From NCBI GenBank assembly GCA_023957275.1, contig JAMLHF010000041.1, positions 1 through 40,612 of the forward strand: a DNA stretch of 40,612 nucleotides, written 5' to 3'. Every line of letters starts with the position of its first letter. The first letter of the stretch is position 1. The notes below the pieces were generated by a model. It was not told where the DNA came from. It searched no databases and saw nothing but the letters and a program-made list of their open reading frames with translations. This DNA is from Lentimicrobium sp. Its GTDB lineage: Bacteria; Bacteroidota; Bacteroidia; Bacteroidales; Lentimicrobiaceae. Position numbers and translations under genes: made by a program. Below, piece by piece: positions 1 to 40,612 of this stretch.

Positions 1-191
1 TTGCTGACGATGATCCCAGAATTAACCCGCTGGGGGGCGCCATCGCCATTGGCCATCCGCTGGGCATGAGCGGTGCCCGCCTTATCACTACCGCCATTCA
101 TCAGTTGCGCCGCAACAACCTGAACAAAGCCCTTTGCACCATGTGTATCGGGGTTGGACAGGGTATAGCGATGGCGATTGAAAAAGTTTAA
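1..191 (+). CDS. Thiolase (acetyl-CoA acyltransferase), 3' end only
   Basis: The reading frame starting at base 3 is open from the window edge to the TAA at 189-191, giving about 62 C-terminal residues. It shows the two hallmark C-terminal thiolase motifs: [19 protein letters not shown], which carries the catalytic His, and [16 protein letters not shown], which carries the acid/base Cys. Thiolases make or break 3-ketoacyl-CoA bonds in beta-oxidation or acetoacetyl-CoA synthesis. The substrate cannot be told from this fragment; the NPLGGAIA form is shared by 3-ketoacyl-CoA and 3-oxoadipyl-CoA thiolases and acetyl-CoA acetyltransferases. The start lies outside the window. A terminator hairpin follows about 60 bases downstream, so this is probably the last gene of its transcript. 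Confidence 0.93.
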
Positions 192-249
192 CCCGGACAT
201 GGAGACAGGTGCTTGTCCCAATGATTCTTAGTCAATAAATTCATCAAAC

Positions 250-284
250 CGGAGCCGCTCCCGAAATACCGGCTCCGTGTTTTT
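250..284 (+). terminator. Intrinsic terminator after the thiolase gene
   Basis: An 8-bp perfect stem, CGGAGCCG (250-257) with CGGCTCCG (270-277), has a 12-base loop and is followed by GTTTTTC-type T-rich sequence (278-284). It lies 59 bases after the thiolase stop on the same strand. Confidence 0.8.
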
Positions 285-460
285 CATTATCCATAACTCT
301 TTATAGATGGGATAGGATAAATGAAATAAACTTAACAATAACGTTAATATTCACGGGGCTTATTCCCGGAAAACGTAAATTCACATAACAGCAGAATCAC
401 AATAATTAAAAATATACATACACCAAAACAAGCGTTATTACACAAAATTATTAACTTAGC

Positions 461-520
461 AAGGCCGGTAAAATAATAGATCCGGCATTTATCCCGACTA
501 ATTAAAACCGGATAACCGGC
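461..520 (+). promoter_or_regulatory. Possible structured 5' leader of the DUF2007 gene
   Basis: Four CCGG-bearing segments can pair in two exclusive ways. One is nested: GCCGGT (464-469) with ACCGGC (515-520), enclosing ATCCGG (480-485) with CCGGAT (508-513). The other is two separate hairpins: GCCGG (464-468) with CCGGC (482-486), and CCGG (508-511) with CCGG (516-519). The surrounding DNA is AT-rich, so these GC islands stand out, and they end 19 bases before the ATG at 539. No known riboswitch class was recognised; function is unknown. Confidence 0.35.
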
Positions 521-538
521 AACCTAAATAAATGAAAA

Positions 539-793
539 ATGGAACAGGATCATGAAAATGTGCCGGTCAGAATCTACTCAGGATCACCCTGGCACGCGGC
601 CCTGCTGAAGAGTATACTTGAAGACGCAGGCATTCCTGCATTTCTGAAAGATGAATATATCGCCACCATTGCCCCCTGGTATGCATCGCCCGGAGGATAC
701 AACACCACCGATGTAATGGTTGCAGGTCATGATTATGAGGAGGCGAAAGCCATTGCGGAAACATTTGAGCAAAACCTGAAGAATGAGGGATAA
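539..793 (+). CDS. DUF2007 family small protein
   Basis: This 84-residue soluble protein has no signal peptide or membrane segment. The core VRIYSGSPWHAALLKSILEDAGIPAFLKDEY, followed by a Gly-rich stretch, a DVMV strand and a C-terminal helix (EEAKAIAETFEQN), matches the DUF2007 family, a small ferredoxin-like fold sometimes called a putative signal-transducing protein. Its biochemical role is not established. The ATG at 539 is the first in-frame start and has no Shine-Dalgarno, which is normal for this phylum. An ATG at 532 is in another frame. The gene sits 60 bases before the CrtC-like gene on the same strand and may be co-transcribed with it. A structured leader may precede it. Confidence 0.75.
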   Translation: MEQDHENVPVRIYSGSPWHAALLKSILEDAGIPAFLKDEYIATIAPWYASPGGYNTTDVMVAGHDYEEAKAIAETFEQNLKNEG

Positions 794-853
794 TGCCTCG
801 CAAACAAAAGGTTTTTTCAGGTGTTGAATTAAAAGTCGTATAACCTGTCAGCC

Positions 854-2476
854 GTGGCCCGATCAAAATATATCCTCCTGATTTTTCTGATTTTTTCCGG
901 TTTCAGCCTTAAGTCCCAAAGCTGGAAAACTTACCCATATCATGAGGCAGGTACACTGATTTATTTCCCACAGGACGAAGGTCGTCATCCCTCAGAGCCA
1001 ACCGAGTGGTGGTACACCAATGGCTTCCTCACAGGCCTGAGTTCCGGAAAGGAATACTCATTTATGGTTTCTTATTTCTATTATCCGGCCTTTGGCTTTG
1101 ATGGTTTCCGGATATTTAATATTGCCGATGAAACCGATGGACAATTTTATCCTGAAACACTTCCCTGCACTTATCCGGTAATTTCGCAGGATATGCTTCA
1201 CATTCAGGCCCTGACCTGGGGCGGAGGAAGCGAACAATGGGTAACCCGTACAAATGACCTCGGAGAACTGATTCCTTTCGAATACCAACTTAACGCACAG
1301 TCGGAATACGGAAGCATTGACCTTGACTTTGCGGCAGTTAAAAAACCTCTGATGATCAACGATTCGGGCTTTGTTTACCAGGGCGAAACCGCATACTCCT
1401 ACTATTATTCGCTTACGACCCTTGAAGTAACCGGCAGCATCACACTCAACGGATTCACCGAACCGGTTTCGGGAGTCTCCTGGCTTGACCGGCAATATGG
1501 CACCTTCAATCCCAGTACCGGCGAGAATTATGAGTGGTTTTCGTTACAACTCTCCAATGGCATGGATCTCAATATCTGGGAATTGTTCACTCCCGAAAAC
1601 AGCATTCCCGGTACATCTGCTTACCGTCATTTCAGTATTTACATCAATGACTCGACAGCCGTTTCAAGTTCAGATTTCACGCTTGAGCGACTGCAATACA
1701 TATTCACCCCTGACCAGGAACAATGCTACGCGAAACAATGGCGCTTTGTTCACGACACCATCGACCTGACTTTTACAACCCGCCATGATAACCAGGAAGT
1801 CATGCTGCCGTTCAGATTTTACGAAGGGAGCCTGGAAGTTTCCGGCCTTGCAGGATCAGAGATTGTAACCGGCAAAGGATTTGCTGAATTGCTGCACAGG
1901 TATCAGCATCCCGAAATCCGTATCGACCCGCCGGCAGGATACTTTACTGAGGGTGGCCTTTATCCGGTTTCCTGGCAACTGCTGAATCCTGACGACGGAA
2001 GACCGGTATACTACGATGTTGAGATCAGTCTGAATGAGAACCCGGAGTATGAAACCGTAGCCCAACATATTACAGATACTGTATTTTTCTGGGACAATTC
2101 CGGTATTGACCCCGGCACCCCGTTCCGGGTAAAAGTAAAAGGATATTCCATAGACTCTACCCTCTCCGGAAGTGACTCGACCTCCCAGGCGCTTTTCACA
2201 GGCATCCCTGACCCAAGCCGGGATTATATCTCAGAACAGACTTTAGTATATCCGAATCCTGCCGAGGATCACTTCATTATTGACGGTGTAAATAAACCAA
2301 TGAGCAATCTGGTGCTGACTTTAACCAATAGCCAGGGCCGGGCAGTAAGGATTATTGAAAATGTTAACGGTAATGCTTTAAGAATAAAAAGGGGGAATCT
2401 CCCTTCCGGTATTTATTTCTATAAAATCTCGTCTGGCAACATCGGAGTTGCGGGTGGAAAACTGATATTGCGCTAA
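854..2476 (+). CDS. Secreted CrtC/AttH lipocalin-like protein with T9SS sorting tail
   Basis: The protein has 540 residues. Residues 1-21 look like a signal peptide. Residues about 30-345 match the CrtC/AttH (two-lipocalin, hydroxyneurosporene-synthase-like) fold: EPTEWWYTNGFL near the start corresponds to the family EWWY motif, and GVSWLDRQYG is the typical later segment. Residues about 350-450 look like an Fn3-like beta domain (YFTEGGLYPVSW). The last ~80 residues (YPNPAEDHFII to GGKLILR) are a type A Por/T9SS sorting domain, so the protein is probably exported by type IX secretion and held at or released from the surface. The start is GTG at 854: an in-frame TAA lies at 830-832 and no ATG occurs between. 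Its substrate is unknown; the CrtC hydratase name should not be taken as function, because lipid-binding relatives exist. Confidence 0.85.
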   Translation: MARSKYILLIFLIFSGFSLKSQSWKTYPYHEAGTLIYFPQDEGRHPSEPTEWWYTNGFLTGLSSGKEYSFMVSYFYYPAFGFDGFRIFNIADETDGQFYPETLPCTYPVISQDMLHIQALTWGGGSEQWVTRTNDLGELIPFEYQLNAQSEYGSIDLDFAAVKKPLMINDSGFVYQGETAYSYYYSLTTLEVTGSITLNGFTEPVSGVSWLDRQYGTFNPSTGENYEWFSLQLSNGMDLNIWELFTPENSIPGTSAYRHFSIYINDSTAVSSSDFTLERLQYIFTPDQEQCYAKQWRFVHDTIDLTFTTRHDNQEVMLPFRFYEGSLEVSGLAGSEIVTGKGFAELLHRYQHPEIRIDPPAGYFTEGGLYPVSWQLLNPDDGRPVYYDVEISLNENPEYETVAQHITDTVFFWDNSGIDPGTPFRVKVKGYSIDSTLSGSDSTSQALFTGIPDPSRDYISEQTLVYPNPAEDHFIIDGVNKPMSNLVLTLTNSQGRAVRIIENVNGNALRIKRGNLPSGIYFYKISSGNIGVAGGKLILR

Positions 2477-2526
2477 GCAATTCCTGTTTAGTTCAGCGGG
2501 CTGCAACATCCTTAATTTTGACCATT

Positions 2527-2557
2527 CCGGATATAAAAATGAATAAATCCGGTTTTT
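2527..2557 (+). terminator. Probable intrinsic terminator after the CrtC-like gene
   Basis: CCGGAT (2527-2532) pairs with ATCCGG (2547-2552) across a 14-base AT-rich loop and is followed by TTTTT (2553-2557). A second AT-rich hairpin, ATATAGA (2558-2564) with TCTATAT (2570-2576), follows directly. The stem is short, so strength is uncertain. Confidence 0.5.
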
Positions 2558-2615
2558 ATATAGAAAAAATCTATATCTTTAAACATCATTTAACAGTCAC
2601 TTAATCTGCCATCAT

Positions 2616-3293
2616 ATGAGAACAAGATTATTCTTGATGCTATCTGCATCCATGCTTATCTCTTATTCAGTTGCAGGACAGGAAAAATGCGAAGTGATGA
2701 AATCCTCCATCTCGGGGAGCTATACGGGAGGTTGTAAAAAAGGCCTTGCGGATGGTAAAGGAACGGCCCAGGGTGTTGATCATTATACCGGCCAATTCAA
2801 AAAAGGCCTGCCTGATGGCAAAGGAATATATACCTGGGCCACCGGTGAAGTATATGACGGGAGCTGGAAAAAAGGGAAGCGGCACGGCATTGGCACCTAT
2901 TCCTGGTTTTATCAGGGCCGGGATACCCTATCGGAAGGACAATGGATAGAGGATCATTATGCAGGGCCGGCTTACGCAAAACCCCGCATTACACAGAATT
3001 CAAATCTCGATCGGTATACTATCCGCAAAGAAGGTGATATAACTAACCGGGTGCTGATAGGATTTATTCAAAACGGCCTTCCGAATACTTCCATCACAAA
3101 TCTGATGCTTGCCTCCAACAGCGGATATCAATCCACATTGGGTCCGCTCACCGGTTACGAAGGGGTTACATTTCCTGTTACCATCAATGTCAGGTATACT
3201 ACCATGAACAGGTTACAGACAGCTACCTATGATGTCAGGTTTGAATTTGAAATTTCCGAACCCGGTGATTGGCGGGTAACCCTCTATAATTAA
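2616..3293 (+). CDS. Secreted MORN-repeat protein
   Basis: The protein has 225 residues with an N-terminal signal peptide ending near VAGQ (residue ~22). Residues about 35-105 contain three MORN repeats of the form YxGxxKKGxxDGKGxY: YTGGCKKGLADGKG, YTGQFKKGLPDGKG and YDGSWKKGKRHGIG. MORN repeats form beta-hairpin strips that bind lipids or proteins. The C-terminal half (about 120-225) is not recognised; it is predicted to be beta-rich, with LIGFIQNGLPNTSITNLMLASNSGYQSTLGPLTGYEGVTFP followed by strands up to the terminus, and could be an interaction domain. The protein probably acts in the periplasm or outer membrane. It appears to be a single gene between a terminator and the LpxR-like gene. 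Its function is unknown. Confidence 0.75.
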   Translation: MRTRLFLMLSASMLISYSVAGQEKCEVMKSSISGSYTGGCKKGLADGKGTAQGVDHYTGQFKKGLPDGKGIYTWATGEVYDGSWKKGKRHGIGTYSWFYQGRDTLSEGQWIEDHYAGPAYAKPRITQNSNLDRYTIRKEGDITNRVLIGFIQNGLPNTSITNLMLASNSGYQSTLGPLTGYEGVTFPVTINVRYTTMNRLQTATYDVRFEFEISEPGDWRVTLYN

Positions 3294-3514
3294 ACATTCG
3301 GTTCAGGACGCGCTGATACCACGCGGTAAGACCTGTATAAATCAGGGGCATACGACCGGATTTCACCTTGTTATATCTGCTGCTCAGCGGTTCTTCATGC
3401 CCAGTTTTCCGGCTAAAGGCAAGAATCAAAAATTCGTATTGGCATGAAATGCAGGCTTCTGAAGGATTATGCTTATTTTTACATCATATTTCCGCACTTT
3501 GCGGATATCTATGC

Positions 3515-5086
3515 ATGAAGCGCGCTACCATCTTTGTTCTGGCATTTGTTGCTTCCCTGTCATATTCATGCAGGCAAAGCAAAACGGATTCTGAAAAGGC
3601 CCCTGCAGTCTCTGTTGCCCCGGAGACGGTGGCTGAGATTTCCGGGCCTCAGGTTTTGCTGATCTATCCCGGCTCAAAGCAGGCCGACAGCCTGAAAAGA
3701 ATCATCGGAGCCGAAGCCTTCTACCGGCTTTCCGATCAAAACGGAAGCCATTTCAATGAATTGAGAAATAACCTGGCCGGAACCGGGATAGCCACTCATG
3801 TATCCGAAAGCACCAGATTCCGGTTTATTGCTGACGACGGCGCTATTACCATAACAGACCTGAGCAGATCGGACTCACCCTGGCAGGTATTGATATTTAC
3901 CGGAAAAGGCACTCCTACTCTGGCATCACCTGAAAATGCCTTTCAACAGGCTTGTTCTCTCTTTGACCTGCCTGAAAAGGACATATCTCACACCACTTCA
4001 AAAGATTTTAAAAAACCGGTTAAAACAAATATTCCAGCGTATAACCCTTCAGATGCGCGCGAAGACACACTCCCCACTCCCACTGCTCCCCTGTTCACGG
4101 AAACTAACCTGCGCCTGATACTTCCTCCGGGCGTGAAGCCACCTTCAAACCGCAACGAGACCTCAGGCTTCAGGGTGGTAACCAGCTATATCAGCCCCGA
4201 ACAGCGCTTCGGGCTGATATTCGAGAATGATATTTTTTCCAACACCGACCGTTATTATACCAACGGGGTAAAACTTGACTATACAGCCCCCGGACTTATC
4301 AACCAGCCTGTTAACCGGCTGATGCTTCCGCCAGGGCACAACAGCATTGTGCATGCATCACTCAGCCTGCATCACGCAATGTTTACACCATTTACCACCA
4401 AGAATCCTCCGCTGCTGGACGGTGACCGCCCCTATGCTTCAACATTGTTTCTGCGATACAGTCAGACTTCCGAATGCGCTGAAGAAGGAATAATATTGAC
4501 TTCGGCCATTGAAGCAGGAGTGATAGGAGATGCAGCACTCGGCAGGTACTTCCAGAAATCGGTACATGCCACAGTGCCTACCAATGATGAGCCCCTGGGC
4601 TGGGAAACACAAATCCGGAATGACCTTGTTCTCAGCTATGCCGCCGGCATCAGTAAGATTATGCTTCAAAACCGGAACACCGAGGTATCTGCAGCAGGGT
4701 CGGCAAAAGCAGGCACGCTTCATACCTATGCTGCAATGGGGGTTGAAGCGAGAGCCGGAGTTTTTACCTCCATGAAAACGAAATTGCCTGTCAGCAATGC
4801 GGAGCTCAGCAAAAAAACCGAAAAATGGCAGTACGGAATTTCCGGCGGGCTTGAATTCAGATTGATCGGTTACGATGCCAGCCTTCAGGGCGGAGTTTTC
4901 AACAGAAACAATATCTACACCCTGAGATCCAAAGATATCGAACGGTTGGTCGCAGCCATGCATTTAGGTATATTTGCACGTTACCGCAAACTTGGAATTC
5001 AGGTTTCACAAAACTACTTAAGCCGTGAAATCAGGGAAGGCCGGCATCATTTTTGGGGTCAGATAGGACTGGATTACACCTGGTGA
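3515..5086 (+). CDS. LpxR-like outer-membrane protein (DUF2219) with N-terminal extra domain
   Basis: The ATG at 3515 is chosen because it begins a lipoprotein-like signal (MKRATIFVLAFVASLSYSC, candidate lipid Cys19); the frame runs open further upstream but the added residues do not look like a signal. Residues about 230-523 match the LpxR/DUF2219 12-strand barrel that removes the 3'-acyloxyacyl chain of lipid A in relatives. Visible motifs are FENDIFSNTDRYYTNG (Asn238-Asp239), DRPYA (304-308), SVHATVP (His351) and PLGWETQIRND. Residues about 40-155 form an additional domain (VLLIYPGSKQADSLKRIIGAEAFYRLSDQN, then SPWQVLIFTG) not seen in enterobacterial LpxR, joined by a Pro/Thr-rich linker (about 160-215). 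Catalysis on lipid A is inferred, not shown. CapA-like gene 5132 follows 45 bases on, probably in the same transcript. Confidence 0.75.
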   Translation: MKRATIFVLAFVASLSYSCRQSKTDSEKAPAVSVAPETVAEISGPQVLLIYPGSKQADSLKRIIGAEAFYRLSDQNGSHFNELRNNLAGTGIATHVSESTRFRFIADDGAITITDLSRSDSPWQVLIFTGKGTPTLASPENAFQQACSLFDLPEKDISHTTSKDFKKPVKTNIPAYNPSDAREDTLPTPTAPLFTETNLRLILPPGVKPPSNRNETSGFRVVTSYISPEQRFGLIFENDIFSNTDRYYTNGVKLDYTAPGLINQPVNRLMLPPGHNSIVHASLSLHHAMFTPFTTKNPPLLDGDRPYASTLFLRYSQTSECAEEGIILTSAIEAGVIGDAALGRYFQKSVHATVPTNDEPLGWETQIRNDLVLSYAAGISKIMLQNRNTEVSAAGSAKAGTLHTYAAMGVEARAGVFTSMKTKLPVSNAELSKKTEKWQYGISGGLEFRLIGYDASLQGGVFNRNNIYTLRSKDIERLVAAMHLGIFARYRKLGIQVSQNYLSREIREGRHHFWGQIGLDYTW

Positions 5087-5131
5087 TGTCGTGCACAAAA
5101 ACACGGTGAATACACATTTTTATAACCAATC

Positions 5132-6277
5132 ATGATTTCAGAATACATTAAATACGCTTTTCTGGCGGCAACGATTTTCCTGGGGGCTAAAACAGAGGAA
5201 CTCCCCCTGCCCGATCCGGTAATGGCACCTGATTCTGTTGCCCTCACCCTGATTTTTGCCGGCGATATCATGCAGCATGGTCCGCAGATTGAAGCGGCCT
5301 GGAGCGATCATGATTCCACCTTCAATTATCACCCTTGTTTCAGCTATGTAAAGCCCCTGGTCAGCAGTTTTGATGTTGCCATCGCCAATCTTGAAGTCAC
5401 CCTGGCCGGAGCTCCCTATTCCGGTTATCCACAGTTCAGTGCCCCGGATGAGCTGGCCGTTGCTGCACGGGACGCCGGATTTGACATCCTTGGTACAGCA
5501 AATAACCACTCCTGCGACCGCGGAAATAAAGGGCTGGCACGCACCCTCAATGTTCTCGACAGCCTTGGGATAGCGCGCACGGGTACATTTACCGACAGCA
5601 CCGACTTCCTAAAATACCACCCACTGGTCCTTTCAAAAAACGATATAACTTTCGCACTTTTCAACTATACTTACGGAACGAATGGCCTCCCCTTCTACCC
5701 GCCTGCGATTGTTAACCTTATCGACACCAACCTGCTCATCAATGATCTTGCTGCTGTGGACAGGACAAAAACCGATTTTGTTATTGTTTTCTTTCACTGG
5801 GGTAACGAATACCAGTCGCAGCCTTCGCTAACCCAGGTTAAGCTGGCGGGACTGTGTAAAAGACATGGAGCAGATGTCATTATCGGATCCCATCCGCATG
5901 TGCTGCAGCGGATGGAGTATGACGAACCTTCAGATTCCCTGCCGGGAGGGTTCCTGCTTGCCTATTCGCTGGGAAATTATGTTTCAAACCAACGCGACCG
6001 GTACCGCGACGGAGGTGCCATGATCAGCTTTACCTTATCCAAAACTTGGAATAAAAAAACTGTTATCAATCCTGAATACCACCTTACATGGGTACATACT
6101 CCCATCAGGGACGGGAAAAAGCAATATTATATACTCCCTGTCAGGCAGTTCGAAAATGATTCAACCATGGACACAGCCGCACTTGAAAAACTCAGGCTGT
6201 TTATCTCCGACGCTGACGAACTCCTCGGGAAGGGAAACCGTCAGGTTCCGGAATACAGGCCAGTTCAATCTGAATAA
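5132..6277 (+). CDS. CapA/PgsA-type metallophosphoesterase-like protein
   Basis: The protein has 381 residues. A short hydrophobic N-terminus (KYAFLAATIFLGA) suggests export or membrane anchoring. Residues about 38-300 match the PGA_cap/CapA domain with the expected metal-site motifs: FAGDIMQHG, IANLEVTLAG, TANNHSCDRG, VFFHWGNEYQ and GSHPHVLQ. LAYSLGNYVSNQ follows, typical of this family. CapA proteins are linked to poly-gamma-glutamate or capsule export and attachment, but many Bacteroidota homologues stand alone and have no known substrate. No capB/capC partner is visible here, so a poly-glutamate role is not supported. The gene follows the LpxR-like gene closely, which hints at a cell-envelope job. 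Confidence 0.85.
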   Translation: MISEYIKYAFLAATIFLGAKTEELPLPDPVMAPDSVALTLIFAGDIMQHGPQIEAAWSDHDSTFNYHPCFSYVKPLVSSFDVAIANLEVTLAGAPYSGYPQFSAPDELAVAARDAGFDILGTANNHSCDRGNKGLARTLNVLDSLGIARTGTFTDSTDFLKYHPLVLSKNDITFALFNYTYGTNGLPFYPPAIVNLIDTNLLINDLAAVDRTKTDFVIVFFHWGNEYQSQPSLTQVKLAGLCKRHGADVIIGSHPHVLQRMEYDEPSDSLPGGFLLAYSLGNYVSNQRDRYRDGGAMISFTLSKTWNKKTVINPEYHLTWVHTPIRDGKKQYYILPVRQFENDSTMDTAALEKLRLFISDADELLGKGNRQVPEYRPVQSE

Positions 6278-6384
6278 GTTTCTCATTTCCATTCCTGGCA
6301 TTCACAGACTTCTGCCAAATCGTCACCCAAACCTCAGCGTGTCAGTCTGTGCAATTTAGCCGATATTTTAAATCGCTTATTTAT

Positions 6385-6439
6385 CACCATTTAGATGGTG
6401 GCATCTGCCATAAACGACTGTCATGGCACAAAAGTTGAA
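6385..6439 (+). promoter_or_regulatory. Palindrome cluster and sigma-54-like element upstream of the glutaredoxin gene
   Basis: CACCAT (6385-6390) with ATGGTG (6395-6400) is a perfect 6-bp inverted repeat. It is followed by TGGCA-TC-TGCCA (6400-6411) and a further ATGGCA (6423-6428). The last overlaps TGGCAC-N5-TTGAA (6424-6439), which resembles the sigma-54 -24/-12 consensus (TGGCAC-N5-TTGC) apart from A in place of the -12 C. The ATG of the downstream gene is at 6463. Binding-site function and sigma factor are inference. Confidence 0.3.
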
Positions 6440-6462
6440 AGTCCGCTTGAAAATTTAAAACC

Positions 6463-7047
6463 ATGAAAGTAAAATCCATAAACTCACTTCAGGAACTAAG
6501 ATCAATACTGACAGCCCGGAAGCGCACCTTTTTGCTTCTTTACAAAAGTAATTCCGCCACTTCGGGCTGCGCTGAAAGCTACCTTGAGGAAACCGCTGCC
6601 CGTTTGAGTGAAGCAGCAATACTGAAAGCCGACGTGGTAAACGTTCGTGATATTCATCCGGCTTTTGGTGTTGATACCGTTCCTTCGTTGCTGGTATTTG
6701 AAAATGACAACCTGAAAAACATTATTAAAGGCTGTCAGACAGCTGAATACTATAAGAACCTTATTGAAAACCAGCTTTATCAGGCTGCTGGCGGCGGTGA
6801 AAACGGGGGCCCCAGCGTAACCGTTTACTCTACGCCTTCATGTCCCTGGTGCACCACACTCAAAAACTACCTGAAGCAGCACAGGGTAGCATTCACCGAT
6901 ATCGATGTTTCGGCAGATCCCATGGCAGCCAGGGAGTTGGTAAACCGCACGGGACAAACCGGTGTACCACAGGCTCAGATCAACGGCGATTGGGTAATCG
7001 GCTTTGATAAATCAAAGATTAACCGTCTGCTCAACATCAACGGATAA
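6463..7047 (+). CDS. Thioredoxin-like/glutaredoxin two-domain protein
   Basis: The protein has 194 residues. Residues 1-105 have a thioredoxin-like pattern (FLLLYKSN, then VDTVPSLLVFEND with the cis-Pro at 74) but no CxxC; only a lone Cys36 lies in the equivalent loop (SNSATSGCAE). A Gly-rich linker (109-116) leads to a complete glutaredoxin domain (about 118-194) with CPWC at 127-130, TGVPQ cis-Pro at 169 and a VIGFDKSKI tail. It is probably a cytosolic thiol-disulfide carrier of the NrdH/YruB type. The upstream half may be a substrate-binding or monothiol module. The gene is followed 72 bases later by groES; the two look co-transcribed, which suggests a protein-repair or stress role. Confidence 0.85.
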   Translation: MKVKSINSLQELRSILTARKRTFLLLYKSNSATSGCAESYLEETAARLSEAAILKADVVNVRDIHPAFGVDTVPSLLVFENDNLKNIIKGCQTAEYYKNLIENQLYQAAGGGENGGPSVTVYSTPSCPWCTTLKNYLKQHRVAFTDIDVSADPMAARELVNRTGQTGVPQAQINGDWVIGFDKSKINRLLNING

Positions 7048-7119
7048 AAACCGTCTTATCACCGGGTTCAGTTGCCAATAAACATTTTTACATCTGTCAA
7101 AAAAACAAAAACAAAAAAA

Positions 7120-7407
7120 ATGAAAGAATTACAACCCCTCAATCAGAATGTATTGCTCGATATGACCCAGCCATCGGGCGAGCAGCGAACTGCCGGCGGA
7201 ATCATTATCCCTGACACCGCTAAGGAGAAACCGCAGGTGGCAAAAGTAATTGCCACAGGAAACATTGAAAACAGCGAGATTTCGGCAGGAGATATGGTCC
7301 TGTTCAGGAAGTTCTCGGGAACCGATATTGAATTTGAAGGTAAAAAATACCTCATCGTTCCCTACAGCGACCTTCTTGCCAAAATAGTGGAAACAGAAAC
7401 CATCTGA
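7120..7407 (+). CDS. groES: GroES-type co-chaperonin, without adjacent groEL
   Basis: The protein has 95 residues from the ATG at 7120; this start is preferred over a TTG at 7072 because GroES proteins begin close to the PLNQNVLLD segment. It shows the Cpn10 fold signature: LQPLNQNVLLD, the mobile-loop region (EQRTAGGIIIPDTAKEKPQ), AKVIATG, the GDMVLFRKFSGTDIEFEGKKYLIV core and a C-terminal strand. GroES caps the GroEL ring during protein folding. No groEL gene follows; instead there is a strong terminator and a converging AsmA gene. This may be a second GroES copy or one whose GroEL is elsewhere. The A-rich segment before the ATG is the usual Bacteroidota start context. Confidence 0.88.
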   Translation: MKELQPLNQNVLLDMTQPSGEQRTAGGIIIPDTAKEKPQVAKVIATGNIENSEISAGDMVLFRKFSGTDIEFEGKKYLIVPYSDLLAKIVETETI

Positions 7408-7418
7408 AAATCCTGAAA

Positions 7419-7463
7419 AATAAACTGCCTGATGAGCCCCGGAGGCCTGTCAGGCAGTTTATT
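7419..7463. terminator. Bidirectional terminator between groES and the AsmA gene
   Basis: A perfect 14-bp stem runs AATAAACTGCCTGA (7419-7432) against TCAGGCAGTTTATT (7450-7463). It is flanked by A-rich sequence on the left and T-rich on the right, so it can stop transcripts arriving from both convergent genes. Confidence 0.9.
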
Positions 7464-7482
7464 GTTATAAGTTTAAATAAAG

Positions 7483-10329
7483 CTACGGGCCCTGATTACC
7501 TTCGGCTTTATTTCTTGCATCATTGACTACCTTGTCTGACTCCAGCCGTGCCTTTGTCATAATATTGCCGGATTGTTTCTGAGCCTCCAGCACAAGCTTA
7601 TCCGCTTTTTCAGCAGCCTCAGCCCTGACTTTTTCCGCAGCCTTCTTCGCTGCCAATTCAGCGATTGGTCCTTTTTTCCGGCCTTCGGCAATTAATTGCT
7701 CTGCCTGTTTATCCGCCTCGGTTTTGATTCTGGCTGCTGATTCATCAGCCAGCCTGACCACTTCGTCGGCCTGCTTCTGCGCGTCAGCTAAAATTTTCTG
7801 CGCCTGCAGGTTTGCCTCTTCAATATACCTGGAGGCCTCTTCACGGGCTTTCGCCACCACTTCTTCCTTTTTCTGCTGAATGGTTTCGGTGATCTGCTGC
7901 TTCATCTGCTCAACGGCGCTTCCGGCGGCTGTTTTCAGGCTGGTGGTAATGGTCGGGTTGGTAACTGTTCCACCGATCAGCACCGTAACCGGAATCACAT
8001 CACCGATGCTGAAATTCGCGCCTTTTTTGTTGGCCTCTCCCACCAGATTATTGAGCACATTGTTGGCCGCCCCACCAAACTCAGCGCGCGGAATATTCAG
8101 CTGCATCACATACTCCATAGTCTTGTCGAAGCTATTCCACCCCGATATTTCAGCCCGGGTATTACCCAGCCGGGTTTCAAATGGTTTGACAAATACTTTT
8201 CCGTCAACCATTTCGAAAGAGAGGTTGATTTTTTCAATAACCCATTGCCTGAACTTTTCAATTTTAAGCGTTTCGGCAAGCTTGTTAAAACTGTTCACAT
8301 TGCTGATCGTTAATGCCTGTGACATCAGCCGGCCATCGCCGTTGACAGAAGAAAACACCGGCATCATATTGCCGTCCAGGTCGGTTTTGATGTTGAGCCG
8401 GGTACTGATCTTCCCGGAAGCCATTCCGGCGATGGGGGCGAGCATTTCCATGGTATTAAATGTCCGGAATGCCTGTTTCACATCAACATCACGGATATCC
8501 ACCCTGAAATCAACAGCCGGTTTCCCTTCGGCAACGGCAGAATAAGTACCGTTAACTCCCAGGGCTCCTTCCAGGGTGTTCATGGTGAGATTTTCAAGGG
8601 AAAGTACCTTATCTTTAACTTTCATCACCCCTTTCACGTTCTTCAGATCCATGTTGTCATAAATCACCTGATCAAACGACGCTTTCAGCACAAAATCAAT
8701 CCCTCCCGGAATTTCGATGATGCCGATGGCGGCAGTATCGCTTTCCACAGGTGCTTCAGCGGGCTCTGATGCAAAATCGTTCACATTAAAATACTTTGAA
8801 CTCAGATTAAGGGATCCCTTCAGGTCACTTTTTCCGAAAGCATAGGCCAACATATTTTCCAGTCTTCCATTGGCAGTCAGATCGTTTTTACCGATCTGAG
8901 CTTTCAGCACAGGCAATTCAGCCAATGCCGGTGTAAGATTCAACCGGGCTTCGGTTACCGAAAGGCCCTGGGGCAACGAAGCTGTTTTGTAGCGTACATC
9001 GCTCAATATTAATCGCCCTCCGGCTTCAAAATCCTGATAGCGCCCGCTTTCGATGGCCGATAAATTACCCTTCGCAACAATATCTGCGTCCAGCATTCCG
9101 GCAAGGTCATCGCCATCTTCAAGCGGGTAAAACCTGCCCACATCGCCCAAATTAAGCTTTCCCGTAATTTTTGTATCCACATAAGGATCGCTGACGGGCG
9201 TTCTGGCGTAGAGCCGGATATCCACGGGGTTTCCTGCAGTTTCCAGGTGCATTCTGCGTACGTCAATGATGGTGGCATCCGCATCGCCATCGTTGTTGGT
9301 AATACCGGCAGACACCGAAATATTTTCCACGGCTTCAGGCAAACCGGGATAGCGGAACATGGCTTCACCGATTTCAATATTTACCCCGAAACCCGGCATG
9401 GTTTCCTCACTGTAAAGACCTTTGACAAACCCCTTTAGTGCAAGGGTCCCTTCCGCCTGTAACGAAGAGAAGTCCTTTGAGTATATGGCCGGCACCAGGG
9501 ATAAAAAGTTTTTGAAATCGTTTTTGACGGCCTCAAAACTGATATCCATGTCATACCCCTCATCGGGCATGGCAAAAAATCCTGCGGCAAGCAGGTCCAA
9601 CTCGTTGACCCTGAGTTTCGCATCAGGAAAGGTAAATTTCCAGGCGTTCAGATCGGCACCTATTGCAGATTCAAGGCTTGCAGTTGCCTTGTTGAGATAG
9701 CGGATCCCGTCGTAATCCACAACGATGGACGCAGCAGTAGCTTTTGCAATTAATTCAGAATAATCAGGCGAGAGGTCGCCTTTTACCAGCATTTCCAGTC
9801 CTCCGGCATCCAAAAGCATGGGAAACGTAACATCGTCGTAAATCAGGCGGCCGTTGGTAACTTCCATAATCCGCAGGGCAGCCCGCACAGGCGCAGAAGG
9901 TTCCGGTTCGCCTTCGGGTACGGGAACGGTGTCGGGTTTCATAATATCCCAGTTCACCCGGCCATCAGCCAGCACCTTGAGTTTAATGGCCGGATTTCTC
10001 AGCCGCAACGCCTTGATTTCATATTGCTCTCCCCTCAGCACACTCATCAGGTCGATGGTTACCCTGAGGTCGGGAATCCCTGCAAGCGTGTCCTTTTCAA
10101 AATCGCCGGTGCCTGAAAGCGAAAGATTTTTAATCCCTACAGAGAGATCGGGAAAGCTCCGCAACAGCGAAAGACTGACGCCTTCAAAATCAAGTCTGGC
10201 ATTGAGGCTTTTATTGGCCGCGTTTTTAACGGCTTCTTTAATCTTTCCCCTGAAGGCATAAGGCAGCACAACTAACGCCAGCATCAGCGCCAACAGGGTC
10301 ACAACGATAATCTTAGCAGTTTTCTTCAT
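7483..10329 (-). CDS. AsmA-family protein with C-terminal coiled-coil tail
   Basis: The protein has 948 residues from the ATG at 10329; an upstream in-frame start at 10362 would only add residues before the membrane anchor. Residues 5-25 are one transmembrane segment. The body is a long repeating beta-groove (AsmA/TAM/Vps13-like) with the typical AsmA C-terminal block (LNIPRAEFGGAANNVLNNLV, then PVTVLIGGTVTNPTITTSL). AsmA-like proteins span the periplasm and are thought to carry phospholipids to the outer membrane. After this, roughly the last 140 residues are a charged Ala/Glu/Lys-rich coiled coil (KAREEASRYIEEANLQAQKI onward) that resembles ATP synthase b-subunit helices in composition only. 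The gene is 71 bases downstream of aroC on the same strand and may share its transcript. Confidence 0.85.
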   Translation of the reverse strand: MKKTAKIIVVTLLALMLALVVLPYAFRGKIKEAVKNAANKSLNARLDFEGVSLSLLRSFPDLSVGIKNLSLSGTGDFEKDTLAGIPDLRVTIDLMSVLRGEQYEIKALRLRNPAIKLKVLADGRVNWDIMKPDTVPVPEGEPEPSAPVRAALRIMEVTNGRLIYDDVTFPMLLDAGGLEMLVKGDLSPDYSELIAKATAASIVVDYDGIRYLNKATASLESAIGADLNAWKFTFPDAKLRVNELDLLAAGFFAMPDEGYDMDISFEAVKNDFKNFLSLVPAIYSKDFSSLQAEGTLALKGFVKGLYSEETMPGFGVNIEIGEAMFRYPGLPEAVENISVSAGITNNDGDADATIIDVRRMHLETAGNPVDIRLYARTPVSDPYVDTKITGKLNLGDVGRFYPLEDGDDLAGMLDADIVAKGNLSAIESGRYQDFEAGGRLILSDVRYKTASLPQGLSVTEARLNLTPALAELPVLKAQIGKNDLTANGRLENMLAYAFGKSDLKGSLNLSSKYFNVNDFASEPAEAPVESDTAAIGIIEIPGGIDFVLKASFDQVIYDNMDLKNVKGVMKVKDKVLSLENLTMNTLEGALGVNGTYSAVAEGKPAVDFRVDIRDVDVKQAFRTFNTMEMLAPIAGMASGKISTRLNIKTDLDGNMMPVFSSVNGDGRLMSQALTISNVNSFNKLAETLKIEKFRQWVIEKINLSFEMVDGKVFVKPFETRLGNTRAEISGWNSFDKTMEYVMQLNIPRAEFGGAANNVLNNLVGEANKKGANFSIGDVIPVTVLIGGTVTNPTITTSLKTAAGSAVEQMKQQITETIQQKKEEVVAKAREEASRYIEEANLQAQKILADAQKQADEVVRLADESAARIKTEADKQAEQLIAEGRKKGPIAELAAKKAAEKVRAEAAEKADKLVLEAQKQSGNIMTKARLESDKVVNDARNKAEGNQGP

Positions 10330-10400
10330 GGAAAGAAATTTAACTGTAACAAGGGTGAACAACGCAGGCAGGAAACGCCACGTTATTAAAACTCCGTAAA

Positions 10401-11489
10401 CTAAAGAATATTGCGGGGTATCTTGCCTGAAATCAGCATATGATCAGCAATAACAAGCGCAGCCATTGCTTCAACCACCGGCACGGCCCTGGGGACAATA
10501 CACACATCGTGACGTCCTTCGATGGACAGATGCTGCACCTGGCCGGATTTTCCGGCAGTGAACTGAGGCCTAGAGATAGATGATACCGGCTTGAAAGCCA
10601 CCTGGAAGAAAATATCTTCACCTGTTGAAATACCTCCCAATATCCCTCCGGCATGGTTGGAGGCCGGCCTGAGTCTGCCTTCCTGCTCTTCGTATGGGTC
10701 ATTATGTTCTGACCCTTTTTTAGAAGCGGCGGCAAAACCATCTCCGTATTCAAACCCTTTCGCAGCGTTGATACTCATCATTGCTTTCGCGAGATCGGCC
10801 TGAAGCCGGTCAAAAACCGGTTCGCCGATTCCGGCCGGCACCCCTCGTACCACACAGCCGACTACGCCTCCGGTAGAATCACCTTCAGCCTTCAGGCTGG
10901 TAAGCAGTGCTTTCATTTTAGTTTCAGTATGAGGATCGGGGCAACGCAAGGCAGATTCCATCACAACTGCCGGGTTCACTTCGGCCGGCCTGAGGCGCGT
11001 TACAACATTCCCAATTTGCCCGGTATAAGCTGTAATGCTTACGCCAAATTTTTCGAGCAGTTGCATGGCAAGTGCACCTGCAGCAACCCTTACGGCTGTT
11101 TCACGGGCTGATGACCGGCCTCCTCCCCGGTGATCATGAAAACCAAATTTTGCATCCCATGCAAATCCAGCGTGAGAAGGGCGGTAAAACTCCTCCATTT
11201 TTTTGTAGTCTGCCGGTCGCTGATCGCTGTTACGGATCAGGAAGGCCAACGGGGCGCCAGTAGTTTTCCCCTGGAAAATACCGGAAACAAACTCCGGGAG
11301 GTCAGCCTCATTTCTGGCAGTCTGAAACTCTCCGAGGCCAGGCCTGCGCCTTTCCATGGCAGCCCTGAGCGCTTCCGCATCAATGGTCAATCCGGAAGGG
11401 AAGCCATCGAGCACTCCGCCAACTGCAGGACCGTGGGATTCGCCGAATGACGTCAGGCAAAGCAGATGTCCAAAAGTATTTCCAGCCAT
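10401..11489 (-). CDS. aroC: Chorismate synthase
   Basis: The protein has 362 residues, the usual family length. It converts 5-enolpyruvylshikimate 3-phosphate to chorismate, the last common step to aromatic amino acids, using reduced FMN. Diagnostic motifs are GHLLCLTSFGESHGPAVGGVLDG at the N-terminus, RRRPGLGEFQTARNEAD, FGFHDHRGGGRSSARET (FMN/substrate-binding Arg cluster) and the late RPASNHAGGILGGISTGEDI block. The start at 11489 matches the conserved MAGNTFG terminus. No other shikimate genes are beside it. A terminator for the upstream DUF349 gene lies just before it, so aroC probably has its own promoter in the short gap; none was recognised with confidence. Confidence 0.97.
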   Translation of the reverse strand: MAGNTFGHLLCLTSFGESHGPAVGGVLDGFPSGLTIDAEALRAAMERRRPGLGEFQTARNEADLPEFVSGIFQGKTTGAPLAFLIRNSDQRPADYKKMEEFYRPSHAGFAWDAKFGFHDHRGGGRSSARETAVRVAAGALAMQLLEKFGVSITAYTGQIGNVVTRLRPAEVNPAVVMESALRCPDPHTETKMKALLTSLKAEGDSTGGVVGCVVRGVPAGIGEPVFDRLQADLAKAMMSINAAKGFEYGDGFAAASKKGSEHNDPYEEQEGRLRPASNHAGGILGGISTGEDIFFQVAFKPVSSISRPQFTAGKSGQVQHLSIEGRHDVCIVPRAVPVVEAMAALVIADHMLISGKIPRNIL

Positions 11490-11525
11490 GAAGCTAAATT
11501 ACAAAAGAAATGGGTTGTTTTTCAA

Positions 11526-11553
11526 ACAAAAACCGCCGGATTTTCCGGCGGTT
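11526..11553 (-). terminator. Intrinsic terminator of the DUF349 gene
   Basis: A perfect 10-bp stem (11531-11540 with 11544-11553, AACCGCCGGA/TCCGGCGGTT) has a 3-base loop. Read on the minus strand it is followed by a T run interrupted by one G (complement of 11522-11530). It lies directly after the DUF349 stop codon. Confidence 0.9.
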
Positions 11554-11561
11554 GATTCGAT

Positions 11562-13886
11562 TTACTGATTGGCTTCACGGAGCATCTTCAGCTTTGTCTC
11601 AAGCATCTGCAACTCCTCGCGCGCTTTTTCAATTTTCTTTTCAAATTCCTGCTTTAACAGGTTAGCTGTTTTGGAATTTGCAAAGAAACCTATATTATTT
11701 TCCCATAGTTTGATATCTTCCTGCAGTTGCTGGATTTTGCCCTGTACAAAGTTTCTTTCCTTACTGATGACCCTTCCGGCATCAGGCGCGTCTTTGGCCA
11801 TGCGTTCAATGCGGCTCTTATAGTTAAGGGCACCCATTGATATGGATTCCATTTTCAGCTTTTCGAAATGCTTGTTGATCAGTGTACGGAATTCCGTCTG
11901 CAGCTTTTCCTTTTCCTTAATGGGCACATGACCGATTTCCATCCACTGACGCTGAAAGTCCTTCAGGGTTTCAACAGCCTCATTGCGGTTATCACCTATC
12001 TCAAAAACCTTAACCTTTTCAATCAGTTCAAGTTTCAGCTTCAGGTTTTCCTCCTCATGTCCGGATACATTTTTAAAATATTCAGATTTTGAGGCAAAAA
12101 ATTCATCACATGCAGCCCTGAACCGCTTCCATATCCTGTCGCTTTGTTTGCGCGGCACCGGTCCGATCTTTTTCCATTCATTCTGGAGGTTGATCAATTC
12201 ACGGGTCGTATTGCGCCAGTCTGTATTGCTTCTCAGCGCTTCGGCCTGAACACAAAGGTCGATTTTCAGGTTATAATTATGCATCTGCTGCTCCTTCAGC
12301 TTGTTATAGAATTCCTTCTTTGCATTGAAGAAAGCATCAAGCGAACCTTTAAAACGAGCCCAGATTTCATTATTTTGCTTTTTGGGAGCCGGTCCGATGG
12401 TTTTCCATACCTGCAGCAGTTCAGTAATCTGGTTGGTAGAATCCTGCCATCCCTTAATGGAATCAGGCTCCGTGGAAATCACCTGTTCCGCTTTTTCGCA
12501 CAAAATGTTTTTAGCGGCAAAATTCTGCTCCAGACCTTCCTGCATCTGGTTGTAATATTCCCGTCTGCGTTCATTTATTTTATCAGTCGCACTGCGGAAA
12601 CGCTCCCACAATTCATCTTTCTTATCCTGAGGTACAGGCCCGATCTCCTTCCACTCCTCATGATACTGCTGAAGCTGCTTGAAGGATTTGATAATTGAAC
12701 TCTCAAGCAACAATTCTTCCGCTTTTTCGCACAAGTGAATTTTTGCCTCCAGGTTCTTCTTAAGATCCAGATCCTTTAACTCCTTATTTATCTTTACCTT
12801 ATCAAAAAACTTCTCTACCAGGAAATGGTAATTCTGCCATAGTGTGTTGATCTCTGTCTTTGGCACCATCCCGATTGCCTTCCAGCGCTCCTGGAGAACC
12901 TTAAACTCATCGTAGGTTTTTTTAAGTGTTTCTTCAGAACTGATAAGCACTTTAAGCTCTTCAAGGATATGATTTTTCGCTTCAAGATTCTGAATTTTAA
13001 TCTTTTCCTGTTGCTCGTTGTATTTACCTTTGTTCTGTTTGTATATCTGGAATGCGGCCTTAAACCGCTCTTCAATCTCATCATCAGGAATTACCGGAGA
13101 TTCTTCGCTCTCGTTATCCCCTTCAATTTCAGCAGCAGCGGCAGCCAGCTTCTGATATGCTTCATGCTTGAATTCTTTGTTCAGCTTTAAAAAAGCCACC
13201 TTAATCTGAGAAACCTCTCCCTTGATCTTATTAACGTCATCCTGCTTTACAAGCTCTTCAAGCCTGACAACCAGTTCCTCACGCGTCATTCCTTCAAGTT
13301 CCCCGGGTTGCCCGGCATCCTCTCCTTCCGGCCCTTCTTCGCTGTCGTCCTGTTCATCATCATCGGAACTCTCATCAGGCAAAACAGCAACAGGCTCCTT
13401 TTCGGAAACTTCCGGAACAACTTCCGGATCCGGGGCAGGTGATGCCTCCATTGAGGTTTCCTGTAAAACTTCAGCCGGGGCTTCAGTCTCAGCCAGGGTT
13501 TCAGTCACAGCCGGGGCTTCAGTCTCAGCCGGGGTTTCAGTCTCAGCCGGGGCTGGCAAACGCTCTTCAGTTTCAGCTTCAGTGTTGACCTCAGCTTCAG
13601 TCTCTGCTACAACCTCTGCCTTAACCTCAGCCTCCGCTAAAACCACTGTGTCGGGAGTCTCTGTATTGGTTATTTCAGGGGTTTCTGCAGAGGGGGCTTC
13701 ACCCGACGGCAATTCATCCTCTGAGGTCATTTCTGAACCGGTCAGTTCTTTTTCCTGTTCTTCCATTACTGGTTCGTGAGTTTCATTCTCAGTAATTTCT
13801 GCTTCAACTTCAGCAGAAACAGCATTCAGATCCTGATCGTTGATAACTTCATCAGGGTTCTGATCGGATTGCGGTTTAGTTTCCAT
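11562..13886 (-). CDS. DUF349 repeat protein with acidic N-terminal repeat region
   Basis: The protein has 774 residues. Residues 1-200 are extremely acidic and low-complexity, rich in Glu, Ala, Pro and Thr, with a hexapeptide repeat (PAETEA type) around 113-140. Residues about 320-680 contain five DUF349 repeats, each with a W-K/M-x-I-G-x-V/A-P core; the Trp residues fall at 335, 412, 494, 571 and 648, a spacing of 77-82. The C-terminal ~90 residues are a coiled coil common to Bacteroidota members. DUF349 proteins are cytosolic and helical, and their role is not well established. The gene ends in a strong terminator and has a leader of about 190 bases if the promoter at 14080 is used, so it appears monocistronic. 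Confidence 0.85.
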   Translation of the reverse strand: METKPQSDQNPDEVINDQDLNAVSAEVEAEITENETHEPVMEEQEKELTGSEMTSEDELPSGEAPSAETPEITNTETPDTVVLAEAEVKAEVVAETEAEVNTEAETEERLPAPAETETPAETEAPAVTETLAETEAPAEVLQETSMEASPAPDPEVVPEVSEKEPVAVLPDESSDDDEQDDSEEGPEGEDAGQPGELEGMTREELVVRLEELVKQDDVNKIKGEVSQIKVAFLKLNKEFKHEAYQKLAAAAAEIEGDNESEESPVIPDDEIEERFKAAFQIYKQNKGKYNEQQEKIKIQNLEAKNHILEELKVLISSEETLKKTYDEFKVLQERWKAIGMVPKTEINTLWQNYHFLVEKFFDKVKINKELKDLDLKKNLEAKIHLCEKAEELLLESSIIKSFKQLQQYHEEWKEIGPVPQDKKDELWERFRSATDKINERRREYYNQMQEGLEQNFAAKNILCEKAEQVISTEPDSIKGWQDSTNQITELLQVWKTIGPAPKKQNNEIWARFKGSLDAFFNAKKEFYNKLKEQQMHNYNLKIDLCVQAEALRSNTDWRNTTRELINLQNEWKKIGPVPRKQSDRIWKRFRAACDEFFASKSEYFKNVSGHEEENLKLKLELIEKVKVFEIGDNRNEAVETLKDFQRQWMEIGHVPIKEKEKLQTEFRTLINKHFEKLKMESISMGALNYKSRIERMAKDAPDAGRVISKERNFVQGKIQQLQEDIKLWENNIGFFANSKTANLLKQEFEKKIEKAREELQMLETKLKMLREANQ
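13474..13554 (-). repeat. 18-bp tandem repeat inside the DUF349 gene
   Basis: About four and a half copies of an 18-bp unit (plus-strand form GCCGGGGCTTCAGTCTCA, with C/T and single-base variants) occur at 13474-13491, 13492-13509, 13510-13527, 13528-13545 and a partial 13546-13554. The unit is a multiple of three, so copy-number change keeps the frame; it encodes Pro/Leu-Ala-Glu/Val-Thr-Glu-Ala/Thr hexapeptides. Confidence 0.85.
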
Positions 13887-14079
13887 GTAGAATTCAAATG
13901 AATGATTAATAATGAGTTGACTACGTACTCCCCTGTAATCTTTTGATATATGGCCCTTTTCGGATCATGCAGCAAAACACCGTTTTTGATTGAAAAAGAC
14001 GCGGAATAGCGGATACAGAGGTGGGATTGGTAACTGCTCTTTTTTCAGTTCTTTAGGTTCAAGATTGATTTTGGAATTG

Positions 14080-14087
14080 CAAAAGTA
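14080..14087 (-). promoter_or_regulatory. Candidate -7 promoter element for the DUF349 gene
   Basis: On the minus strand TACTTTTG matches the Bacteroidota -7 consensus TAnnTTTG. A TTTG lies upstream, but with a 23-base spacer instead of the preferred 19, so the -33 match is weak. It would give a leader of roughly 190 bases. Confidence 0.4.
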
Positions 14088-14149
14088 AGAATTAAATTTT
14101 GCAATTACAGCAAAACGCGGCCCATAACTTGAAAAATGGCGAAATGCAA

Positions 14150-16492
14150 TCAGAAAGGCCTGTCGTTAAAAATCAGATAACCAAATTTAAAGAAAAAAGA
14201 GAAAGGCTTGTCTTCTCCGTAGTAGTAGTTCAGGTTTAAGCTTAATGGTCCTATCGGCGAATGATATACCAGGGCAGCAGTTCCTGTTGTGTATGCATAT
14301 ATCATGTTTGCCCTGACTGCTTTCCGGGTATAATAATCCTGCTCAATCGCCCGCAGGGGCAAAAAGATATAGGCTTCTGCCCTGAAATCAATGTTATTCC
14401 TGAGTTCCACCACATTTTTAGTACCGGCAGCCAAAAACCGGTTTGCCCTGAATTGAGGCATAAAGCGCGTAAGTGCTTCCGGGAACGGCTGAAATGGCTT
14501 TGCAGCCAGTATGCTGGAAGTATAATTGCTGAAATAATTCTGTGAAGAAAAGAAACCCTGCATATAGAGCCCCAGGTGAATCGGGCTCCGGGAGTAAAAG
14601 AAATTCTCATACGATACATTCATTTGTATCCAGGTATGATTTTCTTCATATCGCATACGAAACGGAGAGGTACTGCCCGGAGTAAAAATTTCCCTCCCGT
14701 TAACAAATCTGAATTCAGCATTGAGCCTGGCTCCCCGGCTTGCATACTCTTTACGGTTCAAGGAGTTATACTCTATATGAAATCCCGGGGAGAAGAAGTT
14801 AAAGGCGGTCCGGTCGAGGGTATCAATTCTGGTATAAAAATTGGTTTGAAAATAATCATCCCGGTTATGGCCTGATGAAATATCAATTGACCCCATCCCC
14901 TTATCTGACAGCGGAATCCCGGCAGATAGGGTAAAAAAGTGTTCCCTCTCGATCAGATAAAACGGATCCTCATCCTCAAAAAAGTAGGTATTGGTCTTGA
15001 AATAGTTGAATTTATTAAATATATACCTGGCTTCCAGATAAAAAGGGGTCTCCCTGGCAAAGTCTATCCGGCCTTCAAACTTGCCCGAATTGTAAAATCT
15101 TCCGAAATAAGCGTTGGCCTTGGCCTGGTATGCCACCCGTGTCCAGTAATTGTATTGTAACTGCAAAAAAAGTTCATTTACTGCACTTGATGTAACGGCG
15201 CCTCCGATATTTGCAATCATCTGGTTCTCGCGTTGTACATCAAGGGATAGGTCAAACAGTCCGGATTCATCATCATAGATCAGCTGCGGATAAATATGCT
15301 CGATTTTATCTTCCGCAATCAACTTAAAATATTCAGGCTTAATAGATTCCAAAGGAACGCCTTCCGACCTTTCAACATCAGTCACCAGCGCATTTTTCCT
15401 GTTGCCCGCAGCACGAATTCCCAGCAATTTATTTACATAATCATACTGACCGCTCCTGAGCCCGGTCACTTTCAATTCACCGATCAGCAGCGGGGGCTTT
15501 TTGTTATTAAAATCAGTCCGTCTGGCATCAAACTGTTGCTGACTGACTTTGTCAACAAGAAACTTTCTGATCTCAGGAATCATCCTTTTAGTCATTACAT
15601 AACCGGAATCAATAAAAGCATTGGTGTAACTGAAATCAATCACGTTCACTTCCGGAACATCAGGCCGGATTAAAACCCCGTTATCACAAATCACGGAATA
15701 CTCCTGCTTTTGCATCAGCATATTCTGCAGCTGCGACAGCACATTATCATCTTTCGGATCTGCATAATTGGAAGCTACCTGGCTTCCTATAATTATATCC
15801 GGAAAAAACTCTTCATACATAACATCTGAAGGGAAATTATTGTACATCCCCCCGTCAAAAAGCAGTTTTCCGTCAATGCGTATCGGTCTGAAGTAAAACG
15901 GAAATGTCATTGACGCCCTGACGGCACTGGCTAGGTCTCCCCTTTTCAGCATAACCGCTTCAGCCCTTGCAACATCAGAAGCCATGCACCGGAAAGGGAC
16001 CATCAGACTGTCAAAGTCATATCCTGCAGCTGCGCTTGCGGAAGAAAAGATCTCCAGAAAAGCAAAATCCATAAGAATGGGTGACACGATATTTGAGGGC
16101 AGAGAAGGGGAAATCAGGGAATCAATTTTAAACTTGAAATCCACCCACGAAGGATCCGGAGCAGATTCTTTGAAAAGATAACGATACTGTTCATCAATAT
16201 TTCCGGAAATCCAACTTTTAAATTCATCAGAATGTAAGATTTCCTGCATTTCATCAGGTGAATAACCTGAAGCATAAAGGGCCCCGATAATGGCTCCCAT
16301 AGAGGTCCCGGTCACATAATCTATAGAGATGCCTTCTTCTTCGAGCGCCCTGATGACTCCGATGTGTGCCACCCCCTTGGCTCCTCCGCCGCTAAGGACC
16401 AGTCCGACCTTCTGGGCATTACCCTCAAATCCGGTTATCAGCAAAAAAACAGTTGACAGCAAAAGTGTGCGGAAAGAAGTCAGAGCATTCAT
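14150..16492 (-). CDS. Patatin-like phospholipase with POTRA and outer-membrane barrel (PlpD/type Vd-like)
   Basis: The protein has 780 residues with a signal peptide (1-26). Residues about 28-235 are a patatin domain with oxyanion motif GGGAKG (35-40), nucleophile GTSMG (Ser64) and DGG (Asp214), i.e. an intact Ser-Asp dyad. Residues about 335-410 (PPLLIGELKVTGLRSGQYDYVNKLLGIRAAG) look like a POTRA domain. The rest (about 430-780) is an amphipathic beta-barrel ending in Phe, as BamA-family barrels do. The layout matches PlpD-type autotransporters, in which a lipase is exposed or secreted through its own barrel. The substrate is unknown but presumed to be phospholipid. The gene stands alone, with AT-rich DNA on both sides. 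Confidence 0.9.
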   Translation of the reverse strand: MNALTSFRTLLLSTVFLLITGFEGNAQKVGLVLSGGGAKGVAHIGVIRALEEEGISIDYVTGTSMGAIIGALYASGYSPDEMQEILHSDEFKSWISGNIDEQYRYLFKESAPDPSWVDFKFKIDSLISPSLPSNIVSPILMDFAFLEIFSSASAAAGYDFDSLMVPFRCMASDVARAEAVMLKRGDLASAVRASMTFPFYFRPIRIDGKLLFDGGMYNNFPSDVMYEEFFPDIIIGSQVASNYADPKDDNVLSQLQNMLMQKQEYSVICDNGVLIRPDVPEVNVIDFSYTNAFIDSGYVMTKRMIPEIRKFLVDKVSQQQFDARRTDFNNKKPPLLIGELKVTGLRSGQYDYVNKLLGIRAAGNRKNALVTDVERSEGVPLESIKPEYFKLIAEDKIEHIYPQLIYDDESGLFDLSLDVQRENQMIANIGGAVTSSAVNELFLQLQYNYWTRVAYQAKANAYFGRFYNSGKFEGRIDFARETPFYLEARYIFNKFNYFKTNTYFFEDEDPFYLIEREHFFTLSAGIPLSDKGMGSIDISSGHNRDDYFQTNFYTRIDTLDRTAFNFFSPGFHIEYNSLNRKEYASRGARLNAEFRFVNGREIFTPGSTSPFRMRYEENHTWIQMNVSYENFFYSRSPIHLGLYMQGFFSSQNYFSNYTSSILAAKPFQPFPEALTRFMPQFRANRFLAAGTKNVVELRNNIDFRAEAYIFLPLRAIEQDYYTRKAVRANMIYAYTTGTAALVYHSPIGPLSLNLNYYYGEDKPFSFFFKFGYLIFNDRPF

Positions 16493-16596
16493 GATCCGGG
16501 ATTAAAGAAGAGCATATTAACACCTGATTACAACAAAAAACTTAAAACGACAGGATCAGTCTGAAGGATATAGAATTTACACCTAACAAAATTCCA

Positions 16597-16688
16597 TTAT
16601 ACATTTACTTCGCTATGTATAATTGACCTTTCTGACGGCCTGGGTTCCGGAAGTTCTATAATTTATAAACCAATCGCTATTGGTTTAT
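16597..16688. repeat. Two AT-rich inverted repeats in the patatin-PLP gene gap
   Basis: TTATACAT (16597-16604) pairs with ATGTATAA (16615-16622). ATAAACCAAT (16665-16674) pairs perfectly with ATTGGTTTAT (16679-16688) around a 4-base loop. Both lie 3' of the PLP enzyme gene and 5' of the patatin gene. The second may terminate the PLP gene, but there is no clear T run on the minus strand, so an operator role is possible. Confidence 0.5.
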
Positions 16689-16724
16689 TAACGCTCCTCA
16701 AACGCTAATGTTACACTTACAGGC

Positions 16725-17906
16725 CTAAATTTTATCCAGGCCTTCCTTCAGGTCATCAATCAGGTCATCAACATCCTCAATACCAACAGAATACCTGACC
16801 AATCCATCAGAAATTCCGGCTTTGACCTTGGCATCGTGTGAGACTTTTGAGTGTGTCATGGAAGCCGGGTGCTGTATAAGTGTTTCCACGCCACCCAGCG
16901 ATACAGCCAATATGGCTACCTTTACATTATTCATCAGTACTTTGCCTGCATCAAGTCCACCTTTCAGTTCAAAACTGATCATTGATCCGAAGCCGTGCAT
17001 CTGGATTTTAGCAAGTTCATGCTGGGGGTGCGATTCCAACCCCGGATACTTCACCCATGCCACTTTGGGGTGTGATTCCAGAAAACGGGCTATCGTCAAG
17101 GCGTTCTGTTGTGAGCGTTCAATTCTGATACCCAGGGTTTTCACTCCCCTGATAACCATGTAGGCCTGATGTGGATCCATATTACAGCCCATATTTACCA
17201 TCATGCCCCGGAGCTTTTTTCCCAAAGCCTTGTCTTTGGTAATAATCATTCCCGCAACAATATCTGCATGACCGTTCAGAAACTTGGTCATGGAATGAAA
17301 TACCGCATCGGCACCCAATTCAAGCGGCCGCTGAAGGTATGGACTACAAAAGGTATTATCTACTACCAGTAAGGCGTTATGTTCGTGCGCTATTTTGGCA
17401 CATAATTGCAGATCGGTAATATCCATGGTAGGATTAGCCGGGGTTTCAACATACAGCAAACGGGTATTGGGTTTAAAAGCGGCAAGTATTTCATCCGGAT
17501 TTGCCGTATTTACATAGGTTGATTCCACCCCGAAGCGTGCCCAGTGCTGTTCCATAACAACTCTTGACGGGCCATAGACTGCCGCGGAACTGATCATATG
17601 GTCACCCTGGCTCAACAAAGCCATATACAAAGTGTTTACCGCAGCCATACCTGAACTTGTGGCAATGCCTTCCGATCCGCCCTCCAGGTCAGCAACCAGG
17701 GTTTCCAACGCGTGAATGGTCGGATTTCCGATACGGGTATAGATATAGCCGTCATCTTCGCCCGAAAAGCATCGTGCTCCATGATCAGCATTTTCAAATA
17801 TAAAAGTGGAGGTCTGATAGATCGGAACTGTGGCACTTCCCAACGGATTGTCAAATTCTCCGCCATGTATCATCCGTGAATTTAACCCGAGTTTACTTTT
17901 TTTCAT
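16725..17906 (-). CDS. Trans-sulfuration PLP enzyme (methionine gamma-lyase / cystathionine gamma-lyase-like)
   Basis: The protein has 393 residues, typical of the Cys/Met-metabolism PLP family. Signatures are YIYTRIGNPT (residues 55-64), TSSGMAAVN (83-91), ETPANPTMDI (154-163), DNTF (Asp183, pyridine N contact) and the PLP Lys in HSMTKFLNGH (Lys208). Substrate is uncertain: gamma-elimination of methionine, cystathionine cleavage, or gamma-replacement with homoserine esters are all possible. The position after Tyr111-Gly112, which is Cys in classical methionine gamma-lyases (YGCT), is Pro113 here, which argues against a textbook MegL. The gene lies 56 bases downstream of the DUF134 regulator on the same strand, so the pair may be co-transcribed and the regulator may respond to sulfur or metals; this is inference. 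Confidence 0.85.
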   Translation of the reverse strand: MKKSKLGLNSRMIHGGEFDNPLGSATVPIYQTSTFIFENADHGARCFSGEDDGYIYTRIGNPTIHALETLVADLEGGSEGIATSSGMAAVNTLYMALLSQGDHMISSAAVYGPSRVVMEQHWARFGVESTYVNTANPDEILAAFKPNTRLLYVETPANPTMDITDLQLCAKIAHEHNALLVVDNTFCSPYLQRPLELGADAVFHSMTKFLNGHADIVAGMIITKDKALGKKLRGMMVNMGCNMDPHQAYMVIRGVKTLGIRIERSQQNALTIARFLESHPKVAWVKYPGLESHPQHELAKIQMHGFGSMISFELKGGLDAGKVLMNNVKVAILAVSLGGVETLIQHPASMTHSKVSHDAKVKAGISDGLVRYSVGIEDVDDLIDDLKEGLDKI

Positions 17907-17962
17907 ATTTTCCTGATTAAAAGTTATTTAAAATTCCAAATCCTGATGATTTGAATGTAAAA

Positions 17963-18544
17963 TCAAGGGATTACCGGGTGATGTTCCCGAATCATGGGTA
18001 TGCTGCATACAGGGCAAACCAGGCTACGGCAGGGAATTCCCGCCTGATGTGAAACCTTCAACCCGCATCTGGAACACACGCAAAAACCTGTCTGATGAAT
18101 CGCCGGTCTGGGAAGCATATCCGTAACTGACTCCCTGCCGATCTTTCTGATATCAGAAAGGTCACTACCCCTGCATACGGGGCAGACAACAGAACCACCT
18201 TTCCCTGAAGGGCTGAAGGCAGTATGGCAGGTATTGCACCTGAACCAATCTTCATCAAATAGAATATTGCCGCCTTCAATGGTCAGGGTAAGACCCTCAA
18301 CAAGGGCTTTGGCAAGTTTTTGCCTCGCCAGGTCATATATCCTCGAAAAAGTCGGTCGCGACACCTCCATCCTGCCGGCGGCTTCCTGTTGAGGCAGTCC
18401 CTCGTAATCTGCAAGCCGCATGGCCTCAAATTCCTCATAAAGCAAGGATATTCCACCCGAAGAACCTGCTGAAGACCCAAAAGGCAGAAACCCTGAAATC
18501 AACGGAGGCCTGAAAACTTTCCGGCGGCGTTTTGGTCTGGGCAT
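17963..18544 (-). CDS. DUF134 HTH protein with two C-terminal zinc-ribbon segments
   Basis: The protein has 193 residues. Residues 1-95 match DUF134: MPRPKRRRKV start, EEFEAMRLADYEGLPQQEAAGRMEVSRPTFSRIYDLARQKLAKAL, a sigma-70 region 4-like helix-turn-helix. This is followed by a first Cys cluster (CNTC at 103-106, CPVC at 121-124) and a second (CVCSRC at 155-160, then Cys172 and CPVC at 177-180). The last segment, CSRCGLKVSHQAGIPCRSLVCPVC, resembles zinc ribbons found beside NifB/NifX-type proteins. It is probably a metal- or redox-linked DNA-binding regulator; family members often sit near iron-molybdenum-cofactor-like genes, but none is seen here. It is directly upstream of the PLP enzyme gene. 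Confidence 0.8.
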   Translation of the reverse strand: MPRPKRRRKVFRPPLISGFLPFGSSAGSSGGISLLYEEFEAMRLADYEGLPQQEAAGRMEVSRPTFSRIYDLARQKLAKALVEGLTLTIEGGNILFDEDWFRCNTCHTAFSPSGKGGSVVCPVCRGSDLSDIRKIGRESVTDMLPRPAIHQTGFCVCSRCGLKVSHQAGIPCRSLVCPVCSIPMIREHHPVIP

Positions 18545-18599
18545 GTTAAAACGATTTCATTTATTTAAACAAGAATAAACATTGTGTTTCACCGGCAAA

Positions 18600-19202
18600 T
18601 TATTTAATCTTTTTAATTCCAAACGACAGGCTGTCAAAAATCGTTGTTTTCCGTGGTTTCTTGAATATCCCTTCATTGATGGCTTTTACATCCTCAATGG
18701 TATAGAATGCATTCGGATTAAACTGATTGATAATACCTACGACATTTTCAATATCCTTGCGCTTGATAATCGTAAATACAATATCAACCTTTCCCTTACT
18801 GCCCTCGGCATTTACCGATGTAACACCATAATTATTTTCCCTCAGATAACGGATCAGTTCACTGGTATCTTTGCGCGGAATAATCCTGATCAGCACATTT
18901 CCAAGTGAAAGTTTTTCTTCTATAACCATCCCGATATAATTACCCATGGCAAAGCCTCCTCCATAAGCAATATAACAGAGTACATTATCCAGATGCTTCA
19001 TGATCTGACTGACGGCAATCAGCCAGATAATCACTTCAAAAAACCCAAGGAAAGGAGCCAGCAGTTTATGGCCTTTCGAAAGAAAAATCAATCTCATCGT
19101 GCCGATTGTCTGATCGCTGATACGTGCCAGGAATATCAGCAACGGCAGCACTACCCATGTAAACACCGGTGAATCGGCCTGGAATAAAAATGACAAATCC
19201 AT
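18600..19202 (-). CDS. DUF2179 / UPF0316 membrane protein
   Basis: The protein has 200 residues from the ATG at 19202. A TTG at 19226 is in frame but lies inside the candidate -7 promoter element, so it is unlikely. The first ~85 residues hold about three transmembrane segments (VFTWVVLPLLIFLARI; LLAPFLGFFEVIIWLIAVS; VLCYIAYGGGFAMGNYIGMVIE). The C-terminal domain (about 90-180: VLIRIIPRKDTSELIRYLRENNYGVTSVNAEGSKGKVDIVFTIIKRKD) is DUF2179, a small ferredoxin-like regulatory fold also found at the end of YitT-type proteins. Its function is unknown; a ligand-sensing membrane protein is plausible. It is transcribed in the same direction as DUF134, 55 bases upstream. Confidence 0.85.
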   Translation of the reverse strand: MDLSFLFQADSPVFTWVVLPLLIFLARISDQTIGTMRLIFLSKGHKLLAPFLGFFEVIIWLIAVSQIMKHLDNVLCYIAYGGGFAMGNYIGMVIEEKLSLGNVLIRIIPRKDTSELIRYLRENNYGVTSVNAEGSKGKVDIVFTIIKRKDIENVVGIINQFNPNAFYTIEDVKAINEGIFKKPRKTTIFDSLSFGIKKIK

Positions 19203-19223
19203 AATTACAGGTTTATTTCTTTG

Positions 19224-19231
19224 CAAAGTTA
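19224..19231 (-). promoter_or_regulatory. Candidate -7 promoter element for the DUF2179 gene
   Basis: TAACTTTG on the minus strand matches TAnnTTTG and is followed by C, as in the other promoters of this window. The predicted start would be about 15 bases before the ATG at 19202. No good TTTG lies 19 bases upstream, so the evidence is the -7 element and its position only. Confidence 0.4.
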
Positions 19232-19345
19232 AGTTAAAACATGCTGTTAGTTTATAAAACAGCTCTATTATCCAATTATCTGCAACAATCCCGGTCGCAT
19301 GACAGGATATAAATCCGGATCAGGAAATTTTCAGCAAAAGTTGAG

Positions 19346-19353
19346 TATATTTG
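19346..19353 (+). promoter_or_regulatory. Candidate -7 promoter element for the small membrane protein gene
   Basis: TATATTTG matches TAnnTTTG and lies 27 bases before the ATG at 19380. A -33 TTTG at the expected spacing is not apparent. Confidence 0.4.
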
Positions 19354-19379
19354 AATGAACCAATCACAATAACTTAAAT

Positions 19380-19658
19380 ATGGAAACAAATGAACAATAC
19401 CCTGCCCCGGAAATTTCCGTAGGCGATTGGATGATTACCCTGCTTATTGCAGCAATTCCATTGGTTAATGTTATTATGCTGTTTGTCTGGGCCTTCGGAA
19501 GCGGTTATCATCCCAGCAAGGCAAACTGGGCTAAAGCAACGCTGATATGGGCGCTGATTTCTATTGTTATCATCGTCATCCTGACAATACTGTTCGGCGC
19601 TGTATTTTTCAGCTTTATGAATTCAGGGCCGGATTTCTATGAAAATCCGCAGTTCTGA
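19380..19658 (+). CDS. Small two-helix membrane protein, function unknown
   Basis: The protein has 92 residues. An acidic N-terminus (METNEQYPAPEISVGDW) leads to two hydrophobic helices: residues about 18-40 (MITLLIAAIPLVNVIMLFVWAF) and about 55-78 (TLIWALISIVIIVILTILFGAVFF). Between them is a short SGYHPSKANWAK loop. The pattern GDWMITLL...IPLVNVIMLFVWAFGSG..PSKANWAKA is a compact module that I recall from other Bacteroidota genomes as a conserved hypothetical protein; no enzymatic motif is visible. It is the only plus-strand gene between 7483 and 37895. It has its own candidate promoter, and the hairpins downstream (19729-19794) could end its transcript as well as the opposing one. Confidence 0.75.
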   Translation: METNEQYPAPEISVGDWMITLLIAAIPLVNVIMLFVWAFGSGYHPSKANWAKATLIWALISIVIIVILTILFGAVFFSFMNSGPDFYENPQF

Positions 19659-19756
19659 AGGAACGCAAATACTGATCTTCCGGGGTTAAGACCACAGGCG
19701 TATGCTGAATTTCCGGCACTCTTTTTCATTTTCCGGTACGAACTCCGGAAAAAGCA

Positions 19757-19794
19757 AAAAGGGAACTTCCGGTCTTGTCCGGCTATTCCCTTTT
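19757..19794 (-). terminator. Terminator of the DUF3467 gene
   Basis: AAAAGGGAA (19757-19765) pairs with TTCCCTTTT (19786-19794), with an inner CCGG/CCGG helix (19769-19772 with 19779-19782). On the minus strand the stem ends in a T run. A separate hairpin, TTTTCCGG (19729-19736) with CCGGAAAA (19745-19752), sits beside it and may serve the convergent small gene. Confidence 0.75.
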
Positions 19795-19814
19795 CATAAA
19801 CTCAATTTCTTATA

Positions 19815-20120
19815 CTAAGCCTGTGCGGTAGGCCCTCCAAGAGAAAAAGGCATACTGGCATCGCTTTCCTTAATATTGCCATGAACGGCTTCATATTTGG
19901 CAATATTCTCACGTAAGGCGCCCATCAGCCGTTTCGCATGCTGAGGAGTCAGAATGATCCTTGATTTAACTTTTGCCTTGGGAACACCAGGCATCATTTT
20001 CACAAAATCAATGATAAACTCGGCATTGGAATGGGTAATGATGGCCAGGTTTGAATAGATTCCTTCAGCGGTTTCGTCACTCAGCTCAATGTTGATCTGG
20101 TTTTGTTTATTGTCGCTCAT
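19815..20120 (-). CDS. DUF3467 family protein
   Basis: The protein has 101 residues from the ATG at 20120 (MSDNKQNQINIEL); an in-frame ATG at 20150 would add ten residues of the terminator region and is less likely. The sequence LSDETAEGIYSNLAIITHSNAEFIIDFVKMMPG, then AKVKSRIILTPQHAKRLMGALRENIAKYE, is diagnostic of DUF3467, a small protein conserved in Bacteroidota and some other phyla. Its function is not known. It lies immediately after rpoC in the same direction but beyond a strong rpoC terminator, so its expression should depend on read-through or on a promoter inside the 86-base gap. Confidence 0.88.
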   Translation of the reverse strand: MSDNKQNQINIELSDETAEGIYSNLAIITHSNAEFIIDFVKMMPGVPKAKVKSRIILTPQHAKRLMGALRENIAKYEAVHGNIKESDASMPFSLGGPTAQA

Positions 20121-20150
20121 GGTTAAGTATTTAAACGATGAATAATACAT

Positions 20151-20187
20151 TAAAAAAAGGGCGGCAGGCTATACGACCGGCCGCCCT
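20151..20187 (-). terminator. rpoC operon terminator
   Basis: GGGCGGC (20159-20165) pairs with GCCGCCC (20180-20186), extended by an A-T pair, and on the minus strand is followed by seven T (complement of 20152-20158). This is a textbook intrinsic terminator 20 bases after the rpoC stop. Confidence 0.93.
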
Positions 20188-20206
20188 GCTTGTAAGTCTG
20201 TTACAA

Positions 20207-23200
20207 TCAGAATTCCTCGGCCTTTGAAGCCATCAGTTTCTCGTACTCATCTTTCGACCCGACGATCAGATCATCGTATTCACGAAGTCCGGTACCGGCA
20301 GGGATAAGATGTCCGACGATCACATTTTCCTTCAGACCAAGCAGTTCATCACTCTTGGCATTGATGGATGCCACCGTAAGTACTTTGGTCGTTTCCTGGA
20401 ATGAAGCAGCTGATATAAAGCTCTTGGTCTGCAGTGAGGCACGGGTAATCCCCTGAAGTACCTGCTTAGCAGTAGCCGGCTGTGCATCACGGGCTTCAAC
20501 CAGTTTTTTGTCACGGCGTTTGAGCAATGAGTTTTCATCCCTCAGTTTGCGCGCTGTGACGATTTGCCCCGGTTTCAGGGTTGTAGAATCGCCAGGATTA
20601 ATGACAACCTTCTTGCCGAAGATCCAGTCATTTTCATCATGAAAATCTATCTTATTTACCAGCTCCCCTTCAAGGAATTTTGTATCGCCCGGATCGGCAA
20701 CCTCAACCTTGCGCATCATCTGACGAACAATCACCTCATAATGCTTGTCGTTGATCTTTACACCCTGTAAGCGGTAAACCTCCTGGATTTCATTGACAAT
20801 ATATTCCTGAACTTTCATGGGGCCTTTAATCGCCAGAATATCGCTGGGGGTCATGGCACCTTCCGAAAGCGGAGTACCGGCTTTTACATAGTCATTTTCC
20901 TGAGCAAGAATCTGTTTCGAAGTCGGGATCAGATAACTTTTCTCTTCACCCGTCTTTGAAGTTATAATTACTTCGCGGTTACCACGTTTGAGTTTCTTAC
21001 CGAAAGAAACCACCCCGTCGATTTCAGCCACGATAGCCGGATCAGAAGGATTACGCGCTTCGAATAACTCGGTTACCCTTGGCAGACCACCGGTGATGTC
21101 ACCTGATTTTCCAACCGCACGCGGAATCTTGACAAGGATTTCACCGGCTTTGATCATACGGCCCTCTTCCACGATGATATGCGATCCGACCGGGATATCG
21201 TAAACCCTGAGGTCAGAGCCATCGCCTGAAACAATACGGATACTCGGATTTTTCGCTTTCTGTCTGGATTCAATGATTACTTTATCATGATATCCTGTCT
21301 GCTCGTCCGATTCCACCCTGTAGGTAGTCCCTTCCACGATATTGTCGAAAACAACTTTTCCCGGAACTTCCGAAAGAATAACGGCGTTGTAGGGATCCCA
21401 GTCGCTGATCAGGCTTCCTTTGGTTACATCATCACCCTGGCGGAAATAGAGGTTTGCTCCGTAAGGAATATGGGCCGAAGAAAGAATAATGCCCGTTTTC
21501 CTGTCAACAATACGCATTTCAGCTGAACGGCCGATAACAATATCATATTTCTTTCCTTCAGCGTTTTCGTATTCAACAAACCTGAGCTCATCAATCTCCA
21601 GAATTCCATCATACTTAGCCTCAATGCGCGAAGCAACGGAGATATTGGAAGCAGTACCCCCGACGTGGAAAGTACGAAGGGTCAGCTGGGTACCGGGCTC
21701 TCCGATCGACTGCGCGGCAATCACACCCACAGCCTCGCCTTTCTGTACCATTTTTCCTGAGGCCAGGTTACGTCCGTAGCATTTGGCACAAACGCCCTGT
21801 TTTGATTCACAGGTAAGTACCGAACGGATTTCAACAGCCTCAATCGGCGAATCTTCGATAATGCGGCAGATATCTTCGGTAAGTTCCTCTCCTGCTTCTA
21901 CAATCAGCTCACCGGTTTGCGGATGATAAATATCATGCAGGGTTACACGGCCAAGAATCCGGTCGTAGAGGGTCTCCACAACCTCCTCGTTCTTTTTGAG
22001 GGCCGTAGTGGTCAGTCCGCGTAAGGTGCCGCAATCGGGCTCAGTTATAACCACATCCTGGGCCACATCAACCAGCCTTCGGGTAAGATAACCGGCATCA
22101 GCTGTCTTCAGCGCGGTATCGGCAAGACCCTTACGGGCACCGTGCGTAGAGATGAAATACTCAAGAACCGAAAGGCCTTCTTTAAAGTTAGAGAGAATCG
22201 GGTTTTCGATAATCTCACCACCTGTAGCACCTGATTTCTGCGGCTTGGCCATAAGACCCCTCATCCCTGAAAGCTGACGGATCTGTTCTTTCGATCCACG
22301 CGCTCCCGAATCCAGCATCATATAAACCGGGTTGAAACCCTGTTTGTCCTTTGCCAGATTCTCCATCAGGGTGTAAGTAAGCCGTGAGTTGGTATGTGTC
22401 CAGATATCGATAATCTGGTTATAGCGTTCATTATTGGTAATGAAACCCATGTTGTAGTTGCCCACAACTTCTTCCACCTCTTCATTGGCCTGGCTGACCA
22501 GTTCTTCCTTAACTTCCGGCACGATTACATCGCTCAGGGTAAAGGAAAGTCCGCCCTTGAAAGCCATAGTATATCCGAGGTTCTTGATATCATCGAGGAA
22601 CTGGGATGTTTTGGCTGTTCCGGTCTTCTTCAGCACATCACCGATGATGTCGCGGAGCGCTTTTTTTGTCAGCAACTGGTTGATATACCCGTATTCCTGC
22701 GGCACAACCTGGTTGAACAATACGCGTCCAACAGTCGTTTCAATCAGTTTCTCAACGGCAACACCCTTCTCGTTTTCAGTGATCCTGACTTTAATGTAGG
22801 CATGAAGATCAACCACGCGCTCATTATAGGCAATGATCACTTCTTCAGGAGAATAAAAACTCATTCCCTCTCCCTTTACCGGATTCTCAGGAATTGATTT
22901 CCTTCCTTTGGTCATGTAATACAACCCGAGAACCATGTCCTGTGAAGGAACGGTGATCGGCGCACCATTGGCGGGATTCAGAATATTATGAGAGGCGAGC
23001 ATCAGAAGCTGGGCTTCCAGTACTGCCGCATTTCCCAGCGGTACATGGACAGCCATCTGGTCACCGTCAAAGTCGGCGTTGAAAGCGGTACATACAAGGG
23101 GATGCAACTGTATGGCCTTCCCTTCGATCAGTTTAGGCTGAAATGCCTGGATACCCAGACGGTGAAGTGTCGGAGCACGGTTCAGCATTACAGGATGGCC

Positions 23201-24511
23201 CTTCAGGATATTTTCAAGGATATCCCATACTACCGGGTCCTTTCGGTCAACTATTTTCTTGGCCGATTTCACCGTCTTTACAATGCCTCTTTCAAGCATC
23301 TTCCTGATAATGAACGGCTTGAATAACTCAGAGGCCATATCCTTTGGCAGTCCGCACTCATTAAGTTTCAGCTCAGGTCCTACAACGATTACCGAACGGC
23401 CGGAGTAGTCAACACGTTTACCAAGGAGGTTCTGACGGAAACGGCCCTGCTTTCCTTTAAGGCTGTCGCTGAGTGATTTAAGGGCACGATTTGACTCGGT
23501 CTTTACCGAATTGGCTTTACGTGAATTATCAAACAAGGAATCAACGGCTTCCTGAAGCATACGCTTTTCATTGCGCATAATCACATCCGGTGCCTTGATC
23601 TCTATCAGTCTTTTAAGCCGGTTGTTGCGGATAATAACCCTGCGGTACAGGTCGTTCAGGTCACTGGTTGCGAATCGTCCGCCATCCAGGGGCACCAACG
23701 GGCGCAGTTCCGGTGGTATAACAGGAACCACTTTAACAATCATCCATTCCGGACGGTTTTCAATCCGTGACTGGGCATCACGGAAAGCTTCGAACACCTG
23801 CAGGCGTTTCAGCGCGTCAGCCTTTCTCTGCTGTGAAGTCTCATTGTTGGCCTTGTGCCTGAGTTCATAGGATTCGAAGTCAAGATCGAGATTTTTCAGC
23901 AGCTCAAATAAAGCCTCTGCCCCCATCTTTGCAACGAATTTATTGGGGTCGCTGTCATCAAGATACTGGTTTTCCTTCGGGAGTGAATCAAGCACTTCGA
24001 AATACTGCTCTTCAGTAAGCAGGGCAAGCTTTTCGACTTTAACATCCTCCTTGAGCATCACCCCATCCATAATTCCCGGCTGAACAACAACATACCGCTC
24101 ATAATAGATGATGGAATCAAGCCTTTTGGTATTCAGGTTAAGCAATGCGCCAATTTTGTTAGGTAATGACCTGAAAAACCAGATATGTGCGACCGGTACG
24201 ACGAGCTGAATGTGACCCATGCGTTCGCGGCGTACTTTCTTTTCTGTAACTTCAACGCCGCAGCGATCGCAAACGATCCCCTTGTAGCGTATCCTTTTAT
24301 ATTTTCCGCAATGACATTCCCAATCCTTTACCGGGCCAAAAATCCTTTCGCAGAATAAACCATCGCGTTCGGGTTTATAGGTGCGGTAGTTAATTGTTTC
24401 GGGCTTCAGCACTTCACCGCTCGAGCGTTCGAGGATCATTTCCGGTGAAGCCAGGCTGATGGTAATCTTGGAAAAATTGCTGGAAATGGTGCTGTCTTTT
24501 CTGAAAGCCAT
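20207..24511 (-). CDS. rpoC: DNA-directed RNA polymerase subunit beta'
   Basis: The protein has 1434 residues from the ATG at 24511 ([26 protein letters not shown], the typical Bacteroidota start). It is the catalytic large subunit of RNA polymerase. Visible landmarks are the N-terminal zinc ribbon (Cys66, Cys68, Cys81, Cys84 in [20 protein letters not shown]), the active-site NADFDGD (residues 478-484) that holds the catalytic Mg, the bridge-helix region ([22 protein letters not shown]) and trigger loop ([38 protein letters not shown]), and the second zinc site ending in [13 protein letters not shown]. It is 98 bases downstream of rpoB; the gap contains a long stem-loop. A strong terminator follows. 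Confidence 0.98.
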
Positions 24512-24562
24512 ATGCTGTTTAATAAGGTATGAAAGAGTAAAAAACAAACAAGCGGTAAATGT

Positions 24563-24593
24563 CTGCCATTTTGCGTATCAGGCAAAACGGCAG
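24563..24593 (-). promoter_or_regulatory. Stem-loop in the rpoB-rpoC intergenic RNA
   Basis: A 12-bp stem joins 24563-24574 (CTGCCATTTTGC) to 24582-24593 (GCAAAACGGCAG) with a 7-base loop. The single non-Watson-Crick pair (24568 with 24588) is A-C on the plus strand but U.G in the minus-strand RNA. No T run follows, so it is more likely an RNA processing or stability element than a terminator. Confidence 0.6.
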
Positions 24594-24609
24594 GCACTTC
24601 CGTAAAATA

Positions 24610-27600
24610 TTAATCGAAAGAGATGTTAAGTCCAAGACCTCTCAGCTCATGCACAAGAACATTAAACGATTCCGGTATACCCGGTATCGGCATATTATCG
24701 CCTTTAACAAGCGCTTCATAAGCTTTGGCCCTGCCCATTACATCATCTGATTTCACAGTAAGGATTTCCTGAAGAATGTGCGATGCACCGAATGCTTCAA
24801 GAGCCCAGACTTCCATTTCTCCGAACCGCTGACCTCCGAACTGAGCTTTACCTCCAAGGGGTTGCTGCGTAATGAGGGAGTAAGGTCCGATAGAACGGGC
24901 GTGCATCTTGTCGTCCACCATGTGGTGAAGCTTAAGCATATATATGTAACCTACTGTCGCCGGCTGGTGGAAACGTTCACCGGTACCTCCGTCGTAAAGG
25001 TAAACCCTGCCGTTCTCCGGAAGCCCGGCCTGACGCATATATTCGTTGATCTGCTCATCGGTGGCACCGTCAAAAATAGGCGTGGAAAAATGCAATCCCA
25101 GCTTTTTACCGGCCCAACCCAGTACGGTTTCATAAATCTGTCCAAGGTTCATACGTGATGGTACACCCAACGGATTCAGTACAATATCCACAGGTGTTCC
25201 GTCAGGAAGGAAAGGCATGTCCTCTTCGCGAACGATACGGGCAACAATACCTTTGTTTCCGTGGCGTCCTGCCATTTTATCGCCCACTTTCAGTTTGCGT
25301 TTCTTGGCAACATAAACCTTGGCCATCTGTACAATTCCGTTTGGCAGGTCATCTCCAACCGTAGCAACAAACTTCCTGCGGTTATATACGCCAAGAATCT
25401 CCTTGTACTTGATAATATAATTGTTGATAAGCTTTTTAACCAGCTCGTTCACATCCTTATCGGTTGTCCACTTGCCCGGATTAACACTCAGGTAATCAAT
25501 ACCCATCAGCATTTTTTGGGTAAATTTGATCTTCTTGGGTACGATCTCTTCTTTGAAGTTGTTGTAGACGCCCTGGGAAGTCTTACCTGAAACCAGTACT
25601 GTAAGCTTATCAACGAGCTTGGTTTTCAGTTCCTGTGAATTCTTTGCAAATTCATCATCAAGCACCTTCACCATGTCTTTTTCCTTGGCTTTCACTTTAC
25701 GGTCCTTGATCATGCGCGAGAAGAGCTTCTTATCAACGACCACACCCTTCATTGATGGTGGCGCCTTGAGCGAGGCATCCTTCACATCGCCTGCCTTGTC
25801 GCCGAAGATTGCCCTGAGAAGTTTTTCCTCCGGTGTGGGATCGCTCTCGCCTTTTGGCGTGATCTTACCGATAAGGATATCGCCTTCGTTGACCTCGGCT
25901 CCGATGCGGATCAATCCGTTTTCGTCAAGGTCCTTGGTGGCTTCGGTGCTTACATTCGGAATGTCATTGGTCAGTTCCTCAACACCACGTTTGGTGTCAC
26001 GCACTTCCAGTACAAATTCCTCGATATGGATAGAGGTGAAAATATCCTCTTTGACAACTTTTTCAGAAATTACGATCGCATCCTCAAAGTTATAACCCTT
26101 CCAGGGCATGAAAGCCACCATCAGGTTGCGTCCGAGTGCAAGATCACCCTTGCTGGTAGCGTATCCTTCGCAAAGAACCTGTCCTTTTTTTACCCGGTCG
26201 CCTTTGCGCACCACCGGGCGAAGGTTCATACAGGTATTCTGATTGGTTCTTGAGAACTTGGTAAGCTTGTAATGTTTTACATCATCATCAAAACTTACAA
26301 GTTTCTCTTCCTCAAGCCTGGTATGACGGATAACTATTTCTGTCGCATCAACAAATTCGACCAGTCCGTCACTTTCAGCATTGACGAGTACACGGGAATC
26401 GAAGGCCACATTGCGCTCAATACCTGTACCTACAATCGGGGCTTCAGGGTTAAGCAGCGGAACTGCCTGACGCATCATGTTTGAACCCATCAATGCTCGG
26501 TTAGCATCGTCATGTTCAAGGAACGGAATCAGCGAAGCTGCAATGGAAGCAATCTGATTGGGAGCGATATCAATAAGGTCAACATTCTCCTTTTCAACGA
26601 TAGGATAATCGGCCAGGTAACGCACTTTGATACGCTCGTTTTCGAAATTTCCGGCATCATCAAAAGGTGTGGTAGCCTGTGCAATAACTTTGTTTTCTTC
26701 TTCTTCTGCGCTAAGATAAACCGGATCCTCGTTCACGGCTACTTTACCGTTTACAACACGCTTATACGGTGTTTCAATAAATCCGAGCCTGTTGATTTTA
26801 GCATAAACACAGAGTGAAGAAATCAGACCAATATTCGGGCCTTCCGGTGTTTCAATGGTACACAGGCGACCGTAATGGGTATAATGTACGTCACGAACCT
26901 CGAAACCTGCACGCTCACGCGACAGACCTCCGGGTCCCAGCGCGGAAACCCTGCGCTTGTGGGTGAGTTCTGCCAGGGGATTGGTTTGGTCCATGAACTG
27001 CGACAACTGATTCGTTCCGAAGAACGAGTTGATCACCGAAGAAAGGGTTTTCGCATTGATAAGATCAGTTGGCGTAAACACTTCATTGTCGCGAACGTTC
27101 ATCCGTTCACGGATGGTACGCGCCATACGGGCAAGTCCAACACCGAACTGGTTGTAGAGCTGCTCGCCAACAGTACGGATTCTTCGGTTACTCAGATGGT
27201 CGATGTCATCTACCTCTGTGCGGAGGTTGATAAGGCCAATGAGGTACTTTATAATGGAGATGATATCCTCTTTGGTAAGTACCTTGGTTTCAATGGGAAT
27301 ATCGAGATTCAGTTTCTTGTTTATTCTGTAACGTCCAACATCTCCGAGATCGTAACGTTTATCGGAGAAGAAGAGCTTTTCAATAATACCCTTTGCCGTT
27401 TCCTCATCAGGAGGTTCGGCATTACGGAGTTGCCTGTAAATAAACTCCACGGCTTCCTTTTCGGAATTGGCGGTATCTTTTTGCAGGGTATTGAATATAA
27501 TCGAATAGTCAATATTATCGGGATCTTCGCGATGGAGCAACACGGTTTTTGCCCCGGATTCTACGATAAGATCAATGTGATGGTTTTCAATCACGGTCTC

Positions 27601-28416
27601 GCGGTCGATGATGACCTCGGTACGCTCGATTGAAACAACCTCTCCGGTGTCCTCGTCCACAAAATCTTCGATCCAGTTTTTAAGGACCCTGGCAGCCAGA
27701 CGGGAACCGACAACTTTTTTCAGACCTGCTTTGGACACCTTAACTTCTTCAGCAAGGTTGAAGATTTCGAGGATGTCTTTATCAGTTTCGTAGCCAATAG
27801 CCCTGAGCAACGTGGTTACCGGCAATTTCTTCTTCCGGTCGATGTAAGCATACATCACGTTGTTGATGTCGGTGGTAAATTCCATCCACGATCCCTTGAA
27901 AGGGATAATCCGGGCCGAGAAAAGCTGCGATCCATTGGCGTGGTAGCTGGTTCCGAAGAATACGCCGGGTGAACGGTGCAACTGCGATACAACAACCCTT
28001 TCGGCACCATTGATCACAAAAGTACCTTTAGGGGTCATGTAAGGAATCATTCCAAGATAAACATCCTGGATGATCGTCTCAAAATCTTCGTGCTCCGGAT
28101 CGGTACAATAAAGTTTCAGCTTGGCCTTCAGTGGGATACTATAGGTCAATCCCCTTTCAATACATTCTTCTATTGAATAGCGGGGCGGATCAATGAAATA
28201 ATCCAGGAACTCAAGCACGAAATTGTTCCTGGCGTCAGTGATCGGGAAATTTTCTGCAAATACCTTATACAAGCCTTCCGAAGCCCTGTTTTCGGGGTTG
28301 GTTTCCAATTGGAAAAAATCCTGAAATGACTTGATCTGGATATCAAGGAAATCAGGATATTCGGCTTGAACCTTTGAGGTTGCAAAACTAATTCTATCAA
28401 TTTTTTTTGAAGCCAA
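24610..28416 (-). CDS. rpoB: DNA-directed RNA polymerase subunit beta
   Basis: The protein has about 1268 residues. It is the RNA polymerase beta subunit, identified by [26 protein letters not shown], the rifampicin-pocket segment [33 protein letters not shown] (with susceptible-type Asp, His and Ser at the usual resistance positions), [17 protein letters not shown], and the C-terminal [24 protein letters not shown]. No ATG occurs at the N-terminus. The best start is TTG at 28416 ([15 protein letters not shown]), which gives the expected distance to the conserved [19 protein letters not shown]. Another TTG at 28458 would add 14 residues of AT-rich leader. The gene follows rplL by 142 bases that contain two stem-loops, and precedes rpoC. 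Confidence 0.97.
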
Positions 28417-28462
28417 GGTGGTAAAATTTAAAGTAAGAACTCTTAATAATTTAAACAATTAA

Positions 28463-28483
28463 TCCCGATCATCATAATCGGGA
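28463..28483 (-). promoter_or_regulatory. Second stem-loop between rplL and rpoB
   Basis: TCCCGAT (28463-28469) pairs with ATCGGGA (28477-28483) around a 7-base loop. On the minus strand it is followed by ATTAATTG, which is only weakly T-rich, so a partial attenuator or a pause/processing hairpin is possible. It lies 46 bases before the likely rpoB start. Confidence 0.5.
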
Positions 28484-28487
28484 AACA

Positions 28488-28529
28488 GCAGACTCTGAAC
28501 CTACGCATACGCATAGGAACAGAATCTGC
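28488..28529 (-). promoter_or_regulatory. Long stem-loop between rplL and rpoB
   Basis: The outer 10-bp stem pairs 28488-28497 with 28520-28529. A symmetric 2x2 internal loop follows, then an inner 7-bp stem (28500-28506 with 28511-28517) and a 4-base loop. Both imperfect pairs (28493 with 28524; 28504 with 28513) are C-A on the plus strand but G.U in the minus-strand RNA. The position corresponds to the rplL-rpoB gap where E. coli has an attenuator and an RNase III site; homology is not claimed. Confidence 0.65.
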
Positions 28530-28558
28530 ATGTATAATTGCAAAATAATCCCATCTAC

Positions 28559-28939
28559 TTATTTTACTTCAACCTCTGCACCAGCTTCTTCAAGTTGTTT
28601 TTTCAGTGCTTCAGCTTCATCCTTGGTAACGCCTTCTTTGATTGCTTTGGGAGCAGCGTCAACCAGTTCTTTAGCTTCTTTCAGTCCAAGGCTGGTGAGT
28701 TCTTTTACAAGCTTGACAACAGCAAGTTTAGCCTGTCCGGCTGCCTTCAGAATTACGTCGAATTGGGTTTTCTCTTCAACTGCAGCGGCTTCTCCTGCCC
28801 CTGCGCCGCCAGCCATCATTACGGGAGCTGCTGCTGCGGGCTCAATGCCATATTCATCTTTGAGAATCTGGGCTAATTCGTTAACTTCCTTAACAGTCAG
28901 GTTAACCAATTGTTCTGCGAAAGCTTTTAAGTCTGCCAT
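28559..28939 (-). CDS. rplL: Ribosomal protein bL12 (L7/L12)
   Basis: The protein has 126 residues. The N-terminal dimerisation helices ([34 protein letters not shown]), the Ala/Gly-rich flexible hinge (about 35-52, [20 protein letters not shown]) and the C-terminal factor-binding domain ([70 protein letters not shown]) are all intact. It forms the ribosomal stalk that recruits EF-Tu and EF-G. It lies 75 bases downstream of rplJ and shares its transcript. The start context is A-rich without a Shine-Dalgarno sequence. Confidence 0.98.
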
Positions 28940-29014
28940 TTTATTGTTGTTTTAATTGTTTTACAATGAAAAGTGATTTGTTTTTTCGGGGCTTCCTAAT
29001 GAAGCAATTGTATA

Positions 29015-29530
29015 TTACCGCTCAGAGAGGGTTTTCAGAACTCCGCTCAATTTATGACCACCTGACTGAAGTGCTGAAACCACATTGATTGCAGGTGACT
29101 TGAGAGCCAGGATGATATCGGCGATAAGTTCATTTTTGGATTTGATGTTGACGAGCATATCAAGGCTTTGATCGCCCATAAACGACATTTCTTCTACATA
29201 AGCACCCTTAAGTATAGGCTTGTCGCTTGATTTGCGGAACTCCTTGATCAACTTGGCCGGTCCATTGTTTACTTCCGATAACATGATGGAAGTAGCACCC
29301 TTGAGTGCACCGTAAAGCGGGGAGAAATCCTTTCCGGAGCGCTCCATTGCTTTACGCAACAATGTATTTTTTACAACGATCAACTTGACGTCCTTCTTGA
29401 AGCATAACCTTCTCAACTTACTGGTAACTTCAACATTGAGGTTGGAGATATCAGTAATATAAATGTTATTGCTGTTACTCAGCTGCTCGGTCAGGGTGTC
29501 AATAAGTTGACTCTTTTCTTCTTTTCTCAT
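29015..29530 (-). CDS. rplJ: Ribosomal protein uL10
   Basis: The protein has 171 residues, normal length. MRKEEKSQLIDTLTEQLSNSNNIYITDISNLNV, then LRRLCFKKDVKLIVVKNTLLRKAMERSG are the globular rRNA-binding part. The C-terminal helix that anchors bL12 dimers follows (LDMLVNIKSKNELIADIILALKSPAINVVSALQ). The gap to rplA is only 40 bases, so the long rplJ leader through which L10-L12 represses its own translation in E. coli cannot lie in the gap alone; any such site would have to overlap rplA. It is co-transcribed with rplA and rplL. Confidence 0.97.
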   Translation of the reverse strand: MRKEEKSQLIDTLTEQLSNSNNIYITDISNLNVEVTSKLRRLCFKKDVKLIVVKNTLLRKAMERSGKDFSPLYGALKGATSIMLSEVNNGPAKLIKEFRKSSDKPILKGAYVEEMSFMGDQSLDMLVNIKSKNELIADIILALKSPAINVVSALQSGGHKLSGVLKTLSER

Positions 29531-29570
29531 GATTTTCTTTCGGTTTACGAGGAAAGTTCAACAGATTAAC

Positions 29571-30266
29571 TTACACGGTGATTGATTTCTGATCAACACG
29601 GATACCCGGGCCCATGGTACTTGACATGAATAATGATTTCATGTAAGTGCCTTTAGCAGCAGAAGGTTTCAGTTTCACGATGGTGTGAAGCAATTCCTTC
29701 GCATTTTCGAGTAATTGCATCTCATCAAAAGAGGCCTTACCGATAGCTGCGTGAATGATTCCGAATTTGTCAACTTTAAAATCAATTTTACCTGCTTTAG
29801 CTTCCTGAACGGCTTTTCCCACTTCCATGGTAACTGTTCCGGTTTTCGGGTTTGGCATAAGTCCACGGGGACCCAGTATTTTACCGAGTGCACCAACCTT
29901 GGGCATTACGCTTGGCATGGTGATGATCACATCCACGTCGGTCCAACCCTCTTTGATTTTCTGGATATACTCATCCAGCCCATAAAAATCAGCACCGGCA
30001 GCTTTGGCTTCATCTTCCTTATCCGGGGTGCACAATACCAATACCCTTACAGTTTTACCGGTACCGTGAGGCAGCATTACAGTACCCCTGACCATCTGAT
30101 TGGCCTTGCGGGGATCAACACCCAGTCTGACGTCAATGTCAACTGAACTGTCGAACTTCGTACTGGAAGTCTGCTTAACGATTTTTATGGCATCATTCAG
30201 GGAGTAGGTCGCGCTCTTATCGAACTTAGCCAGAGCCTCTTTCCTTTTTTTTGTCAATTTAGCCAT
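29571..30266 (-). CDS. rplA: Ribosomal protein uL1
   Basis: The protein has 231 residues, full length. The start [16 protein letters not shown] is typical. The [46 protein letters not shown] core and the [15 protein letters not shown] signature identify uL1. It builds the mobile L1 stalk that handles deacylated tRNA at the E site, and in many bacteria it represses the rplK-rplA mRNA. It lies 63 bases downstream of rplK. Confidence 0.98.
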
Positions 30267-30329
30267 TTCGCGCCTTTGTTATGAATTGTTTAAACGTTCG
30301 TAATTCGTACCTATGGTAGAATTACTTGA

Positions 30330-30776
30330 TCAGTCATTAGCAAAAGGCGGGTTACCGGTTACGGTAATTCCCATACTTCTTGCTGTTCCGGCAACCATCC
30401 GCATCGCAGATTCAATAGTAAAGGCGTTCAGGTCGGCCATTTTGATTTCAGCAATAGCTTGAACCTGATCCCATGAAACAGAACCCACCTTTTTACGGTT
30501 AGGTTCAGCGGATCCGCTTTTCAGTTTGGTTGCTTCTAACAACTGCACTGCAACCGGCGGGGTTTTGATTATAAAATCAAAAGACTTGTCCTTATATACG
30601 GTGATAATTACCGGAAGAACCTTGCCAGCCTGATCCTGGGTACGCGCATTGAACTGCTTGCAGAACTCCATTATGTTCACACCCTTAGAACCCAATGCAG
30701 GTCCTACTGGTGGGGAAGGATTGGCTGCTCCACCTTTTATCTGCAGTTTGATTAAACCGCTTACTTCTTTTGCCAT
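30330..30776 (-). CDS. rplK: Ribosomal protein uL11
   Basis: The protein has 148 residues. The N-terminal domain ([39 protein letters not shown]) carries the Pro-rich [10 protein letters not shown] hinge that contacts 23S rRNA and is the thiostrepton region. The C-terminal rRNA-binding domain ends with [12 protein letters not shown]. uL11 forms the base of the stalk and is needed for RelA activation in stringent response in other bacteria. It lies 43 bases downstream of nusG in the same transcript. Confidence 0.98.
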
Positions 30777-30819
30777 TTGTGTAAACTTAGTGAGTGAATT
30801 GACTACACTTTCCCGTTCG

Positions 30820-31362
30820 TCAATCTTTCTCTACCTGCATAAAGCCGAGCTCAAGCGGAGTTTTGCGGCCAAAAATCTTGACCATTACTTTCAACTTTTT
30901 CTTCTCTTCGTTTATCTCTTCGATAATACCCGTGAAACTGTTGAAAGGTCCGTCGATTACGGTTACGGTTTCGCCGACGATAAACGGAACACTGACTTCT
31001 TCGCCCTGTTCGGTTAATTCATCGACTTTACCCAGTATGCGATTAACTTCAGCAGGCCGGAGGGGAACGGGTTCACCTTTTGACCCAAGGAAGCCTAAAA
31101 CTCCGGGCACATTTTTAATGATGTGCGGAATTTCACCAGTTAAAATCGCTTCAATCAGCACATATCCCGGAAGATAATTCCGTTCTTTGCTGACTTTCTT
31201 ACCTTTACGTACCTGATAAACCTTTTCTGTAGGGATAAGAACCTGCGTAATAAAGTCACTTAAACCAAGGCGATTGATTTCACTTTCAAGGTATTGCTTT
31301 ACCTTTTTCTCATTCCCGCTTATGGCCCGGATGACGTACCACTTTTTAACTTGTTCACCCAT
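30820..31362 (-). CDS. nusG: Transcription elongation/termination factor NusG
   Basis: The protein has 180 residues, two-domain NusG. The NGN domain ([26 protein letters not shown], then LPGYVLIEA and PGVLGFLG) binds the RNA polymerase clamp. The C-terminal KOW domain ([44 protein letters not shown]) couples to ribosomal uS10 or Rho. The start [10 protein letters not shown] is standard. It lies between secE and rplK, the classic arrangement. A small hairpin (AATATCA 31389-31395 with TGATATT 31402-31408) sits in the secE-nusG gap. Confidence 0.98.
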
Positions 31363-31435
31363 ACAGAATGACGTAATTGATAAGATTGAATATCAAATAA
31401 CTGATATTGTAAAGTAGAAGAAAGAGGTTAACTAA

Positions 31436-31633
31436 CTAAAACAGCAGGTAGAACTGTTTCAGGATAGTTTGGAAAGACATATCCATCAAATAAACGACTA
31501 ACGCGATTATAAGGGAAGCGATGGATACTACTACTGCACTGTTCTGGAGCTCACTCCAGCTGGGCCAGGAAGTTTTGTGCACCAACTCATCGTAACTTTC
31601 GTTGATGTATTCCTGAATCTTTGTCTTTGCCAT
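31436..31633 (-). CDS. secE: Preprotein translocase subunit SecE
   Basis: The protein has 65 residues, the short single-helix form. The amphipathic N-terminal helix (IQEYINESYDELVHKTSWPSWSELQNSAVVV) has the conserved W-P region that clamps SecY. It is followed by one transmembrane segment (IASLIIALVVYLMDM) and a short tail. SecE stabilises the SecYEG channel in the inner membrane. It is 19 bases downstream of tRNA-Trp, so it is presumably released from a transcript that starts upstream in the tRNA-tuf block. Confidence 0.95.
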   Translation of the reverse strand: MAKTKIQEYINESYDELVHKTSWPSWSELQNSAVVVSIASLIIALVVYLMDMSFQTILKQFYLLF

Positions 31634-31652
31634 TTAACCAGTATTATTTTTG

Positions 31653-31725
31653 CACGGGTGGAGAGACTCGAACTCCCAACCAACGGTTTTGGAGACCGCT
31701 ACTCTACCAATTGAGCTACACCCGT
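31653..31725 (-). tRNA. tRNA-Trp (CCA)
   Basis: A 73-nt cloverleaf with acceptor ACGGGTG/CACCCGT, D-arm with GCTCAATTGGTAGAG, anticodon loop CTCCAAA (anticodon CCA) and T-arm GTTCGAGTC. Discriminator is G and the 3' CCA is not encoded. It lies between tuf and secE. Confidence 0.97.
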
Positions 31726-31783
31726 TTGAGTAAATTTCCTCTCAGAGATTTATCTCCGCCAATTGTATTTATTTAATATGGCA

Positions 31784-31821
31784 GAGATAAAGGCACTCCG
31801 CAGCCGGAATACCTTTATCTC
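31784..31821 (-). promoter_or_regulatory. 17-bp RNA stem-loop between tuf and tRNA-Trp
   Basis: Bases 31784-31800 pair with 31805-31821 along 17 continuous positions with a 4-base loop. Two positions (31794 with 31811; 31796 with 31809) are C-A on the plus strand but G.U in the minus-strand RNA. No T run follows, so it is unlikely to be an intrinsic terminator. It begins 12 bases after the tuf stop and may mark a cleavage site that separates the tuf mRNA from tRNA-Trp. Confidence 0.65.
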
Positions 31822-31833
31822 AGATTTAGCTTG

Positions 31834-33021
31834 TTAGTCAAGAATTTCAGTTACCTGACCTGCACCTACGGTGCGTCCGCCTTCACGGATCGCAAAACGC
31901 AGGTTCTTAGCCATAGCGATAGGAGCGATCAGCTTAACGGTAACAGAAAGGTTGTCACCAGGCATAACCATTTCAACTCCTTCGGGAAGATGAACTTCTC
32001 CGGTAACGTCAGTAGTCCTGAAGTAGAACTGGGGACGGTACTTGTTGTGGAAAGGAGTGTGACGACCACCTTCTTCTTTCTTCAGGATATAAACCTCACC
32101 CTTGAATTCTTTATGAGGAGTGATTGAACCGGGTTTTGCAATAACCATACCACGGCGGATCTCGTCTTTGTCAATACCACGGAGGAGCAGACCTGCGTTG
32201 TCTCCGGCTTCCCCTGTATCGAGGATCTTACGGAACATTTCAACTCCGGTAACAACTGATTTCAGTTTATCTGCATCAAGACCGATAATTTCAACGGGGT
32301 CACCAGTGTGGATAACGCCGGTTTCAATACGACCTGTAGCAACGGTACCACGGCCGGTGATGGAGAATACGTCCTCGATAGGCATGAGGAAAGGCTTGTC
32401 AACATCACGTGGAGGCAGGGGAATCCATGTATCAACGGCTTCCATCAGTTCCATTACTTTTTCAACCCATTTGGGCTCCTTGTTCAATCCTCCGAGTGCT
32501 GAACCACGGATAACCGGTGTATTATCACCATCAAAACCGTAGAAAGTAAGCAGGTCGCGAATTTCCATCTCAACGAGATCAAGAAGTTCAGGGTCGTCAA
32601 CAAGGTCAACCTTGTTCATGAAAACAACCAGACGGGGAACACCTACCTGACGGGCGAGCAGGATGTGCTCACGGGTCTGGGGCATAGGGCCGTCAGTTGC
32701 GGCAACCACCAGGATAGCGCCATCCATCTGGGCAGCACCGGTAACCATGTTCTTTACGTAGTCGGCGTGTCCGGGACAGTCAACATGCGCATAGTGGCGG
32801 TTTGCGGTCTGATACTCAATGTGGGCAGTATTAATAGTAATACCCCTTTCTTTTTCTTCCGGAGCATTGTCAATTGAATCGAATGACCGGTATTCCGATA
32901 ACCCGGCATCAGCAAGGATGAGGGTAATAGCAGCGGTTAAGGTAGTTTTACCGTGGTCAACGTGACCGATGGTACCAACATTAACGTGCGGTTTGGAACG
33001 ATCGAATTTTTCTTTTGCCAT
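31834..33021 (-). CDS. tuf: Elongation factor Tu
   Basis: The protein has 395 residues, the normal length. It delivers aminoacyl-tRNA to the ribosome as a GTP complex. GTPase motifs are GHVDHGKT (residues 19-26), the effector-region Thr in [17 protein letters not shown] (81-85) and NKVD (136-139). Domains 2 and 3 follow, with the conserved [14 protein letters not shown] and [18 protein letters not shown] segments. The gene follows four tRNA genes by 60 bases and is followed by a long stem-loop and tRNA-Trp. EF-Tu carries the same tRNAs its transcript encodes, and the arrangement is widely conserved. No Shine-Dalgarno is visible. Confidence 0.99.
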
Positions 33022-33081
33022 ATTAAATAATTGTTGTTAATTGTAAATTAATGAAAACTTACGTTCAGTAAACTAAATCAG

Positions 33082-33153
<72 letters not shown>

Positions 33154-33202
33154 TTTAACGCCGGATTGCATATTCAATACAATCCGACAGTTTTAATCAT
33201 TG

Positions 33203-33275
33203 AGCGGAAGACGGGGCTCGAACCCGCCACCTATAGCTTGGAAGGCTATCGCTCTACCAAATGAGCTACTTCCGC
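33203..33275 (-). tRNA. tRNA-Gly (TCC)
   Basis: A 73-nt cloverleaf with acceptor GCGGAAG/CTTCCGC, anticodon TCC in an ATAGC/GCTAT-stemmed loop, and T-arm GGTTCGAGCC. CCA is not encoded. Confidence 0.97.
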
Positions 33276-33316
33276 TGATATACATCCTGATCAAATCAGG
33301 AATGTTAACAATAATG

Positions 33317-33398
33317 TGGGGAGAGGAGGATTCGAACCTCCGAAGGCTTAGCCAACAGATTTACAGTCTGCCCCATTTGACCGCTCTGGTATCTCCCC
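33317..33398 (-). tRNA. tRNA-Tyr (GTA)
   Basis: An 82-nt class II tRNA with acceptor GGGGAGA/tctcccc pairing, anticodon GTA, a long variable arm (TTGGCTAAGCCTTC region) and T-arm GGTTCGAATCC. Discriminator is A; CCA is not encoded. Confidence 0.97.
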
Positions 33399-33424
33399 AA
33401 TTATATTCAATATCTAAAGAACTG

Positions 33425-33498
33425 AGCCGATGGAGGGATTCGAACCCCCGACCAGCTGATTACAAATCAGCTGCTCTGGCCAACTGAGCTACATCGGC
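33425..33498 (-). tRNA. tRNA-Thr (TGT)
   Basis: A 74-nt cloverleaf with a perfect acceptor GCCGATG/CATCGGC, anticodon TGT and T-arm GGGTTCGAATCC. Discriminator is T. It is the first gene of the tRNA-tuf block. Confidence 0.97.
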
Positions 33499-33622
33499 AT
33501 GATGTCAATGAAAAGACAAGACTTCTGCTTGTGCTCTGATATCCCTTCAGGCATTTAAAAGATAACTTTCTATTACAAATCCTTTGAATGCTGCGGCTTT
33601 CGATGAACTTATACAGGCTTCC

Positions 33623-33657
33623 AAAAAAAAGCAGTCCTTCTTTTCAAAAAGGACTGC
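33623..33657 (-). terminator. Terminator of the rpsU-xerC-hpf operon
   Basis: GCAGTCCTT (33631-33639) pairs perfectly with AAGGACTGC (33649-33657) and on the minus strand is followed by eight T (complement of 33623-33630). Its promoter-proximal arm shares its first base with the end of the downstream -7 promoter element. Confidence 0.93.
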
Positions 33658-33687
33658 AAAAATAGGAACTATTTTGACACGAACAAA
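33657..33687 (-). promoter_or_regulatory. Consensus promoter of the tRNA-tuf-secE-nusG-rpl-rpo block
   Basis: On the minus strand TTTG (33687-33684), a 19-base spacer and TATTTTTG (33664-33657) match the Bacteroidota housekeeping promoter TTTG-N19-TAnnTTTG exactly. Transcription should begin at about 33650-33654, inside the 5' arm of the hpf terminator, leaving a leader of about 155 bases before the first tRNA. Confidence 0.8.
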
Positions 33688-33721
33688 TACTTTGCGATTT
33701 TTTTTCGTCTAAGCTTCAAAA

Positions 33722-34018
33722 TTATTTTTGAAATTTACCTTTATGCTTATCCAGTTGCTTGCGCAATGCATCCACTGCTGTATCCGTCGCTTCCTCAAAG
33801 GTTTTACTTTGCTTCTTGGCAAACAGATCGTTACCCTTGATCTGCAACCTGATTTCAGCTATTTTGTTTTCGGGGGTTTCCACATTACCAAGCTTAAGGA
33901 TTACCTCACTTCCGATGATTCCGTCATAAACGCCTGAAAGTTTTTCTACCTTATCGTTAATAAATTCCTCAAGCTTTTTATCAGCTTTAAATTTGACGGC
34001 ATTGATACTTACCTTCAT
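33722..34018 (-). CDS. hpf: Ribosome hibernation-promoting factor, short form
   Basis: The protein has 98 residues and is the HPF/RaiA beta-alpha-beta-beta-beta-alpha domain only, without the dimerising tail of long HPF. MKVSINAVKFKADKKLEEFINDKVEKLSGVYDGIIGSEVILKLGN, then IAEIRLQIKGNDLFAKKQSKTFEEATDTAVDALRKQLDKHKGK are family signatures. HPF binds the 30S A/P sites and makes inactive 100S ribosomes in stationary phase. It is the third gene of rpsU-xerC-hpf, starting 17 bases after the xerC stop. Its ribosome binding site is an extended Shine-Dalgarno, unlike the neighbouring ribosomal genes. A strong terminator follows. Confidence 0.95.
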   Translation of the reverse strand: MKVSINAVKFKADKKLEEFINDKVEKLSGVYDGIIGSEVILKLGNVETPENKIAEIRLQIKGNDLFAKKQSKTFEEATDTAVDALRKQLDKHKGKFQK

Positions 34019-34030
34019 GATAACCTCCTT
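34019..34030 (-). promoter_or_regulatory. Extended Shine-Dalgarno of hpf
   Basis: The twelve bases directly before the hpf ATG read AAGGAGGTTATC on the minus strand. They match the classical anti-SD complement AAGGAGGTGATC at 11 of 12 positions. The AGGAGG core ends 5 bases before the ATG. Starts of rplK, rplA, rplJ, rplL, nusG, secE, tuf, groES and aroC in this window have no comparable match. Confidence 0.85.
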
Positions 34031-34035
34031 TTTTT

Positions 34036-34917
34036 TTATGCCCTTGGATGGGCGAGTTTGTATATAGATTTGAGTTTTTCAATGCTTATATGCGTGTAGA
34101 CCTGAGTTGCCGCCAGGCTCGAATGGCCAAGCAATTCCTTTATGGCGTTGAGGTCAGCACCTTCATTAAGCATGTGGGTCGCAAAAGTATGCCTGAGCAC
34201 ATGAGGACTTCGGCGCCCTTTCACACCTGCGGCTCCCAGCGCTCTGCTCACTTTCCTGTAGATAAACACCGGATAAGCCTTTTTTCCCTGATCAGTCACA
34301 ATTATTTCTGAAACACCGGTACCAGCAACACCTGATCTTAAATCTAGATATTCATCAATCAGGCCGATCAGCGCAGGAGTTACCGGTATTATCCGCTGCT
34401 TGTTACGCTTTCCGGTGACCTTGATCGTTGCTGCAGCATGATCCAGATCATTGATTCTCAGATTAATCAGCTCCGAAAGCCTTAACCCTGTGCAATAAAG
34501 TATTTCAACGATCAACATATCACGGCATTCATGGAAAGAAACCTGTTCATTTCTTTCATTCAGCACTGCTGCCATCTCATTCCTGGACACAAAAACAGGC
34601 AACCTCGAAGGCATTCCCAGCGAAGTTGCCCTGAGCAGGGGATTCTCGCTGATGAACCCTTCCTTAAGCAGATAACGAAAATAAACCTTGAGGGATGACA
34701 ATTTACGGTTGATGCTGCGCGCAGAGAGCCCCGAATCCACAAGTGATGCAAGCCATGAACGGACAATGGGGTAAGTAACCTGTGCGTCGTCGGTCAGATT
34801 ATATGAATTGTCACAATATTCCTGAAACTGAAGCAGGTCGGTTTTGTATGCATTCAGTGTATGCAGCGAATAGCGTTTAACGAGTAGTAAATAGTCGTAG
34901 AATGAATCTCTTATCAT
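34036..34917 (-). CDS. Tyrosine recombinase, XerC/XerD type
   Basis: The protein has 293 residues from the ATG at 34917. The N-terminal SAM-like domain (about 1-90) holds LHTLNAYKTDLLQFQEYC. The catalytic domain has all active-site residues: Arg146 (CTGLRLSE), Lys170 (VTGKRNKQRIIPV), His239 and Arg242 (SPHVLRHTFATHML), His265 (LGHSSL) and the nucleophile Tyr274 (TQVYTHI). Xer recombinases resolve chromosome dimers at dif; the length and setting in a housekeeping operon argue for a core Xer protein and not a mobile-element integrase. No dif-like site was recognised. XerC versus XerD cannot be decided by eye. Confidence 0.92.
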   Translation of the reverse strand: MIRDSFYDYLLLVKRYSLHTLNAYKTDLLQFQEYCDNSYNLTDDAQVTYPIVRSWLASLVDSGLSARSINRKLSSLKVYFRYLLKEGFISENPLLRATSLGMPSRLPVFVSRNEMAAVLNERNEQVSFHECRDMLIVEILYCTGLRLSELINLRINDLDHAAATIKVTGKRNKQRIIPVTPALIGLIDEYLDLRSGVAGTGVSEIIVTDQGKKAYPVFIYRKVSRALGAAGVKGRRSPHVLRHTFATHMLNEGADLNAIKELLGHSSLAATQVYTHISIEKLKSIYKLAHPRA

Positions 34918-35025
34918 GAACAAAAAAAGAAGAAAACTTTGTTTCCTTAATTACAACGTCTAAAATAAGACATTATTACCGGAAATCAAAATTTTCTTCC
35001 TTAAATCGCACTTAAATAAGGCGGC

Positions 35026-35220
35026 CTACTGATCCTGTGCCTGCTGAAGCTGCTGCACGTAGATTGCGTGCAGGCGCTGCTCGCGATTTTTAACTGAAGG
35101 CTTGGTAAATTTCTGCCTTTCACGCAGTTCTTTAACAACACCGGTTTTTTCAAACTTTCTCTTCAGTTTCTTTAAGGCCCTGTCAATGTTTTCGCCTTCT
35201 TTAACGGGTACGATAATCAT
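35026..35220 (-). CDS. rpsU: Ribosomal protein bS21
   Basis: The protein has 64 residues, full length: MIIVPVKEGENIDRALKKLKRKFEKTGVVKELRERQKFTKPSVKNREQRLHAIYVQQLQQAQDQ. The KRKFEKTGVVKELRERQKFTKPSVKNR core is diagnostic. bS21 binds the 30S platform next to the anti-Shine-Dalgarno, and in Flavobacteria it has been reported to help mask it. It is the first gene after a perfect consensus promoter (35275-35305) and leads xerC and hpf. Its own start (AGAGAGCGTATTCGC before ATG) has at most a weak, distant purine stretch. Confidence 0.96.
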   Translation of the reverse strand: MIIVPVKEGENIDRALKKLKRKFEKTGVVKELRERQKFTKPSVKNREQRLHAIYVQQLQQAQDQ

Positions 35221-35274
35221 GCGAATACGCTCTCTTTCTGTTAATGGTGAAAAAATAATTTCTTAAAAGGGGTG

Positions 35275-35305
35275 CAAAAATAGAACTATTCTCCGAATAA
35301 TCAAA
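35275..35305 (-). promoter_or_regulatory. Consensus promoter of rpsU-xerC-hpf
   Basis: On the minus strand TTTG (35305-35302), exactly 19 bases, then TATTTTTG (35282-35275) followed by CACCCC. This is a full match to TTTG-N19-TAnnTTTG. The predicted start is near 35270, about 50 bases before the rpsU ATG. The eight bases before or at the -7 (AATAGTTC) are shared with the tRNA-tuf promoter. Confidence 0.82.
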
Positions 35306-35323
35306 ATTATAACTCACATTTTT

Positions 35324-37534
35324 TCAGAGATTTTCTTTCAGATAGTCCTCAATCAGGGTAAAAAGGTGCATACGGGTATTTCCTCCGTAAATTCCGTGAT
35401 TTCGGTTGGTGTACAGCATCATATCAAACTGTTTGCCCTCCTGCACCAGCCTTTCAGCAAATTCCAGCGTATTCTGCACATGTACATTGTCATCGGCAGT
35501 ACCATGCACCAGCAATAGCTTACCCTGCAGGTCGCCGGCAAAGAAAAGCGGCGAATTCTGATCATAGCCTTCGGGATTTTCCTGTGGTTTACGCATAAAC
35601 CTTTCAGTGTAAATATTGTCGTAATAGCGCCAGTTGGTTACAGGTGCCACGGCTATGCCTACCCTGAATGCCCCGTTGCCTTTCACCATGCATGATGAAG
35701 AGATAAACCCGCCGTAGCTCCATCCCCAGATGCCGATCCTTGAACCGTCAACGTACGGCAGTGTAGCGGCATAGTTTGCTGCTGCAATCTGGTCGAGGGT
35801 TTCATATTTTCCCAGCTGCAAATAGGTAACTTTCCTGAAATCCTCACCCCTGGCGCCTGTTCCACGCGGATCCACGCACATCACAATATACCCCTGCTGG
35901 GCAATATACTCATCGAAACCCAATGACCAGCGGTCAATAACCTCCTGCGAGTTCGGTCCGCTGTATTGATTCATCAGCACAGGATATTTCACGGTGCTGT
36001 CGAATTGCGGCGGATAAATTACCCAGCCATTCAGCGTGATATCATCAGGCGTGGTAAAACTGAAAAACTTCCTGAGAGTCGGTTTGTATTCTTCCAGCTT
36101 TGTCCTGAGTGCCATGTTATCCTCCAACACCCTGATCTGCTTTCCGCCTGCCTCATGCAGGGTATAGACGGGAGGCGTTGTTACCGATGAATAAGTATTG
36201 ATGAAATACCTGAAGGTAGCACTGAATGCACCGCTATTGGTTCCGGTCAGGGCTGTAAGCCGGTTGGTTTTCTTTCCGTCGAGTCTTACTGAATAGATCT
36301 CGCGCTGCAAGGGTGAAACAGCGGCAGCCTGGTAATAAAACAGTTTTTTCAGAGGATCGTATCCGTAAAATTCGGTTACATCAAAGTTTCCTTTGGTCAG
36401 TTGTCGTACCATGACCCCTTCCGTTGTAAAAAGATAAAGATGCGACCATCCGTCATGTTCGCTGGTAATTACAAAGTGTTTGCCATCAGGCAGAAAACGC
36501 AGATTGTCAAAATTCCCTTCATCAATATATCTTTCATTCTCCTCTGCATACATGACTGATGAAGCGCCATTCAATGCATTGACCTTTAATATTTCCAGCT
36601 TGTTCTGAAGTCTGTTAAGCCTCAGCACAGCCAGAACAGACGGATCTGTGGTGAACTTTATACGCGGGATATACTGATCGGTCTCCGTCCCGGTATTTAC
36701 CCTGAGGGTGTTCCCGCTTTCAAGGTTGTAGACCAGTACACTTACCTTCGAGTTATCCTCCCCTGCCTTAGGATACTTGAATTGACTGTTTGCAGGATAC
36801 AGGGCATTTTCATCAAGCGAAGGCTTCTGGCCCTGAAACATGGTCATGTTAAACATTTTCACATTCCGCTCATCAAACTTCACATAGGCCAGCCGTTTGC
36901 TGTCGGGCGACCAGTCAAAAGCCTTGTTAAATTCAAACTCTTCCTCATAAACCCAGTCCGGGGCCCCGTTGATGATTTCATTGAATTTTCCGTCGGTGGT
37001 TATTTGCTTCTCTTCCCCGGTTGCAATATCTGTGATGAAAATATTATTGTCGCGTACAAACGCAACCTTTGTGCCATCGGGTGAGAAAGTAGCCAATTGC
37101 TGTTTTCCCTTGCGGGACAATGGCGAAAACGTCTCAGTTGCAATATTAAAAATATAATAATCTGCTTTGAATGACCTCCGGTATAGCGGTTCGTAATCGG
37201 ACTGTATCAGTATTTCTTTCTCATCGGCACTGAATTCATAATCCACGATCATTTTAATTCCGGAATCTTCGAAACTGTTGAGGTCGAGGATACCGGAAAC
37301 AACCTCTCCGGTTTTATAGCTTGATTTCACCAGTTTACGGTTATTCTCAGTCAGGGTAGTATAATGCATCCCATCATTCATTGATCTGATTCCCTGCACG
37401 GAAGATGCAGCGAAAATCCGCTTTTTCATCAGATCTTCCAGGGTGAAAGCCTTTTGGCCGGTCTGAGCCGGAAGCTGAACCGGAGCCAACACGAACAGGG
37501 CAAAAAACCAGATGGTAAAAAGTAACTTTTTCAT
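35324..37534 (-). CDS. Dipeptidyl peptidase IV (S9B serine peptidase)
   Basis: The protein has 736 residues from the ATG at 37534, which starts a clean signal peptide (MKKLLFTIWFFALFVLAPVQLPAQ); the in-frame ATG at 37564 would weaken it. Residues about 60-470 are the eight-bladed propeller, with DWVYEEEF (193-200) supplying the Glu pair that reads the free N-terminus of substrates. The alpha/beta-hydrolase domain (about 485-736) has NQYSGPNSQ, nucleophile GWSYGG (Ser606), HGTADDNVH (catalytic Asp) and NRNHGI (His713). The enzyme removes X-Pro or X-Ala dipeptides in the periplasm and supports peptide feeding. It is transcribed towards rpsU with 103 bases between; no terminator was recognised. 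Confidence 0.94.
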   Translation of the reverse strand: MKKLLFTIWFFALFVLAPVQLPAQTGQKAFTLEDLMKKRIFAASSVQGIRSMNDGMHYTTLTENNRKLVKSSYKTGEVVSGILDLNSFEDSGIKMIVDYEFSADEKEILIQSDYEPLYRRSFKADYYIFNIATETFSPLSRKGKQQLATFSPDGTKVAFVRDNNIFITDIATGEEKQITTDGKFNEIINGAPDWVYEEEFEFNKAFDWSPDSKRLAYVKFDERNVKMFNMTMFQGQKPSLDENALYPANSQFKYPKAGEDNSKVSVLVYNLESGNTLRVNTGTETDQYIPRIKFTTDPSVLAVLRLNRLQNKLEILKVNALNGASSVMYAEENERYIDEGNFDNLRFLPDGKHFVITSEHDGWSHLYLFTTEGVMVRQLTKGNFDVTEFYGYDPLKKLFYYQAAAVSPLQREIYSVRLDGKKTNRLTALTGTNSGAFSATFRYFINTYSSVTTPPVYTLHEAGGKQIRVLEDNMALRTKLEEYKPTLRKFFSFTTPDDITLNGWVIYPPQFDSTVKYPVLMNQYSGPNSQEVIDRWSLGFDEYIAQQGYIVMCVDPRGTGARGEDFRKVTYLQLGKYETLDQIAAANYAATLPYVDGSRIGIWGWSYGGFISSSCMVKGNGAFRVGIAVAPVTNWRYYDNIYTERFMRKPQENPEGYDQNSPLFFAGDLQGKLLLVHGTADDNVHVQNTLEFAERLVQEGKQFDMMLYTNRNHGIYGGNTRMHLFTLIEDYLKENL

Positions 37535-37895
37535 AATCAGCAGTATTTTATGTTTGAATCCCATCCACTGTTGTTAACATGCAAAGCGTGGAATATAACA
37601 GGATTGAAACGCCAAAGGTAACCAGCCTGCCTGACATGGAGAAATGCTGTCCTCAAAAAAGCTGCTGGATGGTTAAAATCTTTGGATTTCTGCATGAAAG
37701 TTGTCTTATTATATCCTGGCCGGGAAATCAGGAGAAAGCCGGCAATGGTGCAGATCCGCGAAAGTATCACAAACCGGCCTGCACCCTGAAAAATGCGGTC
37801 CGGACCTTAGAAATGCGCAAAAAACTCCTGTTAGAAAAGAAAAATTTCAGCAAATGGATTGGTATCAGTAAAATTTATTAATTTTGCACCCCTCC
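37535..37895. other. Intergenic region between divergent DPP IV and tRNA-Val genes
   Basis: These 361 bases contain no convincing gene. Short open frames exist on both strands (for example 37579-37881 on +) but lack any recognisable family and do not look coding. The right end carries the tRNA-Val promoter (37858-37886). The left end must hold the DPP IV promoter, for which no clear element was found. Confidence 0.55.
37858..37886 (+). promoter_or_regulatory. Promoter of tRNA-Val
   Basis: ATTG (37858-37861), a 17-base spacer and TAATTTTG (37879-37886), a full -7 match. It is followed by CACCCC, the same discriminator as the rpsU promoter. The mature tRNA begins at 37896, about 10 bases on. 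The spacer is two bases shorter than in the other strong promoters. Confidence 0.6.
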
Positions 37896-37970
37896 GGGAT
37901 GTTAGCTCAGTTGGTTCAGAGCATCGCCTTGACAGGGCGGGGGTCACTGGTTCGAGTCCAGTACATCCCA
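37896..37970 (+). tRNA. tRNA-Val (GAC)
   Basis: A 75-nt cloverleaf with acceptor GGGATGT/ACATCCC, D-arm GCTCAGTTGGTTCAGAGC, anticodon loop TTGACAG (GAC) on a TCGCC/GGCGG stem, and T-arm GGTTCGAGTCC. Discriminator is A; CCA is not encoded. Confidence 0.97.
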
Positions 37971-37973
37971 CAG

Positions 37974-38007
37974 AAAAGACCGCACATTTATCATGGCGGT
38001 CTTTTTT
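37974..38007 (+). terminator. Terminator of tRNA-Val
   Basis: AAAAGACCGC (37974-37983) pairs perfectly with GCGGTCTTTT (37996-38005), and the T run continues to 38007. It begins 3 bases after the tRNA. Confidence 0.92.
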
Positions 38008-38010
38008 CAT

Positions 38011-38046
38011 ATAATCAAACAGGCCTCCTGAAAATCCGGAGGCCTG
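38011..38046 (-). terminator. Terminator of the T9SS surface protein gene
   Basis: CAGGCCTCC (38020-38028) pairs perfectly with GGAGGCCTG (38038-38046). On the minus strand it is followed by TTTGATTAT. It lies 26 bases past the stop codon at 38073. Confidence 0.8.
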
Positions 38047-38072
38047 CCTGAACTCAAATTATAACCACATTG

Positions 38073-40612
38073 CTAGTGAGCCCGGATAATCCGTTGTACC
38101 CTGATGGCTGTCGGGGTTCGGATTACACAAATCAACATAGCAAAGCTTTCATTCCTGCTGACATTGTAGACTTCGGTGCGTTCCTGCCCTGCTTCCATAT
38201 TACCTTCGAAGAGGGTTTTTACCAGATTTCCCTGCATGTCGTAAAGCTGGGCCTGAACCCTGCTGTCTTTATCCACACTGAAGGATACCTCGGTAAATGA
38301 ACGGAAAGGATTGGGTGCAACCTTTAATTCAATGCCCACAGGCAATTCGTTCCCCAGCGGAAGTACCAGGGAGGACTTGGGCTTGGGAATGAAGAAGATG
38401 AAACGGCAATCCTCAAATGCCTGGTTAATCACCTGCACGGCATCCCTGATATCGCTGAGGGTGGGTCCAAGGTTCGGAGGAGGTGCAACACCACCCAGTG
38501 CCGAATTGGCCAGTTCATAAACATCCTGAATGGTCGGATTAATACCGAGATAGAGGTATACCGAATAAGGAATGACGAAATGTAATGAATCGTCCAGCGG
38601 GTAACTGCCATTGGAAGTACCGCCGCCACAGGCCGACGAAGCCCGGGTGTAGAATTCGGGACTTGTAAGCACAACATCGGCCAGACCGGGCGACAGTCGC
38701 ATATTCAACTCAAGGGCAATCATCTGCGAAAGCAGCGTATTGTATAGCTTGCCATCATTGTTGAGCAGATAGCCAAAGTTTCCACAGCCCCAGTTGCCGG
38801 TCAGTTTATTGGCAAACCCTTCACCCGGCAATATATCCATAATACACTGGGCGCCGCCGTCCACCGGCACACTGAAGGTGCGGCCATTGGCAGGTAAACC
38901 AAGCAACAGCGGATCATCCGGATACATCAGTGATTCAATCAGGTCATAAATGGTCTGACCGTTGCAGAATTCTCCGAACTGATCGCTGTAACCTTCCTCA
39001 GTCAGTGTACAAACCTCAATCATAGGAGGCTGGCTCCATGCCTGGGTATCCTCGGCCGATGCAGTAACAGGTGTTGTCCCGAAATATCCGGTTACAAACG
39101 CGGTATTGGTGAACGACCCGGCTGCAATATCCGGTTCTGTAAGGGTATAAACAGCCGAATAGGCGCTGCTGTTGGTCATTCCAGGAGTCAGGACTTCAAT
39201 GGCATTGCCGCTGAGATCTGCCAAAGGATCACTGAGGGCAACATCCGTGAGCGTTACGTTTCCGGTGTTGGTAATATCAAATGTATAGACGATTTGATCT
39301 CCGGCATTGTAAATACCCAACGGGAAGTTATCCACGAAGGTTCCTGTTTTAACCAGACCGATCGATGGAGCCTGGATAAATGTCTGAACGTCGTCATCGG
39401 TATCGTAATACGCATTGACACCTGCCAGACCAATTACCATCGCTGTATTGGAGAGCGATCCTGCATCAATATCCTCCTGAGTTATAGTATAAACTCCTGA
39501 GAATGTTGTGTTATCGGTAGCACCCGGAGCCATATTATTGATAGGTCCGCCGTTTACCGCAATCATTGGATCGTTGATGTAAACGCTGGAGAAGGTCAGG
39601 TTGCCGATATTGGAAACTGCAAACTGGTATGATACCTGGTCGCCTGCATTATGCACCCCAATGGGCTCATTGTCGATAATGGTACCTGTCTTAACCAGCT
39701 CAATATTATTGGATAAAGGCGGTACAAAGTAGATAAATCCGCAATTTTCAAATGCCTCATTGATGTACTTCAGCGCATATTTAATCTGAGCCCGGGTTGG
39801 TGCATTCGGACCTGGAATCACCGGAGAGCCTAGTGCAAGGTTGGCCAGATCAAGCAGATCCTGGACAGTAGGATCAGATCCGAGATAGCTATAAACCGAA
39901 GGAGGTATTTCATAATAAGTTGAATCATCCAGCGGATAATCATCTTCGCCTCCGCAACCTGAAGCAGATCTGATGTAAAATGCAGAATTTTCCAGCAACA
40001 ATTCGCCCAATGCAGGAGTCATCCAAAGGTTAAACTGCATCGTAATGGCTTCCACAAGCAGGGTGTTGTTAAATCTGCCATCCGGCTGCAAGAGATCCCC
40101 GAAATTGCCGCAACTGTAATTGCCGGTCAATACAAAGGCATTGTTCCAGCTGGGGAAGCGATCAATGATACACTGAGCTCCGCCAACTACCGGTACGGTA
40201 AATGAACGGTTACTGGCCGGAAGACCCACTACCAGCGGTCCGTTTTCCTGCAACAGGGATTCCATCAGGTCATAAGAACTGGTGCCATCACAGAATGAAG
40301 CAGTGGAACTACCAAGCGTAAACTGGGTCACGGTGCAGTATTCCTCCTCGCACTTCGGCACCTGAATTGTTTGTGTGAACGATGCGGGATTTCCGCAAGC
40401 GTCCGTCACAGTCCATGTTCTTGTATATGTAGCAGGTAATGGAGCTGTTGACGCAGGATCAATCACATCCGAAATAACCGTTACCGTTCCGCAATTGTCC
40501 GTCCATTCGGGCAGCTGCCACGGCAGCAGATCAAACGGAGTCCCGCATTCAGCCACAATGGTTGAGGGCGGGGTGTTGGTGATGGCGGGGGGTATGGCAT
40601 CTCCGGATAATG
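38073..40612 (-). CDS. Large T9SS-sorted surface protein with duplicated modules, 5' end missing
   Basis: The frame is open from the stop at 38073 to the window edge, giving about 845 residues; the true start is outside. A GTG at 40556 is internal and should not be taken as the start. From the N-side: an HYR-like end (TYTRTWTVTDACGNPASFTQTI); a ~210-residue Cys-rich module (39714-40343; SSYDLMESLL, GLPASNRSFTVPVVGGAQCIID, YSCGNFGDLL, GCGGEDDYPLDDS, INEAFENCGFIYFVP); two DUF11-like Ig repeats (about 39369-39707 and 39027-39368; LVKTGTxxDNxPxGxxNAGDQ); a second copy of the Cys-rich module (about 38382-39017); and a Por/T9SS C-terminal domain (VAPNPFRSFTEVSFSV to the end). It is likely a repetitive adhesin or cell-surface structure. 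The Cys-rich module is not recognised. Confidence 0.85.
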   Translation of the reverse strand, partial: LSGDAIPPAITNTPPSTIVAECGTPFDLLPWQLPEWTDNCGTVTVISDVIDPASTAPLPATYTRTWTVTDACGNPASFTQTIQVPKCEEEYCTVTQFTLGSSTASFCDGTSSYDLMESLLQENGPLVVGLPASNRSFTVPVVGGAQCIIDRFPSWNNAFVLTGNYSCGNFGDLLQPDGRFNNTLLVEAITMQFNLWMTPALGELLLENSAFYIRSASGCGGEDDYPLDDSTYYEIPPSVYSYLGSDPTVQDLLDLANLALGSPVIPGPNAPTRAQIKYALKYINEAFENCGFIYFVPPLSNNIELVKTGTIIDNEPIGVHNAGDQVSYQFAVSNIGNLTFSSVYINDPMIAVNGGPINNMAPGATDNTTFSGVYTITQEDIDAGSLSNTAMVIGLAGVNAYYDTDDDVQTFIQAPSIGLVKTGTFVDNFPLGIYNAGDQIVYTFDITNTGNVTLTDVALSDPLADLSGNAIEVLTPGMTNSSAYSAVYTLTEPDIAAGSFTNTAFVTGYFGTTPVTASAEDTQAWSQPPMIEVCTLTEEGYSDQFGEFCNGQTIYDLIESLMYPDDPLLLGLPANGRTFSVPVDGGAQCIMDILPGEGFANKLTGNWGCGNFGYLLNNDGKLYNTLLSQMIALELNMRLSPGLADVVLTSPEFYTRASSACGGGTSNGSYPLDDSLHFVIPYSVYLYLGINPTIQDVYELANSALGGVAPPPNLGPTLSDIRDAVQVINQAFEDCRFIFFIPKPKSSLVLPLGNELPVGIELKVAPNPFRSFTEVSFSVDKDSRVQAQLYDMQGNLVKTLFEGNMEAGQERTEVYNVSRNESFAMLICVIRTPTAIRVQRIIRAH

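Follow-up and report, generated by a model that had tools for sequence, protein, structure and literature searches.

RESULTS

The rpsU-xerC-hpf locus

The window analyzed here, meaning the whole stretch of 40,612 nucleotides (nts) of Lentimicrobium DNA, carries on its minus strand rpsU (35026-35220), xerC (start at 34917 by homology), hpf (33722-34018), tRNA genes, and tuf. Family searches confirmed the identities of hpf, xerC, rpsU, and tuf; the remaining gene names are those of an earlier note on this DNA (the original prediction). The features discussed below are as follows.

35275-35305, minus strand: promoter-like element TTTG-N19-TATTTTTG upstream of rpsU
35223-35239, minus strand: rpsU leader with an interrupted extended Shine-Dalgarno (SD) sequence, AGAAAG-a-GAG-c-GTATTC, a complement of the 15-nt tail of the genus with two single-base bulges
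35026-35220, minus strand: rpsU, ribosomal protein bS21, 64 amino acids (aa), Tyr at position 54 (Pfam PF01165, NCBIfam TIGR00030)
34960-34990, minus strand: promoter-like element TTTG-N19-TATTTTAG inside the gap hairpin, differing from the TAnnTTTG consensus at one base
34926-35002, minus strand: terminator-like hairpin separating rpsU from xerC; its outer stem has 21 pairs and a single bulged base, and UUUUGUUC and the xerC ATG come after it
34036-34917, minus strand: xerC/xerD-type tyrosine recombinase (NCBIfam TIGR02224, 302.7 bits, cutoff of 335 not reached)
34023-34031, minus strand: hpf SD sequence AAAGGAGGT, with TTATC (five bases) separating GGAGG from the ATG
33722-34018, minus strand: hpf, short ribosome hibernation-promoting factor, 98 aa (Pfam PF02482, 67.7 bits)

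The sole Pfam domain found in HPF was S30AE (residues 3 to 95), with no second domain. The protein scored 38.8 bits against NCBIfam TIGR00741, slightly below the cutoff of 40.9, and 39.9 bits against NF007780, far short of the cutoff of 125. The nearest named loci were from Bacteroidales UBA5833, whose HPF is identical over 98 aa, and from Lentimicrobium.

The hpf leader and the 16S tail

The hpf leader reads xerC-stop-AAAAAAAGGAGGTTATC-ATG, with 17 nts between the xerC stop codon and the hpf ATG. The original prediction described a near-perfect extended SD here, and this was borne out: the 12 bases preceding the ATG (minus strand, ATG at 34018), AAGGAGGTTATC, match at 11 of 12 positions the sequence AAGGAGGTGATC, the complement of the E. 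coli-type anti-SD. Against the genus 16S tail, GGAAUACCUCCUUUCU, 10 of the 12 bases matched, nine of them as contiguous pairs (AAAGGAGGT, 34023-34031). The leader contains AGGAGGT, and in its predicted fold the A-run and GGAGG are unpaired while UUAUCAUG is paired (z = −1.1).

Because the window's own genome assembly yielded no 16S in our search, we used the tail from two same-genus genomes (G482 and G495, the two among 19 family genomes that gave a match). Their CCUCC is intact, as the original prediction had asked to be checked; this holds for the genus. The 16S search patterns demanded CCTCC, so altered anti-SD cores could not show up. Extended to 15 nts, the genus tail is GAAUACCUCCUUUCU, and according to the numbering in PMC9976891, the mature 16S tail reaches its final CU. 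For relatives, the hpf, rpsU, xerC, tuf, rplI, and rpsR leaders were scored with the better of two tails. One genome (G073) had two 16S tails, GGAACACC and GGAAUACC, on contigs C23 and C35, reflecting either contamination or true rRNA variety.

Rank of hpf within an SD-poor genome

The genome that includes the window comprises 4.41 Mb in 145 contigs, from which we sampled 1.12 Mb and called 764 genes. The sample was not random, since several contigs were picked for AAGGAGG-N7-ATG and a 3-kb rpsF-rpsR-rplI stretch was included deliberately; both choices favor the competitors of hpf, and the sample is, if anything, tilted toward SD-like sites. Genes were called by an in-house hexamer-score caller, their starts are possibly wrong, and windows of −20 and −25 rank them differently.

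With a 13-nt tail, the pairing at hpf (−12.9 kcal/mol) ranked first among the 764 genes, as it did among 310 genes in 439 kb, and rpsU was second (−12.8); no control window in the 1.12-Mb sample reached −12 or below. With a 15-nt tail and a 25-nt window, hpf ranked fifth of 764 at −13.3, the best control window being at −12.9. Leaders pairing at −9 or better were no commoner than control windows (14/764 versus 13/764, 13-nt tail), and thus the genome is SD-poor; in the quarter of it sampled, SDs are not common, in agreement with the original prediction. At −11 or below there were eight SD windows but one control window, of 764 each (P = 0.04). The handful of genes that stood out for strong pairing includes hpf, rpsU, rplI, and a sigma factor. 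The original prediction also held that the neighboring genes lack an SD; indeed, all called genes in the window except hpf and rpsU scored −3.8 or weaker (secE was judged from sequence alone).

A genome-wide count of AAGGAGG-N7-ATG gave 14 matches versus eight for the reversed pattern and was rejected as a test; because this fixed spacing misses hpf itself, we adopted gene-based scoring. Two other leaders can be recorded here. A sigma-70-family factor (L320:7858-8445, G000:C76), among the few strong-SD genes, has ACAGAAGGAGGCGTT ahead of its ATG (−12.2), and a 102-aa open frame (L095:7044-7352, G000:C1) that matched nothing in Pfam or NCBIfam has AAAAGGAGGAAACG ahead of its ATG.

Conservation of the hpf SD among relatives

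We compared leaders in three sets of relatives. The order set consisted of 70 of the 138 genomes of the order with an hpf match (own genome excluded), 29 of them the best matches and 41 hand-chosen across the ranking; the named set was the best 80 of 186 loci and leans toward close kin; and the class set was 86 genomes from other orders of the class. We excluded rows before counting if they lacked a match, if the gene lay on the opposite strand, or if no start occurred close to where it was expected. This left, in the order, named, and class sets, 63/70, 75/80, and 61/86 rows for rpsU, 68, 79, and 72 for xerC, and 29, 58, and 29 for tuf.

Pairing of −8 or better at hpf was found in 62/70 order genomes and 75/80 named loci, so that the SD is conserved in related genomes, the test that the original prediction had set, and in 27/86 class genomes outside the order. 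The controls at the same threshold were low throughout: in the order set, xerC 1/68, tuf 0/29, and a window 26 to 45 nts upstream 1/70; in the named set, xerC 1/79, tuf 0/58, and control windows 0/80; and in the class set, xerC 4/72, tuf 0/29, and control windows 2/86. No shuffled tail equaled the real tail for hpf (0/200 in the order set and 0/200 in the named set); the corresponding numbers were 37 and 114 of 200 for xerC and 114 and 196 of 200 for tuf. The bases flanking the hpf SD differ among relatives while the SD is kept. The properties expected of a functional SD, complementarity to the 16S tail, proper spacing, and retention while the flanks diverge, were therefore all found at hpf, and we conclude that hpf carries a genuine SD that has been selected and is not a product of chance. 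Because it is conserved, the original observation is stronger than stated. HPF has no general need for an SD, however, since the SD is missing in 8/70 order genomes and 59/86 class genomes outside the order.

A tree of 125 rows requires at least 15 changes of state for the hpf SD and 7 for a perfect rpsU SD. We considered a trade-off in which the SD lies on rpsU or on hpf but not on both. The raw table, which ignores phylogeny, looked suggestive, with an hpf SD in six of the 24 genomes that have a perfect rpsU SD, but the tree gave five independent pairs and a median sign-test P of 1, and we rejected the idea; across the class, these five pairs gave no phylogeny-independent link between the SD states of the two genes. 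Six genomes outside the order (L136 to L138, L183, L270, and L271; five are one family and L183 is of another) have both a perfect extended SD at rpsU (−15.4 to −17.8) and an SD at hpf (−9.0 to −11.8).

An interrupted extended SD at rpsU

The original prediction saw a weak purine stretch at the start of rpsU and supposed that the SD had been placed on hpf instead. Neither claim held. The rpsU leader in the window, ACAGAAAGAGAGCGTATTCGC-ATG, contains in order all fifteen letters of the tail complement AGAAAGGAGGTATTC, with a single A and a single C inserted. With these two bulges allowed, the duplex with the 15-nt tail has an energy of −17.2 kcal/mol, the strongest complementarity among the 764 genes (25-nt window; a quarter of the genome sampled). 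Related leaders, in which the core of AAAG..AGGTATT is altered by a bulge, a deletion, or a mismatch, recur in many Bacteroidales. GTAT was present in 44 of 120 distinct Bacteroidales rpsU leaders, none of which (0/44) had the uninterrupted GGAGGTAT. A criterion that asks for uninterrupted strong pairing would miss these leaders. Shuffled tails equaled the real one for rpsU in 0/200 cases in the named set and 4/200 in the order set, and in 0/200 when the sets were pooled and a longer tail was used. Residue 54 of bS21, counted on the translation, is Tyr in the window, as it is in 201/207 bS21 proteins (several loci per genome counted separately).

The rpsU leader also tracked the 16S variant among the 36 genomes for which both tail and leader were known. 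All ten genomes with GTAT leaders had GGAAUACC; of five with GGTG leaders, four had GGAACACC and one had GGACCACC. The covariation of ten versus four gives an uncorrected P of 0.001 and comes from few clades, since a single family with perfect SDs supplies five of the ten GTAT genomes and another family supplies all four GGTG genomes with GGAACACC. The GGAAUACC tail occurred without a GTAT leader in 5/15 genomes (L126, L210, L230, L248, and L251), and ten order genomes with the GGAACACC tail had no complement of this kind in the rpsU leader.

Transcript layout

The original prediction placed hpf in an operon with rpsU. This is doubtful because of the terminator-like hairpin on the minus strand of the rpsU-xerC gap. 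The fold of this hairpin has an energy of −30.9 kcal/mol (z = −6.7), and 0/200 shuffles were as low. A gap hairpin with a T-run was found in 67/75 named loci (33/75 when shuffled), 38/62 order genomes (23 shuffled), and 56/68 class genomes (35 shuffled).

The hairpin includes a promoter-like element, which we compared with the promoter consensus element TAnnTTTG. A strict match to TTTG-N16-23-TAnnTTT was present in the gap in 45/75 named loci versus 14/62 order and 7/68 class genomes, and in 12/206 shuffled gaps of all sets; a promoter in the hairpin is thus typical of the nearer kin of the window. The window's own rpsU-xerC gap contains no strict match, its second element being one base off. 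In the window as a whole there were three promoter-like matches versus a mean of 1.0 in shuffles, three or more occurring in 10/100 shuffles, so that by count alone the element upstream of rpsU is not beyond chance. A transcript starting inside the gap hairpin could not form the hairpin. We infer that hpf probably sits off the rpsU transcript, with a strong terminator-like hairpin intervening. Given the hairpin and the promoter-like element, a link between bS21 and HPF via a shared mRNA is unlikely; a link via the state of the ribosome may exist.

A similar arrangement was seen downstream of hpf, at 33631-33687 (minus strand), where a promoter-like TTTG-N19-TATTTTTG abuts a terminator-like stem of 12 pairs with eight T residues. 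This element precedes the tRNA genes and tuf and resembles the rpsU-xerC gap.

SDs on rplI, rpsR, and other distal cistrons

For comparison, we scored the rpsF-rpsR-rplI loci of the order, using the best 30 of 59 matches, among them the window's own genome. At a threshold of −8 or better, pairing was found for 22/30 rplI, 12/30 rpsR, and 0/29 rpsF leaders. Although rpsR has been reported as an SD gene in Bacteroidales, we rejected it for the window's genome, in which rpsR lacks an SD (−2.5) and rplI has one. This rplI, encoding bL9 (L300:1009-1458, G000:C78), has the compact SD AAAGGAGGGAACATACC (−12.2). Across the sample of this genome, pairing of −9 or better occurred in 7/152 genes that lie −5 to 40 nts behind another gene versus 7/612 others (P = 0.011).

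DISCUSSION

Bacteroidia are described as not being general SD users, and their ribosomes have been reported to be blind to SDs in vivo and in vitro; the anti-SD is sequestered in a pocket formed by bS21, bS18, and bS6 (PMC9976891). In F. johnsoniae, bS21 autoregulates its synthesis via the extended SD of rpsU. Expression of a tuf reporter with AGGAGGU increased by over 2-fold when bS21 was truncated and by 70% upon bS21 depletion, and mutation of Y54 of bS21 led to more translation from strong SDs (PMC9976891).

By analogy, the AGGAGGT core in the hpf leader, its complementarity to the tail of the genus, and the retention of Tyr54 in bS21 suggest that hpf is favored by ribosomes with a free tail. 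Our preferred explanation is that the hpf SD was selected in a lineage that hides its anti-SD, and that hpf and rpsU are favored by 30S subunits whose tail has been freed by the absence of bS21 or of the bS18/bS6 pocket; to us this proposal is evenly balanced between right and wrong. Its computed part comprises the pairing, the spacing, the rank in the sampled genome, the conservation, and the second 16S-tail complement at rpsU. The rest would follow if subunits with a free 3′ tail initiated better on hpf and rpsU than replete subunits do. A rise in incomplete subunits would then yield both more bS21, which completes subunits, and more HPF, which parks them. A xerC-hpf mRNA initiated within the rpsU-xerC gap would probably be the template for hpf translation, and rpsU and hpf would be linked through the composition of the ribosome and not through a shared mRNA. 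A broader form of the idea, that free-tail ribosomes throughout Bacteroidales selectively translate rpsU (through its bulged complement) and hpf (through its compact SD), turning incompleteness into both repair and hibernation, we put forward tentatively and would not be surprised to see fail. The original observation is thus confirmed, and its interpretation is partly supported; of the three refuting conditions named in the original prediction, the two examined here, loss of the hpf SD in relatives and a high SD frequency in this genome, did not go against it.

The main rival to the free-tail explanation is that the SD is a signal of distal cistrons, aiding genes that closely follow another gene, by reinitiation or with ordinary ribosomes, without any sensing of bS21. 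The gaps are short between xerC and hpf, rpsF and rpsR, and rpsR and rplI, and the leading gene rpsF has no SD in any of 29 loci, whereas the promoter-distal rplI and rpsR often do (22/30 and 12/30, own genome included); the excess of SDs among short-gap genes of the window's genome points the same way. Yet 145 of the 152 short-gap genes lack such a leader, Bacteroidia ribosomes are reported to be indifferent to SDs (PMC9976891), and rpsU, which stands apart from its upstream neighbor and has its own promoter-like element, nevertheless bears a complement to the 16S tail. We regard this account as somewhat unlikely.

A different free-tail state, such as the lack of bS18 or bS6, an immature 30S subunit, or idle ribosomes, might be what is sensed, bS21 not being the signal. 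The composition of the pocket allows for this (PMC9976891), and rpsR, which encodes bS18, has an SD in 12/30 Bacteroidales loci. In the genome that includes the window, however, it is rpsU that has the strongest 16S-tail complement sampled, while rpsR (−2.5) has no SD, and this variant seems to us improbable. That the hpf leader is a functionless A-run that happens to lie beside GGAGG in an SD-poor genome is scarcely credible: isolated GGAG cores do occur elsewhere, in 16/764 sampled leaders, but a chance motif would not be kept in 62/70 order genomes and 75/80 named loci despite differing flanks, nor would the real tail outdo all 200 shuffled tails.

The conserved SD of a hibernation factor, together with the overlooked complement at rpsU, yields a few candidate genes for regulation by SD pairing and allows the concept of specialized ribosomes to be tested in Bacteroidales with simple reporters. 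If the free-tail explanation is true, the completeness of ribosomes would be tied to entry into hibernation with no need for a dedicated regulator. A sensor of ribosome composition would be wired to hibernation, and a route for control of bS21 would exist in the sole order of the class reported to be without an rpsU signal.

Comparison with known systems

Two elements described here, the conserved SD at hpf in Bacteroidales and the interrupted form at rpsU, were not found in the literature text searched. The term "hpf" occurs 0 times in the main text of PMC9976891, in PMC8710568, and in PMC10783764, and no title or abstract in the searched literature describes an SD on hpf in Bacteroidota; Jha et al. 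2021 may hold more.

The locus resembles the F. johnsoniae system in that complements of the 16S tail lie on ribosome-related genes, rpsU included, in a lineage with a sequestered anti-SD. As in the strong-SD reporter of that species, the core at hpf is AGGAGGT, and Tyr54 of bS21 is kept. The locus differs from that system in having its clean SD on hpf, whereas the rpsU complement in the window has two single-base bulges; an uninterrupted extended SD of the F. johnsoniae type (9 to 13 consecutive pairs) was not found at rpsU in the window. The bulges may mean a lower gain than that of the perfect Flavobacterium helix. In PMC9976891, pairing below −13 kcal/mol, calculated with another program and with ribosomal protein genes ranked, is the hallmark of autoregulated rpsU, a criterion that no Bacteroidales are stated to satisfy. 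With the programs differing, rpsU in the window is at −17.2 (15-nt tail, bulges allowed) or at −12.8 and second in rank (13-nt tail), and hpf, at −12.9 to −13.3, is at the edge of that threshold.

HPF itself has the same single S30AE domain as the HPF/YfiA family and, at 98 aa, scores below the NCBIfam equivalog cutoffs. Its SD resembles those that some Bacteroidia have on ribosomal protein genes such as rpsR and rplI (Jha et al. 2021, as cited in PMC9976891 and PMC8710568): it is compact, of similar strength, and carried by a translation-apparatus gene distal to the promoter. Unlike rpsR and rplI, hpf encodes no ribosomal protein, and the phylum-wide screen, as described there, took in ribosomal protein genes. 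In our order samples, which differ in makeup, the SD is present at hpf in 62/70 genomes, at rplI in 22/30 loci, and at rpsR in 12/30.
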